Shown: positions 1 to 64,000 of the stretch, piece by piece | How the letters are laid out: the number at the start of each line of letters is the position of its first letter | Position numbering within the stretch: position 1 is the stretch's first letter | Assembly: GCF_014284335.1 (NCBI RefSeq) | Contig: NZ_JACOGF010000014.1 | Coordinates: 1-64,000 of the forward strand | Length of the DNA stretch: 64,000 nucleotides | Origin: Undibacterium hunanense | Lineage (GTDB): Bacteria; Pseudomonadota; Gammaproteobacteria; Burkholderiales; Burkholderiaceae_D | Reading direction: 5' to 3' | The notes under the pieces: generated by a model | Told to the model about the DNA's origin: nothing | Databases searched by the model: none | What the model saw: only the letters and a program-made list of their open reading frames with translations | Position numbers and translations under genes: made by a program

Positions 1-79
1 ATCCCGAACAGGACCGTGAAACGATTACGCGCCAATGATAGTGCTGCAACCAGTGTGAAAGTAGGTTATCGTCAGGCTT
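1..79 (+). rRNA. rrf: 5S ribosomal RNA, 3' part (5' end outside window)
   Basis: The first ~79 bases match the conserved 3' two thirds of bacterial 5S rRNA: the loop B/C region beginning ATCCCGAACAGG, followed by GTGAAACG, then GATAGTGC, and the closing segment GTGTGAAAGTAGG..ATCGTCAGGCT. The first ~35 bases lie before the window. A strong intrinsic terminator starts 10 bases downstream, so this is the end of an rRNA operon. The exact 3' end may differ by a base or two. Confidence 0.93.
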
Positions 80-88
80 TTATTCCGC

Positions 89-127
89 AAACCCCCGCTC
101 ATATACTTGAGTGGGGGTTTTGCTTTT
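89..127 (+). terminator. Intrinsic terminator of the rRNA operon
   Basis: A 12-bp stem (AACCCCCGCTCA pairing with TGAGTGGGGGTT, one G:U) with a 6-base loop is followed by TTTTGCTTTT. It lies just after the 5S rRNA. Its sequence closely resembles the hairpin at 1010-1037 that follows rdgC. Confidence 0.9.
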
Positions 128-278
128 AAGTGAGAATAGTCGATTTTATAGGTGGTTTCGCAGATTTTAGTGAAATAGCCAGGAAAAAGACTAGACAAGA
201 AGCCAGATTGTGCAGTATAATTTTGCTTCTGTTGATGTGGTGACACACATCAATGTTTGTCTGACTAAGCAAGAATAT

Positions 279-354
279 GGGTGCTTAGCTCAGTTGGTAG
301 AGCGGCGCCCTTACAAGGCGTAGGTCGGGAGTTCGAGCCTCTCAGCACCCACCA
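279..354 (+). tRNA. tRNA-Val (anticodon TAC)
   Basis: This 76-base cloverleaf has acceptor arms GGGTGCT and AGCACCC, a D-arm GCTCAGTTGGTAGAGC, anticodon loop CTTACAA (TAC), the T-loop GTTCGAGCC and an encoded CCA. It is the first of two tRNAs between the 5S rRNA and a terminator. Confidence 0.97.
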
Positions 355-386
355 CAGATAAACAGCAGCAACGGTTAAGTAGTTTC

Positions 387-463
387 GGAGTGGTAGTTCA
401 GTTGGTTAGAATACCGGCCTGTCACGCCGGGGGTCGCGGGTTCGAGCCCCGTCCGCTCCGCCA
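387..463 (+). tRNA. tRNA-Asp (anticodon GTC)
   Basis: This 77-base cloverleaf has acceptor arms GGAGTGG and CCGCTCC (one G:U), D-arm GTTCAGTTGGTTAGAAT, anticodon loop CTGTCAC (GTC), T-loop GTTCGAGCC, discriminator G and encoded CCA. It lies 32 bases after tRNA-Val and before an intrinsic terminator, so the two are probably cotranscribed. Confidence 0.97.
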
Positions 464-476
464 GTTATAAAGAAAA

Positions 477-503
477 AAGACAAGCGATGCTTGTCTTTTT
501 TTT
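477..503 (+). terminator. Intrinsic terminator after the tRNA pair
   Basis: An 8-bp stem, AGACAAGC with GCTTGTCT, loop GAT, is followed directly by at least eight T residues. It ends the Val-Asp tRNA transcript. Confidence 0.88.
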
Positions 504-798
504 CGTCCGCATTTTCCTGCCCAGGCAAGCATCTACGTTGATCCACGAACGCCACTGGAACGCCAGCCCGGTAGCCTCCTGCCTGCACAGGCGCGCCGAT
601 ATTGGTTTTCACGTTGAATGCCGGCATATCAATACAAGGTCTTGAACTACTCCAACACTTCATCGCCAGCACTGAGAATGCCAGTGGCCAGCCGTCGAGC
701 TTATCAAAACCCCGTCGCTCCAGCGCAGGCTGGAGCCTGAAGTCGTGGTTGATGCGTTGTGCGGTGTGATCAAGAGAACGATTGGGCGATAAGACAGC

Positions 799-815
799 GG
801 TGCGCGCAGCGCACC
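799..815. repeat. Short palindromic element (GGTGCGC-GCA-GCGCACC)
   Basis: A perfect 7-bp inverted repeat around GCA, followed by CTAC. On the minus strand it reads GTAGGGTGCGCTGCGC, a motif I recall as a dispersed intergenic palindrome in proteobacterial genomes. Only one copy is seen in this window. There is no T-run, so it is not a classical terminator. Confidence 0.5.
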
Positions 816-940
816 CTACTATGCGAGGAGGCGCTGCGACCTGGAAATAAGATAAGAAACCCAGGCAACAGAGCAAGAACAGAGAGCGCATATCGCTCTA
901 TTTCCGTTCACCTGTGTGACGAAGTCTGCTTGCAAGCAAC

Positions 941-975
941 TTGGCCTTCCTCCGTCCCTCTGTGCTGAGAGGTTT
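941..975. repeat. CACAGAGG-type intergenic repeat, copy 1 (degenerate)
   Basis: CCTTCCTCCGTCCCTCTGTG here resembles CCTTCCTCTGTGCCTCTGTG at 30417-30436 and the reverse complement of the stretch near 40997-41045. All three copies are intergenic. Confidence 0.5.
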
Positions 976-1009
976 TAAAGTGCGTTATTAGGGCTGCGCA
1001 TAAAACAAA

Positions 1010-1037
1010 ACCCCCGCCCAGTTACTTGAGCGGGGGT
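1010..1037 (-). terminator. Intrinsic terminator of rdgC
   Basis: An 8-bp stem, ACCCCCGC with GCGGGGGT, separated by 12 bases. On the minus strand it is followed by TTTTGTTTTA. It lies 21 bases past the rdgC stop codon and resembles the 5S terminator in stem and loop. Confidence 0.8.
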
Positions 1038-1058
1038 CGGATAAAACACTTCAGTTCA

Positions 1059-1967
1059 TCACGCAGCCTGTGCGCTGTCCATCTCGCCATCCAGCGCAAA
1101 CACCACGTCATCCAGCAAGCGGGCCAGTTCTGCAGTCATCAGCACAAAGTCGGCATCAAAGCGTTCTTCTTCATTGCTGCCCTTGTCTTTGCTTTCATCC
1201 AGTACATCCAGCGGTTTGATGCGCTTGATTGTCAATGTATCGGTCAGGACGAAGCTGATCTTGTCATCCCAGGTCAATGCCAGTTTGGTGCATTGCTTGC
1301 CGGCGCTGATGTGTTTCTGGATATCGTCCGGTTCCAGCGTGTAGCGCACGTAGCGTACGGTGGCCTTGTCTTCGGTGGATGACTTCAGTTCGGTATCCTG
1401 GTCTATGGTGAAACCTTTGGGCGCTTCATTGCCGGCCAGCCAGCCTGTCATGGCTGCTTGCGGCGAGGCTTTGGTGCGCAAGCCTTCCAAAGGCAGCTTG
1501 TCACAGCATTTCAGCAAGAGTTTGATGACTTCATCGGCCTTGGATGGGCTGGAGGCATCAATCACCAGCCAGCGGTTCACCGGATCTATCCATACATTGG
1601 TATTGCGCTTGACGCCAAAGGCGCGTGGCAATAATTCTTCAGTAATGCGCTCTTTCAGGTCTTTCATGGCTTTGCGGCCAGGCGCGAAACCTTGTTCTTC
1701 TTCGATTTCCAGCGCACGTGCCTTGGTAACCTGATTGATAACGCTGGAAGGCAGCAATTTCTTTTCAGTTGCAAGCGAAATCAGGAATTGCTGATTGACG
1801 CAGTGCACCAGCTGATCATTATTGCGTGGCGACGCCCAGCCCTGGCTCTGCATCTCGTTCGATGCACATTGCGAAAAGGCAATGCGTGACAATTGGGTAT
1901 GTAACTCCTCGGCAGTGATCTTCCAGGGAGCAGTAAGACGAAAAACTTGCAAATTCTTGAACCACAT
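1059..1967 (-). CDS. rdgC: Recombination-associated protein RdgC
   Basis: The 302-residue product starts MWFKNLQVFRL and runs through the typical RdgC landmarks: GRKAMKDLKERITEELLPRAF in the middle, then a conserved DxxxRWLVIDASS segment. The length is normal for the family (about 300). RdgC is a nucleoid-associated DNA-binding protein that forms a ring around DNA and limits RecA-promoted strand exchange. The gene stands alone, divergent from the DUF6622-like gene, and ends at its own terminator. I am confident of identity; the role is inferred from the family. Confidence 0.95.
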   Translation of the reverse strand: MWFKNLQVFRLTAPWKITAEELHTQLSRIAFSQCASNEMQSQGWASPRNNDQLVHCVNQQFLISLATEKKLLPSSVINQVTKARALEIEEEQGFAPGRKAMKDLKERITEELLPRAFGVKRNTNVWIDPVNRWLVIDASSPSKADEVIKLLLKCCDKLPLEGLRTKASPQAAMTGWLAGNEAPKGFTIDQDTELKSSTEDKATVRYVRYTLEPDDIQKHISAGKQCTKLALTWDDKISFVLTDTLTIKRIKPLDVLDESKDKGSNEEERFDADFVLMTAELARLLDDVVFALDGEMDSAQAA

Positions 1968-2163
1968 AGCGTATCCAGACGAAGAAAACCTAGCATTCTA
2001 CACGCCTGAGACCACACGCTCACGACCAAAAACACCCCTTTTGCGGCAAGAACCAGCGCTTCGTCGCTTTCTGGCATACAGGCTGGATCAGCTTTGCAAT
2101 ACTTCTTCCATCGCAGCAAAACAAACACCCGAAACGATACTGACCGCACTCAAGGAGATCATC

Positions 2164-2694
2164 ATGTTGAACCAAATCATCAGCAACACACCAATCTATG
2201 TATGGGCAATTCTGGGCTTTCTGGCTTATCGCGGCATCAAGTCCAGCGTGGACAGGGAATTGAAAGTCAGAACCATCGTCATCATCCCTATCGTCATGCT
2301 GGCTTTGTCTGTGCAAGGCATATTGTCCGGTTTTGGTGCTGATCCTGTGGTACTGGCAGCGTGGCTGGCTACGATGTCTGTCGGTGCGGCAATTTCCTGG
2401 AGTCTGGTCAGTGACAAGAATGTACGCATCCTGGCAGACAAGGGTACGGTGTTTTATCGTGGTAGCTGGGCGCCGCTGATCATGATGATGGCCATTTTTG
2501 TCATGAAATACATAGTCAACGTGGCTTTGCATGTGAATCCTGCCTTGCACACGAATATGCTGTTTGCTGTCATCAGCACTGCTTTGTTTGGCCTGTTCAA
2601 CGGTCTGTTCCTCGGCAAAATGCTGCGTGTCCTGATCATGTACAAACAAGCAATGTCCACCAATTCCATATTTGCAAGCTCTGCTACGGTATAA
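2164..2694 (+). CDS. Small integral membrane protein, DUF6622-like
   Basis: The 176-residue protein has about five hydrophobic segments: residues 5-22, 33-55, 60-82, 99-120 and 130-155. The start at 2164 follows AAGGAG by six bases. The reading frame stays open for 342 bases upstream, but that part overlaps the rdgC promoter and has no signal, so I reject it. The general architecture matches a family of uncharacterised bacterial membrane proteins that I recall as DUF6622. No catalytic motif is visible and the function is unknown. It lies alone between rdgC and argS. Confidence 0.75.
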   Translation: MLNQIISNTPIYVWAILGFLAYRGIKSSVDRELKVRTIVIIPIVMLALSVQGILSGFGADPVVLAAWLATMSVGAAISWSLVSDKNVRILADKGTVFYRGSWAPLIMMMAIFVMKYIVNVALHVNPALHTNMLFAVISTALFGLFNGLFLGKMLRVLIMYKQAMSTNSIFASSATV

Positions 2695-2767
2695 AAAGCA
2701 ATCTGGCAGCTTGTGGAGTAGTAGTAATTCGTAACAAGAAGATGCAAGATTCGCTTGCCGCATCTCA

Positions 2768-2816
2768 GACAGGGGACAGGGGGAGACAGTATAATGTCCC
2801 CTGTCCTTATTTTATT
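2768..2816 (+). terminator. Intrinsic terminator before argS
   Basis: A perfect 11-bp stem, GACAGGGGACA with TGTCCCCTGTC, spans a 16-base loop and is followed by CTTATTTTATTTATT. It follows the membrane-protein gene and lies about 30 bases before the argS start. Confidence 0.75.
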
Positions 2817-2847
2817 TATTGTCAAAATACAATAAAACCTCTGCGCC

Positions 2848-4560
2848 ATGCTAGCCGAACAAAAACAAGAATTACTGAAATTATTCCAGAATGCGGTTGA
2901 ACCCCTGTTGGTGGGGACCGAGCTCAAGCCGACGATAGCGCTGGAGCGTCCGCGCGATCCTTCCCATGGTGATGCAGCCTGCAATATCGCCATGCAAATT
3001 GCGAAGCCGCTGCGCAAGAATCCACGCGAACTGGCACAGGCGATTGTTGCAGCAGTAGAAGCACAAAATAGCCCGCTGGTTGCCAGCGTGGAAATCGCCG
3101 GTCCTGGCTTTATCAATATCCGCCTTGCTGCGTCGGCAAAACAGACAGTCGTTAAAACGATCTTGCAACAGGCTGCCGATTTTGGCAAAAGCCAGCGCGG
3201 TGCCGGTGAAAAAGTCATCGTGGAATTTGTATCTGCCAATCCTACGGGTCCATTGCATGTAGGTCATGGCCGTCAGGGTGCGCTGGGCGATGCTTTGTCT
3301 GCCTTGCTGGATGCCCAGGGGTATGCCGTCAGCCGCGAGTTTTACTATAACGATGCAGGTGTACAGATAGCTAATCTGGCTCTGTCGGTGCAAGCGCGCG
3401 CCAAAGGCTTTGCGCCTGGTGACGCTGGTTGGCCAGAGTCTGCCTATAACGGCGATTATATTGCCGATATCGCAAAAGACTTCCTGGCAAAGAACACCGT
3501 TTCTGCCGGTGACTGCGCGCCGGTCACGGCCAGTGGTGATGTGGATGATATTGAGTCCATACGTCAGTTCAGCGTCACTTACCTGCGTCGTGAGCAGGAT
3601 GCAGATTTGCTGGCCTTTGGCGTCAAGTTCGATAATTACTATCTTGAAACTTCGCTCTACAAGGAAAACAAGGTCGAGTCGACAGTGGCTGCCCTGACGG
3701 CGGCTGGCAAGACCTATGAGCAGGATGGGGCACTGTGGTTGCGTACGACGGAATATGGTGACGACAAAGACCGCGTCATGAAAAAGTCGGATGGGACTTA
3801 TACCTATTTCGTACCGGACGTGGCTTACCATGTCACCAAATGGGAAAGAGGTTACCGCAAGGCCATCAATATCATGGGCAGTGACCATCACGGCACTACT
3901 GCCCGCGTGCGTGGCGGCTTGCAGACTTTGAATGTCGGCATACCGCAAGGCTATCCTGATTACATCCTGCACAAGATGGTGACCGTCATGAAGGATGGTG
4001 CCGAGGTCAAGATTTCCAAACGGGCTGGTTCTTATGTCACCGTGCGTGACCTGATTGAATGGTCGGGTGGCGGTGATGAGCAGCGTGGCCGTGATGCCGT
4101 GCGTTTCTTCCTGATCTCGCGCAAGGCCGATACCGAATTCGTGTTTGATGTCGACGTCGCCCTGGCCCGTTCGGATGAAAACCCGGTGTATTACGTACAG
4201 TATGCGCACGCCCGTATCTGCTCTGTACTGGCGCAATATGCGACAGACGAAGCCGCTTTCGCACCGCTGGCCAATGTCGACCTGTCACCATTGACTGCAC
4301 CGCGCGAAGCCAGCCTGCTGGCCAAGCTGGCAGAATATCCGGAAGCGCTGGAAAAGGCGCTGGATGAACTTGGCCCGCACCAGGTCGCGTTTTATCTGCG
4401 TGATCTGGCAGGTGAGTTGCATAGCTATTACAATGCTGAGCGGGTTCTGGTGGATGACGAAGCGACCAAGCTGGCCAGGTTGGCGTTGATGCTGGCAACA
4501 CGCCAGGTATTGCGCAACGGCCTGGCCCTGATTGGCGTTTCAGCACCTAACAAGATGTAA
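2848..4560 (+). CDS. argS: Arginyl-tRNA synthetase
   Basis: This class I aminoacyl-tRNA synthetase charges tRNA-Arg in the cytoplasm. The 570-residue product has the N-terminal Add-1 domain (residues 5-95), the HIGH-like signature HVGHGR at about 137-142 after the conserved [13 protein letters not shown], and a KMSK-like loop, KISKRAG, near 390. The C-terminal DALR anticodon-binding domain begins near VQYAHARIC. Length is normal. The next gene encodes a SPOR-domain protein 40 bases downstream, an order common in Burkholderiales (argS, SPOR, dsbA). Confidence 0.98.
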
Positions 4561-4600
4561 TTTTCCAGCTAATCCAAGCTAACAAACACGTCGGAGACGC

Positions 4601-5227
4601 ATGAAAGCATATCGTAACGCCTCAGTTCTGAAGCATGGCCAGCGCGGTAATACCTTGACTGGCATCATCGTAGGATTGGTCATCGGCCTGGCTATTGCCG
4701 TTGGTGTGGCCATGGTGATTACCAAGTCATCCACGCCGTTTACCAACAAAGGTGGCAAATCCGACAAGGCGGACCTGCCTCTGGCACAGTTGCAGGATCC
4801 GAACAAGCCTTTGTATGGCAACAAGGATGCCGTGAAAGAAGCTGCCAAGGATGTCGTCAAAGACCCGAACGCACCGGCCAAGCCTGCCGAAACACCGGTG
4901 CCACCACCAGTCAAGCCGGCTGAACCCAAGCCAGAAGTAAAGACTGCGGCTGAAAAAGCGGCAGACAAGGCCGCTGATGTTGCCGATGAAAAATATATTT
5001 ACTTTTTGCAGGTTGGTGCGTTTAAGGAACAGGCGGCTGCTGAAAACAGCCGTGCCAAACTGGCTTTGATCGGCTTTGAAGCACGCATAGTAGAAAAGAC
5101 ATCGGATAGCGGCACCATGTATCACGTACGCATAGGACCATTTTCTCAGCAAGAAACAATGAACCGTATGCGCGCCCGCCTGTCTGAGAATAGTGTGGAT
5201 GTTGCCGTGGTGCGTACGGTCAAATAA
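4601..5227 (+). CDS. SPOR-domain membrane protein (FtsN/DedD-like)
   Basis: The 208-residue protein has a short cytoplasmic start, one transmembrane helix at residues 20-42, a Pro/Ala/Lys-rich periplasmic linker (about 75-120) and a C-terminal SPOR domain from about 128, beginning YIYFLQVGAFKEQ and ending near the stop. SPOR domains bind denuded septal peptidoglycan, so a division-associated role is likely. The start follows GGAGA. It sits between argS and dsbA and is probably cotranscribed with both. It may not be the true FtsN orthologue. Confidence 0.9.
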   Translation: MKAYRNASVLKHGQRGNTLTGIIVGLVIGLAIAVGVAMVITKSSTPFTNKGGKSDKADLPLAQLQDPNKPLYGNKDAVKEAAKDVVKDPNAPAKPAETPVPPPVKPAEPKPEVKTAAEKAADKAADVADEKYIYFLQVGAFKEQAAAENSRAKLALIGFEARIVEKTSDSGTMYHVRIGPFSQQETMNRMRARLSENSVDVAVVRTVK

Positions 5228-5245
5228 ACCTGTAAAGGAACTGAG

Positions 5246-6007
5246 ATGTCATTGTTGAACCGAATTTTTCGTTGTGTGTTGCTGCTTGCCAGCATGAGCC
5301 TGATGGCAACTGCGGGTGCTTCGCCTACCATGCCGCAGGCTGGGGTGGAATATCAGGTACTTAAACGTCCACAGCCTGCTGATGGCGGCAAGAAAATCGA
5401 AGTGATTGAATTTTTCGGTTATTTTTGCCCGCACTGCAATGCGCTGGAACCCCTGATTGCTGAATGGGTGAAAAAACAGGGTGACAATATCGTCTTCAAG
5501 CGTGTGCATGTGAATTTCCACGGCCTGGTGCCACAACAAAAATTGTATTTCACCATGGAAGCCATGGGTAAGGCGGACGAATACCATATGAAGGCTTTCA
5601 ACGCTTTTCATATAGACCGTAACCGCCTGCAAAGCGATGCCGAAGTCATGGAGTTTGTGAACAAATCCGGCCTCGACAAGCAAAAATTTTCCGATATCTA
5701 TAACTCTTTTTCCATCCAGAGCAAGCTGAACCGTGCAGCGCAACTGTCGGACGCTTATCAGGTCGATGGCGTACCCTTCATTGCGGTTGATGGTCGCTTT
5801 ACCACGTCGCCAGTGATGTCGGTGACCACGATAGCGCGGGTGACGGAAGAGGAGCAAAATCGTTCTGTTTTGCAGGTATTGGATTTTCTGATTACTAAAA
5901 TTCAGAAAGAAAGAAATGCGCCGGCAGCCCCGGCTGCTGCATCATCAACTGCCCCGGCATCAGCAGCCGCAGCCGCACCGGCAAAAGCCCCGGTCAAGAA
6001 AAAATAA
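5246..6007 (+). CDS. dsbA: Thiol:disulfide interchange protein DsbA
   Basis: This periplasmic oxidase introduces disulfides into exported proteins. The 253-residue precursor has a signal peptide (residues 1-25, ending TAGAS), a thioredoxin fold with the active site CPHC at residues 61-64 after EFFGYF, and the cis-proline loop VPFIAV near 177. An Ala/Pro-rich tail of about 30 residues (from about 222) extends past the usual DsbA end. An intrinsic terminator follows. The enzyme could oxidise the CX3C peptides encoded at about 58 kb. Confidence 0.95.
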   Translation: MSLLNRIFRCVLLLASMSLMATAGASPTMPQAGVEYQVLKRPQPADGGKKIEVIEFFGYFCPHCNALEPLIAEWVKKQGDNIVFKRVHVNFHGLVPQQKLYFTMEAMGKADEYHMKAFNAFHIDRNRLQSDAEVMEFVNKSGLDKQKFSDIYNSFSIQSKLNRAAQLSDAYQVDGVPFIAVDGRFTTSPVMSVTTIARVTEEEQNRSVLQVLDFLITKIQKERNAPAAPAAASSTAPASAAAAAPAKAPVKKK

Positions 6008-6014
6008 ATAATAG

Positions 6015-6039
6015 AATCCGCCGTGCTGGCGGATTTTTT
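6015..6039 (+). terminator. Intrinsic terminator of the argS-SPOR-dsbA unit
   Basis: An 8-bp stem, AATCCGCC with GGCGGATT, loop GTGCT, is followed by a run of T. It lies only 11 bases before the next start codon. Confidence 0.88.
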
Positions 6040-6050
6040 CATTGGACGCC

Positions 6051-6830
6051 ATGAAAACTGTCTTTATTACTGGTGCTTCATCCGGCATAGGTGCTGCCCT
6101 GGCGCAAGCGTATGCGCAACAAGGGGCAACCCTGGCCCTGGTCGCCAGGCGCAGTGATGTGCTGGAAGAATTGCGCCAGAGTCTGCCTGACCCGGGCCGG
6201 CACCATATTTATGCGGTTGATGTGACTGACCATGCGGCACTGGCACAAGCTGCAAACAGCTTCATGCAGGCAGTCGGGCAGGTGAATGTGGTGATTGCCA
6301 ATGCAGGCATATCGGTAGGTACCCTCAGTGAATTTGCAGAAGACACACAGGTATTCGACCGCGTCTTGCAAACCAATCTGATGGCGACGGTGGCGACTTT
6401 CTCTCCCTTCATCGGTGCCATGAAAAGCTATGCCAGGCAGACTGACTGTCGCCTGGTCGGTATAGGCAGTGTTGCCGGCATACGCGGTTTGCCCGGAGCG
6501 GGTGCTTACTGCGCTTCCAAGGCCGCCGTTATAAGTTACTGCGAATCCTTGCGGGTGGAATTGCGTGACAGTGGCATACGTGTGGTCACCATTGCGCCGG
6601 GTTATATTGATACGCCTATGACACGCGACAACCCCTACCCCATGCCTTTCCTGATGCCGGTGCAGGCATTTTCGAATGCTGCGGTGGCGGCAATCGACGG
6701 CGGCGATTCTTACCGTATCATCCCCTGGCAGATGGGAGTGGTTGCCAAGCTGATGCGCATCCTGCCCAACTGGCTGTATGACACCGTTTTTGCCAGGGCA
6801 CGCCGCAAGCCGCGTGCAGCCAGCGACTGA
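6051..6830 (+). CDS. Short-chain dehydrogenase/reductase
   Basis: The 259-residue protein is a classical SDR. It has the nucleotide-binding motif TGASSGIG (residues 6-13), NAG near 89, and the catalytic Ser followed by YxxxK (YCASK, near 157). ATG at 6051 is preferred over a TTG nine bases upstream that falls beside the terminator hairpin. The C-terminal segment, with a hydrophobic patch near VVAKLMRILPNWLYDTVF, suggests membrane association, as in short-chain dehydrogenases acting on lipids or steroids. The substrate cannot be told from sequence. Confidence 0.88.
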   Translation: MKTVFITGASSGIGAALAQAYAQQGATLALVARRSDVLEELRQSLPDPGRHHIYAVDVTDHAALAQAANSFMQAVGQVNVVIANAGISVGTLSEFAEDTQVFDRVLQTNLMATVATFSPFIGAMKSYARQTDCRLVGIGSVAGIRGLPGAGAYCASKAAVISYCESLRVELRDSGIRVVTIAPGYIDTPMTRDNPYPMPFLMPVQAFSNAAVAAIDGGDSYRIIPWQMGVVAKLMRILPNWLYDTVFARARRKPRAASD

Positions 6831-6834
6831 CAGC

Positions 6835-7641
6835 GTGCAACAGCCTGCCTTGCTGGTGGATGCTGTAGGCGCCATCCATACCCCTTGTACGACGCCACCA
6901 CGTATCGTCAGCCTGGTGCCGTCGATTACCGAATTGCTGTGTGACCTTGGCTTGTCATCCAGCCTGGTTGGACGCACCGGTTTTTGTATTCATCCTAAAG
7001 AAGTGGTTGCCTCCATACCCAAGATCGGCGGTACCAAGGATGTGAATATCGACAAGATACGCAAACTGGCACCCACGCACCTGATCGTCAATATCGATGA
7101 AAACGAAAAGCCGGTCGTGGATGCCCTGGCGGATTTCATCCCGCACATCGTCGTTACCCATCCGCTGGTTCCACGTGACAATCTGGCGTTATATCAGTTG
7201 CTGGGCAATATTTTTGGCGCGCAGGCAAAGGCCTTGCAGCTATGCCAGCGTTTTGAAGAGGCTTATGCGTCGCTGCCTGCATTACCTGAGCTGTCCGATC
7301 AGACTGTCAGACGCAAGCTGGTGTATTGCATCTGGCAAGACCCGTGGATGACAGTCAGTTCTGCTACCTATATCTCAGCCATGCTGGCACTGATAGGCTG
7401 GCAAACCTGGTCGCCACCAGACAGTACAGCGCGTTACCCGGCTTTTCGCTGGAATGACGAGATGCTGCGCGAGATTGACGGCGTACTCTTGTCCAGTGAA
7501 CCCTATCGTTTTACCGAAACCCATGTAGATGCGCTGGAAAAACAGCTGGGCCTGCCGGTGCAACTGGTGGATGGCGAAATGCTGTCCTGGTACGGCAGCC
7601 GTGCAATAGCTGGCCTGCATTATCTGAAGCAACTGGCCTGA
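6835..7641 (+). CDS. BtuF-like cobalamin/metal-complex binding protein
   Basis: The product has the helical-backbone metal receptor fold of BtuF-type proteins. Landmarks are PRIVSLVPSITELLCDLGL near its start, VGRTGFCIHP, and KIGGTKDVNIDKIRKLAPTH. There is no signal peptide from either plausible start, so it may act in the cytoplasm or be annotated too short. GTG 6835 gives 268 residues and avoids the upstream SDR; ATG 6778 would overlap the SDR gene by 53 bases. Neither has a clear ribosome binding site. A TonB receptor follows, but no cobalamin riboswitch is visible. Confidence 0.75.
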   Translation: MQQPALLVDAVGAIHTPCTTPPRIVSLVPSITELLCDLGLSSSLVGRTGFCIHPKEVVASIPKIGGTKDVNIDKIRKLAPTHLIVNIDENEKPVVDALADFIPHIVVTHPLVPRDNLALYQLLGNIFGAQAKALQLCQRFEEAYASLPALPELSDQTVRRKLVYCIWQDPWMTVSSATYISAMLALIGWQTWSPPDSTARYPAFRWNDEMLREIDGVLLSSEPYRFTETHVDALEKQLGLPVQLVDGEMLSWYGSRAIAGLHYLKQLA

Positions 7642-7821
7642 GGCGCTGGTACAACAAGGTAATGCAATTCAGCGCATTAGCACCTTTTCCGCAATAGATA
7701 CATATCATTTAAGCAAAAATGCCACACTGATCAGCGCTTTGATTGACACTCCATTGTCGTGACAACCATACTTCTGGACATACCAGTTAAGGTTTTTTGA
7801 CAATTCTTGGAGAAGTTCGTT

Positions 7822-10257
7822 ATGAGTAAGATGCTTAAGATGCATAAGGCAGTGTTGCTTGCCCTGTATGGTGCAAGTGCCGCAGCGGTTTTTATACCGG
7901 GCATGGCAACAGCACAAACCACGACTGCTCCCGCAGCGACGCCCGCAACATCAGTAACACCAGTAACTGAGCCTGGCATGCAGACGGCAACCATCATCGG
8001 TTCGCGTCGTGTCAATTCCAGTGCGACCGAAACACCTTTGCCTATCGATTTTATTTCCATTTCCAAATCGGCCGAGCAGGGCGGGCAATTTGACCTGGCG
8101 CAGACACTGGCAAATATTTCCCCTTCATTCAATTCCACGCGCCAGACCGGTGCCGATGGCGCCGACCTGGTTGATTCTGCCGCCTTGCGTGGCCTGGGCT
8201 CTGACCAGACGCTGGTGCTGGTGAATGGCAAGCGCCGTCATACGGTCGCGCTGGTGAATCTGTTTGGTGCCCGCAATCGCGGCAATACCGGCACCGACCT
8301 GAATGCCATCCCGGTGATGGCGATCAGCAATGTCCAGGTCTTGCGTGACGGTGCTGCTGCCCAATATGGTTCCGATGCGATTGCCGGTGTCATGGATATC
8401 ACCCTCAAGAAAAGCCTGGGTTGCGAAGCCAGTTTTGGTTACAGCCAGTATTCTGCCGGTGACGGTAAAAACTATCTGCCATCCGCGTATTGCGGCATCG
8501 CCCTGGGTGAAAAAGGTGTGTTGGGCATTACGGTTGAATATACCGACCGTGGCCGTTCCAACCGGGCCGATCCGGGTAATCCGCGTACCATTGGTGACAC
8601 CAAGATGACCGGTCCTACCGTCTACCTGAACGGTGAAGTGCCTAACGGCGGCAGTGACAAACTGTATTTCACCTTGGGTACGCAACAGCGCAAGGCGTCT
8701 TCTGCCGCCTTTGCTCGCGGTGGCATAGGTTCTGACGATATTCCTTCGCGCAATTCTGCCGCCATGTATCCAAATGGTTTTGTGCCTTACATCAATGGCG
8801 ACATCAATGATATCTACGGCACCATAGGTTATAAATGGGATATCGGCGAATGGCGGGCTGACCTGTCGCAGACCTATGGTTTCAATGAACTCAAGTACAC
8901 CACCAGCAATACCCTGAATGCTTCCATTGCCAACAAGGATCTGCTGGCTGGCGGCAAGGGTATCAGCCCGAATCGTTTTGATGCCGGTGGTTTCTCGTTT
9001 TCACAAGCGACCACCAACCTCGATTTCAGCCGTTTCTTTGATGGTTTCATGAACGGCGTCAACGTCGCTTTTGGTGCCGAATACCGTCGTGAAAATTACA
9101 AGATTTTTGCAGGTGAACCAGGCTCATACAATGACGTTGATGGCGTAGGGTTTGGCGGCAATGCCGGTAGCCAGGGCTTCCCCGGCTTCCAGCCTGGTGA
9201 CCGTACCGACAAGAACAGGAACAGCGTTGCTGCCTATGTCGATGTGGAAACCGATGTGACCAAGCGCTTTAAAGTGCAGACCGCCATGCGTGGTGAGCGT
9301 TATAGCGATTTCGGTTCCACCCTGACCGGTAAACTGGCGGCCAGTTACAAGGTATCTGACGAAATGCTGGTGCGCGGTTCCGTAAGTACCGGTTTCCGTG
9401 CGCCGTCCTTGCAGCAAGTGTATTTCTCATCCACCTTCACCGACTTCATTAGCGGCAAGCCCATGGACGTAGTACTGGCACCAAACGGTGGTGCAATCGC
9501 CAATGCTGCCGGCATACCTAAACTGAAGGATGAAACCTCCAAGAACTACACCTTTGGTCTGACCTACAAGCCGACCAATGCCTTCTCGATGACAGCGGAT
9601 CTGTATCGTATCGATATCGCCGACCGTATCGTGTTGTCAGGCCGTTTTGATGCCGATAACTATCCGGCACTGGGGGCAGCGTTGTCCGCTCTGGGTGTGG
9701 GTCAGGCACAGTTCTTCGTGAATTCGGTCAATACCAAGACGCAGGGCCTGGATCTGACGGCATCGCATAAAACCAGTCTGGGCAGCGGTAAACTGTCTAC
9801 CTATCTGGGCTTTAATTACAGCAAGACAGAAGTCACCAAGGTACAGGCGCCGCCATCCCTGCGTGGCTATGAAGATGTTCTGCTGTCCGAACGTGAACGT
9901 CTGTTCATCGAACAGGGCGGCCCTAGGATGAAAGCCACACTGACCTTCAATTATGACCAGGGTTCATGGGCAAGCGAGTTCAAAATCATCCATTACGGTT
10001 CACAAACCCTGGGCACCTTCTCGGGCACGGCTGCGGGTGTACCAAATGCCTATTACGAACCCAAAACCTCAGCAGATGTGGCTTTGACCTATGCCTTCAA
10101 TGACACCACCAAGCTGACTGTCGGTGGCAATAATGTGTTCAACGTCAAACCTACACGTCAGGACCCGAACGAAACCGATAATGGTTTTTACTATGACAGC
10201 GTGCAGTTTGGCCTGGGTGGTGCGTCATACTTCATCAAACTGTGGAAGAAGTTTTAA
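7822..10257 (+). CDS. TonB-dependent outer membrane receptor
   Basis: The 811-residue precursor starts with a signal peptide (residues 1-31, ending MATAQ), a Thr/Pro-rich stretch, then a plug domain with LRGLGSDQTLVLVNGKRR and VLRDGAAAQYGSDAIAGVM. A long beta-barrel follows, ending in the aromatic residue of FIKLWKKF. ATG 7822 follows GGAGAAG; a TTG 15 bases upstream is less likely. Ligand is unknown. The plug resembles receptors of the broad catecholate/other-substrate group. It stands alone, with a strong terminator after it, near a BtuF-like gene that might share a substrate (inference). Confidence 0.9.
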   Translation: MSKMLKMHKAVLLALYGASAAAVFIPGMATAQTTTAPAATPATSVTPVTEPGMQTATIIGSRRVNSSATETPLPIDFISISKSAEQGGQFDLAQTLANISPSFNSTRQTGADGADLVDSAALRGLGSDQTLVLVNGKRRHTVALVNLFGARNRGNTGTDLNAIPVMAISNVQVLRDGAAAQYGSDAIAGVMDITLKKSLGCEASFGYSQYSAGDGKNYLPSAYCGIALGEKGVLGITVEYTDRGRSNRADPGNPRTIGDTKMTGPTVYLNGEVPNGGSDKLYFTLGTQQRKASSAAFARGGIGSDDIPSRNSAAMYPNGFVPYINGDINDIYGTIGYKWDIGEWRADLSQTYGFNELKYTTSNTLNASIANKDLLAGGKGISPNRFDAGGFSFSQATTNLDFSRFFDGFMNGVNVAFGAEYRRENYKIFAGEPGSYNDVDGVGFGGNAGSQGFPGFQPGDRTDKNRNSVAAYVDVETDVTKRFKVQTAMRGERYSDFGSTLTGKLAASYKVSDEMLVRGSVSTGFRAPSLQQVYFSSTFTDFISGKPMDVVLAPNGGAIANAAGIPKLKDETSKNYTFGLTYKPTNAFSMTADLYRIDIADRIVLSGRFDADNYPALGAALSALGVGQAQFFVNSVNTKTQGLDLTASHKTSLGSGKLSTYLGFNYSKTEVTKVQAPPSLRGYEDVLLSERERLFIEQGGPRMKATLTFNYDQGSWASEFKIIHYGSQTLGTFSGTAAGVPNAYYEPKTSADVALTYAFNDTTKLTVGGNNVFNVKPTRQDPNETDNGFYYDSVQFGLGGASYFIKLWKKF

Positions 10258-10321
10258 TCTGTAAAACTTAATCTTTAAAACTTAATCTGTACCGCAAGAG
10301 CCCTGGCTCCTGCATTCTGAG

Positions 10322-10354
10322 AATCGGCCTGGATGTGCATCAGGCCGATTTTTT
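10322..10354 (+). terminator. Intrinsic terminator of the TonB receptor gene
   Basis: A perfect 10-bp stem, AATCGGCCTG with CAGGCCGATT, loop of nine bases, followed by six T residues. Confidence 0.9.
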
Positions 10355-10525
10355 CTATTAATAATTCCTAAAAATGGAATAATAAATTTACAAATACGGA
10401 TATTCTTTTATTTTGTGGAATAAGGCAAAGTTACGTCATTCGCGGTGCTGACAGATACTGACTGATGCTGACAGGCGCATATAAGAAACGCGAATCCCTT
10501 AAACCCGATTTGAATGGAATCTCAC

Positions 10526-11065
10526 ATGTCCCGTCTTGCCATCCCTGCCGTAGAACAATCCCCTGCCACTTCCCAGCCTTTACTCGCTGCCGTCAACCAG
10601 CAACTGGGCATGGTGCCTAACCTGATGAAGCTGGTGGGCAATAGCCCGGCTGCCCTTGAAGGCTATCTGTCACTCAGTGGTGCACTGGCCAAAGGCAGCC
10701 TGAGCGCACAACTGCGTGAACGTATCGCCCTGACTATTGCTGAATACAATGGCTGCGATTATTGCCTGGCAGCCCACGCTTATCTGGGTAAAAATCTGGC
10801 AAAACTCAGTGATGCAGAGATTGACGCGGCACGCGATGCGCATGCAACAGATGCTAAAACCCATGCAGCCCTGCAATTTGCGCTTCAAGTCGCACAACAG
10901 CGTGGCCGTGTCAGTGACGCAGAGCTGGGCTATTTGCGTGCTGCCGGGTTTGATGACGCCGCAGTTATAGAAATCGTCTTGAATGTGGCCGTGAATGTGT
11001 TGACCAACTACGTCAATAACGTGGCCCATACGGACGTGGATTTCCCGAAAGTGAATCCGCGTTAA
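10526..11065 (+). CDS. AhpD/carboxymuconolactone decarboxylase-like protein
   Basis: The 179-residue protein carries the AhpD-type redox signature: a CxxC (CDYC) followed by AAHAYLGK, in an all-helical fold. This is the pattern of peroxidase-related CMD-family proteins, which use the two cysteines and a histidine for peroxide or disulfide chemistry. The start at 10526 (MSRLAIPAVEQ) is chosen; an in-frame ATG at 10514 adds four residues and cannot be excluded. It is cytoplasmic, has no operon partner, and converges on the EamA exporter gene one base away. Confidence 0.85.
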   Translation: MSRLAIPAVEQSPATSQPLLAAVNQQLGMVPNLMKLVGNSPAALEGYLSLSGALAKGSLSAQLRERIALTIAEYNGCDYCLAAHAYLGKNLAKLSDAEIDAARDAHATDAKTHAALQFALQVAQQRGRVSDAELGYLRAAGFDDAAVIEIVLNVAVNVLTNYVNNVAHTDVDFPKVNPR

Positions 11066-11066
11066 T

Positions 11067-11960
11067 TCAGGTCTTGTTGGTCAGCGTCACCCCGGCGATG
11101 ACCAGCAAGCCGCCTATGATCATGGATGTCAGTATGGGCTCACCCAGGATCAGTGCGCCCAGGCTGATGCCAAATACCGGCACCAGATTATTGAAGACCG
11201 CAGTACGGGCCGGCCCTATGCTTTTGACGCCTTCGTAATACCAGACAAAGCCGATGACTGTACCAAAGGCTCCCAGATAGACCAACGCGGCGATGATCTG
11301 CAGGCTCATGTGAGCGGGCTCAAAACGAGGTATTTCCAGTGCTGCACCTATGCCCAGCAACAGCAGGCCCCAGAGTGACGCATAGGTCGTGGCAGCAATC
11401 GGTGACAATCCTTTCAGCGCATGCCTGCCTATGATGGTGTAGGCCGCCCAGCCGCAAATCGCAGCCAGCATGAACAGCTCGCCCTTGCCGACCGATTGCG
11501 ATAAATCATGCACGGCCCCCAGCAAATCACCACGGGTGATGACGACCGCCGCACCGGCAAAGGCAATCAGAATGCCCAGCCAGCGTATCTTGCTCAGTCG
11601 TTCTCCAAACAACATGGCCAGCGCCAGCGCGGTGACGATAGGATTCAGCGCCACAAACAGCGCCGTACGGCCAGCGGGCATGCGCTCCAGTGCGGCAAAA
11701 AAACACAGGTTATACAAAAAGATGCCGGTTGCCCCAAGAGAAAATGTCGCGTGCATCTGTTGCCGCGTCAGTTTAGGCAAGCCACCTTCGAGTCGCCATG
11801 CCAGCAGCAATAAAAGAATGCTGGCCACGGAAAAGCGGATAAACGCCGCAATCATATGCGGGATTTCCTTGGCGACCAGACGCCCGGCAATGAAAGTGCC
11901 GCCCCAGAACAGAGCGACACAGACAAGTTTCAGGTAAGTGATAACAGGAGTTTTGTTCAC
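11067..11960 (-). CDS. EamA/DMT-family membrane exporter
   Basis: The 297-residue protein has about ten transmembrane helices in two EamA repeats. The first repeat includes LVCVALFWGGTFIAGRLV and ends near residue 137. The second begins at LFMLAAICGWAAYTIIGRHAL. This is the drug/metabolite transporter superfamily, whose members export amino acids, nucleotides or drugs. The substrate is not predictable here. The gene is on the minus strand, convergent with the AhpD-like gene. Confidence 0.9.
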   Translation of the reverse strand: MNKTPVITYLKLVCVALFWGGTFIAGRLVAKEIPHMIAAFIRFSVASILLLLLAWRLEGGLPKLTRQQMHATFSLGATGIFLYNLCFFAALERMPAGRTALFVALNPIVTALALAMLFGERLSKIRWLGILIAFAGAAVVITRGDLLGAVHDLSQSVGKGELFMLAAICGWAAYTIIGRHALKGLSPIAATTYASLWGLLLLGIGAALEIPRFEPAHMSLQIIAALVYLGAFGTVIGFVWYYEGVKSIGPARTAVFNNLVPVFGISLGALILGEPILTSMIIGGLLVIAGVTLTNKT

Positions 11961-12026
11961 GGTGGTGTAGGCTATGCAAAAGCTTGTTAGCCTACACCAA
12001 AACCATGAATCAAGTCTTTCGTAACG

Positions 12027-13907
12027 CTAGTGAATCTCCAATAGCAAAACACTACGCGCAGGTACGTTCAATGTGGGCGCAAGTGCAAAATCCTGCCCTG
12101 TGAACACGTCTTTTCCGGTGGCCCTGGTGGGCAGGATTTCGTCAAAGCGCTGCGTTTTAAGTTCTGTAGCAACAGTATTCTTGTTCATCACCACCATGAA
12201 CTTGTGTTGCTGGTCGTAGCGGAAATACACATAGATACCATTCTGCGGTGCAAAATGCATGAGCTTACCGCTGTGGATGGCAGTCTGGGTCTTGCGCCAG
12301 TTCAGCAGTTTTTTGATAAAGGCCTGTGCTTCCAGTTGTCTGGGGTTAAGCCCTGCACCGGTGAAGGCATTCACCGTATCGCCCGCCCAGCCACCGGGAA
12401 AGTCTTTCCTGAAAGCGCCATCATCCCGGTGTTTGGTACTGGTCATCAGGATTTCCGTGCCATAGTAAAACTGCGGGGTGCGCGGCATGGTGGCGACGTA
12501 GGTGACGGCCATCCTGAACAAATCCAGGTCTTCATCCAGGGCGCTGTACAGGCGGCTGACATCATGATTGCCTTCAAACAGCACCATTGCCGATGGTTGT
12601 GGATACAACTGATCATTGACCAGGCTTTCATACAGAGTGGCAAAGCCGGAATGCAGGTTTTCTGGCGCAACCAGTGCTTTGCGCAGGGTATCGTGCAAAG
12701 GGTAATCCATCATGCTTGGCATGTGGGATACATAGCCATTCGCATTCTTGTGCCCGCGCAGCCAGTGGGCGACCAGATTCGGATTGTCTGACCATTCTTC
12801 ACCGACCAGCGTCAGATGCGGATATTCCTGCATGATGCGGCGCGACCACTGTGTCAGAAATGCGGGGTCGGAATAGCCGTAAGTGTCAGCGCGTATCCCT
12901 GCCAGCCCGGCATACTCTATCCACCAGATAGTATTTTGTATCTGGTAGTTGGCTACCAGGGGATTGTTCTGGTTCATGTCCGGCATATGTACTTCAAACC
13001 AGCCCTGGGTGTAATTCTTTTTATCGATGGCGGAGGCATACGGGTCACTGACCGTGGTGCGTGCATGGTAGGTGGGTACAAATTCACTGTCATGGCTGAG
13101 CCAGTCTTTGCTGGGCAAGTCTTTCATCCACCAGTGGCCATCGCCGATATGGTTGAGCACGATATCCTGTATCACGCCTATGCCCTGCTTTTTGGCCTCG
13201 GCTACCAGTTGCCGGTATTCTTCGTTATTGCCCAGGCGCGCATCGACCTTGTAATAGTCGCTGGTCGCATAGCCATGGTAAGAATAGCTTTGTTGATTGT
13301 TTTCCACGACCGGCGTCGGCCATAACATGGTGTAGCCCATGCTGGCAATGTAGTCCAGATGGTCACGTATGCCTTTCAGATCGCCCCCATGCCGACTGGC
13401 ACTGGCATCCGCACGGTCGAGCTTGTCGGTAAAGCCGGGCAGGCTGTCATTGCCGGTATCGCCATTGGCAAAACGGTCTGGCATGATATTGAGGATGACA
13501 TCTGCCGGACCAAAGCCAGGTCTTTGCGCCGAATTTTTTTCACGCGCTTTCAATTCATAGGGGATGACAATTTCTTTATTACCCTGACGCAGGATGATGT
13601 TGAATTTGCCTGCCCTGGCAACGGGTGAAATCTGCAGATTGAGAAACAGGTAATTCGGATTGCTGACTTTGCTGGTGCCATCAAGTTTGACACCTGGATA
13701 ATTGATGGATGGCGTATAGCCCGCAATCTGCGGGCCATGCAGCATCAGTTGCAACTGCGGGTTTTTCATACCTGCCCACCAGAAGCCGGGTTCCACGTGG
13801 TCCAGGCTATTGGGTTGTGCTAATGCGGGTGTCGTGATCAGTCCGGCCAGCATTGGTATCAGCACCATTTTCGCCATCAACCGGATAGGCAGGTCAGGGA
13901 ATTGCAT
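12027..13907 (-). CDS. Exported GH13 alpha-amylase/cyclomaltodextrinase-like enzyme
   Basis: The 626-residue precursor has a signal peptide (about 1-30, ending PALAQ), an N-terminal beta-sandwich like that of cyclomaltodextrinases (about 35-125), and a GH13 barrel. Catalytic residues are visible: the nucleophile Asp in GIRADTYGY (about 340), the general acid Glu in LVGEEWSDN (about 369) and the third Asp in FEGNHDVSR (about 447). A C-terminal beta domain ends near LLLEIH. It likely cleaves maltodextrins or cyclodextrins in the periplasm or outside. No transporter is adjacent. A palindromic operator-like site lies 24 bases upstream. Confidence 0.92.
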   Translation of the reverse strand: MQFPDLPIRLMAKMVLIPMLAGLITTPALAQPNSLDHVEPGFWWAGMKNPQLQLMLHGPQIAGYTPSINYPGVKLDGTSKVSNPNYLFLNLQISPVARAGKFNIILRQGNKEIVIPYELKAREKNSAQRPGFGPADVILNIMPDRFANGDTGNDSLPGFTDKLDRADASASRHGGDLKGIRDHLDYIASMGYTMLWPTPVVENNQQSYSYHGYATSDYYKVDARLGNNEEYRQLVAEAKKQGIGVIQDIVLNHIGDGHWWMKDLPSKDWLSHDSEFVPTYHARTTVSDPYASAIDKKNYTQGWFEVHMPDMNQNNPLVANYQIQNTIWWIEYAGLAGIRADTYGYSDPAFLTQWSRRIMQEYPHLTLVGEEWSDNPNLVAHWLRGHKNANGYVSHMPSMMDYPLHDTLRKALVAPENLHSGFATLYESLVNDQLYPQPSAMVLFEGNHDVSRLYSALDEDLDLFRMAVTYVATMPRTPQFYYGTEILMTSTKHRDDGAFRKDFPGGWAGDTVNAFTGAGLNPRQLEAQAFIKKLLNWRKTQTAIHSGKLMHFAPQNGIYVYFRYDQQHKFMVVMNKNTVATELKTQRFDEILPTRATGKDVFTGQDFALAPTLNVPARSVLLLEIH

Positions 13908-14214
13908 AGGGTCGCCTTCTTTTTATTTTTTGTAATTAAACTACATTTGTAATTAATTATAGGATTTAAATCATTATCTAAGGGTATTTTTTATATTTTA
14001 TGTGTATCAAAGATACATGATCGAGGGTGTTGTTTATGCCAGTCGCGACGTTAGCCTTGATTCCAACCGTGTTTTAAAGCTGGAAATGAGGGGAAGATCT
14101 GCCTCTTTTATACGCATCCTGCGGCAGTTTTCTTTGTTATTTTTAGACTCGTGGCAATTGGAAGAGAAAAGCAGCGAAACCGCTGCGCTCAGACTGGAAT
14201 CCCAAGGGGGGTAT
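13908..14214. other. AT-rich divergent intergenic region
   Basis: This 307-base gap separates the amylase and the Ala/Thr-rich gene. The first hundred bases are very AT-rich and should carry the minus-strand promoter. They include an 11-base direct repeat, TTTGTAATTAA (13929-13939 and 13947-13957). The rest is an open frame continuous with the plus-strand gene but without a ribosome binding site. Confidence 0.55.
13931..13945. promoter_or_regulatory. Operator-like palindrome upstream of the GH13 gene
   Basis: TGTAATTAAACTACA matches its own reverse complement at 12 of 15 positions. It lies 24-38 bases upstream of the amylase start codon. The size and symmetry fit a LacI-family carbohydrate regulator; no such regulator is in the window. 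Confidence 0.4.
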
Positions 14215-15141
14215 ATGAATGATATTACGAGTTTAAAAGCGTTTTTCGGTGATGTGCAGGAACTGCAAAGCAAGCTGAAAACCAGGATGACCGATGTAGA
14301 AAGCACTGCCGACAAATTCAAGGCGGCTTTTCAGGCTGCTGCCAAACCGGGGACCAAAGACACGATCGTAGCGGCACTGAAAGATGCAGTGTCTGGCGAC
14401 AGTAGTAATAACAGCAACAACGGCACCAGCAGCGCTGCTTCTGATCTGGCAGGCCAGATACAGGCAACACTGGCGGCCTTGCAGCAGCAATTGCAAAACA
14501 AGATCACCCCGGCACCAACGCCAGCCGCTTCGGCGACCAGTGATGCGGTCAGCAGTGTGGCTGCAAGCACTGCCACGGCTGCCACCGCCACTACCGCCGC
14601 TGCTGCGACCACTACAAGCACTACAAACACGACCAACGCTGCAAACGCTACTACGGCGGCAACTGCGGTAGCTGCTGCGACCAGTGCGGCATCTGAGTCT
14701 GCCACTGCAACGGCAGCAACGCCGCCCGCGCCGGCACCAGCCATCGCCGCCGTCAATACCACGCATACGCCATACCGTGTCTACGATCCGACTAATCCTT
14801 CCGCTTTTGTGGAACCGACCAACCCAGGTGGCGGCCCCAACCTGCTGGCATCTGACCTGGTATTCAATCCCGACCCGCGACCTGATTCACCCTTGTCGGT
14901 CGCCTTGCCTACCGCAGCCTATGGTTCGGCAGAATGGAAAGATCAGATCCAGACCTATAAGGCTACCTATGAAAAACTGGGTGCCGACAATGCTGCCTGG
15001 AACCAGAAAAATATGGAATTGCGCAAGCAAACTTTGCTGGCTTCGCCTTACGCAGCCTTCGCCGGCTATCAGGGACAGAACGCCGCTGCTGCGGCTGATC
15101 CATACACTCTGGCGTCTGCTGCCAGCAGAGCTGCCATCTGA
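14215..15141 (+). CDS. Ala/Thr-rich low-complexity protein, function unknown
   Basis: I do not recognise this 308-residue protein. Residues 1-60 are predicted helical (MNDITSLKAFFGDVQELQSK). Residues 61-76 are Ser/Asn-rich. Residues 101-180 are almost entirely Ala, Thr, Ser and Pro. The C-terminal part has an Asn/Pro-rich segment (YRVYDPTNP, about 187-225), a helical block with WKDQIQTYKATYEKLGAD, and an Ala-rich end. There is no signal peptide or membrane helix. ATG 14215 is chosen because AAGGGGGG lies just upstream; the frame stays open 213 bases further without such support. No functional neighbour. Confidence 0.75.
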   Translation: MNDITSLKAFFGDVQELQSKLKTRMTDVESTADKFKAAFQAAAKPGTKDTIVAALKDAVSGDSSNNSNNGTSSAASDLAGQIQATLAALQQQLQNKITPAPTPAASATSDAVSSVAASTATAATATTAAAATTTSTTNTTNAANATTAATAVAAATSAASESATATAATPPAPAPAIAAVNTTHTPYRVYDPTNPSAFVEPTNPGGGPNLLASDLVFNPDPRPDSPLSVALPTAAYGSAEWKDQIQTYKATYEKLGADNAAWNQKNMELRKQTLLASPYAAFAGYQGQNAAAAADPYTLASAASRAAI

Positions 15142-15610
15142 TCTGCTATCTGATTTCATGGTATCGGGTTTGCCTGCGCTGATGTCGGCGCAGGCATCAA
15201 GCATGGTCCGGCGTGATTCAGCCGGACAGCTTCACCTGCCTGTCAGACACCAGGTTTTTTGCCTGCCGCAATAAGCGTGTCTGCGCATATTTCCTGTTTC
15301 CATACTTCCTCGTTTTCCCTCCTTCTAACGATTCCAGCGATTCATGTCTTGCTGGCCGTGGATAAAATTCCGAGTATCCGTCCAGGCTATGACGCAAAGA
15401 GTTTGCTATCTGGTTTGCCGTACACTATTGCGCTAGTGCCCGCTATGAGGATTTGAAATCATTTCATTTATTTTCAGCGGTATGGAATAAAACGGCGCTG
15501 CCTGACGTTTATCCCTTTGTAAGATCGTGAACAGGTTTTAAGCCGCATTAGTCTGTATGGCTTGTGCAAGGTCTTGCATCGACTTTATCTATACAACCAG
15601 GAGTTCCTTG
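15142..15610. other. Intergenic region with hairpins and possible ECF promoter
   Basis: No supported gene is present in these 469 bases. Two perfect hairpins without T-runs follow the Ala/Thr-rich gene: GCCTGCGC with GCGCAGGC (about 15171-15195) and GTCCGGC with GCCGGAC (about 15206-15228). A 65-codon frame at 15259-15456 has no ribosome binding site or recognisable content. The downstream end should carry the promoter of the secreted-repeat/sigma operon. Confidence 0.5.
15527..15554 (+). promoter_or_regulatory. Possible ECF-sigma promoter
   Basis: GTGAAC and GTCT are separated by 18 bases, about 57 bases upstream of the secreted-repeat gene. This loosely fits the GAAC/GTC pattern of many ECF promoters. 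Autoregulation by the downstream sigma factor would be typical. The match is weak. Confidence 0.28.
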
Positions 15611-15991
15611 ATGAAAATTCGCCAAATTTGCCTTAGTCTGTCTTGTGCCGCCATGCTGCTGGGTGGTTATTCCGTGGCCCAGGCCCAATCCATGCCCAAA
15701 GCCGCCGATGGTGTGCTGGTCAGCGCCAGTGGCATGACACTGTATAGTTTTGACAAAGATGTTGCAGGCAGCGGCAAAAGTGCCTGCAATGGCCCTTGCG
15801 CAACCAACTGGCCGCCGGTTCCGGCACCAGCCCAGCTGCCAGCCGGCAAGTATTCTGTAGTGACGCGTGACGATGGCAGCAGCCAACTGGCGTATGACGG
15901 CAAGCCTTTGTATCTGTATGCGGCTGACAAGCAGGCTGGTGAGCGCAATGGCGATAATTTCAAAAATGTCTGGCACATCGTCAAACCATAA
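15611..15991 (+). CDS. Secreted-repeat (COG4315-like) exported protein
   Basis: The 126-residue precursor has a signal peptide ending SVAQAQ (about residue 25) and two copies of the secreted-repeat unit. The first is ADGVLVSASGMTLYSFDKD with CNGPCATNWPPV. The second is LAYDGKPLYLYAADK followed by GDNFKNVWHIVKP. This family (predicted lipoprotein/secreted repeat) is often found next to an ECF sigma/anti-sigma pair, as here. Its molecular role is unknown. ATG 15611 follows GGAG by seven bases; the upstream TTG-started extension is rejected because it would hide the signal peptide. Confidence 0.88.
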   Translation: MKIRQICLSLSCAAMLLGGYSVAQAQSMPKAADGVLVSASGMTLYSFDKDVAGSGKSACNGPCATNWPPVPAPAQLPAGKYSVVTRDDGSSQLAYDGKPLYLYAADKQAGERNGDNFKNVWHIVKP

Positions 15992-16037
15992 TTGATGCCC
16001 ATGTTGATGACGGTCATGAACCGCAGCGCCCCTGCCT

Positions 16038-16553
16038 ATGCTCGATAAACAGTCCAGCCATACGCAATTGCTGGCCTGTATCCCTCGCCTGCGTCGCTAT
16101 GCGCGGGCGCTGGTCGGGGACAGGGCGGGTGCCGACGACCTGGTGCAGGACACCATGGAGCGCGGCTGGAGCCGCTTGGCCGGATTTTTACCCGGCAGCG
16201 ATATGCGCGCCTGGCTGTTCAGCATCATGCACAATTTACGGATTGACCACTTGCGCAGACCGGTGCTGCCTACCGAAGCCTTCGAAGACGAAGCGCGGTT
16301 GCCGCCGGTACCGGCAGAGCAGAGCCAGGGTCTGGAATTGCGTGATCTACAGGCGGCACTGATGCAATTGCCCCTGGAGCAGCGCGAAGTCTTGCTGCTG
16401 GTGGCGCTGGAAGAAATGCCCTATGAAGCCGTGGCGCAGGCCCTGAATATACCCGTGGGGACGGTAATGTCGCGTCTGTCACGCGGGCGTGAGAAGTTGC
16501 GTGCCATCATGGAAGGCCGGTCACAGCCAACTGTGCTGAAGGTCGTCAAATGA
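16038..16553 (+). CDS. ECF-type RNA polymerase sigma factor
   Basis: The 171-residue protein has sigma region 2 (RYARALVGDRAGADDLVQDTMERGW through MRAWLFSIMHNLRIDHLRR, residues 19-75) and region 4 (ALMQLPLEQREVLLLVALEEM with the helix-turn-helix AQALNIPVGTVMSRLSRGREKLR, residues 105-155). It lacks regions 1 and 3, as ECF factors do. It lies 46 bases after the secreted-repeat gene and 13 bases before the anti-sigma gene, so the three form an operon. It probably transcribes its own operon; the inducing signal is unknown. Confidence 0.93.
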   Translation: MLDKQSSHTQLLACIPRLRRYARALVGDRAGADDLVQDTMERGWSRLAGFLPGSDMRAWLFSIMHNLRIDHLRRPVLPTEAFEDEARLPPVPAEQSQGLELRDLQAALMQLPLEQREVLLLVALEEMPYEAVAQALNIPVGTVMSRLSRGREKLRAIMEGRSQPTVLKVVK

Positions 16554-16566
16554 AGAAAGTACCAGC

Positions 16567-17397
16567 ATGAAACAGGCCCCCATCAGCGAAGCAGATCTGC
16601 ATGCCTATGTCGATGCGCAGTTGTCGCCTGCGCGCCAGGCAGAGGTGGAAGCCCATTTGCAGGCATATCCGGATGACGCCCGGAAGGTAGATGCCTGGCG
16701 CCAGCAAAATGCCAGCCTGCATCTGCTGTTTGACCCTGTCATAGAAGAGGCCTTGCCCGACAGGCTGGTGCAGGTACCAGTGGACCGTTTGCCGGTGCGC
16801 CGGACAGGGTGGGGCTGGCAGCATCTGGCTGCCGGGGTGGCCATTGCTTTTGTCAGTGCGGGCATGGGCTGGTTTGCAAATGACTTGCATGGCAAATCGG
16901 GTGAAGCGGGTTTGCTGGCTTTAGGGCCGGGTCAGGTACCAAGGGTGGGCGTGCAAAATGCAGCAGCCTTTGCCCACCAGGCTGCCGTTGCGCATCTGGT
17001 GTACAGCCCGGATGCCCGGCGTCCGGTAGAAATCGGTGCCGAACAGGAAACCCAACTGGTCGCGTGGCTGTCAAAGCGCATAGGCAGTCCCATGCATGCG
17101 CCCAAGCTGGGCAAACTGTCGTATGAACTGGTGGGCGGCCGATTATTGCCAGGCGGCAGTGGTCCGGTGGCCCAGTTCATGTATCAGGACGCCAGCGGCC
17201 AGCGCCTGACCCTGTATGTAAGTACAGACCAGGTACATAACAAGGACACGGGCTTCAAATTCATGCAGGAAGACAAGGTCAATGTCTTTTACTGGATAGA
17301 CGGCAAATTTGGCTATGCCCTGTCTGGCAATATCAGCAAAACTGAGTTGGCTCGCATCGCCAGTGCCGTCTACGAGCAACTTGATAAACCGTCTTAG
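16567..17397 (+). CDS. Anti-sigma factor, membrane anchored
   Basis: The 276-residue protein begins with a zinc-finger-like anti-sigma domain (SEADLHAYVDAQLSPARQAEVEAHL, residues 7-32), a position consistent with binding the sigma factor in the cytoplasm. One transmembrane helix follows (HLAAGVAIAFVSAGMGWFA, about 86-104). The periplasmic C-terminal domain (about 130-270) resembles the extracytoplasmic sensor part of transcriptional regulators in the RsiW/ChrR-like group. The classical HxxxCxxC zinc motif is absent, so metal binding is doubtful. It is the third gene of the operon. Confidence 0.88.
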   Translation: MKQAPISEADLHAYVDAQLSPARQAEVEAHLQAYPDDARKVDAWRQQNASLHLLFDPVIEEALPDRLVQVPVDRLPVRRTGWGWQHLAAGVAIAFVSAGMGWFANDLHGKSGEAGLLALGPGQVPRVGVQNAAAFAHQAAVAHLVYSPDARRPVEIGAEQETQLVAWLSKRIGSPMHAPKLGKLSYELVGGRLLPGGSGPVAQFMYQDASGQRLTLYVSTDQVHNKDTGFKFMQEDKVNVFYWIDGKFGYALSGNISKTELARIASAVYEQLDKPS

Positions 17398-17539
17398 CCC
17401 GCACCAGGTCACAGGAGATTTTGCAGCGACATATTTGTCACGTTAAGTAAAACTGAGTGACAGCTGCCCGGAAAATATCTATTCTTTCCCGTCTGATGCC
17501 GGACAATATGATTCCCGGCCTTACATCCAGGATAGACGC

Positions 17540-18373
17540 ATGACACACAGGAAGGAAATCGCCAGTTTGCCCCGCCGCACATTTAGCAGCCTGCTGGCCG
17601 GGTTGATGGTGTGCTGCCTGGCAGCCAGCCAGCCAGCCAGTGCAGCCACAGCGGTGTCGACCACCACATCCGCCTTGCCCACCTATGGTTATCAGGTGGT
17701 GAACAGCTATCCGCATGATGCAAATGCTTTCACCCAGGGTCTGTTTTACAAGGATGGCTTTTTGTATGAAAGCACTGGTTTGCAGGGACATTCATCGGTA
17801 CGCAAGGTAAAACTGGAAACCGGTGAGGTGATACAAAAGATCGACTTGCCCAGGCAAATTTTTGGTGAAGGCATTACTTACTGGGATAACCGCCTGATAG
17901 GCATTACCTGGACATCGCAGGCAGGGTATGTGCTGGATCTGAACAGCTTTGCCTTCCAGAAAGAATTTGCCTACAAGGGCGAAGGCTGGGGCCTGGCGCG
18001 CAACGACAGTGAAATCATCATGAGCGACGGCACCGCAGAATTACGTTTCCTGAACCCAGAAACACTGGCCGAAGTGCGCCGGATCAAAGTAACCGCACGT
18101 GGCAAACCGGTCGATCAGTTGAATGAGCTGGAATGGGTCAAGGGCGAAGTGTTCGCCAATATCTGGCAAACCGACAAAATTGCCCGCATTGATCCCAAAT
18201 CCGGCAATGTGACGGCCTGGATAGATCTCAGCGGCTTGCTGCCGATACGTGAACGCATGATGAGCAATCCTGATGTGCTCAATGGCATCGCCTATGACGC
18301 CGCGCATGACCGTTTGTTCGTGACTGGCAAGCTGTGGCCACGGATTTATGAAATCCGCCTGCTCAAGCGCTAA
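17540..18373 (+). CDS. Glutaminyl-peptide cyclotransferase (plant-type)
   Basis: The 277-residue precursor has a signal peptide (about residues 1-36, ending ASAAT) and a five-bladed propeller of the plant/bacterial glutaminyl cyclase family. Landmarks are YPHDANAFTQGLFY, LYESTGLQGHSSVRKV, EGITYWDNRLIGITW, EGWGLARND, and LNGIAYDAAHDRLFVTGKLWP. The enzyme converts N-terminal Gln to pyroglutamate in exported peptides. It is secreted or periplasmic. The next gene, 15 bases downstream, encodes another exported protein. Confidence 0.92.
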   Translation: MTHRKEIASLPRRTFSSLLAGLMVCCLAASQPASAATAVSTTTSALPTYGYQVVNSYPHDANAFTQGLFYKDGFLYESTGLQGHSSVRKVKLETGEVIQKIDLPRQIFGEGITYWDNRLIGITWTSQAGYVLDLNSFAFQKEFAYKGEGWGLARNDSEIIMSDGTAELRFLNPETLAEVRRIKVTARGKPVDQLNELEWVKGEVFANIWQTDKIARIDPKSGNVTAWIDLSGLLPIRERMMSNPDVLNGIAYDAAHDRLFVTGKLWPRIYEIRLLKR

Positions 18374-18388
18374 TACAGATTGCTTACG

Positions 18389-18898
18389 ATGAAAAAATTC
18401 TTTTATCTGAACGCGTTTGGCATATTGCTGGGCGCGCTTTCGTTTCCCAGTCAGGCGGCTGAATCTGATCTGGAAAATCGCCTTATTCAAGCACTTTCCA
18501 TCAAAAATAATGGCACGGATAGACAGGCGCAATCACGCCCCGTGATCACCGCCTACAAGCAGGCTGGCATCTTGGCCCGGCAGACGGACGCGCGCGCTGA
18601 TTATGTTGATTTCTATCTTTTGCGCAAGCCAGCCAGTTTCATGGGGCATAAACTGGTGTTGCTGGAAGAAGAATACATGGATACCTATGTCGGCTGTTGT
18701 GTCAGCCCAGGCATGGGTCTGGTGGTGCAGGTGAGTGACAGTACAAAAAACATGCAGAATTTTGCGGAAAAAAATGCCTGCACTTTTAAACCGCATGCAG
18801 ATGTATTTGACACCTTGAAGACTTACGGTATCAAAAATAAGTTACCCAAAGTCGATTACGCCTCACTCAGTTGCCGGGAAAGGGATGCGCAGAAGTAA
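18389..18898 (+). CDS. Hypothetical exported protein
   Basis: The 169-residue precursor has a signal peptide ending SQAAES (about residue 21). The mature protein contains three cysteines: a CC pair in YVGCCVSPGMG and Cys in NACTFKPHAD, plus a late Cys in LSCRERDAQK. I recognise no family. The start at 18389 is chosen over a TTG nine bases upstream. It follows the glutaminyl cyclase closely and is probably cotranscribed. Confidence 0.75.
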   Translation: MKKFFYLNAFGILLGALSFPSQAAESDLENRLIQALSIKNNGTDRQAQSRPVITAYKQAGILARQTDARADYVDFYLLRKPASFMGHKLVLLEEEYMDTYVGCCVSPGMGLVVQVSDSTKNMQNFAEKNACTFKPHADVFDTLKTYGIKNKLPKVDYASLSCRERDAQK

Positions 18899-18989
18899 GT
18901 TAGACTTGCATAAGCCTGCTTTGTTGTATATAAAGTAAGTCCTTGTACTTATCAGCGTCCAGGCAAGTCTTCTTCTTCAGGAGCGCACC

Positions 18990-19421
18990 ATGTCCCAGTC
19001 TTATCGCACCCCGTCCGATATCCATCCCAGTCTGACCTACGATGATGCACCCGCAGCAGTAGACTGGCTGGTGCGTGCCTTTGGCTTTACCTGCCGTTTT
19101 GTCGTACCCGGGGAAGGCAATCGCATAGAGCATTCTGAACTGAGCCTGGGTACAGGTGTGGTCATGGTCAGTTCGCCCAAGGCAGAAACCCACCATGTCA
19201 GTCCCAGATCTTTGACCGGGATTTCACAGGCGCTGAGTGTCTACGTGGCTGACCCGGATGCGCATCATGCGGTGGCCATCGCTGCCGGCGCCAAACTGGT
19301 ACGTCCCTTGCAAACGGAAGAGTACGGCGCACGCGGTTATATGGTGCTCGACCCCGAAGGCCATCTCTGGTATTTCGGCAATTATCGTCCTGGTGAATAC
19401 TGGCAGGATGCCGCGACTTAA
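18990..19421 (+). CDS. VOC/glyoxalase-superfamily protein
   Basis: The 143-residue protein has the paired beta-alpha-beta-beta-beta pattern of vicinal oxygen chelate proteins. It starts with HPSLTYDDAPAAVDWLVRAFGF and ends with GYMVLDPEGHLWYFGNY, the classical closing strand. Members include glyoxalases, dioxygenases and resistance proteins; this one resembles the PhnB-like subgroup. The substrate is unknown. A GFA-family gene follows. Confidence 0.9.
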   Translation: MSQSYRTPSDIHPSLTYDDAPAAVDWLVRAFGFTCRFVVPGEGNRIEHSELSLGTGVVMVSSPKAETHHVSPRSLTGISQALSVYVADPDAHHAVAIAAGAKLVRPLQTEEYGARGYMVLDPEGHLWYFGNYRPGEYWQDAAT

Positions 19422-19481
19422 ACCGGCGCACTGTCGGTCAGGTTTACATCACTTTTTTTCATTTTCAGGAGATTGAATACC

Positions 19482-19826
19482 ATGCATAAAGGCAGCTGTC
19501 ATTGTGGCAAAATCGCATTTGAAGTAGAAGGTGAGATAGGAACTGCACTCGCCTGTAATTGTTCCATCTGTCAGCGCAAGGGATCACTGCTGTGGTTTGT
19601 GCCGCGTGATCACTTTCACTTGACGACACCTGAAGATGCAGCCAGTACTTATGACTTCAATAAGCATGTGATACATCATAAATTCTGCCCTGCTTGCGGC
19701 ATCCATCCTTATGCTGAGGGCGTAGACCCGAAAGGCAATCGTGTAGCAGCAGTCAATATACGCTGCCTGGAAGATATAGATCTGGCAGCCATACCTGTGC
19801 ATCACTATGATGGCCGTGCGCTGTAG
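19482..19826 (+). CDS. GFA-family (CENP-V-like) zinc protein
   Basis: The 114-residue protein has the cysteine pattern of the glutathione-dependent formaldehyde-activating enzyme family: CHCG near residue 6, CNCSICQRKG near 29, and CPACG near 73. These bind structural and catalytic zinc. AGGAG lies 10 bases before ATG 19482, which is preferred over a TTG nine bases upstream. True formaldehyde activity is not shown for most members. It lies five bases before the next start. Confidence 0.9.
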   Translation: MHKGSCHCGKIAFEVEGEIGTALACNCSICQRKGSLLWFVPRDHFHLTTPEDAASTYDFNKHVIHHKFCPACGIHPYAEGVDPKGNRVAAVNIRCLEDIDLAAIPVHHYDGRAL

Positions 19827-19830
19827 AAGT

Positions 19831-20313
19831 ATGGCTGATATGCTGAACAAGTGCCTGGGTAAGTTTTGGATATTGCTGACTTTGGTAAGTCTGTGTTCAC
19901 TGTCTGTGCATGCGGCTGATTTTCCAGATCAAAAGCGCACAGCAGCGGTAGCCGAACTGAAGCGCCTGTCCGATGCCTGGGACCAGGCAATAATACGCAA
20001 GGACAGGGCCGCAATTGAATCCAATATGACAGAAGATTTCCGTCAGATAGATGGCAGCGGTGATATCGAAACCAAGGCCAGTTTCGTCGATGGATTAGTG
20101 TCAGATAAACTGGTGCTTGATCCCTATACAGTGGAAGATTTTGAAGTGCGCCTGTATGACAATGTCGCCCTGCTCAGTGGCCGTACACAGATGACAGGGC
20201 GCTACGATGGCAAGCCTTTCAAATCACATTACCGCTATATCGACATCTATATCAAGCGCAATGGCAGATGGAAAATAGTCAGCGTGCAGATCAGCAAAAT
20301 ACCTCAGCAATAA
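19831..20313 (+). CDS. Exported SnoaL/NTF2-like protein (DUF4440-like)
   Basis: The 160-residue precursor has a hydrophobic N-terminus (LGKFWILLTLVSLCSLSVHA) consistent with a signal peptide ending near residue 25. An NTF2-like fold follows, with AELKRLSDAWDQAIIRKDRAAIESNMTEDF and RWKIVSVQISKI at the end. Family members include ketosteroid isomerase-like enzymes and many unknowns. ATG 19831 is four bases past the GFA stop; an overlapping ATG at 19807 would spoil the signal peptide. Function unknown. Confidence 0.82.
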   Translation: MADMLNKCLGKFWILLTLVSLCSLSVHAADFPDQKRTAAVAELKRLSDAWDQAIIRKDRAAIESNMTEDFRQIDGSGDIETKASFVDGLVSDKLVLDPYTVEDFEVRLYDNVALLSGRTQMTGRYDGKPFKSHYRYIDIYIKRNGRWKIVSVQISKIPQQ

Positions 20314-20345
20314 GCATACTGGGCCCTGTGACAGGGACTGTATGC
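20314..20345. terminator. Hairpin between convergent genes
   Basis: An outer stem, GCATAC with GTATGC, encloses an inner stem CCCTG with CAGGG. It fills the 40-base gap between the NTF2-like gene and the convergent MBL gene and is followed on the plus strand by a modest AT-rich stretch. Probably a two-way terminator. Confidence 0.5.
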
Positions 20346-20353
20346 ATCAAAAA

Positions 20354-21427
20354 TTATTTCACCACAAAACGCATGATGCCGTCACCGCCCAGTTCCCTGC
20401 GCAGAATGTTGTCAAACCAGAGCTTGTGCAAATGTGCCAGGGCTTCACCGATGGCAAATGTCAGTTGATGTGCATCCAGCGGGCGGCGGAACATGATGGG
20501 GACGATGTCTGCCGCTGACTGCGGTGTGCTGCAGGCTTCTTTGACTTCTGCCAGGCGCTCTGCATGGTGATCCTGCAATTGCTGGACGCGGGTATGCAGG
20601 CCCTTGAAGGGTTTGCCATGTGACGGCAGGATCAGCACGTCTTCTGGCAGTGGCAGGTATTTTTGCAGCGAATCCAGATATTGCTGTACTGGATTGGCTT
20701 CAGGCTCTATCGCAAATACCGAGACATTGGTCGAAATGCGCGGCAGCAGCATGTCGCCCGAGATCAGGATATTCAGTCCGGCACAATACAGCGACGCATG
20801 CTCGGGTGAATGACCAAAGCCGCAGATGACTTGCCAGTGGCGCTGATTGATGACGACATCTATGCCTTCTTGCAGGCGACGATAAGCGGTCGGCACGGTT
20901 GGCACCAGGCGGGTGTAATGGTTCTTTCTTTCCTGTATCTGGTCTTGCATGGCGGTATCTACCAGGCCATGTTTGCGGAAATGCGGGAACATGGCCGTGC
21001 CATCCGCACCGGGCAGGCTGGCCGACATCATGCGGGCAAACGCATATTCGCCTGCTGTCATCCAGAGTTGACAATTCCAGCGGCTGCACAGCCAGTCGGC
21101 CAGGCCTATGTGGTCAGGATGGCAGTGGGTGGCAATGACGCGGATGATGGGCAGGCCGCGCAGATGATTGTTGAGGTCCCCAAACAGAATTTCCCAGGCG
21201 TCGCGCGTGGCATCGCTGGCAATGCCACAATCGATAGCGGTCCAGCCATGTACCTGTCCCTGTTCGGTTTCGATGTCATCTTCCAGCAGCCACAGATTGA
21301 TATGGTTCAGTGCGAATGGCAGTCCCATGCGTATCCACAGCACACCCGGCGCAATTTCCATGGTTTTGGCGGTGTCCGGCAGGGTTTCGCCAAAAGGGTA
21401 GTGCAGTTGTTGTTCCAGTAAGTTCAT
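20354..21427 (-). CDS. MBL-fold metallo-hydrolase
   Basis: The 357-residue protein has the metallo-beta-lactamase zinc signature THCHPDHIG near residue 100, a further metal ligand region in GHSPEHASLY, and ISGDMLLPRIS. It belongs to the glyoxalase II-like branch. A C-terminal helical extension (from about 270) resembles that of LACTB2-like hydrolases that act on thioesters or nucleotides. It is divergent from liuR across a 195-base gap with a LiuR-like site, so it may belong to the LiuR regulon (inference). Confidence 0.88.
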   Translation of the reverse strand: MNLLEQQLHYPFGETLPDTAKTMEIAPGVLWIRMGLPFALNHINLWLLEDDIETEQGQVHGWTAIDCGIASDATRDAWEILFGDLNNHLRGLPIIRVIATHCHPDHIGLADWLCSRWNCQLWMTAGEYAFARMMSASLPGADGTAMFPHFRKHGLVDTAMQDQIQERKNHYTRLVPTVPTAYRRLQEGIDVVINQRHWQVICGFGHSPEHASLYCAGLNILISGDMLLPRISTNVSVFAIEPEANPVQQYLDSLQKYLPLPEDVLILPSHGKPFKGLHTRVQQLQDHHAERLAEVKEACSTPQSAADIVPIMFRRPLDAHQLTFAIGEALAHLHKLWFDNILRRELGGDGIMRFVVK

Positions 21428-21544
21428 GGCCTGACCTGTCTCTGTTGTTATTGTGATGGCGCAGGCATCTCTGTGCCTGCTCTTTTTCGCATTATGGTTG
21501 ATTCCAGAAGCGCTGGAATAGCCTACAATGCGATTTAAAACTAT

Positions 21545-21566
21545 TTGACGTTAACGTAAACTGTAA
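21545..21566. promoter_or_regulatory. LiuR-like operator between MBL gene and liuR
   Basis: TTGACGTTAACGTAAACTGT here resembles the perfect palindrome at 22447-22472 (core TTGACGTTTACGTAAACG), sharing the ACGTAAAC half. It lies about 57 bases before the liuR start, in the gap shared with the divergent MBL gene. This suits autoregulation by a MerR-family protein. Confidence 0.65.
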
Positions 21567-21622
21567 TTAACGCAAATTGTAATCAGAAAATCGTTTCTGT
21601 GTTTTTTCAACAGACTTTGACC

Positions 21623-22018
21623 ATGGCCACTTACACCATTACCGACCTTGCCCGTGAATTTGACATTACGCCGCGTGCGATACGATTTTATGAAGACCAG
21701 GGTTTGCTTAGCCCCAGCCGCGAAGGACCGGGCGGACGTAACCGTATCTACACGGCACGCGAGCGTACGCATTTAAAGCTGACCCTGCGTGGCAAACGTT
21801 TGGGCCTGAGCCTGTCGGATATCAAGAGTCTGGTCGACATGTACCGGTCCCCTAAAGATACCGAGGTACAGTTGCAGAGTTTTCTGGTGGTGCTGGCCAG
21901 GCACAGGGCAGCGCTGGAACAGCAGCGCGAAGACATAGAAATCATGCTGGCCGAAATCAGCGCGCATGAAGAAAAAAGCCGCAGCCTGTTGGCACAGGCA
22001 AGTACTAAGCCGGAATAA
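21623..22018 (+). CDS. liuR: MerR-family regulator of leucine degradation (LiuR)
   Basis: The 131-residue protein has a MerR winged helix at its start (TYTITDLAREFDITPRAIRFYEDQGLLSPSR, residues 3-33) and the second wing region GGRNRIYTARERTHLKLTLRGKRLGLSLSDIKSL. A coiled-coil dimerisation helix follows (about 80-120). There is no metal-binding cysteine cluster, as expected for the LiuR group. The start at 21623 is favoured over a GTG 24 bases upstream. It stands at the head of the liu genes and has LiuR-like palindromes around it. Confidence 0.9.
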   Translation: MATYTITDLAREFDITPRAIRFYEDQGLLSPSREGPGGRNRIYTARERTHLKLTLRGKRLGLSLSDIKSLVDMYRSPKDTEVQLQSFLVVLARHRAALEQQREDIEIMLAEISAHEEKSRSLLAQASTKPE

Positions 22019-22075
22019 GCAGGCCGGAATAATCAGGTTGGAAATCGGCGTTCAGCTTTTAAAAAGGAGACTAAG

Positions 22076-22402
22076 ATGCTTAGTTTATTACCTAAGTTAT
22101 TGCTCAATCTGCAATTTTTCTCGGTCGGCTTTGTCTTTTACGCAGCACGTTATCCGGAAAAAATCACCGTTAAAAATGCCATGCGGCTGATATTGACGGG
22201 CGTATGCCTGCTATTGCTGGCCCTGTGTTTCGGTGTTTTTATGTCACACAAGACCATTGCAGCCACTTTGTTCGAGATCAACAGCGGCAATGACCATCAA
22301 ATGGGCGTTATTTACGGCGTCAGTGCGCTTTACCTGGCGTTTTTATGTGGCGTATGGAATGTATCCCGCTATTTTTTCCATCCTCAGGTCAAGGCCAAAT
22401 AA
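22076..22402 (+). CDS. Small membrane protein, unknown
   Basis: The 108-residue protein has about three hydrophobic segments (residues 3-22, 38-56, 77-98). AAAGGAG lies seven bases before ATG, so it is likely translated. I recognise no family. It is between liuR and the thioesterase, upstream of the 22447 operator, and may be cotranscribed with liuR. Confidence 0.7.
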   Translation: MLSLLPKLLLNLQFFSVGFVFYAARYPEKITVKNAMRLILTGVCLLLLALCFGVFMSHKTIAATLFEINSGNDHQMGVIYGVSALYLAFLCGVWNVSRYFFHPQVKAK

Positions 22403-22446
22403 TTGGCGGGGCAGGGATAGTCAAACTGAAAAGCGTCAAATTGTTG

Positions 22447-22472
22447 AATTGACGTTTACGTAAACGTCAATT
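22447..22472. promoter_or_regulatory. LiuR-type operator, perfect 26-bp palindrome
   Basis: AATTGACGTTTAC is followed by its exact reverse complement. It lies about 50 bases before the thioesterase start that heads the liuA-aceK-thiolase run. The ACGTTTACGTAAACGT core agrees with motifs I recall for LiuR in betaproteobacteria. It is the best candidate control site of the operon. Confidence 0.8.
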
Positions 22473-22522
22473 GGTCGTATTATTTTTGCCTGAACTGGTT
22501 TTTCCGTCGTTATGGAGGTTTC

Positions 22523-22993
22523 ATGAGTAATCAGGCAACACATCAGACAGCCGCTGCACTGGATCATAAACTGGCCCTGAGCTTGCTGGAAAGCTTCAAC
22601 GCACAGGGCGCATTGATGGCCTGGAATGCCCGCCTGACCAGCATCACCCCCGGTGCCTGCGAAATCAGCCTCCCTTTCAGTGATGTAGTCAGCCAGCAGC
22701 ATGGTTATTTCCATGGCGGCGTGATAGGCACGATCGCCGATGCAGCGGGTGGCTATGCCGCTAATACGCGATTGATGCCGGTGAGTGAGTGCTTAACTGC
22801 CGAATACAAGATCAATATCGTCGCACCAGGCAAGGGCGATACCCTGATTGCGCGTGGCAAGGTATTGAAGGCAGGCAAAACCCTGGTGGTATCCAGCGCC
22901 GAAGTGTTCGTAGTGCATGAAGGCAAGGAAAAACTCTGCGCCATCATGCAGCAGACTTTGTTCGTGATACCCAAGACAGAATCGAAGATGTAG
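22523..22993 (+). CDS. PaaI-family hotdog thioesterase
   Basis: The 156-residue protein has the hotdog thioesterase fold. QHGYFHGGVIGTIADAAGGYAA (residues 57-78) contains the conserved HGG turn of the PaaI group. TLIARGKVLKAGKTLVVSSAEVFV forms later strands. It hydrolyses acyl-CoA thioesters, perhaps clearing stalled branched-chain intermediates (inference). TGGAGG lies upstream of ATG. It follows the strong LiuR operator and precedes isovaleryl-CoA dehydrogenase. Confidence 0.9.
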   Translation: MSNQATHQTAAALDHKLALSLLESFNAQGALMAWNARLTSITPGACEISLPFSDVVSQQHGYFHGGVIGTIADAAGGYAANTRLMPVSECLTAEYKINIVAPGKGDTLIARGKVLKAGKTLVVSSAEVFVVHEGKEKLCAIMQQTLFVIPKTESKM

Positions 22994-23072
22994 GTAGTAC
23001 TATGGCTGGCATGCTTGATCATAAGTTAACATAAGCCAGCGAATTTCAATTTTATAAAAGTGTGAGGACGAC

Positions 23073-24257
23073 ATGCTCCATTTACCAGGTTTGACTTTTG
23101 ATCACGGCGAAGACATTGCCGCCCTGCGCGAAGCCGTGCAGCAATTTGCCCAGGCAGAAATTGCCCCGCGTGCTGCCGAGATAGACCGCAGCGACCAGTT
23201 CCCCATGGATCTGTGGCGCAAGATGGGTGACCTGGGCATTCTGGGTGTGACCGTCAGTGAAGAATACGGTGGCGCCAATATGGGCTATTTGGCACATATT
23301 ATCGCCATGGAAGAAATTTCCCGCGCCTCTGCCTCTGTCGGCCTGTCATATGGCGCCCACTCCAACCTGTGCGTGAACCAGATCAAGCGTAATGGCACAG
23401 AAGAACAAAAAGCCAAATATCTGCCTAAGCTGATCAGCGGCGAACACATAGGCGCGCTCGCCATGTCCGAGCCAAATGCCGGTTCCGATGTGGTCAGCAT
23501 GAAGTTACGTGCCGACTGGAAGGGTGACCGCTGGGTCTTGAACGGCACCAAGATGTGGATCACCAATGGCCCGGATGCCGATACCCTAGTGGTGTATGCC
23601 AAGAATGATCTGGAAGCCGGCCCGCGCGGCATGACGGCCTTCCTCATAGAAAAAGGCTTTAAAGGTTTCAGCATCGCGCAAAAGCTCGACAAACTCGGTA
23701 TGCGTGGCTCCCACACAGGTGAGCTGGTGTTCGAAGATTGCGAAGTCCCGGCAGAAAACGTACTCGGCGGCCTGGGCAAAGGCGTCAATGTTTTGATGTC
23801 TGGCCTGGATTTTGAACGCACTGTCCTGTCCGGCGGCCCGCTGGGCATCATGCAGGCCTGTATGGACGCAGTGGTTCCCTATGTGCATGACCGCAAGCAA
23901 TTTGGCCAGCCTATCGGTGAATTCCAGTTGATGCAGGGCAAGCTGGCAGACATGTATTCCACCATGATGGCGTGCAAGGCATATGTGTATGCGGTTGGCC
24001 AGGCCTGTGACCGCGCCAAAACGCCAGAAGCAGTACGCGCCCTGCGTAAGGATGCGGCCGGGGCGATTTTGTATTCCGCAGAAAAAGCCACCTGGATGGC
24101 GGGCGAAGCCATCCAGACCCTGGGTGGCAACGGCTATATCAATGAATACCCGGTTGGCCGTCTGTGGCGCGATGCCAAGCTGTATGAAATCGGCGCTGGT
24201 ACCAGCGAGATACGCCGCATGTTGATAGGCCGTGAATTGTTTGCAGAAACCAAATAA
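23073..24257 (+). CDS. liuA: Isovaleryl-CoA dehydrogenase
   Basis: This FAD flavoprotein converts isovaleryl-CoA to 3-methylcrotonyl-CoA, the first committed step of leucine degradation. The 394-residue product has the acyl-CoA dehydrogenase signature ([16 protein letters not shown]) and the IVD hallmark [15 protein letters not shown], where the Glu takes the place of the catalytic base used by isovaleryl-CoA dehydrogenases. The C-terminal motif [19 protein letters not shown] is standard. It lies between the thioesterase and a PLP enzyme and is driven from the 22447 operator. Confidence 0.95.
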
Positions 24258-24283
24258 GCCATTTGCGCTACACTGGTCAATTT

Positions 24284-25219
24284 ATGACGCAATTACATAT
24301 CGCTACGCCTTTGCTGGAGCATAGGCGTCTTTCCGCCAGCCTGGCCAGGTCAGTCTGGCTGAAGATGGAAAACACCCAGCCTTCAGGCTCGTTCAAGTTA
24401 CGTGGCATAGGCGTAATGTGTCAGCGTGCTGCTGCCAACGGGGCGAAACATTTTGTTTGTCCCTCTGGCGGCAATGCCGGTTTTGCGGCTGCCGTGGCAG
24501 GTGTGGCGCTGGGCGTACAAACCACTATTCTGGTGCCACAAACCACGCATGAAAGCGTGCGTGCAGCGATACGGGCCATCGGTGCCACTGTCATCGTTGA
24601 AGGTGGCGTCTGGGATGAAACCAATCAGGCTGCCCTGCGTCTGTGTGAACAGCCTGGTGCAGTTTATATTCCGCCATTTGATCATGCAGATATCTGGGAC
24701 GGCAATGCGACCCTGATCGATGAAGTGGCCGGCAAGCTCGATTTCGATGTCGTCATCTGTTCGGTCGGTGGTGGTGGCTTGCTGAGTGGTATTGCCTTGG
24801 GGCTGGAACGCAATGGCCTTGGTCACATCCCCATTATTGCCTCGGAAACGGAAGGTGCAGCATCCCTGCATGCAGCCGTGCAGGCGGGGGAACTGGTGAC
24901 CTTACCCGCAATAACCTCTATTGCCAGCACGCTGGGTGCACGCAAGGTGGCACAGCAGGCATTTGACTGGACGCGCAAGCGCGCTATTCATACCGTTACC
25001 GTCAGCGATGCCCAGGCTGTGCAGGCTTGCCTGGACTTTGCTGACGATATGCTGGCGCTGGTGGAGCCGGCCTGTGGCGCGGCACTGGCAGTTGCTTACC
25101 AGAACCTGCCAGTACTGGCTGAGTTTAAAAAACCACTGATTGTGGTTTGTGGTGGCATTGCCGTGGATTTGGGTAAACTACAGGCTTGGAAAAACCAGTT
25201 CCAGCCGACAGTTGACTGA
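24284..25219 (+). CDS. PLP-dependent serine/threonine dehydratase-like enzyme
   Basis: The 311-residue fold type II enzyme has the PLP lysine motif SGSFKLRG (residues 29-36), SGGNAGFAAAVAG near 57, and the phosphate-binding glycine loop VGGGGLLSGI near 165. This is the pattern of L-serine/L-threonine dehydratases (Sds-like). ATG 24284 is preferred over 24263. It lies within the liu operon between liuA and aceK; the link with leucine catabolism is not obvious. Substrate is inferred from family only. Confidence 0.85.
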   Translation: MTQLHIATPLLEHRRLSASLARSVWLKMENTQPSGSFKLRGIGVMCQRAAANGAKHFVCPSGGNAGFAAAVAGVALGVQTTILVPQTTHESVRAAIRAIGATVIVEGGVWDETNQAALRLCEQPGAVYIPPFDHADIWDGNATLIDEVAGKLDFDVVICSVGGGGLLSGIALGLERNGLGHIPIIASETEGAASLHAAVQAGELVTLPAITSIASTLGARKVAQQAFDWTRKRAIHTVTVSDAQAVQACLDFADDMLALVEPACGAALAVAYQNLPVLAEFKKPLIVVCGGIAVDLGKLQAWKNQFQPTVD

Positions 25220-25233
25220 TGTGAGCGCCGACC

Positions 25234-27015
25234 ATGCCCAATACCCATTTTCCCAAGTTGTTGTCTTCACAAATTGCCTTTGATATCGCCAGGACGATAC
25301 TTGATGGCTTTGACAAGCATTACCACTTGTTCAGGGCCAGCAGTCAGAGAGCAAAACAGCAATTTGAAACAGGGGACTGGAAAGCGGCGCAAATCGCTGC
25401 CCGCGAACGTATAGGCTATTACGATACCCGCGTGCGTGAATGTGTGCAGGCACTGGAAGATGAATATGCAGAAGAAGACCTCAGCGACGAAGTCTGGCGC
25501 GAAGTCAAACTGCATTACATGGGCATGCTGATCGATCATCTGCGCCCTGAACTGGCAGAGACTTTTTTTAATACGGTCTGTACCAAACTGCTGCACAGAA
25601 ACTATTATCACAATGATTTCATCTTTGTGCGCCCGGCTACCTCGACCGAATATCTGGAAAGTGAAGATACACCACCGAGTTATCGCGTGTATTACCCGGC
25701 GACGGATGGCTTGAACTTCACCATCAAGCGCATCGTCACCAATTTCCAGTTGAACGCCAGGTTTGAAGATTTGGACCGCGATGTGGCGCTGGTGGAAGCA
25801 CGCCTGCGTGAAAACTTTGGCCCCGCCAAGCTGGAACCAAATCATCAGATACAGGTATTGGCCAGTCTGTTCTACCGCAACAAATCTGCCTACATCATAG
25901 GCAAAGGCATTAACGGCAATCGTGAATACCCGTTTGTGGTGCCCGTCATGCACAAACGCAAGGGCGAACTGGTGCTCGATACGGTGATCTTTGACACCAT
26001 GCTGATTACCGTCCTGTTTTCTTTCACGCGTGCGTATTTCATGGTGGACATGGAAGTGCCATCGGCCTATGTACAATTCATACGCAGCATCCTGCCGAAG
26101 AAGCCGCGTAGTGAAATCTACACCATGATAGGCCTGCAAAAGCATGGCAAGAATCTGTTTTACCGTGATTTTCTGCATCACCTCAAATATTCATCTGACC
26201 GCATAGAAGCTGCACCCGGCATACGTGGTCTGGTGATGCTGGTGTTTGCACTGCCATCTTTTCCGTATGTATTCAAACTGATCAAGGACAGTTTCCCGCC
26301 ACCCAAGGAAACCACCAAGGCCTTGATCAAGGAAAAATACCTGCTGGTGAAGAACCACGACCGCGTAGGCCGCATGGCGGATACGCTGGAATATTCGGAT
26401 GTGGCTTTTCCACGTGCGCGCTTTTCGGAAGAGCTGCTGGCTGAAATCAGGCAATACGCACCATCGCTGCTGGAAGTGAATGATGATGAAGTCGTCATCA
26501 AGCATCTGTACATAGAACGCCGCATGACGCCTTTGAATATCTGGCTGACTGAAGCCGAACAAAGTGGTGACATGGCAGCCATGGAACATGGTCTGAAAGA
26601 ATATGGCAGTGCCATCAAGGATCTGGTGGCAGCGAATATCTTCCCCGGTGACATGTTGTATAAAAACTTTGGTGTCACCCGTCATGGCCGTGTCGTGTTT
26701 TATGACTATGATGAAATCGAATACATCACTGACTGCAATTTCCGCACGATACCTTTGCCGCGCAATGAAGAAGATGAAATGTCTGCGGAGCCCTGGTATC
26801 CAATTGCCAGAAATGATGTTTTCCCTGAGCAGTTTGGTACTTTCCTGTTAGGGAACAAGAACGTCAAACAATATTTTATGAAGCATCACGCTGATTTGCT
26901 GACCGCCGAATACTGGCAGGCACGCAAGAAGCGTATTGTCGATGGCAAGGTGGATGACGTGTTTCCGTATCCGCAGGAAATCCGCTTTTGCAATCAGATC
27001 AGTAGTACAACTTAA
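25234..27015 (+). CDS. aceK: Isocitrate dehydrogenase kinase/phosphatase
   Basis: The bifunctional AceK phosphorylates and dephosphorylates isocitrate dehydrogenase, diverting isocitrate to the glyoxylate shunt when two-carbon units are the carbon source. The 593-residue product matches the family in length (about 580-600). It has landmarks [18 protein letters not shown], the kinase-like [24 protein letters not shown] near 330, and a C-terminal [10 protein letters not shown] metal-binding segment. Its place between liu genes makes sense because leucine degradation yields acetyl-CoA. It has no aceA/aceB neighbours here. Confidence 0.96.
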
Positions 27016-27106
27016 GTACAAATAAAAAATAAGTGCCTGCCCGTTTTGTGGCGAGCTACCCCTCATCAGTCAGGCAGTCAATCTGCTTTTATTTTTGGAG
27101 AACAAG

Positions 27107-28288
27107 ATGAATGATCCTATCGTAATCGTTGGTGCAGCGCGTACCCCCATGGGTGCTTTTCAGGGTGATTTTTCTTCACTGACAGCCAGTCAGTTGGGCG
27201 CTGTCGCCATCAGGGCTGCGGTTGAACGCGCCGGTGTCAAGCCAGAACTGGTAGAAGAAGTCTTGTTCGGTAACTGCCTGATGGCAGGCCAGGGCCAGGC
27301 TCCTGCACGCCAGGCTTTGCTGGCTGCGGGTTTGCCGGTTTCCACTGGTGCCGTTACCCTGTCAAAGATGTGCGGTTCGGCCATGAAGGCGACCATGATG
27401 GCCTTTGATTCCATCAATGCAGGCAGCAATGAAGTCATCGTTTCCGGCGGTATGGAATCCATGACCAATGCCCCTTACCTCATTCCCAAAGCACGTGGCG
27501 GCTACCGTATCGGCCATGGCATGATGTATGACCATATGATGCTTGATGGTCTGGAAGATGCGTATGACAAGGGCCGCTCCATGGGTACTTTTGCTGAAGA
27601 CTGTTCAGCCAAATATAACTTCAGCCGTGAAGACCAGGATGCATTTGCGATTGCGTCTGTCAAACGTGCGCAGGCGGCAACTGCCGATGGTTCTTTTGCA
27701 TGGGAAATCGCGGCCGTGACCGTATCTGGCCGCAGCGGCGATGTCGTCATTGACAAGGATGAAGGTCCCTTGAAGGCCAAGCTGGATAAAATCCCTGCGC
27801 TGAAACCAGCCTTCAAGAAAGATGGCACGATTACCGCTGCTTCTTCTTCATCCATCAATGACGGCGCTGCTGCCCTGGTCTTGATGCGTGAGTCCAAGGC
27901 CAAAGAACTGGGCCTGACGCCACTGGCAAAAATTCTGGGTCATGCCAGCAATGCGCAGGAACCAGGCTGGTTCACTACCGCGCCGGTTGGTGCTATCCAG
28001 AAGCTGTATAAAAAACTGGGCTGGACGACAGCGGATGTTGACCTGTTTGAGATCAATGAAGCTTTTGCAGCCGTACCTATGGCTGCCATGAAAGAACTGG
28101 ATATTCCGCATGACAAGATCAATGTGCACGGTGGTGCATGTGCCCTTGGTCATCCTATTGGTGCTTCTGGTGCGCGCATCATCATCACGCTGATGGGCGC
28201 CCTGAAGAAGCAGGGCAAGAAGCGTGGTGTGGCTGCGCTTTGTATTGGTGGTGGTGAAGGTACAGCGCTCGCTATTGAGATGGTTTAA
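27107..28288 (+). CDS. Acetyl-CoA C-acetyltransferase (thiolase)
   Basis: The 393-residue thiolase has the acyl-accepting Cys in LSKMCGSAMKA (about residue 88), the NEAFA motif, the His in GGACALGHPIGASGAR, and the second catalytic Cys in LCIGGGEG near the C-terminus. It probably cleaves acetoacetyl-CoA released after HMG-CoA lyase and CoA transfer. ATG 27107 follows GGAGA; a TTG 12 bases upstream is less likely. It is part of the liu run, followed by an intergenic repeat. Confidence 0.93.
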   Translation: MNDPIVIVGAARTPMGAFQGDFSSLTASQLGAVAIRAAVERAGVKPELVEEVLFGNCLMAGQGQAPARQALLAAGLPVSTGAVTLSKMCGSAMKATMMAFDSINAGSNEVIVSGGMESMTNAPYLIPKARGGYRIGHGMMYDHMMLDGLEDAYDKGRSMGTFAEDCSAKYNFSREDQDAFAIASVKRAQAATADGSFAWEIAAVTVSGRSGDVVIDKDEGPLKAKLDKIPALKPAFKKDGTITAASSSSINDGAAALVLMRESKAKELGLTPLAKILGHASNAQEPGWFTTAPVGAIQKLYKKLGWTTADVDLFEINEAFAAVPMAAMKELDIPHDKINVHGGACALGHPIGASGARIIITLMGALKKQGKKRGVAALCIGGGEGTALAIEMV

Positions 28289-28301
28289 GCCTTGTTTTAA
28301 G

Positions 28302-28417
28302 CTCCTTCCCCTTCAAGGGGAAGGGTGGGATGGGGATGGGTTTCTGACGTAATTTCATTTGCCGCTAATTAACCGAACCCCATCCCCGCCCTAACCCTCC
28401 CCTTGAAGGGGAGGGAA
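28302..28417. repeat. GAAGGGGA-type palindromic repeat, copy 1
   Basis: Two arms, CCTTCCCCTTCAAGGGGAAG... (28302-28343) and the roughly inverted AACCCCATCCCCGCCCTAAC... (28376-28417), surround a 32-base spacer. Each arm also holds an internal palindrome (CCCCTTGAAGGGG or CCCCTTCAAGGGG). A paralogue is at 43214-43330. It lies between the thiolase and SDR genes. The function is unknown; hairpin stability could protect or end mRNA. Confidence 0.8.
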
Positions 28418-28445
28418 CTTGAATAATTTCAAACATTGGGAAAAT

Positions 28446-29114
28446 ATGCCAGTCGCTTTAATCATCGGTGCATCACGCGGTATCGGCCAGGAACTGGCCA
28501 TGCAATACAAGGCTGCAGGCTGGCGTGTTATCGCTACTGCGCGCAAGGAAGAAGATCTGGCTGCTTTGCAGTCGGCGGGGTGCGAAGCCTTGCCGCTGGA
28601 TGTGACGAACCTGAATGATTGTGCCGGTCTGGGCTGGCGTCTGGACGATGAAAAACTGGATGTGGCAATCCTGAATGCCGGCATGTTTGGCCCGAGAACA
28701 TCGGGTTTGACTACGCCGGATCAGCAGCAGTTTGATGCCGTCATGCATACGAATGTATTGGCTGCGATGCGTATATTGCCGATAGTACTGCCACTGGTAG
28801 AACACGCCCGGGGCAGGCTGGCTGTGCTTTCTTCCGGCATGGCATCGATAGGTGAACGCAGCAATCCCGCTGGCTGGTTATACCGCGCCAGCAAGACGGC
28901 GTTGAATTCTGTGCTCAAGGATGTATCGCTGAGTACAGACAAAGCGATTTGTGTCGCCATGGACCCGGGCTGGGTACAAACCGATATGGGCGGCAGCGGC
29001 GCAGAAATTACTGTGGATGTCAGCGTGGCTGGCATACGCCAGACTCTGGCCGCACTCAAACCAGCCGACAATGGCAAATATTTGCAATATACGGGTGCTG
29101 AACACGGTTGGTAA
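28446..29114 (+). CDS. Short-chain dehydrogenase/reductase (CsgA/C-factor-like)
   Basis: The 222-residue SDR has the motif IIGASRGIGQELA (residues 5-17), NAGMFGP near 78, SSGMASIG, and the YRASK catalytic tetrad part near 145. It resembles the C-factor-like SDR subgroup. ATG 28446 is used; a TTG nine codons upstream overlaps the repeat. The substrate is unknown. It sits between the thiolase and a second acyl-CoA dehydrogenase. Confidence 0.88.
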   Translation: MPVALIIGASRGIGQELAMQYKAAGWRVIATARKEEDLAALQSAGCEALPLDVTNLNDCAGLGWRLDDEKLDVAILNAGMFGPRTSGLTTPDQQQFDAVMHTNVLAAMRILPIVLPLVEHARGRLAVLSSGMASIGERSNPAGWLYRASKTALNSVLKDVSLSTDKAICVAMDPGWVQTDMGGSGAEITVDVSVAGIRQTLAALKPADNGKYLQYTGAEHGW

Positions 29115-29169
29115 AGCAGTTCCGCCGGATCAATAGCACCGCATCAATAGAATAGAAGACAGAACCACT

Positions 29170-30303
29170 ATGCTACTCACACCAGAACACGAAATGATAC
29201 GCGACGCCGTGCGCAGCTTTGCCCAGGAACGTCTGGTGCCCAATGCGGCGCGCTGGGACAGGGAACATCACTTCCCCGCAGAAGAATTGAAAGAACTGGC
29301 ACAAATGGGGGCCTATGGTGTGGCCGTGCCGGAAGAATTTGGTGGCGCAGGTATGGATTATCTGTCTCTGGCCCTGGTGCTGGAAGAAATCGCTGCCGGT
29401 GACGGCGGTACTTCTACCGTGGTATCCGTCAATAATTGTCCGGTCTGTAGCATCGCCATGATGTATGCCAATGACGCGCAAAAAAAACAATGGCTGACGC
29501 CATTGGCACAGGGCGAGATGCTGGGTGCTTTTTGTCTGACTGAACCACACGCAGGCAGTGATGCATCGGAATTGCGCACGACTGCAAAACGCGATGGCGA
29601 CCAGTATGTCATCAATGGCGTCAAGCAATTCATCACCAGTGGCAAGTATGCCGATGTCGCCATCGTCATGGCTGTCACGGATAAAGAAGCAGGCAAGAAA
29701 GGCATCAGCGCCTTCTGGGTGCCGACCAGTACGCCAGGCTATATCGTCGCCAGCCTGGAACAGAAAATGGGCCAGCATTCATCCGACACGGCACAAATCC
29801 TGTTCGAGAATTGCCGCATTCCTGCTGAAAACCTGATCGGTGAAGAAGGTATGGGCTACAAGATTGCCCTGTCTGGCCTGGAAGGCGGGCGCATAGGCAT
29901 TGCCTCACAGTCGGTAGGTATGGCCCGCGCAGCCTTTGAAGCAGCACTCGCCTATGCCAAGGACAGGACCAGTTTTGGCAAACCGATTTTTGAGCACCAG
30001 TCCGTGCAATTCAAACTGGCCGACATGGCGACACAGCTGGAAGCCGCACGTCAGTTGATATGGCATGCTGCCAGCATGAAAGATGCAGGCAAGCCGTGTT
30101 TGAAAGAAGCGGCAATGGCAAAACTGTTTGCTTCAGAAATGGCAGAAAAAGTTTGCTCGGATGCGATACAAATCCACGGCGGTTATGGCTACGTCAGCGA
30201 TTTCCCGGTAGAGCGGATTTATCGTGATGTACGGGTTTGCCAGATTTATGAAGGTACGTCCGATATACAAAAAATTCTTATTGGACGTGCACTGGCGGGT
30301 TGA
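29170..30303 (+). CDS. Acyl-CoA dehydrogenase (short/branched chain type)
   Basis: The 377-residue flavoprotein has GAFCLTEPHAGSDASELRT in the FAD-binding middle domain and ends YEGTSDIQKILIGRALAG. The Glu in this C-terminal YEGTSDI is the usual catalytic base of short and medium chain enzymes, unlike the IVD-type Glu of liuA. It likely oxidises butyryl- or 2-methylbutyryl-CoA. It lies inside the liu locus and extends its capacity to other branched-chain or short acyl-CoAs (inference). Confidence 0.93.
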   Translation: MLLTPEHEMIRDAVRSFAQERLVPNAARWDREHHFPAEELKELAQMGAYGVAVPEEFGGAGMDYLSLALVLEEIAAGDGGTSTVVSVNNCPVCSIAMMYANDAQKKQWLTPLAQGEMLGAFCLTEPHAGSDASELRTTAKRDGDQYVINGVKQFITSGKYADVAIVMAVTDKEAGKKGISAFWVPTSTPGYIVASLEQKMGQHSSDTAQILFENCRIPAENLIGEEGMGYKIALSGLEGGRIGIASQSVGMARAAFEAALAYAKDRTSFGKPIFEHQSVQFKLADMATQLEAARQLIWHAASMKDAGKPCLKEAAMAKLFASEMAEKVCSDAIQIHGGYGYVSDFPVERIYRDVRVCQIYEGTSDIQKILIGRALAG

Positions 30304-30446
30304 CCCAAGAGACACAGAGAAAGCAGGTTTTCTCCTGGGTTTCGCTGAGGTGTAGCAAGGGTTTCGAATGGCATGCCATTCGCTTGCGGAACGAAGGCTT
30401 CATGCAAGAATCCTTTCCTTCCTCTGTGCCTCTGTGGTGAGCGGTC
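30304..30446. repeat. CACAGAGG-type intergenic repeat, copy 2, with central palindrome
   Basis: The left arm, GAGACACAGAGAAAGCAGG (near 30309), and the right arm, CCTTCCTCTGTGCCTCTGTG (30417-30436), are inverted relatives. Between them is a perfect 18-bp palindrome, CGAATGGCATGCCATTCG (30365-30382). Related sequences are near 941 and 40997. The element fills the gap between acyl-CoA dehydrogenase and rhodanese genes. Confidence 0.6.
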
Positions 30447-30468
30447 TTGAATTTATAACGGAGACAGC

Positions 30469-30864
30469 ATGAAAAAAGGTTACAGGCAGTTGATCGATGA
30501 AGCCAATGCCGAAATCAAAACCTATAGCGTGGCCGAAGCCCTGGCCAAACTGGCAGACGCCAATGTGCAGTTCGTTGATGTACGTGATATCCGCGAGCTG
30601 GAACGTGAGGGCGTCATCCCCGGTGCCTATCATGCGCCACGTGGCATGATAGAGTTTTGGGTTGATCCGGATTCGCCGTATTTCAAGCCCGTATTCGGTG
30701 AGAAAAAAGAATTCATTTTGTTTTGTGCGGCTGGCTGGCGCAGCGCATTGACTACCAGGACGGTGCAAGACATGGGGCTGGAAAATGTGGCCCATATCGA
30801 TGGTGGTTTTACAGCGTGGAAGACAGCAGGCGCACCAACTGAAGAAAAGGCAAAGAAAAATTGA
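30469..30864 (+). CDS. Rhodanese-like sulfurtransferase domain protein
   Basis: The 131-residue single-domain rhodanese has VDVRDIRELEREGVIPGAYHAPRGMIEFW and the active loop CAAGWRS, with Cys at about residue 84. It handles persulfide sulfur in the cytoplasm; the acceptor is unknown. It overlaps the following HAD gene at its stop codon, so the two are translated together. Confidence 0.9.
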   Translation: MKKGYRQLIDEANAEIKTYSVAEALAKLADANVQFVDVRDIRELEREGVIPGAYHAPRGMIEFWVDPDSPYFKPVFGEKKEFILFCAAGWRSALTTRTVQDMGLENVAHIDGGFTAWKTAGAPTEEKAKKN

Positions 30865-31514
30865 ATAGCCGTTTTGATATGGTCGCATTTGATTGTGATG
30901 GCGTGCTGGTTGACAGCGAACCGATTACCAATCTGGTGTTGAAAGATTACCTGAATGAACTGGGCTGGCGTATTTCATTGAACGAGACCTGTGACACCTT
31001 CATAGGCCGTTCAATAAAAGAACAAATGCCCTACATGGAAGAAAAACTGGGGAAGGCATTGCCTGAGACTTTTTTACCAGAATTCCAGCGACGCAGGGAT
31101 GAAGCTTTGCGCCAGCAGATACGGGTGATCCCGGAAATTGAACAGGTACTGAAAAAATTGCAGTCTTCAGCCATGCCATTTTGCGTGGCCTCTGGTGCAG
31201 ACAGCGGCAAGATGCAGATTACGCTGGGACATACCGGCTTGCTGCCTTATTTTGAAGGCAGGATGTTTAGCGGTAGCGATGTCGCCAGGACCAAGCCTGC
31301 ACCGGATGTGTATCTGCTGGCGGCAAAAAGCATGGCGAAGCTGCCTGGGCGATGCGTCGTGATAGAAGATACGGTTGCCGGGGTGACCGCAGGCGTGGCA
31401 GCGGGCATGCATGTGCTGGGTTTTACTCGCAGCAGCAAGGCTGATGCCTTGCTGGCCGCCGGTGCGAAACAGGTGTTTGACGACATGCGTGATTTGCCTG
31501 AATTGATTTTGTGA
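30861..31514 (+). CDS. HAD-family hydrolase (phosphoglycolate phosphatase-like)
   Basis: The 217-residue protein has the HAD nucleophile motif FDCDGVLVDSEP (residues 9-20), the Ser motif near CVASGADS, and the late acidic motif VIEDTVAGVTAG. The cap type is that of beta-phosphoglucomutase and phosphoglycolate phosphatases. The start is TTG, in a TTGA overlap with the rhodanese stop; ATG at 30879 would remove six residues. The substrate is unpredictable. Confidence 0.87.
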   Translation: MNSRFDMVAFDCDGVLVDSEPITNLVLKDYLNELGWRISLNETCDTFIGRSIKEQMPYMEEKLGKALPETFLPEFQRRRDEALRQQIRVIPEIEQVLKKLQSSAMPFCVASGADSGKMQITLGHTGLLPYFEGRMFSGSDVARTKPAPDVYLLAAKSMAKLPGRCVVIEDTVAGVTAGVAAGMHVLGFTRSSKADALLAAGAKQVFDDMRDLPELIL

Positions 31515-31545
31515 TGTTTGCCATGTCTGGCAAGTGAGTAAATGA

Positions 31546-31926
31546 ATGAAAGAATTGTGCCCTTGCGGTTCAAATAAAAAATACGAACAATGTTGCGGCC
31601 CTTACATCAGTGGTGCAGCGGTGGCACCAACGGCAGAAGCGCTGATGCGTTCGCGTTATAGCGCCTATACCCTGAATGACGAGGCCTATTTGCGTAGCAC
31701 CTGGGATGAAAGAACCTGTCCCAAAGAACGAATCACGCATGACGACCCGACCAGATGGCTGGGCCTGGAAGTAAAGAAATTCAAGCCTGATGGTGATGCG
31801 GCGACAGTTGAATTTGTTGCCCGTTACAAGATAGGCGGCAAGGCGCACAGGCTGCATGAAGTCAGTCGCTTTGTGCGGTATGACGGCAAATGGTTTTACG
31901 TGGATGGCAGTTTTCCAGAAAAGTGA
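31546..31926 (+). CDS. YchJ-family SEC-C motif protein
   Basis: The 126-residue protein begins with the SEC-C zinc motif ([16 protein letters not shown], residues 5-20) and has an NTF2-like body, with [19 protein letters not shown] and a C-terminal [14 protein letters not shown]. These are the marks of the UPF0225/YchJ family. Function is unknown. It lies eight bases before liuB. Confidence 0.92.
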
Positions 31927-31934
31927 AAAAGATA

Positions 31935-33557
31935 ATGACAACTTTAGATTCCAAACTCAATCCCCGCTCTGAAGAATTCAAGGCCAATGCAGCAGCCATG
32001 CAGGCCGTGGTGGATGACCTGAAAGAAAAAATCGCCAAAATCGCTCTGGGTGGTGGCGACGAGGCACGCAAGAAGCATCTGGCGCGTGGCAAACTGCTGC
32101 CGCGTGACCGCGTACAGATGCTGCTTGATGCCGGTACGCCTTTCCTGGAGTTTTCACAGCTTGCCGCCTTCGACATGTATAAAGAAAAGAACGATGTCGA
32201 TGCCGCTCCATCTGCCGGTGTGATCACCGGCATCGGTCGCGTGGCCGGGCAGGAATGCATCATCGTCTGTAACGACGCCACCGTTAAAGGCGGTACCTAT
32301 TACCCCCTGACGGTCAAGAAGCATCTGCGTGCGCAAGAGATTGCTGAACAGAATAACCTGCCCTGTATTTACCTGGTCGATAGCGGTGGCGCGAATCTGC
32401 CGAATCAGGATGATGTCTTCCCTGACCGCGATCATTTTGGCCGCATTTTCTTCAATCAGGCCAATATGTCCGCCAAGGGCATACCGCAAATTGCAGTCGT
32501 CATGGGGTCGTGTACTGCCGGTGGTGCCTATGTGCCAGCGATGAGTGATGAATCCATCATCGTCAAGAACCAGGGCACGATTTTCCTTGGCGGCCCACCA
32601 CTGGTGAAAGCCGCTACCGGTGAAGTCGTCAGTGCCGAAGACCTCGGTGGTGGTGACGTGCATACGCGCTTGTCTGGCGTGGTGGATCATCTGGCGCAAA
32701 ATGATACACATGCGCTGTCACTCGCACGTACCATAGTTTCGCACCTGAACCGCCAGAAACCACAAACCGTGGTTATGAAAGAAGTTGAAGAACCGAAGTT
32801 CCCTGCATCTGAACTGTATGGCGTGATACCGGTCGATACCCGCAAGCCCTTTGATGTACGTGAAGTGATTGCCCGCATCGTCGATGGCAGCCATTTCGAT
32901 GAATTCAAGGCGCGCTATGGTACGACCCTGGTCTGTGGTTTTGCGCATATCCACGGCATGCCGGTGGGCATCATTGCCAACAACGGCATCCTGTTTTCTG
33001 AATCTGCCCTGAAGGGTGCGCATTTCATTGAGCTGTGCTGCCAGCGCAAGATACCTCTGGTCTTCCTGCAAAACATCACTGGTTTCATGGTGGGCCGCAA
33101 ATATGAAAACGAAGGCATCGCCCGCAACGGCGCCAAGATGGTGACCGCAGTAGCGACGGCGAATGTACCCAAGTTCACCGTCATCATCGGTGGCAGCTTT
33201 GGTGCAGGCAATTATGGCATGTGTGGTCGCGCCTATTCGCCACGCTTCATGTGGATGTGGCCAAATGCCCGTATCAGTGTCATGGGTGGTGAACAGGCTG
33301 CCAGTGTGCTGGCCACAGTCAAGCGCGATGGCATAGAAGGCAAGGGCGGTACATGGTCAGCCGAAGAAGAAGCAGCCTTCAAGCAACCTATCAAAGACCA
33401 GTACGAACATCAGGGCCATCCTTATTATGCGTCAGCGCGACTGTGGGATGATGGTGTCATCGATCCGGCGGATACGCGCATGGTGCTGGGCCTGGGCCTG
33501 TCGGCAGCTTTGAACGCGCCGATACCGGATGTGAAGTTTGGCGTGTTCCGCATGTAG
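31935..33557 (+). CDS. liuB: Methylcrotonyl-CoA carboxylase carboxyltransferase (beta) subunit
   Basis: The 540-residue protein is the carboxyltransferase half of MCC, which turns 3-methylcrotonyl-CoA into 3-methylglutaconyl-CoA using the biotin carried on LiuD. It has the crotonase-like N- and C-halves, with [45 protein letters not shown], and [31 protein letters not shown]. The start at 31935 is preferred, as upstream codons overlap ychJ. It lies in the liu locus, before two genes for exported proteins. Confidence 0.95.
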
Positions 33558-33579
33558 CATGTTAATGGCGATAGCATTT

Positions 33580-34053
33580 ATGAATAAAAATATTCTTACG
33601 TCTCTGCCTGTTTTGGCCGTCACCCTGATCCTGGGTGCTTGTACCACGCCGCCTTATGTTGAACCGCAAAGTGGAAACACTGCTGAAATGGTAGTGAGAA
33701 TCCAGCCTGCACGTGGAACCCTGTTTTACCTGAATACCTACGACAATGCTGAATCATGTTCAGGTGAGAAGACCGTCGTCAGCGACGCAAACAGGATCAG
33801 TATATCCAAGTTTAAATTTGCTACTGAAAAACTGACCACACTAAAGTATACGGAAATGCAGGAGCGTAGCAGCTGTACTATGAACATTAGTTTTTACGGA
33901 AAAGCCAAGCATGTATATCTTCTTAATACAGTCACTACGACAGGTAAATGCAGCCTCAAATTATGGGATGCAACGGATATGAAAACGCTGGTCCCTACTC
34001 CTATTATTAGCCGTGATAACGGGGAGAACGCATGCCCTAACTTCAAGGGCTAA
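33580..34053 (+). CDS. Putative lipoprotein, unknown
   Basis: The 157-residue precursor has a lipobox, LILGAC, with the Cys at about residue 21, followed by TTPPYVEPQ. The mature part has four further cysteines (AESCSGEK, RSSCTMN, GKCSLKL, NACPNF), suggesting two disulfides. I recognise no family. It starts 22 bases after liuB and overlaps nothing. It is unrelated in type to leucine degradation and its local sequence is more AT-rich than the flanks. Confidence 0.72.
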   Translation: MNKNILTSLPVLAVTLILGACTTPPYVEPQSGNTAEMVVRIQPARGTLFYLNTYDNAESCSGEKTVVSDANRISISKFKFATEKLTTLKYTEMQERSSCTMNISFYGKAKHVYLLNTVTTTGKCSLKLWDATDMKTLVPTPIISRDNGENACPNFKG

Positions 34054-34081
34054 ATGCACGAATTTACATGTGAGCCAAGCC

Positions 34082-35017
34082 ATGTCCATTATCTTTAAAA
34101 AATCCGTTTTTTATGCCGCTTGCCTGCTTTGCCTGGCGAGTGTAAATACGATGGCGTTTGCCATGCCACAAGAAGAGGCAGAACCAGCGAAAGCTGCGAT
34201 CAAATGGGCAACGGATATCAATGAAACGGTCGGTACTTTAACGGTTGCGGTGAAGGATATGTATGGACGTGATATTTCCGGCGAAGTGGTGATTACGGCA
34301 TTCAAACCGGCGGGGCCTGGCCCTTTTCCTGTAGTGATCCTGAACCATGGTCGTAGCGCCACAAACCGTGCTGAGCCGCCACGTTTCAGGTATACCCAGC
34401 AGGCCAGATATTTCGTCCGGCGTGGTTTTGCTGTGTTTGAGCCTACCCGCATAGGTTATGGCGAAAAGGGAACCACACCTGATCCGGAAGATAGTGGCAC
34501 CTGCAATAACAAAAGCTATGCCCCCATGGCAGAAGCCGCCAGTACCGAAATACTGGCCGTGCTTGAATATGCAAAAAAGCAAAGTCATGTTGATGCCAGC
34601 AGGGTGTTGATCGTCGGCCAGTCGGTCGGTGGCTATAGTACGGTGGCGACAGCGGCAAAAAATCCGGCAGGGCTGGTTGCGGCCATCAATTTTGCTGGTG
34701 GTTCGGGCGGTAATCCGACGGAGCGCCCGGGCGAACCCTGCCAGCCGAACAAGCTGGAAAAAATGTATGAAACTTTTGGTGCCAGCACCAAGGCACCCAT
34801 GCTGTGGATTTACACCGAAAATGATCAATATTTCGGCCCCAGATATAGCAAGGCCTGGCATGCCGCCTTTGTGAAGGCCGGGGGCAAGGCTGAGTATGCC
34901 TTGCTGCCAGCCTTTGCCAAGGATGGCCATACCCTGTTTGCATCCGGGATGAAGATATGGGAACCTGTGGTCAGCCGTTTTCTGGATGAAAACGGGTTTC
35001 CCGCTGCTGGTAAATAG
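34082..35017 (+). CDS. Exported dienelactone-hydrolase-like alpha/beta hydrolase
   Basis: The 311-residue precursor has a signal peptide (about residues 1-27, ending AFAM). The mature part has PFPVVILNHGRSA (oxyanion strand) and the nucleophile elbow GQSVGG, with a His in KDGHTLFA near the end, so Ser-Asp-His catalysis is plausible. The family acts on esters and lactones. The upstream open frame (from 34013) overlaps the lipoprotein gene and is rejected. It lies within the liu locus but is exported, so its role there is unclear. Confidence 0.82.
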   Translation: MSIIFKKSVFYAACLLCLASVNTMAFAMPQEEAEPAKAAIKWATDINETVGTLTVAVKDMYGRDISGEVVITAFKPAGPGPFPVVILNHGRSATNRAEPPRFRYTQQARYFVRRGFAVFEPTRIGYGEKGTTPDPEDSGTCNNKSYAPMAEAASTEILAVLEYAKKQSHVDASRVLIVGQSVGGYSTVATAAKNPAGLVAAINFAGGSGGNPTERPGEPCQPNKLEKMYETFGASTKAPMLWIYTENDQYFGPRYSKAWHAAFVKAGGKAEYALLPAFAKDGHTLFASGMKIWEPVVSRFLDENGFPAAGK

Positions 35018-35217
35018 TGGGATAGTCGTTCAACTGAAAAATAAGCAATAAGCCAGATTTTCAATTGTTTTCGCGATGCCAGTTTCCTAAAGTTGCACAT
35101 GCGTCAAGTTTGTGTGAATGCGATAGTGATAACTGATGAACAGGCCAACTGGATAAGTAGACAGAATAAGCATACAGCCTGAGCAGGCTACATTTAGCAA
35201 GGAAAAAGCTGGGAAAA

Positions 35218-35997
35218 ATGGAAACTTTAGATATCGAAATTGCAAATCACGTGGCAACGGTGACACTGAACCGCCCCGACGTACGCAATGCTTTTAATGA
35301 AACTACCATTGCAGAAATCACCAGGGTTTTTCGCGATTTGGATAAGGACGGCAGCATTCGTGCTATTGTGCTGGCCGCGAATGGTCCTGCTTTTTGTGCG
35401 GGGGCAGACCTGAACTGGATGAAAAAGATGGCCGATTACACCCATGAGGAAAACCTCGCGGATGCCGGTCAACTGGCAGACATGTTGCACACCATCTATC
35501 GCTGTAGCAAACCGGTTGTTGCCAAAGTGCAAGGTGATTGTTATGCCGGTGGCATGGGTCTGGTGGCTGCCTGCGATGTGGCTGTCAGTGTGGATACGGC
35601 CCATTTTTGCCTCAGTGAAGTCAAGTTGGGCCTGATACCGGCGACGATTTCGCCGTATGTGATCAAGGCCATGGGTGAAAGTGCGGCGCGCCGGTATTTC
35701 ATTACTGCCGAGCGGTTTACGGCGGCAGAGGCGCATCGCACGGGCTTTGTACATGAGCTGGCGACGGCAGAGTTGCTGGATGCCAAAGTGGCCGAGATCG
35801 TCAAGGCCCTGGTCAGCAATAGCCCGAATGCGGTCAGACAGGCCAAACGCCTGGTGCAGGATGTTGCCAGCCGGGAATTGACACCGACACTGATTGCGGC
35901 AACGGTAGAAGGTATCGCGCAGATACGGGCTTCAGATGAAGGCCGTGAAGGTGTACGCTCCTTCCTGGAGAAGCGTAAGCCGGACTGGCTGATATAG
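35218..35997 (+). CDS. liuC: Methylglutaconyl-CoA hydratase (enoyl-CoA hydratase family)
   Basis: The 259-residue crotonase-fold enzyme hydrates 3-methylglutaconyl-CoA to HMG-CoA. It has VTLNRPDVRNAFNE, the oxyanion-hole stretch AFCAGADLNWMKKM, and AKVQGDCYAGGMGLVAACDVAV. LiuC assignment rests on this AGADLNWM pattern and its place between MCC subunits; an isolated gene would be annotated only as enoyl-CoA hydratase. It is followed by a DUF1569-like gene. Confidence 0.9.
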   Translation: METLDIEIANHVATVTLNRPDVRNAFNETTIAEITRVFRDLDKDGSIRAIVLAANGPAFCAGADLNWMKKMADYTHEENLADAGQLADMLHTIYRCSKPVVAKVQGDCYAGGMGLVAACDVAVSVDTAHFCLSEVKLGLIPATISPYVIKAMGESAARRYFITAERFTAAEAHRTGFVHELATAELLDAKVAEIVKALVSNSPNAVRQAKRLVQDVASRELTPTLIAATVEGIAQIRASDEGREGVRSFLEKRKPDWLI

Positions 35998-36036
35998 TTT
36001 TTGAAACATGGGCAGGAAAGTGGAGACTAAGCAAAC

Positions 36037-36585
36037 ATGAAAAAAAGAAGAGTCTTGTTGACCGGTCTTGCCACGTCCCTGCTTGCTGTTGCCGGTGTGA
36101 CCAGTTATCGCAAATCGACTGTGGTGATTACCACTGTGGCTGAGATGCAGGCGCGTTTGACTGCCTTGAAATCGGGCACGCTGGTCAGCGTCAGCGGCTG
36201 GTCGCCACATAAGGTGTTTGTGCATCTGGCCCAAAGCATAGATTATTCGATGACCGGTTATCCGGAAATGAAGTCGCCAACTTTCCAGAACACAGCCGGT
36301 GCGGCGGCGTTTTATGCTTTTTCAGTCGCTGGTGCGATGACGCATAATTTGAGTGAACCCATACCAGGTGCACCCGCCATCGCCGAGAGCGGCGATACCA
36401 ATGCTGCCATTGATATGGTGATCGCGGCGTTACAGAAATTTGAACAGTATGCAGGCGAGATCAAGCCGCATTTTGCTTATGGCAGTTTGAGCAAGGCGGA
36501 GTTTGCCAAAGCGCATGTCATGCATATAGAAAATCATTTGAAGGCGATGTCGTGTGGGCCTTGTGATTTGAAGGTGGTGGAATAA
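36037..36585 (+). CDS. DUF1569-like exported protein
   Basis: The 182-residue protein has an N-terminal basic/hydrophobic leader (KKRRVLLTGLATSLLAVAGV) that may be a Tat-like signal or membrane anchor. The body has SPHKVFVHLAQSIDYSMTGYP, AFYAFSVAGAMTHNL and EPIPGAP, a pattern I associate with DUF1569, a DinB-like four-helix family. Histidines near FVHLAQS and HVMHIENHL suggest a metal site. Function unknown. It precedes bioA by 11 bases. Confidence 0.72.
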   Translation: MKKRRVLLTGLATSLLAVAGVTSYRKSTVVITTVAEMQARLTALKSGTLVSVSGWSPHKVFVHLAQSIDYSMTGYPEMKSPTFQNTAGAAAFYAFSVAGAMTHNLSEPIPGAPAIAESGDTNAAIDMVIAALQKFEQYAGEIKPHFAYGSLSKAEFAKAHVMHIENHLKAMSCGPCDLKVVE

Positions 36586-36596
36586 TAATTTGTTGA

Positions 36597-37943
36597 ATGT
36601 CTGGAAATAATTTGAATCAAAAAAATGACTGGGTAGCACGTAGCCTGCAGCATGTCTGGCATCCGTGCACCCAGATGCAGCATCATGAAACCGTGCCGCT
36701 GATACCTGTCAGCCATGGCCGCGGTGCATGGCTGTTTGATATGGAAGGCAAGCGTTACCTGGATGCCATCAGCTCTTGGTGGGTGAATCTGTTTGGTCAT
36801 GCCAATCCACGTATCAATGCCGAATTGAAAGACCAGCTCGACAAGCTCGAACATGCAATGCTGGCCGGGTTCACCCATGCGCCTGTCATTGAACTATCAG
36901 AAAAGCTGGCCGCACTGAGCAATCATGCGCTGGGCCATTGTTTTTATGCGTCTGACGGTGCATCAGCAGTCGAGATTGCGCTGAAGATGAGTTTCCATGC
37001 ATGGCGCAATGGCGGCCAGACAGACAAGCAGGAATTCATTTGCATACAGGGTAGCTACCATGGTGAAACCGTGGGCGCGCTGGCGGTGACCGATGTCAGC
37101 CTGTTCCGCGAAGCCTATGGCCCCATGTTGCAGCGTGCCCATGTGGTGGCATCGCCCGATGCGCGCCTGGCCGAAGCGGGTGAAACCGCGGCTGATGTCG
37201 CCTTGCGCGCTGCCGCCGTACTGGAAGAAAAATTGCAGGAAAGAGCAGGCAGGATTGCTGCCGTCATCATCGAGCCGCTGGTGCAATGTGCGACCGGCAT
37301 GGCCATGCATGACCCGGTGTACCTGAAGCGTTTGCGCGAGCTGTGTGACCAGTATCAGGTACATCTGATCGCGGATGAAATAGCAGTAGGCTGTGGCCGT
37401 ACCGGTACCTTCTTCGCCTGTGAATCGGCACAGATCTGGCCAGACTTTTTGTGCCTGTCCAAAGGCATCAGTGGTGGTTATCTGCCCTTGTCGCTGGTAA
37501 TGACGACGGATACTGTGTACCAGGCTTTTTATGATGCCGATGTGCGGCGCGGCTTTTTGCATTCGCACTCTTACACCGGCAATCCGCTGGCATGTCGTGC
37601 GGCGCTGGCGACCCTGGCGATTTTTGAAGATGACAAGGTTTTGCAAAAGAACCGTGTCAAGGCTGAATTCCTGAATGCGGCTTTTGCTGATATAAAAAAT
37701 GATGCACGTGTACGCCATTTCCGCCAGCAAGGCATGATCATTGCCTTTGATGCGGTGGTGGATGATGCAGAACGCGCAGCGACGTTTTCACGCCGGTTTT
37801 TCACGACGGCATTGAAACATGAATTATTAATGCGACCCATAGGTCGCACGGTCTATATGATGCCGCCCTACATCCTTGAACAGGATGAAATGAGTTTGCT
37901 GGCACGTAAGACAAGACAAGTATTTGAAGAGGTAATGGCATGA
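36597..37943 (+). CDS. bioA: Adenosylmethionine-8-amino-7-oxononanoate aminotransferase
   Basis: This PLP enzyme makes 7,8-diaminopelargonate from KAPA, using SAM as amino donor. The 448-residue product has SSWWVNLFGHANPRI, the DGASAVEIALKM helix, HLIADEIAVGCGRTGTFFACE, and the PLP lysine in CLSKGISGGYLPLS. It starts a bioA-F-D-B block, each gene overlapping or close to the next. Length is normal. Confidence 0.96.
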   Translation: MSGNNLNQKNDWVARSLQHVWHPCTQMQHHETVPLIPVSHGRGAWLFDMEGKRYLDAISSWWVNLFGHANPRINAELKDQLDKLEHAMLAGFTHAPVIELSEKLAALSNHALGHCFYASDGASAVEIALKMSFHAWRNGGQTDKQEFICIQGSYHGETVGALAVTDVSLFREAYGPMLQRAHVVASPDARLAEAGETAADVALRAAAVLEEKLQERAGRIAAVIIEPLVQCATGMAMHDPVYLKRLRELCDQYQVHLIADEIAVGCGRTGTFFACESAQIWPDFLCLSKGISGGYLPLSLVMTTDTVYQAFYDADVRRGFLHSHSYTGNPLACRAALATLAIFEDDKVLQKNRVKAEFLNAAFADIKNDARVRHFRQQGMIIAFDAVVDDAERAATFSRRFFTTALKHELLMRPIGRTVYMMPPYILEQDEMSLLARKTRQVFEEVMA

Positions 37944-39226
37944 CTGATGTCATCAAGAATGGAACTATAGTTGGTAATACTTCCAACAATATACGTATCG
38001 CCAGTCAGCGCCGGTCGCTGGTGCAGGGCCTGCAGCAAGAACTCGACATACTGGATCAAAAGCATTTATTGCGTCAGCGTCGTACGGTAGAAACACCGTC
38101 CGCCCCCAGCCTGCGTGCTGATGGCCGTGATTTGCTGGCGTTTTGCAGCAATGATTACCTGGGCCTGGCTGCACATCCCAAGCTGGCAGAGGCCTTGCAG
38201 GAAGGTGCATCCCTGTATGGCGTGGGTAGTGGTGCTTCGCACCTGATCAGCGGCCATAGCCGTGCCCATGCCGTGCTGGAAGAACGCCTGGCAGAATTTG
38301 TGTCACCGTATATTGAGAACGCACGCGCCCTTTATTTCTGCACTGGCTATATGGCCAACCTGGCTGTCATTACGGCGCTGGCCATCAACAAGGATACGAC
38401 GGTATTTTCTGAAGCATTGAATCATGCATCCCTGATCGATGGTGCGCGTTTATCACGTGCTGCGGTGCAGGTGTTCCCGCATCGTGATTACACTGCGCTG
38501 GAACGCATGCTGCAACAATGCAAGACCAAGCACAGAGTGGTGGTTACCGACAGTGTGTTCAGCATGGACGGCAATATCGCTGAACTGGCGCCGCTGCTGG
38601 CAATCTGCGAACAGTATGATGCCTGGCTCATCGTTGATGATGCACATGGCTTTGGCGTGCTGGGTGAACATGGCCGTGGTGTGCTCGAACATTTGCAGAT
38701 CAGCTCGCCCAATCTGGTGTACATGGGTACGCTGGGCAAGGCTGCTGGTGTGGGTGGTGCTTTTGTTGCCGCCCACTCCACCGTCATTGAATGGCTGGTG
38801 CAGCGGGCCCGTGCCTATATCTATACCACGGCGGCGGCACCGGCTCTGGCGCATGCGCTGCTGACCAGTATCGACATCATCTCGGGTGAAGAAGGCCAGC
38901 AAAGACGTGCCCATTTGCAAAAACTGATAGCCCTGTTCCGCAATGGCCTGCACCTGCAAGTCTGGCAGGGCATGCCTTCTGATACCGCGATACAGCCGGT
39001 CGTCATTGGTAACAATGCCGACATGTTAAGAGTAGCCGGCAATCTGATGGACCAGGGCCTGTGGGTAGGCGCAATACGTCCGCCTACCGTACCGGTAGGA
39101 ACAGCGCGTTTGCGTGCGACCTTGTCGGCCGCGCATACCGAAGTACAGGTATTGCAACTGGTGCAAGCGATCAATCGTCTAGACCAGATGAGTTATGTCG
39201 CCCAATGCTTTGCAGAGGTCGCCTGA
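37940..39226 (+). CDS. bioF: 8-amino-7-oxononanoate synthase
   Basis: BioF condenses pimeloyl-ACP/CoA with alanine to form KAPA. The 428-residue product has [42 protein letters not shown], and the PLP lysine in [12 protein letters not shown]. It overlaps bioA by four bases (ATGA). It is about 40 residues longer than E. coli BioF because of an N-terminal extension (about residues 1-35). An internal start near residue 20 could also be used. Confidence 0.94.
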
Positions 39227-39939
39227 TGTCTGACCAAAAGCATCATCAGCAGCAGCATCGTCGTCTGTTCGTGACCGGCACCGATACAGAGATCGGCAAG
39301 ACCCTGGTCAGCGCCGCCCTGTTACATGCGATGCAGGCTCAGGGATTGCGCGCCGTGGGCATGAAACCGGTTGCTGCCGGTGCCAGCCTGCAGGATGGTG
39401 TCTGGCATAACGAAGATGTGGATAGCCTGATGGCGGCAAGCAATGTCCTTGCGCCGCAGGAACTGGTTTGTCCTTACCTGATGCAGGCACCTGCTGCGCC
39501 GCATATCGTGGCAGAGTTGGAAAAAGTGGATATTACCCTGCCGCACATACTGCATTGCTATCAGCAATTGTGTGCGCAGGCAGATGCTGTTGTGGTCGAA
39601 GGAGTAGGTGGTTTTTGTGTGCCGCTGAATGATGACGTAACGACCGCCGACCTGGCACAGGCGCTGGACCTGCCCGTCATTCTGGTCGTGGGCATGCGCC
39701 TGGGCTGTATCAACCATGCCCTGCTTACCGCAGAGGCCATCAGGGCACGTGGCCTGACGCTATGCGGCTGGGTTGCCAATACCGTTGATCCATCCATGCT
39801 GTACCTCGATGAAAATATTGATGCCCTGCGTACGCGTCTTGCTGCGCCTTTGCTTGGGCAGATTCCCCGTTTGAACGTTCCGGACCATGAGAAAGCGCAA
39901 AGCGCCGCCTCATATCTGGATTTGAGTGTATTGAAGTAA
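39226..39939 (+). CDS. bioD: Dethiobiotin synthetase
   Basis: BioD closes the ureido ring of dethiobiotin with ATP and CO2. The 237-residue protein has the P-loop GTDTEIGKT (residues 18-26), GMKPVAAGA, and [12 protein letters not shown]. It starts at the TGATG overlap with bioF, so it is translationally coupled. Upstream in-frame sequence from 39061 lies inside bioF and is rejected. Confidence 0.95.
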
Positions 39940-39951
39940 AAGGAAACAAAG

Positions 39952-40980
39952 ATGCAAGCTACTGATACGACTTTGCAAGCCGTGCAATTCCAGCCTCCGG
40001 TCAAGAAAATCGAGGCTGAAACCTGGCCCGTGGATGAAGTGCTGGCCCTGTTTGATTTGCCCTTCAATGACCTGATGTTCAAGGCGCAGACAGCGCACCG
40101 CGCCAACTTCCCGGATGGCGATGTGGAACTGGCGACACTTTTGTCCATCAAGACTGGTGGCTGCGAAGAAGATTGCAGTTATTGCCCGCAGGCGGCACGC
40201 TATGACACCGGTGTCGAAGCCAAGAAGATGCTGGATGTGCGTGAAGTGCTGGATGCTGCCAAAGCCGCCCGCGAAAACGGCGCAACCCGTTTCTGTATGG
40301 GGGCCGCCTGGCGTTCACCCAAAGACCGCGACATGGAAAAAGTGGAAACCATGGTGCGTGAAGTCAAGGCCATGGGCCTGGAAACCTGCGCGACGCTGGG
40401 CATGCTGAAAGAAGAGCAGGCACAGCGTTTGAAAGATGCCGGTCTCGATTATTACAACCACAATCTTGACACGGCCCCCGAGTTTTACAGCAACGTCATT
40501 TCTACCCGCGATTACCAGGACAGGCTCGATACCCTGGGCCATGTACGCAGCGCCGGTTTGAAAGTCTGTTGTGGCGGCATCGTTGGCATGGGTGAATCAC
40601 GTCGCCAGCGCGCTGGCCTGATCGCGCAACTGGCGAACCTGAATCCCTATCCTGAATCGGTACCGGTCAATCATCTGGTCCAGGTGGAAGGCACGCCTTT
40701 GCATGGACTTGATCCACTTGACCCGCTGGAATTTGTGCGCACCATCGCCGTCGCCCGCATCACCATGCCAAAGGCACGGGTACGTTTGTCTGCCGGTCGT
40801 CGTCAGATGGGTGAAGCCGTGCAGGCCATGTGCTTCCTGGCGGGTGCGAATTCGATTTTCTACGGTGATAAATTGCTGACTACGGCCAACCCGGAAGCGC
40901 AGGATGACCGTGTTCTGCTCGATAAACTGGGCTTGAAAACGCGCGGCAAGGTCGAGGCGAAGACTGGTAGTTGTGGTTGA
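39952..40980 (+). CDS. bioB: Biotin synthase
   Basis: This radical SAM enzyme inserts sulfur into dethiobiotin. The 342-residue product has the CX3CX2C cluster motif ([11 protein letters not shown], about residues 66-76), [14 protein letters not shown], and [12 protein letters not shown], with the second cluster ligands in later strands. It is the last gene of the bio block and lies 143 bases before liuD, the biotin carrier subunit. Confidence 0.97.
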
Positions 40981-40996
40981 TTAAAACCGTAAACCT

Positions 40997-41045
40997 TTAG
41001 CACAGAGGTCACAGAGAAAAAACTGAGACACAGAGGAAGGCAAGT
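40997..41045. repeat. CACAGAGG-type intergenic repeat, copy 3
   Basis: AGCACAGAGGTCACAGAG and GAGACACAGAGGAAGGCAAG lie in tandem here, related to the inverse orientation of copies near 941 and 30417. It fills part of the bioB-liuD gap. Confidence 0.6.
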
Positions 41046-41123
41046 ATTTGTTTGAGTTGTTATTTGCCATTTCTTTGATAGCTGCATATTGTAATCAAAC
41101 AATCCGCCCAAAAGGTTAGAGAC

Positions 41124-43127
41124 ATGTTTACTAAAATTCTTATCGCCAACCGTGGTGAAATTGCTTGCCGTGTTGCTGCTACCGCACGCCGCATGGGCAT
41201 TAAAACTGTCGCTGTGTATTCCGAGGCTGACGCCAATGCCAAGCATGTGGCTGTCTGCGATGAAGCCGTGCTGATCGGCCCGGCTGCTGCCAAGGAAAGT
41301 TATCTGCGTGCTGACAAGATCATCGCAGTCGCCTTGGCGACTGGTGCACAGGCTATACATCCTGGCTATGGCTTCCTGTCAGAAAACAGCGAATTTGCCG
41401 AAGCCTGCGCCAAAAATGGCATCGCCTTTATCGGTCCGCCCGCATCGGCTATCGAAGCCATGGGCAGCAAATCGGCAGCCAAATCATTGATGGAAAAAGC
41501 CAATGTGCCACTGGTGCCTGGCTACCATGGTGATAATCAGGATGCTGATTTTCTGCATACCGAAGCTGATCGTATCGGTTATCCGGTGTTGCTGAAAGCC
41601 AGTGCCGGCGGCGGTGGCAAGGGTATGCGCGTGATTGAGAAATCAGCTGATTTCAAGGACGCTCTGGCATCCTGCAAGCGCGAAGCCATCAATTCTTTCG
41701 GTGACGATAAAGTGCTGGCAGAAAAATATCTGCAAAGACCGCGCCATATAGAAATCCAGGTGTTTGCGGATACCCATGGCAATTGCGTGTATCTGTTTGA
41801 ACGCGATTGTTCGGTACAGCGCCGCCATCAAAAAGTGCTGGAAGAAGCACCAGCACCCGGCATGACGGCAGAACGCCGCGCTGCCATGGGCGATGCTGCC
41901 GTGGCTGCCGCAAAAGCGGTGGGTTATGTCGGTGCCGGTACGGTGGAATTTATCGCCAACCAGGATGGGTCTTTCTATTTTATGGAAATGAATACCCGCC
42001 TGCAAGTTGAACATCCGGTGACAGAAATGATCACCGGTACTGATCTGGTGGAATGGCAATTGCGTGTTGCTGCCGGCGAAAAACTGCCTTTGCAACAGAG
42101 CGAATTAAAGATCCATGGTCACGCCATAGAAGCGCGCGTGTATGCAGAAAATCCGGAAAAAGGTTTCCTGCCATCGATAGGAACATTGCGTCATGCACGC
42201 ACCCCTGTTGCGGTGAATTTTGAACTCGGTGGTGCGACTGATCCGGCTGCTTTCCGTATCGATAGTGGTGTGCGTGAAGGCGATACGATTTCGCCTTTCT
42301 ATGACCCCATGATCGCCAAGATGATCGTCTGGGGCAAGGACAGGAAAGAAGCACTGGCGCGCATGGCGCAGGCGCTGGCGCAATACCAGATCGTCGGCCT
42401 GAACAGTAATATCGCTTTTCTTTCGCGTCTGGTCACCAGCACGGCTTTTTCTGGCGCTGACCTTGATACGGGTTTGATAGAACGCAATCAGGCAGAACTG
42501 TTTCCTGCACCGGTAGCAGCGAGTCTGACGACACTGGCGCTGGCGGCCGTGTCCCTGCTGAATTCAGAAAAATCCTCAAGTAACAACAGCAATGACCCGT
42601 GGCAATCCAGCCATGGCTGGCGCATGAATAGCCTGCTGCAACGTAGCCTGCAATTCACCGAAGAAGAACAGTCGCATGAAGTGCAGGTGACTTATCTGGC
42701 TGATGGCTGGCAAGTGCAGCTTGGTGATGCCGTCGCACATGTCAGCCTGGCGCTGGCCGATGAGAATGATATTGTCATCAAGATTGCAGACCAGACTGTG
42801 GCTGCCACCGTGGTGCGTGACGGCGAACACTTCCATGTCTTTAGCCAGGGCAGGCATACAGACCTGCATTACATTGATGCACTGGCACATGCAGGCGAAG
42901 CCGAGGCTGAAACTGGCCGCTTGACGGCTCCCATGCCAGGCAAGATCGTTGCTGTACTCGTCAACAAGTCGCAGGAAGTGAAGAAGGGCGATGCCCTGCT
43001 GATCATGGAAGCCATGAAAATGGAACACACGATTTCTGCACCGCATGATGGTGTGATTGATGAAGTCTTGTACGCGATCGGTGATCAGGTAACCGAAGGG
43101 GCGCAGTTGCTGGCGTTTCAGCAGTAA
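41124..43127 (+). CDS. liuD: Methylcrotonyl-CoA carboxylase biotin (alpha) subunit
   Basis: The 667-residue protein carries biotin carboxylase and biotin carrier functions of MCC. It has the N-terminal ILIANRGEIACRV, the ATP-grasp GGGGKGMR, FLPSIGTLRHARTP near 350, and the biotinylation site MEAMKMEH near 640. The linker (about 480-580) is typical of MCC/PCC alpha subunits. Which acyl-CoA it serves follows from the liuB and liuC neighbours. A strong terminator follows. Confidence 0.94.
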   Translation: MFTKILIANRGEIACRVAATARRMGIKTVAVYSEADANAKHVAVCDEAVLIGPAAAKESYLRADKIIAVALATGAQAIHPGYGFLSENSEFAEACAKNGIAFIGPPASAIEAMGSKSAAKSLMEKANVPLVPGYHGDNQDADFLHTEADRIGYPVLLKASAGGGGKGMRVIEKSADFKDALASCKREAINSFGDDKVLAEKYLQRPRHIEIQVFADTHGNCVYLFERDCSVQRRHQKVLEEAPAPGMTAERRAAMGDAAVAAAKAVGYVGAGTVEFIANQDGSFYFMEMNTRLQVEHPVTEMITGTDLVEWQLRVAAGEKLPLQQSELKIHGHAIEARVYAENPEKGFLPSIGTLRHARTPVAVNFELGGATDPAAFRIDSGVREGDTISPFYDPMIAKMIVWGKDRKEALARMAQALAQYQIVGLNSNIAFLSRLVTSTAFSGADLDTGLIERNQAELFPAPVAASLTTLALAAVSLLNSEKSSSNNSNDPWQSSHGWRMNSLLQRSLQFTEEEQSHEVQVTYLADGWQVQLGDAVAHVSLALADENDIVIKIADQTVAATVVRDGEHFHVFSQGRHTDLHYIDALAHAGEAEAETGRLTAPMPGKIVAVLVNKSQEVKKGDALLIMEAMKMEHTISAPHDGVIDEVLYAIGDQVTEGAQLLAFQQ

Positions 43128-43164
43128 ATTTTCCAGCAGTAAGCTTGCCTGAAGCTTGAACCGT

Positions 43165-43196
43165 AAAGCCAGCACTGTTGTGCTGGCTTTATTCTT
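43165..43196 (+). terminator. Intrinsic terminator of liuD
   Basis: A 10-bp stem, AAAGCCAGCA with TGCTGGCTTT, loop CTGTTG, followed by ATTCTTT. Confidence 0.82.
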
Positions 43197-43213
43197 TAAA
43201 TATCCGGTTTTTG

Positions 43214-43330
43214 CCTTACCCTGCAAGGGGAGGGCGGCGATGGGAATTGGGGATGAGTTCTAATTAAATAAGTGTTTGATTGCCGGAAACCCATCCCCAC
43301 CCCAACCCTCCCCTTGAAGGGGAGGGAGTA
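43214..43330. repeat. GAAGGGGA-type palindromic repeat, copy 2
   Basis: The right arm, AACCCTCCCCTTGAAGGGG within 43287-43329, is nearly identical to the right arm of copy 1 at 28376-28417. The left arm (43214-43259) is a more diverged inverted match. The 27-base spacer differs from copy 1. It lies between liuD and pdxJ. Confidence 0.8.
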
Positions 43331-43516
43331 AAAAAAACGATATTTTTTGCGAATGAAACAGATATAGCAAGAAATGGGCGGGCTGTGTTACTTGCGCAAA
43401 GCGATTGGCTAGACATAATGTCTGGTCCAGGATGGATATGTAAATGAATTAGCGCAAGGGAGTAAAATCTGTCCTCAGGATCTTCCTCAAATTTTGACTA
43501 ACCAGTTGACCTCAAC
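43331..43516. other. Gap upstream of pdxJ
   Basis: With the terminator and repeat before it, this completes a 389-base gene-free stretch. Nothing else is recognisable beyond an AT-rich start that could carry the pdxJ promoter. Confidence 0.4.
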
Positions 43517-44245
43517 ATGACCGCACTCTCCATCAACATCAACAAAATCGCCCTGCTGCGCAATTCGCGTGGTCGTAATTATCCGGACGTACAGGCTTTT
43601 GCTGCCCGCTGCCTGGATCTGGGGGCGCAGGGCATTACCCTGCACCCGCGCCAGGATCAGAGACATGCGCGCTATTCGGATGTGGAAACTCTGGGTGCGC
43701 TGTGTCAGGCGCGAGGTGTGGAATTGAATGTCGAAGGATATCCTGCCCCGGAATTTCTGGAGGTCGTCAAACGCTACCGTCCTGCGCAATGCACGCTGGT
43801 GCCGGATGCGCCAGATCAGCTGACCTCAGACCATGGCTGGGATTTGCGCAAGGATGCTGATTTTTTGCGCCCGGTGCTGGCCGAACTCAAGGCCTTGGGC
43901 ATACGCAGCAGCCTGTTTGTTGATTATGACAACATGGACCTGTACCTGGCCAAAGAACTGGGTGCGGATCGTGTCGAGTTATATACCGAACCGTATGCAG
44001 AACATTTTGGTACGGCTCATGGCGAAGCAATTTTCCAGGGCTTTGTGGCTGCCGCCAAACGTGCGCAGGATGCGGGCCTGGGCGTGAATGCCGGGCATGA
44101 CCTGAACCTTGATAACCTGGCCAGATTCCTGTCCATACCAGGCATACTGGAAGTATCCATAGGCCATGCGGTCATCGTCGAATGCATAGAGTCAGGTATG
44201 CAAGAGGTATTGAGTCGTTATGCAGCAATCTGTCGTTCGTACTAA
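43517..44245 (+). CDS. pdxJ: Pyridoxine 5'-phosphate synthase
   Basis: PdxJ condenses 1-deoxyxylulose 5-phosphate with 3-amino-2-oxopropyl phosphate to make PNP. The 242-residue TIM barrel has LSININKIALLRNSRG, GITLHPRQDQRH, LNVEGYP, and CTLVPDAPDQLTSDHGWD. The final GVNAGHDLN and ISIGHAV-like segment is typical. It is monocistronic before the chemosensory cluster. Confidence 0.97.
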   Translation: MTALSININKIALLRNSRGRNYPDVQAFAARCLDLGAQGITLHPRQDQRHARYSDVETLGALCQARGVELNVEGYPAPEFLEVVKRYRPAQCTLVPDAPDQLTSDHGWDLRKDADFLRPVLAELKALGIRSSLFVDYDNMDLYLAKELGADRVELYTEPYAEHFGTAHGEAIFQGFVAAAKRAQDAGLGVNAGHDLNLDNLARFLSIPGILEVSIGHAVIVECIESGMQEVLSRYAAICRSY

Positions 44246-44433
44246 TTGTTATGCATTCTGCAAGAAAAAATGAAAAGCAAAAAAATGTGAAATTTTTCCT
44301 TGAATGCTGCAAATAATTGATCTACATTGAAGTCGCAGCGGCCACAACGTGGCTGTTGGTGATGTGTCCCCCGATGCTTTTGTTGTTGGCAACATAGACT
44401 ATCTTGCAGTAAAAACCGTACAAACAGCAATGT
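44246..44433. other. Leader region before the riboswitch
   Basis: AT-rich DNA between pdxJ and the riboswitch (with it a 311-base gap). It should hold the promoter of the chemosensory operon. No reliable -10/-35 pair could be picked. Confidence 0.45.
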
Positions 44434-44518
44434 TTGTACAAAGGCAAACCATTCGAAAGAATGGGACGCAAAACTAGAGGGCCCTCGCAAAATACCGCAG
44501 GGCAGCCAGATGCCGTAA
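44434..44518 (+). promoter_or_regulatory. Cyclic di-GMP-I (GEMM-I) riboswitch
   Basis: The core GGCAAACC (44443-44450) runs into a perfect P2 hairpin with a GAAA tetraloop (44449-44464), then GGGACGCAAA, a P3 region with GGGCCCT and AGGGCAGCCAG, and a closing GCC. These are the known hallmarks of the class I c-di-GMP aptamer, including the GNRA loop that docks on P3. It ends 38 bases before the first chemosensory gene. Boundaries of P1 are approximate. Confidence 0.92.
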
Positions 44519-44519
44519 T

Positions 44520-44536
44520 CCGCACATGCGGTTTTT
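44520..44536 (+). terminator. Possible expression-platform terminator
   Basis: CCGC-ACAT-GCGG followed by TTTTT lies immediately after the aptamer. The stem is short (4-5 bp). It may be the transcription switch of the riboswitch; control by masking the ribosome binding site is the alternative. Confidence 0.45.
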
Positions 44537-44556
44537 CGTTAAGAGGCAGGTCGCTC

Positions 44557-45453
44557 ATGAACAGTCATTCTATGGCGCTTTCCGGCGCTTCCAAAAAAGT
44601 CCTTATTGGTGTTTTTGGATTGTCAGATTACGAACTGCGTCTGGTTCGTAGTGTACTCAGTTTAACCATGGCAAGTGGCCGCAGGCATTCATATGCCCTG
44701 TTTGATGCGACGCATACTGCTGATCCGGATATCGTCATTCTTGACCCTGACAATATGCAGGCAAGAGCTGCTTTGCAGACCTTGATCGAGTCTCGCAACA
44801 TCCCTGAACCTGCTACCGTATTTATCTCTAATGCCGGGCAGACCACGCCTGGCAAACACCATTTGCTGCATCCACTGGTTCCGACCAAAATGCTGGCACT
44901 GCTGGATCAGGTCGCTGATGAGCTGGACCGCGTCATGCCAGGCGCAGCGGCAGTAGCGACCGATGCAGCTAGCACTTCCTCTTCTGTGGTACAGCCGCTG
45001 ATGCAAAGAACTGCACCGGCTTCAGTATTACAGACCGGCCACCGGGCCCTGATCATCGATGACAGCCCGACAGCCAGAATCAAAATTGACCTCGAACTGC
45101 GTGCCATGAAGATCGCTTCTGACTGCGCAGAGACGGGTGAACAGGCTTTGCAGATGCTGGAGAAAAAGGCTTACGACATCATTTTCCTGGATATCGTCAT
45201 GCCAGGTGCAGATGGCTATGAAATCTGCAAAATCATCCGTCGTCATCCTCAAACCAAACGTACGCCGGTCGTCATGCTGACCAGTAAATCTTCTCCTTTT
45301 GACCGCATACGCGGTTCATTGTCAGGTTGCAGCAGCTACCTGACCAAACCGGTGGAACACCTGAAGTTTCGCGCTGTGGTGGAGAAGAGTTTAACTGCCG
45401 GTGACCTTCCTTTTGCGATGGAAAAAGCCTCTGGCCTGGCCATGGGTACCTGA
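44557..45453 (+). CDS. PilG-like response regulator with N-terminal pseudo-receiver
   Basis: The 298-residue protein has an N-terminal receiver-like domain (residues 12-128) that lacks a clear phosphorylation Asp, an Ala/Ser-rich linker (129-160), and a full C-terminal receiver domain. The latter shows DD (168-169), the phosphoacceptor Asp212 in FLDIVMPG, Thr in LTSK, and Lys264. The output is a receiver only, as in PilG, which signals twitching motility. Start 44557 lies beyond the riboswitch; upstream in-frame codons are inside it. It heads the cluster pilG-H-I-J-chpA. Confidence 0.88.
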   Translation: MNSHSMALSGASKKVLIGVFGLSDYELRLVRSVLSLTMASGRRHSYALFDATHTADPDIVILDPDNMQARAALQTLIESRNIPEPATVFISNAGQTTPGKHHLLHPLVPTKMLALLDQVADELDRVMPGAAAVATDAASTSSSVVQPLMQRTAPASVLQTGHRALIIDDSPTARIKIDLELRAMKIASDCAETGEQALQMLEKKAYDIIFLDIVMPGADGYEICKIIRRHPQTKRTPVVMLTSKSSPFDRIRGSLSGCSSYLTKPVEHLKFRAVVEKSLTAGDLPFAMEKASGLAMGT

Positions 45454-45483
45454 AGCAATTCCTGTTCAAAAATTTTGTTTCAA

Positions 45484-45507
45484 AGTACCGTTCATCCGAA
45501 CGGTACT
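45484..45507. repeat. Perfect hairpin between pilG-like and pilH-like genes
   Basis: AGTACCGTTC and GAACGGTACT form a 10-bp stem around ATCC. No T-run follows on either strand. It may be an mRNA stabilising or processing site; it is not a classical terminator. Confidence 0.5.
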
Positions 45508-45539
45508 GGCAATGTGACCACCTATCTCAGGAGCAAATC

Positions 45540-45899
45540 ATGAAAAAAGCCCTAGTCGTCGACGATTCCATGGCTGAACTGGCCAATATCAAAACCATAC
45601 TGTCCGATGCCGGTTATCTGGTCGTGACTGCGTCCAGCGGCAAGGAAACGCTGGAAAAAGCCAAGGCAGAAAAACCATCCATCATTTTCCTCGACATCGT
45701 CATGCCGGAAATGGATGGCTACGAAGCCTGTCGCAACCTGAGCCAGGACCCGTCCACCAAAGACATACCGATTGTTTTTGTCAGCAGCAAATCGCAAAAA
45801 GCTGACCGCATCTGGGGCCAGTTGCAAGGCGCAAAAGGCTATGTTGCCAAACCCTATACCGCTGACCAGATCATCGATCAGCTCAAGATCGCTGCCTGA
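45540..45899 (+). CDS. pilH: PilH-like single-domain response regulator
   Basis: The 119-residue CheY-like receiver has acidic DD at residues 8-9, phosphoacceptor Asp52 (FLDIVMPEMDG), SSK (82-84) and Lys104 (AKPYT). It has no output domain. In twitching systems PilH acts with PilG as a signal or phosphate sink. It is the second gene of the cluster, followed 20 bases later by the CheW-like gene. Confidence 0.88.
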   Translation: MKKALVVDDSMAELANIKTILSDAGYLVVTASSGKETLEKAKAEKPSIIFLDIVMPEMDGYEACRNLSQDPSTKDIPIVFVSSKSQKADRIWGQLQGAKGYVAKPYTADQIIDQLKIAA

Positions 45900-45919
45900 A
45901 CTTTTTGAAGAGACGCATC

Positions 45920-46465
45920 ATGAGCGCACTTTCCACCAGCAGCAACGGACCAGTCAAAGAATGGCTGCCACCCAGTATGGCCTTGCAGCGTTTTGCCCCA
46001 CCAGGTGACTTGCTGTGGAACGATGCTGCACCAGTGGTGGAAAGAAAGCGCTATGGCTATCGCCTGGCGTCTCTGAACCTGCTGGTCCGGGCAGAGGTCG
46101 GCAGTGAAGTGATACGGGCGCAGGCCCTGGCCCCCTTGCCTGGTGCCGCGACCTATTTGCTGGGTCTGATCAATCTGCGTGGCAATCTGGTGCCTGTCTT
46201 TGATCTGGGTCTGGTATTGGGCGGCCGCAGGTCAGACATTACGCCGAATAAATTGTTCCTCATACTGGATAAAGGTGACAACGCCGTCGGTATGGTGATC
46301 GATAGCTATCCGCAGCCTTTGGTGGGCTTGCGCAGCATCGCTCAGTTGCCGCAACTGCCAGCCACGCTGGAGGCACATGTGCCTGCAGCCTACATGCTGG
46401 ATGAACGGGTCTGGCTGGATTTTAATCACGAAAGTTTTTTCGACAAACTCAGCCGCAGCAAGTAA
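45920..46465 (+). CDS. pilI: PilI-like CheW adaptor
   Basis: The 181-residue protein carries a CheW domain (about residues 40-175), with LASLNLLVRAEVGSEVIRAQALAPLPGA, LLGLINLRGNLVPVFDLGLVLGG and MVIDSYPQPLVGL. It couples receptor to kinase. ATG 45920 is used; the TTG upstream belongs to the ribosome binding region (GAAGAGA). Its stop codon lies at the start of a 10-base tandem repeat. Confidence 0.9.
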   Translation: MSALSTSSNGPVKEWLPPSMALQRFAPPGDLLWNDAAPVVERKRYGYRLASLNLLVRAEVGSEVIRAQALAPLPGAATYLLGLINLRGNLVPVFDLGLVLGGRRSDITPNKLFLILDKGDNAVGMVIDSYPQPLVGLRSIAQLPQLPATLEAHVPAAYMLDERVWLDFNHESFFDKLSRSK

Positions 46466-46503
46466 GAACAAGTAAGAACAAGTAAGAACAAGTAAGCACA
46501 GAT
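46460..46503. repeat. Decamer tandem repeat at the pilI stop codon
   Basis: The unit AAGTAAGAAC is present about four times in a row, beginning at the last codons of pilI; the first copy contains the TAA stop. Slippage could alter the gap but not the protein unless it removed the first stop. Confidence 0.75.
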
Positions 46504-46565
46504 CAGAACAGCAATACAGGCAAGCCCGCCTGTTCTTTGTTGATGTATTTTTCGTGGAGAGCAAA

Positions 46566-48371
46566 ATGAAATTACGTACTCCGAATATCGGTATCCGGCT
46601 TGGTCTGGGTTTTACTGCCGTGTTGTTATTGCTGGCAGTCACCGCCTGGCTGGCGACATCTAATCTGAAAACCATCAATGACGGTACCCACCGTATTGTG
46701 GACGGCAGCTACCCTAAAGTGGTGCTGGCGTACAAGATGCTGGGCAATGTCAATGCCAATGCGCGTTCCATGCGTAACATGCTGCTGTTGAATGACCAGG
46801 CAGCGGTTGAGAAAGAACAGCAATTGATTTTGTCACGCAGGCAGAATCAAGAAGCAAATATCGCTGGCTTTGAAAAACTGATCGTCAGCGAAGAAGAAAA
46901 AGGTATCTTCCAGACCGCGACGGATGCACGTAACAAATACGGCGCTTCACAAAAAGAATTCTTGCGCCTGACGACTGAAGGCAAGAAGGCCGAAGCCACC
47001 ACCTGGCTGCTGGGTAATCTGCAGGCCGATCAGGAAAAATGGTTTTCTTCCATGGATAGCCTTATCGATTACCAAACCAGGCTGGTGAACAGTGATGGTG
47101 CGGCGGCGGATACAACCTACCTGAACGCCAAGAACGTGTTGTTCCTGGTTGCGGTCTTGTCCATCTTGCTGGCTGCCGGTGTGGCGTACTGGATGACGCG
47201 CAGCATTACTCGTCCGGTATCGCATCTGGTAGCGGTTATGCAGAAACTGACACAGGGTGATGCAAACGTCAGGGCGCGCAGCAATCATCCGGACGAAATC
47301 GGCAAGCTTTCACGCCAGTTCGACAAGATGGTGGATGAACGTGAAGCCAGTCGCAAGACAATTGAAGAAGAAAATGAAAAACTTAATGAATCCGTTCTGG
47401 TGCTGTTGCAGGCAGTGGCGCAACTCGCCAGTAAAGATCTGACTGTAAAGGTGCCGGTATCTGCCGATGTGACTGGTGCGGTATCTGATGCGCTGAACAT
47501 GCTGACCAGTGAAACCGCGAAAGTGCTGCGCGACGTGAGTAATATTTCTGCCGACGTGACGGAAGCGACGATGAAAGTGAAGGCCCAGTCCGATAACGTG
47601 ATGGCGGCAGCGGCAGAAGAACGGCTGGAAGTGGAACACACCACCCTGTCCCTGTCGACCGCTTCCGAAGAAATGCGCAATATTGCTGATCTGGCACAGA
47701 CCTGCAACCGCGCAGCGGACAATGCGATACGTTCCACCCAACTGGCGATGGATACGGTAACCAGCACCGTGGGTGGTATTAACAGCACCCGTGAAATCAT
47801 ACGTGAAACAGAAAAACGGATTAAACGCCTGGGTGAACGTTCACAAGAAATTTCCGGCGTGGTCGGCCTGATCAATGCGATTGCAGAACGTACCCACATC
47901 CTGGCCCTGAACGCGAGTATGCATGCGGCATCTGCCGGTGAAGCAGGTCGCGGTTTTGCGGTGGTTGCGGATGAGGTGCAAAGGCTGGCAGAAAATGCGC
48001 GTCAGGCAACGCTGCAGATTTCTGGTCTGGTCAACAATATTCAGCTGGAAACATCCGATACGGTCAACACCATGAACTCTGCCATTGCCCAGGTGGTGGA
48101 AGGTAGCCGTCTGGCAGAACAGGCTGGTCTGCAAATGCAGGCAACCCAAAACGCCACTACCGAACTGGTGCAGTCGGTACAGCAGATTGCCGTCAAATCT
48201 CATGGCCAGGCCAAGGCCAGCCAGGATTTGCTTGATCGTGCGATACAGATCAAGAAAACCAATCAGGAAACCAGTCTGCAACTGGATGAACAGTCAGCCC
48301 AAACCACCAATCTGGTGGAATACGCAAGGATGCTGTTGTCCACGGTGCGCGTGTTCAAACTGGCCGCCTGA
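46566..48371 (+). CDS. pilJ: PilJ-like methyl-accepting chemotaxis protein
   Basis: The 601-residue receptor has transmembrane helices at about 13-31 and 190-210, a periplasmic helical sensor domain between them (with a PilJ-like character), a HAMP domain (about 211-262), and a long signalling coiled coil. The tip is INAIAERTHILALNASMHAA followed by AGEAGRGFAVVADEV. This tip diverges from the textbook MCP (EQTNLLALNAAIEAA). No C-terminal CheR docking pentapeptide is seen. ATG 46566 is used. Confidence 0.9.
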   Translation: MKLRTPNIGIRLGLGFTAVLLLLAVTAWLATSNLKTINDGTHRIVDGSYPKVVLAYKMLGNVNANARSMRNMLLLNDQAAVEKEQQLILSRRQNQEANIAGFEKLIVSEEEKGIFQTATDARNKYGASQKEFLRLTTEGKKAEATTWLLGNLQADQEKWFSSMDSLIDYQTRLVNSDGAAADTTYLNAKNVLFLVAVLSILLAAGVAYWMTRSITRPVSHLVAVMQKLTQGDANVRARSNHPDEIGKLSRQFDKMVDEREASRKTIEEENEKLNESVLVLLQAVAQLASKDLTVKVPVSADVTGAVSDALNMLTSETAKVLRDVSNISADVTEATMKVKAQSDNVMAAAAEERLEVEHTTLSLSTASEEMRNIADLAQTCNRAADNAIRSTQLAMDTVTSTVGGINSTREIIRETEKRIKRLGERSQEISGVVGLINAIAERTHILALNASMHAASAGEAGRGFAVVADEVQRLAENARQATLQISGLVNNIQLETSDTVNTMNSAIAQVVEGSRLAEQAGLQMQATQNATTELVQSVQQIAVKSHGQAKASQDLLDRAIQIKKTNQETSLQLDEQSAQTTNLVEYARMLLSTVRVFKLAA

Positions 48372-48380
48372 TATAGGGTT

Positions 48381-48416
48381 GCCAAGGGTACAAAGGGTAA
48401 AAAGGGTACAAAGAGG
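48381..48416. repeat. Short degenerate GGGTACAAA repeat after pilJ
   Basis: AAGGGTACAAAGGGTAAAA is followed by a further AGGGTACAAAGAGGGT. Nothing functional is evident. It lies between the pilJ stop and its terminator. Confidence 0.45.
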
Positions 48417-48424
48417 GTCGGCTT

Positions 48425-48455
48425 GCCGGCGGCATGGTTTGCTGCCGGATTTTTT
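48425..48455 (+). terminator. Intrinsic terminator between pilJ and chpA
   Basis: A nine-pair stem, CCGGCGGCA with TGCTGCCGG (one G:U), loop TGGTT, followed by ATTTTTTC. Partial read-through could lower kinase gene expression relative to the receptor. Confidence 0.8.
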
Positions 48456-48511
48456 CTTCCCTTCCTCTTCTTCTATTTTCGTCATTTCCACCATTACTCG
48501 TCTGAGGCATC

Positions 48512-51500
48512 ATGGAACAGCTAGAAACCCATTCGGCAGATTTCAGTCATGTCGTCCTCGGTGCGCTGGACGAGGTATTCAAGCTTATGGAGACCGATGC
48601 TACCCATTCGGTTAACGTGGCCGATGTAAGCAATGTACTGTCTTGCTATATCGAACAGTTACGGCGCATACGTGCCGCAGCCAGTGCTGCCGATATGCCG
48701 GGCCTGCATTGGGTGTGCGCGCTGATAGAACGTAATCTGATCAATCTGCATAACCAGAACCGCCTGCTCAGTGATGAAGAATATTTTTTACTGAGTGAAT
48801 GGCCAGACCTGCTGGCCAGCCATGCATTGAATCATGGCGACCGCAACATAGAAACCCTGATCGCCCATCTGTCCACTGCCAGCTGGCCCCTGCCATTGAA
48901 CCAGGTTGATTCCTGCGAATTGCGTCAGCTATTGTGCACCGACCCGCTCACCTCTGATGAGGAAATTGATGAACCTCCACCTCTGTTTCTGGTTGCTACA
49001 GGCGACCTGCTGATGGATTCCACTCTCGATGGTGCCTCTTACACGAGCGCCAGCTATAGCATGCTGCTGCCTGCGCCACTGTCTTTGTCGCTGCCTGTGC
49101 CCCACAATGAACAGGATTTCAGTCTGGCGGAAGCCGTACTGCAATCACTGCAGGGCGAGCCATTAGCTGATCCGCCCGAACTTTCCATGCCTGGCCTGCA
49201 TGACGCGCTGGATGCCCTCATCATGAGCCTGACAGCCGATGAACACTTTGCCCAAGGCGGTGAGCATGATGCCCTTACCCTGCAAGCCTATGCAGCACAG
49301 TTGCTGGTATTTTCCAGTTGCGCATCCGCTCCGGCGATGGAAGCGATTGCCGATGCCTGCCATGCATTTGCCGGTGTAGTGACGCAAAGATCAGCAGTAG
49401 CACGTCCTGTGAATGAATCCGAACTGCGATTGCTGAACCGCTTCCCGCTATTGCTGATGGATGGCATTACCGACCCGGCTAATCCGGATCTGACCGCTAA
49501 CATGCTGGATGTTATCTATGATGCGGCATGGATGGGCGAGCATGAATCAGTCGCAGGGTCTGACACTGATGCATCCCGGGTAGCAGCGGAAATACAGGTG
49601 CAGGCAGACGTAACAATGTCTTCGGACGCACCCGCGCCTGTTTCTGTACTTGTTTCTACTGCGGAACAGGAAATCAGCAGCGACATGCTGACATTGTTTG
49701 CCAAAGAATTCAGCCTCATGGCCGACATGCTGACGGAAGACCTGAATGCCGTGCAGGCATTGGATGCCTCCAGCGCAGAAACAACGCAAGCCCTGCAAAA
49801 TTACGGCGATGCCCTGTCGCGTATAGGTGCCACTGCAGAATCCGTGGGCCTGACCGCGTTACAGCAGGTATTGAACATCCTGGCACAGCAATTGTCTGCA
49901 CTGAATGCAAAACCCGATGAACACCAGCATGCGCTGCTGACGACTTTGCCAGCAAGGCTGCTCGCTTACCTCGAAAATCCGCTAGCAGAAGTGCCGGCAC
50001 TGGAATTGATGGAACTGGTCATGGATCCTTCCTGGCCAGCGGATGCCGTGCAATGGGATGACAGCCTGTTTGCCCGCCTCATCGACGTCAGGGTGCTGGA
50101 AGCGAGTCAGCAGGAAGACAGCGCGCCAAGCATCATCAGTGCGGCTGATGTATCCATACAATTGCCGAATGACCTGAACACGGAACTATTCGACGGCCTG
50201 TTGCAGGAACTGCCTGTCCAGGTTGCCAGTTTCACCTCCGCCATAGAAAAACTGGCCAGTGGCACAGGCAAAATGCAGGACGTGGAACAGGCCAAGCGGG
50301 CTGCCCACACACTGAAAGGCGCGGCCAATACGGTAGGCATTGCCGGTATCGCCAATCTGACCCATCATCTGGAAGATTTGCTGATCGTACTGAGCAATCA
50401 GCAAAGCTTGCCTGACAGGGCCTTGTCCGAAGTATTGACCGAAGCGGGCGATTGCCTGGAAGCCATGGGCGAAGCAGTTATGGATGCAGGCCCGGCACCG
50501 GCCCAGGCACAGGAAGTCTTGCAGCAAGTCTGTGATTGTGTGCGCATGATGCAGAGTGATGATCATGTTGTCCAGCGTGTTGCAGAACATACCATGCCGG
50601 AAGAAAGCCAGGACATATCTGCTGTTATATCGGTTGCGCAATCCGAAGGCGTGGTGCTAGATCTGGTCGAGCCTGGCTCGCATGCTGCCGAACCGATGTT
50701 GCGCGTACCAGCCAAAGTCGTCGATGAATTATTGCGCCTGGCTGGTGAAAACGTCATTTCGAATGCGCAAATCCAGGAACAACTGAAACAGACACAAAAA
50801 CAATCCAAAGCCATACAGAAACAGGACATCCTGTTCCAGAAACTGATCGCCGATCTGGAAAACCTGGTCGACGTGCGCGGCATGAGCAGCCCGCAGAAAA
50901 TCGCCAGCACCAACTCTAACACCAGCATGACAGATGGTGACTTTGACCCGCTGGAGTTCGAACGCTATAGCGAACTGCACACCATCACTGCCCAGCTGGT
51001 AGAGGCGCGCACCGATGCCTTCGAAATGTCGAATCACATCGATGAACAATTGCATTCACTGGCCGAATTGCTGGAAGTGCAACGTCGCCTGCAAATGGAA
51101 AACCAGCATGCCGTGATACGTACGCGCCTGGTACCGGTGACGACCGTGGTGTCACGCCTGCAACGCAGCGTGCGTCAGACCTGCCGTCTGCTGGACAAAC
51201 AGGTCAACCTGACGATACTCGGCGCGAATACCAATATCGACAGCAATATGCTGAATGACCTGACTGATCCGCTCATGCACATCTTGCGCAATGCGGTGGA
51301 TCACGGCATGGAAGCAATTTCTGTCAGGCTGGAGCAAAAGAAAGCCGTCGCCGGACTGATAGAACTGAGCTTTGCCCGTGAAGGTAATTCCATCGTCGTG
51401 CGCTGTCGTGACGATGGTGCCGGCCTGGATTATGCCGCCATACGTCGTACTGCCCTGAAGAGAAAACTCATCAGTGCCGACCGCGTCCTGTCGGATGAAG

Positions 51501-52555
51501 AACTGGCAAGGCTGATCCTGATGCCCGGTTTTTCTACCAGGGATGCCAGCACGCAAACGTCTGGTCGCGGCATAGGCATGGACATGGTGCATTCCCGCAT
51601 ACTGGAAATGAAAGGCTCGCTGAACCTGCGTTCGGTTGCTGGCCAGGGTCTGGTGGTGGAATTGCGTCTGCCAGCCAGTCTGTTGTCGGAACATACCCTG
51701 ATGGCCAGAGTGGGTGGCAACATGATGGCAATTTCCAGCCGCCGCATCCTTGACATCCATTACATCACTGACGCGCAAATCGACATGATTGCAGATCAAC
51801 CCGTGTATCGGGTTGGTGACACCGTGCATCAATTGCTGAAGCTCGACAAGCTGCTGGGCATGCAAGGTCTGAGCCGTGATGTGCAGGCACATGGCTATCC
51901 GGTCTTGCTGATCAGTACCGATACTGGTGCCACCTGCGCCATACAGGTACAGGAACTGGTTGATGGCCGTGAAGTCGTGGTCAAGAAATTTGGTCGCTAT
52001 GTACCTAAAATCCAGGGCACTATCGGTGCCGTTATCCTGGGTGACGGCAGTGTTGCACCAGTGATTGATCTGCCTGAATTGCTGCGTGCCAGCATGCAGC
52101 AAGACATGCGTGCAGACGATGAGCAGGCAGGTTTGCCGGTACACAACGAAACGCAGACCATGCATGTGAGGACCGCACTGGTGGTCGATGATTCCCTTTC
52201 CGCCCGTCGTGCCAGCGCACAGATCATGCGTGATGCCGGTTATGAAGTGCGTACCGCGATTGATGGACTGGAAGCCGTTGCCCTGATCGATGAAGCCTTG
52301 CCTGACGTGATACTGGTGGACATGGAAATGCCGCGCATGAATGGGCTGGAATTGACCAGCCATGTGCGTGCCCGTAAATTGAAAAAACACATTCCCATTA
52401 TCATGATCACTTCACGTTCCACCCAAAAACACCGCCAGCAGGGCGATGCCGCCGGTGTCGATGCCTATCTGGTCAAACCATTCAGCGAAGATGCACTGCT
52501 CCAGCATATTAATCGTCTGACCAATCGTCTGACTGATCATTCGACAGGGGTATGA
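48512..52555 (+). CDS. chpA: ChpA/PilL-like hybrid CheA kinase with receiver
   Basis: The 1347-residue histidine kinase drives twitching chemotaxis. Domains in order: an N-terminal helical region (about 1-140), a degenerate middle region, a second helical bundle (about 400-490), an Hpt with AAHTLKGAANT (about 600), a dimerisation region, an ATPase with HILRNAVDHG (about 926) and CRDDGAGLD, a CheW-like domain (about 1055-1200), and a receiver with VVDDSLSARR (about 1220), Asp in VDMEMPRMNG (about 1269) and a late Lys in VKPF. Fewer intact Hpt domains are visible than in Pseudomonas ChpA. Confidence 0.93.
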   Translation: MEQLETHSADFSHVVLGALDEVFKLMETDATHSVNVADVSNVLSCYIEQLRRIRAAASAADMPGLHWVCALIERNLINLHNQNRLLSDEEYFLLSEWPDLLASHALNHGDRNIETLIAHLSTASWPLPLNQVDSCELRQLLCTDPLTSDEEIDEPPPLFLVATGDLLMDSTLDGASYTSASYSMLLPAPLSLSLPVPHNEQDFSLAEAVLQSLQGEPLADPPELSMPGLHDALDALIMSLTADEHFAQGGEHDALTLQAYAAQLLVFSSCASAPAMEAIADACHAFAGVVTQRSAVARPVNESELRLLNRFPLLLMDGITDPANPDLTANMLDVIYDAAWMGEHESVAGSDTDASRVAAEIQVQADVTMSSDAPAPVSVLVSTAEQEISSDMLTLFAKEFSLMADMLTEDLNAVQALDASSAETTQALQNYGDALSRIGATAESVGLTALQQVLNILAQQLSALNAKPDEHQHALLTTLPARLLAYLENPLAEVPALELMELVMDPSWPADAVQWDDSLFARLIDVRVLEASQQEDSAPSIISAADVSIQLPNDLNTELFDGLLQELPVQVASFTSAIEKLASGTGKMQDVEQAKRAAHTLKGAANTVGIAGIANLTHHLEDLLIVLSNQQSLPDRALSEVLTEAGDCLEAMGEAVMDAGPAPAQAQEVLQQVCDCVRMMQSDDHVVQRVAEHTMPEESQDISAVISVAQSEGVVLDLVEPGSHAAEPMLRVPAKVVDELLRLAGENVISNAQIQEQLKQTQKQSKAIQKQDILFQKLIADLENLVDVRGMSSPQKIASTNSNTSMTDGDFDPLEFERYSELHTITAQLVEARTDAFEMSNHIDEQLHSLAELLEVQRRLQMENQHAVIRTRLVPVTTVVSRLQRSVRQTCRLLDKQVNLTILGANTNIDSNMLNDLTDPLMHILRNAVDHGMEAISVRLEQKKAVAGLIELSFAREGNSIVVRCRDDGAGLDYAAIRRTALKRKLISADRVLSDEELARLILMPGFSTRDASTQTSGRGIGMDMVHSRILEMKGSLNLRSVAGQGLVVELRLPASLLSEHTLMARVGGNMMAISSRRILDIHYITDAQIDMIADQPVYRVGDTVHQLLKLDKLLGMQGLSRDVQAHGYPVLLISTDTGATCAIQVQELVDGREVVVKKFGRYVPKIQGTIGAVILGDGSVAPVIDLPELLRASMQQDMRADDEQAGLPVHNETQTMHVRTALVVDDSLSARRASAQIMRDAGYEVRTAIDGLEAVALIDEALPDVILVDMEMPRMNGLELTSHVRARKLKKHIPIIMITSRSTQKHRQQGDAAGVDAYLVKPFSEDALLQHINRLTNRLTDHSTGV

Positions 52556-53040
52556 ACATGGGCGCGATGATGCCGGGCATGAGACAGGAAACCAGAAACC
52601 GTATCCTGCTGCGTATTGAAGGTTTGAAACTGATGTTGCCGCAAGGTGATATCTGCGCAGTGGAATCCGTGGTTGACATGGATATGCAGGACCCGCCAGC
52701 CCATGCACTGGGTCGCATTGCCTACCTTGGGCAACGCTGGCCGGTAGTCTGTATTGATGGCGAATTCCGCGTGCTGGATAACTTGCCGCTGGCACGTCGT
52801 GCCTGTGTCATGCTGGCCACCGGCAGTGGTTTTCTTGGGTTGCTGTGCGATGACGTACGGGTTTTGAATCAGCTTGATATCGCGGATTATTCCCTGCCCA
52901 TGGCGATGCGCTGCAATGACACACCGGTACAGGCACTGATGCCATTTGAGTCGGGCCTGGCCTGTATTACCGATGCCGGACGTTTATTGCAGTTCGGTGC
53001 GCTGGCTTTGGCACTTGCTCAACAGAAGCAGGAGGGGTAG
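52552..53040 (+). CDS. CheW-like adaptor, copy 2
   Basis: The 162-residue protein has the CheW-domain pattern: ETRNRILLRIEGLKLMLPQGDICAVESV at the start, HALGRIAYLGQRWPVVCIDGEFRVL in the middle. It begins in the ATGA overlap with the kinase gene and follows AGGGGT. It may serve ChpA or a ChpC-like role. Confidence 0.8.
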   Translation: MNMGAMMPGMRQETRNRILLRIEGLKLMLPQGDICAVESVVDMDMQDPPAHALGRIAYLGQRWPVVCIDGEFRVLDNLPLARRACVMLATGSGFLGLLCDDVRVLNQLDIADYSLPMAMRCNDTPVQALMPFESGLACITDAGRLLQFGALALALAQQKQEG

Positions 53041-53042
53041 TC

Positions 53043-53525
53043 ATGTCAATCGCTACTGCCTGGCTGCTGGATGTGGGAGATGGCAAACGCGTCGCCATCG
53101 GTCAGCGTGAACTGATACAGATTATTGATGCCCCTGACAGTTTTGAAGTACCGCTAGCGCCCAGTCATATGCGCGAGGTGATCTTCTGGCAAAAACGGGT
53201 GGTGCCGGTCATGCAACTGCCGTTGCGCCTGGGTGGGCGGGCTTGCACAGGCAATATCCTGGCCCTGGTTGCTTTTCATGATCAGCTCAGCAATACCGCC
53301 GGCCTGGGAGCTATCCACCTGTCGGCACCGCCGGTGCGTGTACTGGTTGATGACAGTCAGGCCAGCGATATCGAAGACGAACATCCGGCCTGGCAGGAAA
53401 TGGCGATTTCCTGCTTTGATCAGCAGGGCAGCCGCATACCGGTATTACACCTGAGCCGTATCTTTGCTGGTGAGGACCAGACCGTGGCAAATGTCGTTGA
53501 CCCTGGCGTAAATATGCGTGCCTGA
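53043..53525 (+). CDS. CheW-like adaptor, copy 3 (ChpC-like)
   Basis: The 160-residue protein resembles CheW/ChpC: TAWLLDVGDGKRVAIGQRELIQIID at the start and REVIFWQKRVVPVMQLPLRLGG in the middle. It starts two bases after the preceding stop. Two adaptors after ChpA in addition to PilI is more than a minimal system needs. Role inferred from context. Confidence 0.78.
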   Translation: MSIATAWLLDVGDGKRVAIGQRELIQIIDAPDSFEVPLAPSHMREVIFWQKRVVPVMQLPLRLGGRACTGNILALVAFHDQLSNTAGLGAIHLSAPPVRVLVDDSQASDIEDEHPAWQEMAISCFDQQGSRIPVLHLSRIFAGEDQTVANVVDPGVNMRA

Positions 53526-53544
53526 ACTGTTCGGTAATGCCCGG

Positions 53545-53688
53545 TCAGTGTACCTCGACATGGACTTCATCCATATTGGTCGCGGCGTACCTTCCCCTGG
53601 ACCGCAATGTCCAGTCACCCGTCTTCATGCAAGTGCAGGTAAAATGTGGCTTATACATATCCAGACTGAACTGGTACTTTGAACCCAT
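53545..53688 (-). CDS. Possible small protein, 47 residues
   Basis: Between the last CheW-like gene and liuE, the minus strand has an ATG-initiated frame that encodes MGSKYQFSLDMYKPHFTCTC and then a charged end with GDWTLRSRGRYAA. The amino acid makeup is protein-like and has a CTC pair. No Shine-Dalgarno sequence sits close to the start. I recognise no family. It may be a small real gene or chance. Confidence 0.35.
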   Translation of the reverse strand: MGSKYQFSLDMYKPHFTCTCMKTGDWTLRSRGRYAATNMDEVHVEVH

Positions 53689-53730
53689 AGCGGTTCATAC
53701 AGTTAACAGTCCTTACTTTGGACAGCTCAC

Positions 53731-54645
53731 ATGAACACCTCATTGCCGCAGCAAGTCAAAATTGTTGAAGTCGGACCACGTGATGGTTTGCAAAATGAAA
53801 AAGAAAGCATACCTGCCGACGTCAAGATCGAACTGGTTAATCGCCTTACCGCAGCCGGTTTTGTGAATATAGAAGCAGCCTCTTTTGTATCGCCAAAATG
53901 GGTGCCGCAAATGGCGACTTCAGCAGAAGTCATGGCTGGTATTACGCGCAAGCCCGGGGTTGTCTATTCTGTGCTGACACCGAATATGAAGGGCTTTGAA
54001 GCGGCGCTGGCAGCCGGTGCCGATGAAGTGGTGATTTTCAGTTCGGCTTCTGAAGCCTTTGCGCAAAAAAATATCAATTGCTCGATTGCCGAATCGATAG
54101 AACGTTTCCGTGATGTGGCGCAGGCAGCAAAACAGCACAAGCTGCGCCTGCGTGGCAGCATCAGTTGTTCTTTCGGTTGCCCATATCAGGGGGAAGTTGC
54201 CGTAGACAGCGTGTCTGATGTGGTCAAACGCATGCGCGATCTGGGGTGCGATGAAATCGATATTGCCGACACCATCGGTGTGGGCACGGCCTGGCAGGTG
54301 CAGACTGTCATGCAGCGCGTGGCCCAAGATTTTCCTGTCGCAGCCTTGTCCGGTCATTTCCATGATACCTATGGCCAGGCACTGGCAAATATCTATGCCA
54401 GCCTGGAAGTCGGTATCTCGATTTTCCATTCATCTGTTGCCGGCCTGGGTGGCTGTCCGTATGCCAAAGGGGCGACCGGCAATGTGTCTACCGAAGATGT
54501 CCTGTTCCTCATGCAGGGGCTGGGGATACATACGGGCATCGATTTGAATGCCGTGGTTGACGCCGGGCAATTCATTTCTGCACACCTGGGGCGCAAGGCA
54601 GTCAGCCGGGCCGGTAATGCTCTGGCGGCGAAACGCCTGGGTTGA
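53731..54645 (+). CDS. liuE: Hydroxymethylglutaryl-CoA lyase
   Basis: HMG-CoA lyase cleaves HMG-CoA to acetyl-CoA and acetoacetate, the last step of leucine catabolism. The 304-residue TIM barrel has EVGPRDGLQNEKESIP with catalytic Arg/Asp, SFVSPKWVPQMA, GHFHDTYGQALAN with metal-binding histidines, and the Cys signature GLGGCPYAKGATGN. It lies 10.6 kb from liuD, separated by pdxJ and the chemosensory genes, and has its own start region. Confidence 0.95.
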   Translation: MNTSLPQQVKIVEVGPRDGLQNEKESIPADVKIELVNRLTAAGFVNIEAASFVSPKWVPQMATSAEVMAGITRKPGVVYSVLTPNMKGFEAALAAGADEVVIFSSASEAFAQKNINCSIAESIERFRDVAQAAKQHKLRLRGSISCSFGCPYQGEVAVDSVSDVVKRMRDLGCDEIDIADTIGVGTAWQVQTVMQRVAQDFPVAALSGHFHDTYGQALANIYASLEVGISIFHSSVAGLGGCPYAKGATGNVSTEDVLFLMQGLGIHTGIDLNAVVDAGQFISAHLGRKAVSRAGNALAAKRLG

Positions 54646-54650
54646 CCTGC

Positions 54651-54683
54651 TAGAACTCATCCCTATTTATGAAATGAGTTCTA
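54651..54683. terminator. Hairpin after liuE
   Basis: A perfect 10-bp stem, TAGAACTCAT with ATGAGTTCTA, lies six bases after the liuE stop. There is no T-run. It may end or stabilise transcripts of liuE and the convergent DUF427 gene. Confidence 0.45.
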
Positions 54684-54720
54684 CATACATGGCATGACCA
54701 TGGCGGCAAGCCGCGCTTGT

Positions 54721-55011
54721 TCAGGGTGACACTTCTACCCCGCGCCAGAAGGCGATGAAACCGACTATTTCTTTGGCCGCATCCTTGGGCGTGGGATAAG
54801 TCCAGGCGGCATCAGTATTGGCCTGCCCGTTGACGACGATGTCGTAGTAACTGGCGGTACCTTTCCAGCCGCAGACTGTGTGTTTTTCGCTTTCGCGCAA
54901 ATATTCCTGATGCACGCTGGTCATCGGAAAATAAGTATTGCCTTCAACCTTGACGACCTCGGCATCAGTGGCCTGGGCGATGATCGTGTCTTTCCATTTT
55001 GCTGTGGGCAT
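54721..55011 (-). CDS. DUF427 domain protein
   Basis: The 96-residue protein matches DUF427: AKWKDTIIAQA at the start, VEGNTYFP, TVCGWKGTASYYDIVV, and WTYPTP near the end. It is a small beta-fold cytoplasmic family of unknown role. It starts five bases after the egtB stop, so it is the third gene of the ergothioneine operon. Confidence 0.9.
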   Translation of the reverse strand: MPTAKWKDTIIAQATDAEVVKVEGNTYFPMTSVHQEYLRESEKHTVCGWKGTASYYDIVVNGQANTDAAWTYPTPKDAAKEIVGFIAFWRGVEVSP

Positions 55012-55016
55012 AAGAA

Positions 55017-56246
55017 TTACTCCTCAGGATCTTGCTGTGACCGGGCCAGGCGCAAGCCAGCCAGTTGCCAGCGCGCCGTTGCCGGGAAAAAATTGCGATA
55101 AGTGTTGCGGCTATGCCCGGCAGGGGTGAAGGCAGATGCACCGCGCAAGACATATTGATTGACCATGAATTTGCCATTGTATTCGCCGACGGCACCGGTC
55201 GCTGGCACAAAGCCGGGGTAGGGGCTGTAACTGCTGCTGGTCCATTGCCAGCAAGAATCAAATAGCTGGCTCAACTGACCTTCTGTTTCATGCTGGCTGG
55301 CTGCGTATTCCCATTCGGCTTCGGTCGGCAAGCGCGCATCGGCCCAGACTGCATAGGCACTGGCTTCAAAATAAGACAGATGGCTGACAGGCTGTTGTAA
55401 TTTCAGGGCTTGCAGGCCATGCAGGGTAAATTCCTGCCAGCCCTGTGGATCTGGACGCCAATACAGTGGATGCTGCAAGTCATGCTGACGCACCCAGTCC
55501 CAGCCCTCGGCCAGCCATAGTGTCGGCTTGCGGTAACCGCCATCATCTATAAAGGCCAGGTATTCGGCATTGCTGATGAGGCGTGTGGCGAGTTGAAAGG
55601 GCTCCAGGAACTGGCGGTGGCGCGGGCTTTCATTGTCAAAACAAAAGTCTTTACCCAGGTGGCCTATCTCACACAGGCTGGCATCATACTGTTGCCAGGC
55701 GAGCGCCGCACATGTTGTCGCCAAAGGATGCAGATCGGCGGGGCTGGCAGGGTTGGCAGGACTGACATATAGGGCTGGATAAAGTGGATTACAGGACAGC
55801 AGGTGCTTGATATCTGTCAGCATCAATTCCTGGTGTTGCTGTTCATGTTGCAGGCCCAGTTCCAGCAATTGAAAAAAATACGGATCTTTGACGCTGTCGC
55901 AACATCGCCGTATGCGTGCATCGACCTGCTGCCGGTAAGCCAATACGGTATCCAGTGCTGGCCGGGTCAGCAAGCCGCGCTGCGGGCGTGGATGTTTGTC
56001 GCCTACGCCGTTGTAATAAGAATTGAACAGGACACGAAAATCCTGGTGAAAAGGCTGGAAATGTTCTTCGAACTGTTCCAGGATAAAGGTTTCAAAAAAC
56101 CAGGTGGTATGTGCCAGATGCCATTTGATGGGGCTGGCATCGGGCATGGACTGGGCCATGCAATCTTCTGCCGACAGAGGGGCTGCAATCGCTACCGAGC
56201 GTTGACGTACCTGTTGCCAGCGATTAATGATGTCCGCATATTGCAT
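55017..56246 (-). CDS. egtB: Ergothioneine sulfoxide synthase EgtB
   Basis: EgtB is an iron enzyme that joins a thiol compound to hercynine. The 409-residue product has an N-terminal DinB-like bundle with the iron-binding HX3HXE (HEQQHQE, about residue 130) and WHLAHTTWFFE, and a C-terminal FGE-sulfatase domain (from about 190, with RLPTEAEWEYAA). The start at 56246 follows AGGAG; codons up to 56285 overlap the end of egtD. It is second in egtD-egtB-DUF427. Confidence 0.93.
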   Translation of the reverse strand: MQYADIINRWQQVRQRSVAIAAPLSAEDCMAQSMPDASPIKWHLAHTTWFFETFILEQFEEHFQPFHQDFRVLFNSYYNGVGDKHPRPQRGLLTRPALDTVLAYRQQVDARIRRCCDSVKDPYFFQLLELGLQHEQQHQELMLTDIKHLLSCNPLYPALYVSPANPASPADLHPLATTCAALAWQQYDASLCEIGHLGKDFCFDNESPRHRQFLEPFQLATRLISNAEYLAFIDDGGYRKPTLWLAEGWDWVRQHDLQHPLYWRPDPQGWQEFTLHGLQALKLQQPVSHLSYFEASAYAVWADARLPTEAEWEYAASQHETEGQLSQLFDSCWQWTSSSYSPYPGFVPATGAVGEYNGKFMVNQYVLRGASAFTPAGHSRNTYRNFFPATARWQLAGLRLARSQQDPEE

Positions 56247-56268
56247 GCGATGATTCTCCTGGTCTGGC

Positions 56269-57237
56269 TCAGGCAGCTTTGGCATACATCACGGCAAACC
56301 ACGCATTGGCATCGGTCCAGTGGCTGACATGTGAAAAGCCTGCTTCCGTCAGCAAGTTTACAAAACTGTCTATGCTGTATTTATAACTGTTTTCGGTATG
56401 GATGTGTTCATCCTTGATGAAATTCCGGTAGCCGCCTGGCCAGCTGACGCGGATGTTTTCCCTGGCCCGTAAATGCATTTCTATGCGCGACTTCTCGGTG
56501 TTGAAATACGCTTCGTGCTGCCACTGACGCACATCAAAATCGCTATGCAGCAAATGATTGATATGGCGCAGCAAATTCAGGTTGAATGCTGCCGTAACAC
56601 CCAGGGTATCGGCATAGGCATCATCCAGCAAGGTCTTGTCCTTGATCAGGTCTACCCCGATCAGAATGCCGCCACTGCTGTCGCAGGATGCGCGCAAATG
56701 CCGCAGGAAAGTCAGCGCCTGGTGCGGCTCAAAATTGCCTATGGATGATCCAGGGAAAAAAAACAGACGCTTGTCATTGCGTACTTCTACCGGCAGTTGC
56801 CAGTCTTGCGACAAATCCAGCCCCAGGGCCGTCATTTCTATGTGCGGGAAGCGCTGTTGCAGGCGCCGCACGGCATCCTGCAAATGGTGAACAGAAATAT
56901 CGATGGGCACATACTGGTCTGGATGCAGGACCGGGAACAGGCGCGCCGCCTTGGCGCAGTTACCGGCACCCAGGTCAATCAGGCTGCCACCGGAACCAAT
57001 GACATTGGTCATGTCAGCCATATGGGTCGTAAAGATTTCTGCTTCGGTACGGGTTGGATAATATTCTGGCAGTACGCAAATGGCTTCAAACAATACCGAA
57101 CCGACCGCATCATAAAAATACTTGGGCGACGTGTGTGCTGCATCTGCCAGCAGGCCGTTTTCCAGTTCGTGGATGATGTGTGCAGGTGTCGTGCGTTCTG
57201 CGCTTGCAGTGCTGTTCAGACGGTTTGATTCGGGCAT
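56269..57237 (-). CDS. egtD: L-histidine N-alpha-methyltransferase EgtD
   Basis: EgtD trimethylates histidine to hercynine with SAM, the first step of ergothioneine synthesis. The 322-residue product has YPTRTEAEIF, LIDLGAGNCAKAARLF (SAM site), FFPGSSIGNFEP, and a C-terminal VSHWTDANAWFAVMYAKA. The start at 57237 gives the usual family length; an upstream open frame to 57456 lacks family features. It begins the operon. Confidence 0.94.
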   Translation of the reverse strand: MPESNRLNSTASAERTTPAHIIHELENGLLADAAHTSPKYFYDAVGSVLFEAICVLPEYYPTRTEAEIFTTHMADMTNVIGSGGSLIDLGAGNCAKAARLFPVLHPDQYVPIDISVHHLQDAVRRLQQRFPHIEMTALGLDLSQDWQLPVEVRNDKRLFFFPGSSIGNFEPHQALTFLRHLRASCDSSGGILIGVDLIKDKTLLDDAYADTLGVTAAFNLNLLRHINHLLHSDFDVRQWQHEAYFNTEKSRIEMHLRARENIRVSWPGGYRNFIKDEHIHTENSYKYSIDSFVNLLTEAGFSHVSHWTDANAWFAVMYAKAA

Positions 57238-57866
57238 GGTCGTCGGGGCAAAAAATTCAATCGGCAGGCCGGTTGGGCCTGTTCTTGATACTTGGTAATG
57301 CCTTTCCAATTCAGCGCCGTTTATGCGGGGCTTGCCATAGAGCAGGGTTGCAGACTCAAGGTGGGGCTTAGTGTACAACTTATCGGATAAAAAATCCTGA
57401 GGGGTTATTGGACTGAATACCCAGCATGTTTTTGGCTGAAATCTTTGGGGCTGCATGTCAGGGCAGCACGCAAATCAGATGTAGCAATCAATTTAAAAGA
57501 CACTGTTTTACTGACAATCTATTACCTGTCGATGAATTTGATCTTGTCAGAAGCCTGGTGGCGCATCTGTTCGTTATCGTACGCTCCATGTGCCGAAATA
57601 AGACTGCATTGCAGTCACAAAATCGACGGTACTCGTCAGCTTGCCATCACATCTGACGATTGCTTCCTTTTTGAAAGCCAGGACACCGCATTCTAGTTAT
57701 TGAAGCGAAAATATGGCTGTTATTGCAATAATGAATGGCAAAAAAGTTGCAATTAAATATTGCCACAAAGTGTTGTTTTAATGAAACTTAGCATATGTAT
57801 AGTTATAATATATAAAGACATTTTATGTTAGCCTCAAAGTCCTTAAAACTTACTCAGAGGATAACT
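57238..57866. other. Long AT-rich intergenic region
   Basis: This 629-base gap should hold the egtD promoter (left part) and that of the small-peptide gene (right part). From about 57700 it becomes strongly AT-rich: 57721-57780 has 16 G+C of 60 and 57781-57840 has 14 of 60. It contains the palindrome TTATTGCAATAA (about 57719-57730) and a TATAAT-like motif near 57804. Frames of 76-83 codons at 57426-57696 lack support. Confidence 0.5.
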
Positions 57867-58031
57867 ATGTTCCGTAAATCAATTTTCACATTTGTCTTTT
57901 TGGCATGTGCTTCTGCTGCGTTTGCTACTGATACCCCACCTGTATCCCCGGAAATGCAATGTATCGCTGCTTGCGTCGCCCTCTTGGGATGGGAAGACGC
58001 TACTAATTGCATTATGATTTGTACAGACTAA
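57867..58031 (+). CDS. Secreted twin-CX3C micro-protein, unknown
   Basis: The 54-residue precursor has a signal peptide (residues 1-20, ending AAFA). The 34-residue mature peptide has four cysteines as CX3C-X11-CX3C (Cys 32, 36, 48, 52): QCIAAC, then CIMIC. It contains five acidic and no basic residues. ATG 57867 follows GAGGA; an in-frame ATG at 57825 would give a poor leader. The pattern suggests a disulfide-closed helical hairpin or a metal-binding peptide. It heads the receptor cluster. I recognise no family. Confidence 0.78.
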   Translation: MFRKSIFTFVFLACASAAFATDTPPVSPEMQCIAACVALLGWEDATNCIMICTD

Positions 58032-58032
58032 T

Positions 58033-58099
58033 TTCCCCATAAGATGAGTATTTGTTGATGTAATGCAATGTAAGTGTCTTGTTATCTCATCATGGGGAA
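58033..58099 (+). promoter_or_regulatory. Long inverted repeat overlapping a terminator (possible attenuator)
   Basis: TTCCCCATAAGATGAG (58033-58048) can pair with CTCATCATGGGGAA (58086-58099), leaving a 37-base loop. The 3' arm also pairs with TGATGAG at 58108-58114 to form the terminator below. The two structures exclude each other. The position, just after the first peptide stop, could set the ratio of peptide to downstream genes. Confidence 0.55.
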
Positions 58100-58125
58100 G
58101 TTTCCTGTGATGAGATTATTTTTTT
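58086..58125 (+). terminator. Intrinsic terminator between the two small exported genes
   Basis: CTCATCA (58086-58092) and TGATGAG (58108-58114) form a stem with an inner GGAA-GT-TTCC stem, followed by ATTATTTTTTT (58115-58125). Confidence 0.75.
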
Positions 58126-58164
58126 GGGTAAACTAATAACGAATTATTAAGAAAAAATTTAATC

Positions 58165-58464
58165 GTGCAAATTAAAAAAATCCAATTACTGATTCTGACT
58201 ACAGTTTTGCTAGCTACTACAACTAGCTGGGCGCAAAAAATGGTTCCATCTACGCGAAGTGAATGTACAAGAAAATGTAATTCCACTTTATTAAAGACTC
58301 AAAAATTTGGTGGCGAACTGACTAAAATCCGAGACGCTATTGCAAAAGAAACAGATCCGGAGAAACTCAAAGAACTGCGTCAAAAAGAAAAAGAAGAACT
58401 TGAACGTGCAACAGAAAAGGTAGCTGATGCCTGCGAAGAGATTTGTCAACATAATCCGGATTAA
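58165..58464 (+). CDS. Secreted twin-CX3C helical protein, unknown
   Basis: The 99-residue precursor starts at GTG with a signal peptide (about residues 1-23, ending SWAQ). The mature protein has CX3C near its start (ECTRKC, Cys 34/38) and near its end (ACEEIC, Cys 90/94), joined by about 51 residues of highly charged helix with a break at ETDPEKL. This resembles the twin-CX3C helical hairpins of small Tim proteins in layout only. No good ribosome binding site precedes GTG. It lies 80 bases before the receptor gene. Confidence 0.75.
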   Translation: MQIKKIQLLILTTVLLATTTSWAQKMVPSTRSECTRKCNSTLLKTQKFGGELTKIRDAIAKETDPEKLKELRQKEKEELERATEKVADACEEICQHNPD

Positions 58465-58506
58465 CAGTATTCCGTTTTATAAACTTAACTACATCTTGTG
58501 GAGACA

Positions 58507-58522
58507 AATTGGTCAGGCTCTG
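58507..58522 (+). repeat. 16-bp direct repeat, left copy
   Basis: AATTGGTCAGGCTCTG occurs here, just before the TonB receptor start, and again at 61177-61192 just after the glutaredoxin gene. The pair brackets the receptor-glutaredoxin unit. The core GTCAGGCTCTGAC is self-complementary in the right copy. Confidence 0.7.
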
Positions 58523-58544
58523 TGCAAGAGAAGACTGTATTTTT

Positions 58545-60734
58545 ATGAATAAAAAAATTAATGCAGCTTGTAGTCTTTTACTGGCCTGCGGATCAGTATG
58601 GGCGCAGGATGGCAAGCAGTCTGCACCTCCAGCTCAACAACCACAACAGGTTATCGTTAACGGCGCTCAAACCGACATTGAAGCTGCACGGGATTTTGTT
58701 GCAGGCAAGCTGATTATTGGCCGCAAGCAGATCGAACAGAGTGGCTTGCAAAATGTGTCAGAAATCCTCAAGCGGGAACCTGCCATTACGATAGGTAAAG
58801 ATGGTCGTCTCAGTTTGCTGGGCTTGCCCGGTTATACCCAGATTTTGCTTGATGGCCAACAACCCATGGGTAAGGCACCGTTGGAGCTGGATCTTACCCA
58901 GGTAGATAAAATCGAGATTATCAAATCGGCGACTGCGGAAACCGGCCCTTTCGGTATCGCTGGGACGATTAATGTGATCAGCCGCAAGATTGAACGCAAA
59001 ACCCTCCAGCAAGTTCGTCTGGGGGTTACCGGGGTAGCAGGAGAATATGGCGGCAACGGATCGTGGATGTTCAATCAGTTCAGCCCGGATAGCCCCTGGA
59101 GTCTGAATCTGAATGTCAGCGCCAGGAATGGTCGCAGCCCGCGTTCAGGTAATGATCAACAAATACTGATCAGCCAGGCAGGTTTTCAGCCGCAATTTAA
59201 TGCCCAGCGCAACTCGATAAGAACGGATGAATTTTTAACGCTGACAAGTGAACTCGCGTATAAATTCGGCACCGGGAATAATTTCAGCGTTAAACCGGAT
59301 TATGGTCAGATAAAACAGGACCAAACCAGAACAGAACAAAGAAACTGGAACGATGGACGATTGCAACAGACCAATCAACGCGGAACCAGCAGCCTGAGCG
59401 GATACGCATTGCCGTTTAGCTGGAATTACGATGCAGGAGATGCGGGTCAACTGGATGCCAGTTTGCGTTACAACCAGATGCAACTCAGCGGCGATACTCT
59501 GCGTATTGACCAGGGCACGGCAATTGGTTATGCGATTCGCCGGCAGCAACAAATTGACGATCAGGCCAGTTATATCCTGTTGTTGAATTACCGTAACAGC
59601 TTTAGTGGCGGGCATACTGTCAAATCGGGTTTGCAATGGACGCATGGTAGCCATGATATCAATCGCGCTTATTGGCTTAATGACCAGCCAGATACCAGTC
59701 TTTCCGCATTAAGCAAGCAAAGCCTGGCCAAGGAAGATAAATTGCGCCTCTTTGTCCAGGATGACTGGCGTTTGAATAAAACACTTGCACTCAATGGTGG
59801 GGTTTCAGTCGAAGATCAGGTATTGAAATTTAATGAAGGGGGCATCCGGAGCCAGTCGAATTTCCGGGTCTGGTCACCTTCGTTTCATTTGGCAAAAAAA
59901 TTGGAAGGTGATCAGAAGCGTCAGTTCCGCCTCTCTTTAGCACGCAGCTTCAAGGCACCTGGCTACGACCAATTGTTGTTGCAGCCGGTAATAGATCCTT
60001 TTGCACCTTGTGTTACTCCGGCGGGTTGTGGCAGCAACACGATTGATACTGCCGATAGCATGGGTAATCCGCATCTGCAACCAGAAAGGGCACTGGCTTT
60101 CAACCTGAGTTATGAACATGGCCTGAGTAGTGATAGCCAAATCAGCTTCGAGGCCTACTCACGCCAGATTGAAAAGAAAATTGGCAACGAAATATTGTTG
60201 ACCACGGTGCCTTGGGCAACGGTGCCACGTTATGTGCAAAGACCGGCGAATCTTGGGAGTGCATCCATTTACGGTGTAAGTGTCGACTGGCGCGTTGCTT
60301 TGACCGATATATCGAAAACAGCTCCCAAAGTGGATTTGCGCGGCAGCTTTGGATTTGCACATTCAGTGTTGAGCGATGTACCAGGACCAGATAATCATCT
60401 GGATGGCCAGTTGCCGTGGCGCGCCAAAATAGGCATGTCGTACAAACTTGAAAACCTGCCAGTCAAAGTTGATGTGGATGCCAACTGGCTTCCCGCTGAC
60501 TGGGTACGGAATAATCTGACGCAGAGAACTTATGAGTCACGACAAAGAACGCTGACAGCGAACGCAGTCTGGACAGTGAACCCTGATCTGCGGGTGATTA
60601 TGAATCTTGACAATATGTTTGCACCGCAGTCGGAAACGATACGCGAATACATACTGCCTGGTGCCAGCGTACAGACGCGTTCGCAGAACTCTTCATTTAC
60701 ACGTGTCGGTCTGCGACTGGAACTAAAACTTTAA
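58545..60734 (+). CDS. TonB-dependent outer membrane receptor of peptide-linked cluster
   Basis: The 729-residue precursor has a signal peptide (about residues 1-21, ending SVWAQ). The plug domain has EILKREPAITIGKDG, LLGLPGYTQILLDGQQP, and IEIIKSATAETGPFGIAGTI. The barrel runs to VGLRLELKL. An extracellular-loop-like stretch has Cys residues in APCVTPAGCGS. The ligand is not known. ATG 58545 is chosen; the codons up to 58509 overlap a repeat. It follows the two exported CX3C proteins and precedes a glutaredoxin. Confidence 0.9.
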   Translation: MNKKINAACSLLLACGSVWAQDGKQSAPPAQQPQQVIVNGAQTDIEAARDFVAGKLIIGRKQIEQSGLQNVSEILKREPAITIGKDGRLSLLGLPGYTQILLDGQQPMGKAPLELDLTQVDKIEIIKSATAETGPFGIAGTINVISRKIERKTLQQVRLGVTGVAGEYGGNGSWMFNQFSPDSPWSLNLNVSARNGRSPRSGNDQQILISQAGFQPQFNAQRNSIRTDEFLTLTSELAYKFGTGNNFSVKPDYGQIKQDQTRTEQRNWNDGRLQQTNQRGTSSLSGYALPFSWNYDAGDAGQLDASLRYNQMQLSGDTLRIDQGTAIGYAIRRQQQIDDQASYILLLNYRNSFSGGHTVKSGLQWTHGSHDINRAYWLNDQPDTSLSALSKQSLAKEDKLRLFVQDDWRLNKTLALNGGVSVEDQVLKFNEGGIRSQSNFRVWSPSFHLAKKLEGDQKRQFRLSLARSFKAPGYDQLLLQPVIDPFAPCVTPAGCGSNTIDTADSMGNPHLQPERALAFNLSYEHGLSSDSQISFEAYSRQIEKKIGNEILLTTVPWATVPRYVQRPANLGSASIYGVSVDWRVALTDISKTAPKVDLRGSFGFAHSVLSDVPGPDNHLDGQLPWRAKIGMSYKLENLPVKVDVDANWLPADWVRNNLTQRTYESRQRTLTANAVWTVNPDLRVIMNLDNMFAPQSETIREYILPGASVQTRSQNSSFTRVGLRLELKL

Positions 60735-60743
60735 GGACGATCA

Positions 60744-61142
60744 ATGCAAGCGCGCTATCGAAAATATCTCAAAGACGGTCTTATACTCATGGCAGTTGCC
60801 GCTTTGGCGATTGTTTTAGGGACTAATATTCCACGCTGGTACAAGCTGTTGAATGGCCCATTCAAAAATGGCGATTACTCGGCACATATAAAATCCTTAC
60901 CTTATAAAGTGACACTTTACGGTACCTCAACTTGCCCGCATTGCCAAAGTGCGCGTATGTATCTCAAACAGGCGGGTATCGAATTCAATGATGTCATGAT
61001 TGATAAATCAGGCGATGCGGCGAAGTTGTATCAGCAACTCGGTGAAAAAGCTGTACCGATATTGGTCAGCGAGAAGAAAATGCTCGTAGGATTTAGTCCG
61101 GGGCGATATGAGGAAATGTTGAAGCTTGCCAGCATAAAATAG
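60744..61142 (+). CDS. Membrane-anchored periplasmic glutaredoxin-like protein
   Basis: The 132-residue protein has a basic N-terminus (RYRKYLK), one transmembrane helix (about residues 12-28) and a glutaredoxin/thioredoxin fold with CPHC at 64-67 and the cis-Pro in KAVPILV near 102. By the positive-inside rule the domain faces the periplasm. AAGGA overlaps the receptor stop codon, so the pair is translationally coupled. It could reduce or isomerise disulfides in the CX3C proteins or their receptor (inference). Confidence 0.85.
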   Translation: MQARYRKYLKDGLILMAVAALAIVLGTNIPRWYKLLNGPFKNGDYSAHIKSLPYKVTLYGTSTCPHCQSARMYLKQAGIEFNDVMIDKSGDAAKLYQQLGEKAVPILVSEKKMLVGFSPGRYEEMLKLASIK

Positions 61143-61176
61143 GACTTTGAGAGAGCTTTGACAGGACTTTGACTGT

Positions 61177-61192
61177 AATTGGTCAGGCTCTG
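61177..61192 (+). repeat. 16-bp direct repeat, right copy
   Basis: Identical to 58507-58522. It lies after two copies of AGGACTTTGA (61141-61150 and 61163-61172) and 35 bases past the glutaredoxin stop. Confidence 0.7.
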
Positions 61193-61215
61193 ACTCTAGC
61201 AGTAGTTCAGTTTTT

Positions 61216-61593
61216 TCAGGCATCCATCAGCTCAAAATGAAATACTTTGCTGACAATTTGCCACCGGCCATCGAGTCTGGTGAGTGTCAGAAAATCAGTG
61301 AAAAATTTGTTTGCTATTGCACATTCCACACGTGCGAAAGCTGTTACCGGACCTGCCAGCTCTATGGAAATAATGCGGTCGCGACGCGTTTCGTTGCGGC
61401 TGGCGGGGGATGGCCGTTGGTCGACGACAGGGAAGTATTGCTGCATGTCCAGATGCAGTAAATGCCCTTCCGTGGCGCAATAATAGTGGGCTTCGGGGTG
61501 AAATACGCGGGCGAGGATGCGGGTGTCACTTTGATACAGACCGTCAAAATACTGCTGCAGCATGGCGATGATGTCGGGGTAGGCGGTATTCAT
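61216..61593 (-). CDS. NTF2-like/lumazine-binding-like protein
   Basis: The 125-residue protein has the NTF2 fold of the putative lumazine-binding family: AMLQQYFDGLYQSDTRILARVFHPEAHYY and LDGRWQIVSKVFHFE at the end. Cytoplasmic. True lumazine binding is unproven. Convergent with the glutaredoxin gene and upstream of nothing coregulated. Confidence 0.82.
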   Translation of the reverse strand: MNTAYPDIIAMLQQYFDGLYQSDTRILARVFHPEAHYYCATEGHLLHLDMQQYFPVVDQRPSPASRNETRRDRIISIELAGPVTAFARVECAIANKFFTDFLTLTRLDGRWQIVSKVFHFELMDA

Positions 61594-61650
61594 TTTTATT
61601 CCTTTTTTTTTCCGTTTTTAATTCTGCTTTTAATTCTTTGTGTGACAACA

Positions 61651-61678
61651 AAACCGGCTGCTGGTCGCCGGTTTTTTT
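61651..61678 (-). terminator. Terminator between gst and NTF2-like gene
   Basis: AAACCGGC and GCCGGTTT form an eight-bp stem. T-runs exist on both sides. On the minus strand it lies 33 bases after the gst stop. Confidence 0.75.
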
Positions 61679-61710
61679 ATTGCGGGTGATGTACCAGCAT
61701 CAGACCAGCA

Positions 61711-62316
61711 TCAGACCGGCAAGCCCTCAGCCTTTAATGCTGCCTGCACATGGGGTCTGGCTTTGACATTGGCGATGAAGCCTTGCAAATGCGCGAAGTC
61801 GCTGATATCCAGGTTCACGTGCCTGGCCCAGCCGCTTACCGTGAACAAGTAGGCGTCGGCTACGGTAAAGGTATCGCCGGTCAGGTAGCGACTGCCTTCC
61901 AGGCGACTGTTGACCCAGGCGAATTTCTTGCGCAGTAATCCTGCGATCAGGGTTTTGCCTTCGGCGTTCATGGCCGGGTCAAACAGTGGAGCGAAGGATT
62001 TGTGCAATTCTGATGTGATGTAATTCTGCCATTCAAGTACACGGTACCGTGCCATGCCAGAAGCTGGCAACAAATCACGGTTTTCTGCCCGTTCGACGAC
62101 GTATTGGGCAATGATGGAACCTTCTGTCAGTATCTGGCCGTCGTCCAGTTCCATGGTTGGTACCTGGCCTTTGGGATTGATGCCGTAAAAATCCACGCCA
62201 TCCGCAGTTTTATGGATAGAGGTATCGACTTTTTGCAGGCTGAAATCGATGCCGGCTTCACGCAGGATGATGTGTGGAGACAGGGAGCAGGCACCGGGAG
62301 AGAAATAGAGTTTCAT
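61711..62316 (-). CDS. gstA: Glutathione S-transferase (beta-class GstA-like)
   Basis: The 201-residue protein starts MKLYFSPGACSLSPHIILREAG, with the Cys and Ser of the beta-class active site, and has NPKGQVPTMELDDGQILTEGSIIAQYV for glutathione binding and a C-terminal helical domain with TVADAYLFTVSGW. It conjugates or reduces electrophiles with GSH. ATG 62316 is used; 18 codons upstream are unsupported. It is divergent from a LysR gene that may control it. Confidence 0.92.
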   Translation of the reverse strand: MKLYFSPGACSLSPHIILREAGIDFSLQKVDTSIHKTADGVDFYGINPKGQVPTMELDDGQILTEGSIIAQYVVERAENRDLLPASGMARYRVLEWQNYITSELHKSFAPLFDPAMNAEGKTLIAGLLRKKFAWVNSRLEGSRYLTGDTFTVADAYLFTVSGWARHVNLDISDFAHLQGFIANVKARPHVQAALKAEGLPV

Positions 62317-62442
62317 GGTTTTGGTCTTTCGGTAAGGGGTAAAGACTGCGCTGTCATGGTGACAGGGCATGGCGGCATACTATGCCAAACGAAATAGTTG
62401 ATAAACTAGGTAAAAGTTACTTTATAAATTACATGGTGTAAT

Positions 62443-63357
62443 GTGAATCGACATTTTGCGGATGTATTGCTGGGCAGCATAGAATTGTTTTGCCTGGCGG
62501 CAGAGCTGGAAAGCTTCAAGGATGCAGCCAATGCGGCAGGGCTGACGCCGGCAGCGGTCAGTCGTTCCATAGCCAGGCTGGAAGAACGCATAGGCGTGCG
62601 CCTGTTTGTACGCACCACACGGCAATTGCGGCTGACTGAAGCCGGGCGCGCCTATTTTGTGCAATGTCGCCAGGCCCTGAACCAACTGGTGGAAGCCGAG
62701 CGTGAAGTCTCTGGTCAGCAAATGCAGCCTGCTGGTCTGGTGCGTATCAGCATGCCTACGCCGTATGGTCATTATCGGGTATTGCCTTTGCTGGCAAAGT
62801 TCCGCCAGATCTATCCTTTGGTCAAACTGGATTTACAACTGAGTAACCGCAATGTTGACTTTACTGCGGATGGTTTTGATCTGGTGATACGTGGCCGTAT
62901 TCCGCCAGATTCGGGCATGATTGCGCGACGCCTGGAAGACCCTGAGGTCGTGGTCTGTGCCACGCCAGAATACCTGCAGCGTGTTGGCGTGCCTGTAAAG
63001 CTCGAAGACCTGGATCAGCATGAATGCCTGCAATTTGTCTTGCCCAGTGCCGGACAAAACGTCGTCTGGATTTTCCGGCGCGATGGTGAAGATGTAGACT
63101 GGCCTACCAAGGGTGGTCTTACCTGCTCGGAAGACTTGCTGGGCATCATTACCCTGGCAAGACATGGCGCAGGCCTGCTACAGGCATCGCGCTTCATGGT
63201 GGAAGAAGATTTACGCGTCGGGCGGCTGGTGGAGGTGTTACAAGAGTTTAGCGGGCGTACCAGGCCATTTTCTCTGCTGTACCCGCGTGACCGTCACCTG
63301 CCTTTGCGGGTCAGGGTATTCATTGATTTTCTGATTGCAGAACTGGCACAGGATTAG
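62443..63357 (+). CDS. LysR-family transcriptional regulator
   Basis: The 304-residue protein has an N-terminal winged helix (FCLAAELESFKDAANAAGLTPAAVSRSIARLEERIGVRLFVRTTR, about residues 12-56) and a LysR effector-binding domain from about 90. It begins at GTG 62443. It is divergent from gstA over 126 bases; LysR proteins commonly regulate the divergent gene, so gstA is the likely target. The effector is unknown. Confidence 0.93.
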   Translation: MNRHFADVLLGSIELFCLAAELESFKDAANAAGLTPAAVSRSIARLEERIGVRLFVRTTRQLRLTEAGRAYFVQCRQALNQLVEAEREVSGQQMQPAGLVRISMPTPYGHYRVLPLLAKFRQIYPLVKLDLQLSNRNVDFTADGFDLVIRGRIPPDSGMIARRLEDPEVVVCATPEYLQRVGVPVKLEDLDQHECLQFVLPSAGQNVVWIFRRDGEDVDWPTKGGLTCSEDLLGIITLARHGAGLLQASRFMVEEDLRVGRLVEVLQEFSGRTRPFSLLYPRDRHLPLRVRVFIDFLIAELAQD

Positions 63358-63359
63358 CG

Positions 63360-64000
63360 TCACTGCCATGCCAGTACTTGCTCTATCAACCAGGCTGCAT
63401 CGTCCAGCGGTAAATCATGGCCGGCAGTGGGGTGCAGATGCAGGGGGCAATGCCATAGTTCCGCCAGTTTGCGTGAACAGGCAGCATTGACCAGCTTATC
63501 CCGCTCACCCGCCAGCAAAAGCAGAGGAACTTTGTCTGAGCAGGGCGGCGCACGAAAGCGCATGGCGGCCAGCAACTGCCGCAGGATATTGCCAATGCTG
63601 ATGGGCTTTTCCTGTGCGTACGCAGTCCAGCGTGCCACGATGTCTCTACCCTGTTCTTCAGTATGCAGATTGCTGGTGATACGCAAAATCAGTTGCTCAC
63701 GCTGACTGCGCGAACCGAACAACATGGTGGCGACTAGGGCCGCGTAATTTACCGGCCTTAGTCTGTGGTAAAACGGATTATGCGGCGCCACGCTGGTATT
63801 GATCAGCACCATGCGCTGCAAGTCTGCCGGATATTTGTCTGCCCAGGCCAGTGCCACCATGGCACCCAAAGACACTGCCAGTATTTGCACCGGTTCTGAT
63901 ACCCCTTGGGTTTGTAATTGCTGGTGAGCATAGTCAGCCATCGCTTCTACGCTGCTGAGGCTATGCCCTGCATGCAATTGACCATTTCCAGGAAAGTCCA
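63360..64000 (-). CDS. Alpha/beta hydrolase (partial, N-terminus outside window)
   Basis: About 212 residues are visible; the frame remains open to the window edge with DFPGNGQLHAGHS, the usual segment after the first strands of alpha/beta hydrolases. The nucleophile elbow is AVSLGAMVAL (Ser), an Asp is in AGERDKLV and a His in GHDLPLDD. It resembles esterase/BioH-like proteins. The substrate is not known. It converges on the LysR gene with two bases between. Confidence 0.88.
   Translation of the reverse strand, partial: DFPGNGQLHAGHSLSSVEAMADYAHQQLQTQGVSEPVQILAVSLGAMVALAWADKYPADLQRMVLINTSVAPHNPFYHRLRPVNYAALVATMLFGSRSQREQLILRITSNLHTEEQGRDIVARWTAYAQEKPISIGNILRQLLAAMRFRAPPCSDKVPLLLLAGERDKLVNAACSRKLAELWHCPLHLHPTAGHDLPLDDAAWLIEQVLAWQ

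Follow-up and report, generated by a model that had tools for sequence, protein, structure and literature searches.

Judged from sequence, four genes in the window (the whole 64-kb stretch of DNA that was analysed) are a genuine cassette that encodes two small exported cysteine proteins (small54 and small99), a TonB receptor, and a membrane-anchored redoxin. We tentatively propose, at somewhat less than even confidence, that the redoxin serves these exported hairpins as their dedicated disulfide enzyme and that the receptor is their outer-membrane partner, likeliest taking up the hairpin with or without cargo.

All four genes lie on one strand. The small54 ORF (57867..58031, +) encodes a 54-aa precursor with a signal peptide and the spacing C-X3-C-X11-C-X3-C. 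The small99 ORF (58165..58464, +) has a GTG start and encodes a 99-aa precursor, also with a signal peptide, spaced C-X3-C-X51-C-X3-C. The TonB receptor gene (58545..60734, +; first in-frame start, an alternative upstream TTG at 58509) encodes Plug and barrel domains, and the membrane redoxin gene (60744..61142, +) encodes a 132-aa protein in which a single N-terminal hydrophobic segment is combined with a CPHC-bearing glutaredoxin domain. An earlier sequence-only reading had described two twin-CX3C exported proteins, a receptor, and a CPHC redoxin here, and the ORFs and domain matches bore this out. In the 64-kb window, a strict detector for a signal peptide plus two CX3C pairs matched only small54 and small99; it is a crude script that overlooks some true members, such as the small99 of L029 and copies without C2/C3. 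Other species, and one further locus in this genome, likewise carry homologues with kept cysteines beside receptors of the clade to which the cassette's receptor belongs.

The loci in the following comparisons were selected because they matched one of the profiles. Since some of them were one place fetched twice, the counts on small99 cysteines, redoxin-peptide proximity, and receptor-hairpin proximity were deduplicated by sequence. Among 36 distinct small99 homologues, C1 and C4 were kept in 36/36, and C2 and C3 in 33/36, with inter-pair spacers of 51-56 residues. The constancy of C1/C4 and the joint loss of C2/C3 imply C1-C4 and C2-C3 clamps. Conservation of the cysteines, on which the sequence-only reading had depended, was thus observed. 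Structure prediction of small99 alone, a check that the same reading had proposed, gave a helical hairpin (AlphaFold2, mean pLDDT 82, pTM 0.56); in this model the hairpin is long, and both cysteine pairs are predicted to lie close to its open end. Both the hairpin fold and the linkage of the cassette are well supported. No described family was found for the hairpin proteins: none of 12 small proteins scored above the cut-off against Pfam and NCBIfam, no PDB relative of the small proteins was found, the hairpin fold search gave no match at E ≤ 0.001, and a literature search on the system found nothing in titles and abstract openings. Gene pairs of the peptide families gave a median dN/dS of 0.18 over 121 non-independent pairs, the listed pairs excluding the window's copies. 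This ratio shows purifying selection on the hairpin families overall, and the family members evolve as coding sequence, which lends indirect support to the translation that had been presumed for the small genes.

The mature part of small54 (CX3C-X11-CX3C) has a net charge of -5, and homologues were found at loci L021, L022, L023, L032, L039, and L047. A lipoprotein nature of small54 was considered and rejected: on inspection, L-A-C occurs in the signal peptide of the window copy and of those at L021, L022, and L023 and is missing from L032, L039, and L047, so there is no conserved lipobox. Directly 3' of small54 lies a stem-loop followed by a T-run (58084..58116, +), whose 15-pair stem had a z of -5.43. 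This element may be terminator-like or mRNA-stabilising and could permit surplus production of small54. Counts from the promoter and terminator scan were not above shuffles, and the individual 15-pair stem alone stood out. At L081, the 42-nt gap 3' of small54 folded weakly (-7.0 kcal/mol), which speaks against a universal stem.

The receptor scored above the Plug and barrel cut-offs (PF07715, 34.4 bits against 23.9; PF00593, 93.6 against 27) and belongs to a distinct clade of TonB-dependent receptors. All listed NCBIfam models for receptors of known ligands remained far below cut-off (best, TIGR01782, 66.6 of 310), and the B12 receptor model TIGR01779 reached 53.6 of 599.7, also below it. By sequence, the best solved receptor was Cir, the colicin receptor, with a match over the plug only. 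The fold search, made with a pLDDT-70 model, returned generic receptors, HasR and TbpA included; because these matches were generic, their rmsd large, and the modelled plug of low confidence, no ligand was called. The receptor clade recurs with the hairpin families in Undibacterium, Duganella, Massilia, and relatives. A hairpin gene lay within 1.5 kb of 27/29 distinct clade receptors (exceptions, L079 and L080). No small99, small54, or redoxin was found near 20 generic receptors taken from these genomes, and the sole twin-CX3C ORF beside them lies within the receptor gene and is not a genuine hairpin. Homologues of the small proteins therefore do occur with this receptor type, as the sequence-only reading had supposed, and the role of receptor partner is the favoured branch among the alternatives that it offered (metal or metallophore carriers, receptor partners, or secreted signals). 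These results also make a chance neighbourhood of unrelated short ORFs barely conceivable: only the small size of the ORFs would favour it, and it is contradicted by the recurrence, the conserved cysteines, and the detector and generic-receptor controls. Gene order varied among the receptor-hairpin loci, indicating that the linkage has been kept through rearrangement. Since 10/36 distinct small99 genes had no adjoining receptor and the redoxin adjoined only 7/29 clade receptors, neither is obligatory at the locus. As a partner, the receptor would probably recapture the hairpin or hairpin-bound cargo.

The redoxin matched Pfam Glutaredoxin at 38.1 bits (cut-off 22.9) and has both the CXXC, here CPHC, and the cis-Pro; C64, C67, V104, P105, and G116 were invariant in the 19 compared. 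It matched the solved glutaredoxins 7c10, 3ic4, and 7c12, followed by NrdH proteins, and fell below the NrdH/YruB cut-offs of NCBIfam (TIGR02196, 59.2 of 88.55; TIGR02194, 40.6 of 85.75). The basic N-terminus ahead of the hydrophobic segment suggested that the glutaredoxin domain is probably periplasmic. The proposed tie of the redoxin to exported cysteine proteins was substantiated: 34/57 distinct membrane redoxins lay within 2 kb of a secreted peptide whose cysteine spacing was exactly palindromic, for 20 more inspection showed a related cysteine peptide no farther than about 3 kb away, and for 3/57 (L111, L115, and L146) no cysteine peptide was found nearby. A looser count, not deduplicated, found a same-strand twin-CX3C ORF no more than 2.5 kb away for 46/62 membrane redoxins versus 7/27 other glutaredoxin-like ORFs; four of these seven were family members that had been cut, fused, or frameshifted (L027, L096, and L121 twice), and the other three (L127, L150, and L153) were distant and seemingly spurious. 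No known periplasmic electron partner of the redoxin was found in the redoxin loci, a point against the proposal. Selenocysteine redoxins were considered for several matches of one genus with a reported internal TGA and were rejected, since on reading the loci the TGA was the natural domain end.

Relatives of the redoxin adjoin other secreted cysteine hairpins, often in tandem arrays spaced CX3CX6C-Xn-CX6CX3C. According to cysteine spacing, cassette hairpins would have two disulfide rungs and array peptides three. This wider redoxin-defined class was present in 6/44 sampled genera of the bacterial family. A strong three-rung peptide match (E ≤ 1e-10) was obtained in 27 of 225 genomes examined, and every one of these 27 was among the 36/245 genomes whose membrane redoxin scored 100 bits or more, in favour of the proposal. 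Against it, neither a redoxin nor a receptor was present in the sequence fetched for any of 18 further peptide loci. The arrays bear on a somewhat unlikely alternative, in which periplasmic hairpins serve the receptor as small-Tim-like partners or chaperones in barrel delivery or plug gating and the redoxin is their oxidase. Such a role agrees with the tie of twin-CX3C hairpins to a beta-barrel gene, with the oxidation of small Tims, themselves twin-CX3C chaperones, by a dedicated relay (in the part of PMC3759932 drawn on here), and with the fact that no exporter was noticed on inspection of the listed loci. However, the sequence fetched for 43 of the 50 membrane-redoxin loci outside receptor cassettes showed no receptor-like ORF, a result that also weighs against our own proposal, the arrays, in which as many as 11 different hairpins were detected, fit variable ligands better than a chaperone, and no small-Tim fold was found among the matches listed (best 50). 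A version of independent origin in one bacterial family, with later spread into arrays, in which the redoxin would oxidise periplasmic hairpins as a bacterial counterpart of the MIA/small-Tim logic and some hairpins would escort or gate the receptor, appears quite improbable.

We further considered the hairpins as antagonistic alpha-hairpinin-like peptides against competitors or eukaryotes, with a receptor that recaptures them or is exploited. The 98 short hairpins had a median net charge of -2, with 86% at or below zero; this, the overall purifying selection, and the failure to recognise an immunity gene or dedicated exporter among the neighbours by inspection make antagonism decidedly unlikely, even though in the tandem arrays the signal peptides are better conserved than the mature regions (pooled dN/dS, 0.12 vs 0.24), the match to Cir involves a colicin receptor, and small54 satisfies the 4C motif CX3C-X4-20-CX3C given in an excerpt of PMC11591084. 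The sequence-only reading had also offered metal or metallophore carriers that supply the receptor. Metal complexes are common TonB receptor cargo, and reduced cysteine pairs could bind metal, as reduced small Tims bind zinc (PMC3759932, in part). The 98 short hairpins nevertheless contain only 1.2% His and 2.7% Met, and the joint loss of C2/C3 and the palindromic spacing point to disulfides. Metal regulation was examined as well and rejected, the best upstream Fur-like match (11 of 19) being typical of the window background. Carriage of metal is thus very improbable; from that interpretation the cassette, the receptor-type tie, and the redoxin tie are supported, and the metal carrier is not.

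The flanking genes were also compared. A DXP synthase gene was present in 7 loci across genera, and FAD-linked oxidase and cobalamin adenosyltransferase genes in 18/179 loci each (Pfam, tblastn; some places fetched twice), the receptor cassettes L022/L073 and L023/L076 among them. The receptor cassettes found in U. pigrum and U. umbellatum have flanking genes in common with redoxin/array loci of other genera, as if these were versions of one locus. A further conserved partner gene was sought by clustering the flanking genes of 50 membrane-redoxin loci. The shared genes are missing beside the window cassette, which has no adjoining DXP synthase, FAD-linked oxidase, or cobalamin adenosyltransferase; they were therefore read as a shared chromosomal site and not as partners. 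The system may have a cobalamin link.

In the mechanism that we propose, the constant part of the module would be an alpha-helical hairpin, small and exported, that rungs of disulfides hold closed. The hairpins would exit via Sec and then be oxidised in the periplasm, where an NrdH-type redoxin, anchored in the inner membrane with its CXXC on the periplasmic side, may form, proof-read, or open the clamps. The TonB receptor would most likely import the hairpin, either by itself or carrying cargo, and the redoxin could then open the clamp. Short-ORF families are easily overlooked by annotation, and here one bacterial family has paralogue-rich exported disulfide hairpins accompanied by a membrane redoxin of their own and, within a single lineage, by a TonB receptor of their own. 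Should the redoxin truly serve the hairpins, the periplasm would have a disulfide pathway dedicated to them alongside Dsb; should the receptor import the hairpin, the system would be one of peptide recapture. Because separate versions exist (hairpins with receptor, hairpins with redoxin, and all four genes), both questions are amenable to deletion tests.

HasA-HasR and TbpB-TbpA are pairs of a receptor and a secreted carrier. The present cassette resembles them in encoding a receptor with a small exported protein, but its small proteins have no matched family, and the solved relatives of its receptor clade are all distant. Plant alpha-hairpinins are likewise helix-loop-helix peptides with two disulfides, and the excerpt of PMC11591084 gives their motifs as CX3C-X4-20-CX3C (4C) and CX3CX3C-X4-20-CX3CX3C (6C). 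The X11 spacer of small54 fits the 4C spacing, whereas the 51-56 residues of small99 lie outside 4-20 and the array peptides do not follow the 6C motif; moreover, the hairpins here are bacterial, mostly acidic, and linked to a redoxin and a receptor, and no Pfam match above cut-off related them to alpha-hairpinins. With the small Tims and the MIA relay, as covered in part of PMC3759932, they share twin CX3C hairpins, an oxidising inter-membrane compartment, and a link to a redox enzyme, and also a link to a beta-barrel. Unlike that system, they have Sec-type signal peptides and a glutaredoxin/NrdH-like redoxin, and among the matches listed no sequence or fold match to Tim8/9/10/13 was found. 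Finally, the redoxin shares the CXXC, the cis-Pro VP, and the C-terminal GF motif with NrdH/YruB glutaredoxins and differs from them in its N-terminal membrane anchor and its genomic partnership with exported hairpins.

The cassette occupies the + strand, where small54 (57867-58031) and small99 (58165-58464), the 54-aa and 99-aa twin-CX3C precursors, are followed by a TonB-dependent receptor (58545-60734; Pfam domains above cut-off) and a membrane-anchored glutaredoxin, here termed the redoxin (60744-61142; Pfam domain above cut-off). This arrangement agreed with the sequence-only reading, which had described two twin-CX3C secreted proteins, a TonB receptor and a membrane glutaredoxin on one strand. 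Scanned strictly for ORFs of 38-140 aa that combine a signal peptide with two CX3C pairs, the whole 64 kb yielded exactly small54 and small99; both are predicted to be exported precursors, and neither had a Pfam or NCBIfam match above cut-off. The ergothioneine genes egtB and egtD (55017-57456, - strand) lie upstream, divergent from the cassette. Neither was noticed by inspection in the related loci listed, so they are probably bystanders.

Profile and tblastn searches revealed that the same gene set recurs elsewhere, and that a second locus of the window's genome (L021; L numbers denote fetched loci) holds small54, the receptor and small99. The small99 profile matched 28 of 392 family genomes and 5 of 44 genera (E <= 0.01), two of the 28 weakly. 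A further genome search yielded 27 loci from Undibacterium, Duganella, Massilia, Pseudoduganella, Janthinobacterium, Rugamonas, Mitsuaria, Roseateles, a Rhodoferax bin, a Burkholderiales bin and an Odoribacter bin, the last with a single, weak match. When the same four genes were sought outside the window, their joint occurrence was borne out by complete sets in L023 (U. umbellatum), L032 (U. seohonense) and L047 (D. levis). The small99 gene was 5' of the receptor in the window and L023, and 3' of it in L021, L025, L043 and L050. L028 and L029 appear to be one chromosomal site in two species, one with receptor, redoxin and small99, the other with small99 alone. Cassette receptor or redoxin genes split over several frames, apparently decaying copies, were observed in L052/L098 (Duganella lactea), L095 (D. 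margarita) and L121.

Receptor profile scores were bimodal across 147 relatives: among the matches listed, ten exceeded 1100 bits, three lay at ~690 and the remainder at ~425 or less. The small99 gene adjoined all ten top receptor places. For the linkage counts, identical sequences were removed, clade receptors were defined by 790 bits or more, and neighbours were counted on the same strand up to 1.5 kb away. Beside the 29 clade receptors, small99 was found in 24 cases, small54 in 9, the redoxin in 7 and any hairpin gene (encoding an exported cysteine mini-protein with predicted disulfide rungs) in 27; the exceptions were L079 and L080. Hairpin genes also lay beside 6/10 receptors of 480-790 bits and 3/4 of 300-480 bits. 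Conversely, a receptor was present beside 26 of 36 distinct small99 genes and absent beside 10. As controls, 20 ordinary receptors were drawn from six genomes, that of the window and five relatives holding the cassette; none had small99, small54 or a redoxin in the fetched stretch, and a twin-CX3C ORF near one of the 20 was sited within the receptor gene itself. The gene linkage was shown to exceed chance. Beside more distant receptors, some secreted proteins combine a CX3C hairpin at the N-terminus with a long tail of low complexity (L059:4314-4652, L060:4010-4417, L058:2213-2506). Weak generic-receptor-profile matches adjoined hairpin genes at L102:93-2666 and L120:3883-6480; these genes may likewise have a neighbouring receptor, from a different clade.

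Among the 36 distinct small99 sequences, the first and fourth cysteines (C1, C4) were invariant, and C2 and C3 were kept in 33 and jointly lost in three, taken for two lineages (L030/L031 and L032). This pattern is expected from C1-C4 and C2-C3 bonds across the hairpin, and such disulfide clamps are predicted for small99. The AlphaFold2 model (14-row alignment) placed helices at 31-45, 50-61 and 65-93, with pLDDT of 90 or more at 54/99 residues and a pTM of 0.56; small99 is predicted to be a helical hairpin. No relative was found in the PDB by sequence at a meaningful E-value or by fold search.

In a 19-row alignment of the redoxin family, both CXXC cysteines, the VP and one C-terminal Gly were invariant. 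The matching solved structures were the glutaredoxins 7c10, 3ic4 and 7c12, followed by NrdH proteins. Other members adjoin different small secreted cysteine peptides, as single genes or tandem arrays; examples of arrays were L100, with 11 peptides by our signal-peptide and cysteine-pair ORF detector plus two redoxins, and L102, with eight. Up to 2 kb from the 57 distinct membrane redoxins, on either strand, we collected 115 distinct ORFs encoding a signal peptide and four or more cysteines, spurious ORFs included. The cysteine spacing was exactly palindromic in 69 of them (59 being CX3CX6C-Xn-CX6CX3C), whereas 200 rounds of shuffling the mature sequences gave 0.97 on average and never more than 4. 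An exactly palindromic peptide lay within 2 kb of 34/57 redoxins. By inspection only, 20 of the remaining 23 were near a related cysteine peptide that missed the rule, through an additional cysteine within the signal peptide or following it, a CXXC variant, a position beyond the receptor or farther away (up to ~3 kb), or a detector miss; inspection found none near the redoxins of L111, L115 and L146 (3/57). Four of 27 other glutaredoxin-like ORFs passed the rule, and these were truncated, fused or frameshifted family members (L027, L096 and L121 twice). The six cysteines were the invariant positions of 26 hand-chosen, aligned peptides with three rungs, whose signal peptides were strongly alike. 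Across non-independent peptide gene pairs, the median dN/dS was 0.18 (pooled, 0.12 for the signal peptide and 0.24 for the mature part); at the sequence level, the peptide families were shown to be under selection as protein.

Two further arrangements were observed. In Rugamonas aquatica (L093:7100-7414), directly 3' of a wider-clade receptor, a single ORF joins the redoxin anchor and first half, stopping just past CXXC, to a CX3C hairpin, a candidate product of fusion or deletion. At L024, L069, L143, L148 and L149, one redoxin subtype pairs with a divergently transcribed secreted peptide of a different cysteine frame, CXXC-X6-C ... CXXC.

The membrane redoxin (at least 100 bits) was detected in 36/245 family genomes and 6/44 genera, with one further genus just under the threshold (98.5 bits); apart from the window's own, none of 228 class-level genomes had it (best 96.7 bits). 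Three-rung peptides (E <= 0.001) occurred in 30/225 family genomes and in 2/210 class-level genomes, the latter as weak matches in one genus with no redoxin nearby. Each of the 27 genomes whose peptide match reached E <= 1e-10 also carried a membrane redoxin. Some three-rung peptides are orphans: no redoxin or receptor-like ORF was found in the fetched stretch at 18 further peptide places, in 15 of which the detector sees the peptide. Orphan genes were observed as singlets to triplets at L182-L192 and L196, in genomes that carry a redoxin elsewhere.

The receptor cassettes in U. pigrum and U. umbellatum (L022, L023) are flanked by FAD-linked oxidase and cobalamin adenosyltransferase genes (Pfam), as are the redoxin/array loci L103, L105-L110, L124 and L155-L159, from at least one further genus; at seven loci the flanking gene is a DXP synthase. 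The common neighbours probably reflect a shared position in the chromosome; receptor cassette and redoxin/array may then be alternative versions of a single ancestral locus. The window cassette is sited away from these genes. A cobalamin link of the hairpin loci is a candidate.

A 15-pair stem with a T-run lies 3' of small54 (58084-58116; z -5.43). A stable fold (z -2.65 or lower) followed the peptide gene in 11/11 chosen places, and none followed small99 in 2/2. In a separate comparison of 11 gaps, only four (window, L022, L023, L062) had a stem with a T-run, and the short L081 gap folded weakly. We infer that the stems act as partial terminators or as mRNA ends favouring the peptide. An alternative, mutually exclusive stem can be folded at 58036-58098, and the gap might be an attenuator.

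Redoxin and hairpin are likely a functional pair, in which the redoxin would face the periplasm and handle hairpins. Disulfides can reportedly be formed by a glutaredoxin that has been exported to the periplasm (Eser 2009, as cited in PMC10344953). PMC10344953 itself proposes that E. coli DsbA is backed up by a glutaredoxin-like protein yet to be identified. A functional pairing of receptor and hairpin was also judged quite probable. The receptor would take up the hairpin or hairpin-bound cargo, uptake being a tentative account of that pairing. The suggestion from the sequence that the small proteins carry metal is disfavoured by the His (1.2%) and Met (2.7%) contents of the short hairpins and by the failure to find a Fur-like box. 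Cationic antimicrobial action is likewise disfavoured, the median hairpin charge being -2.

The small proteins had no match among library models, solved structures or open-licence PubMed Central papers. small54 meets the 4C spacing of alpha-hairpinins (PMC11591084), and has the twin-CX3C motif in common with the small Tims (PMC3759932). Because neither homology nor a fold match to either was found, small54 would at most resemble them in working. We regard the module as a new kind of gene set, while its receptor and redoxin add new members to known folds.
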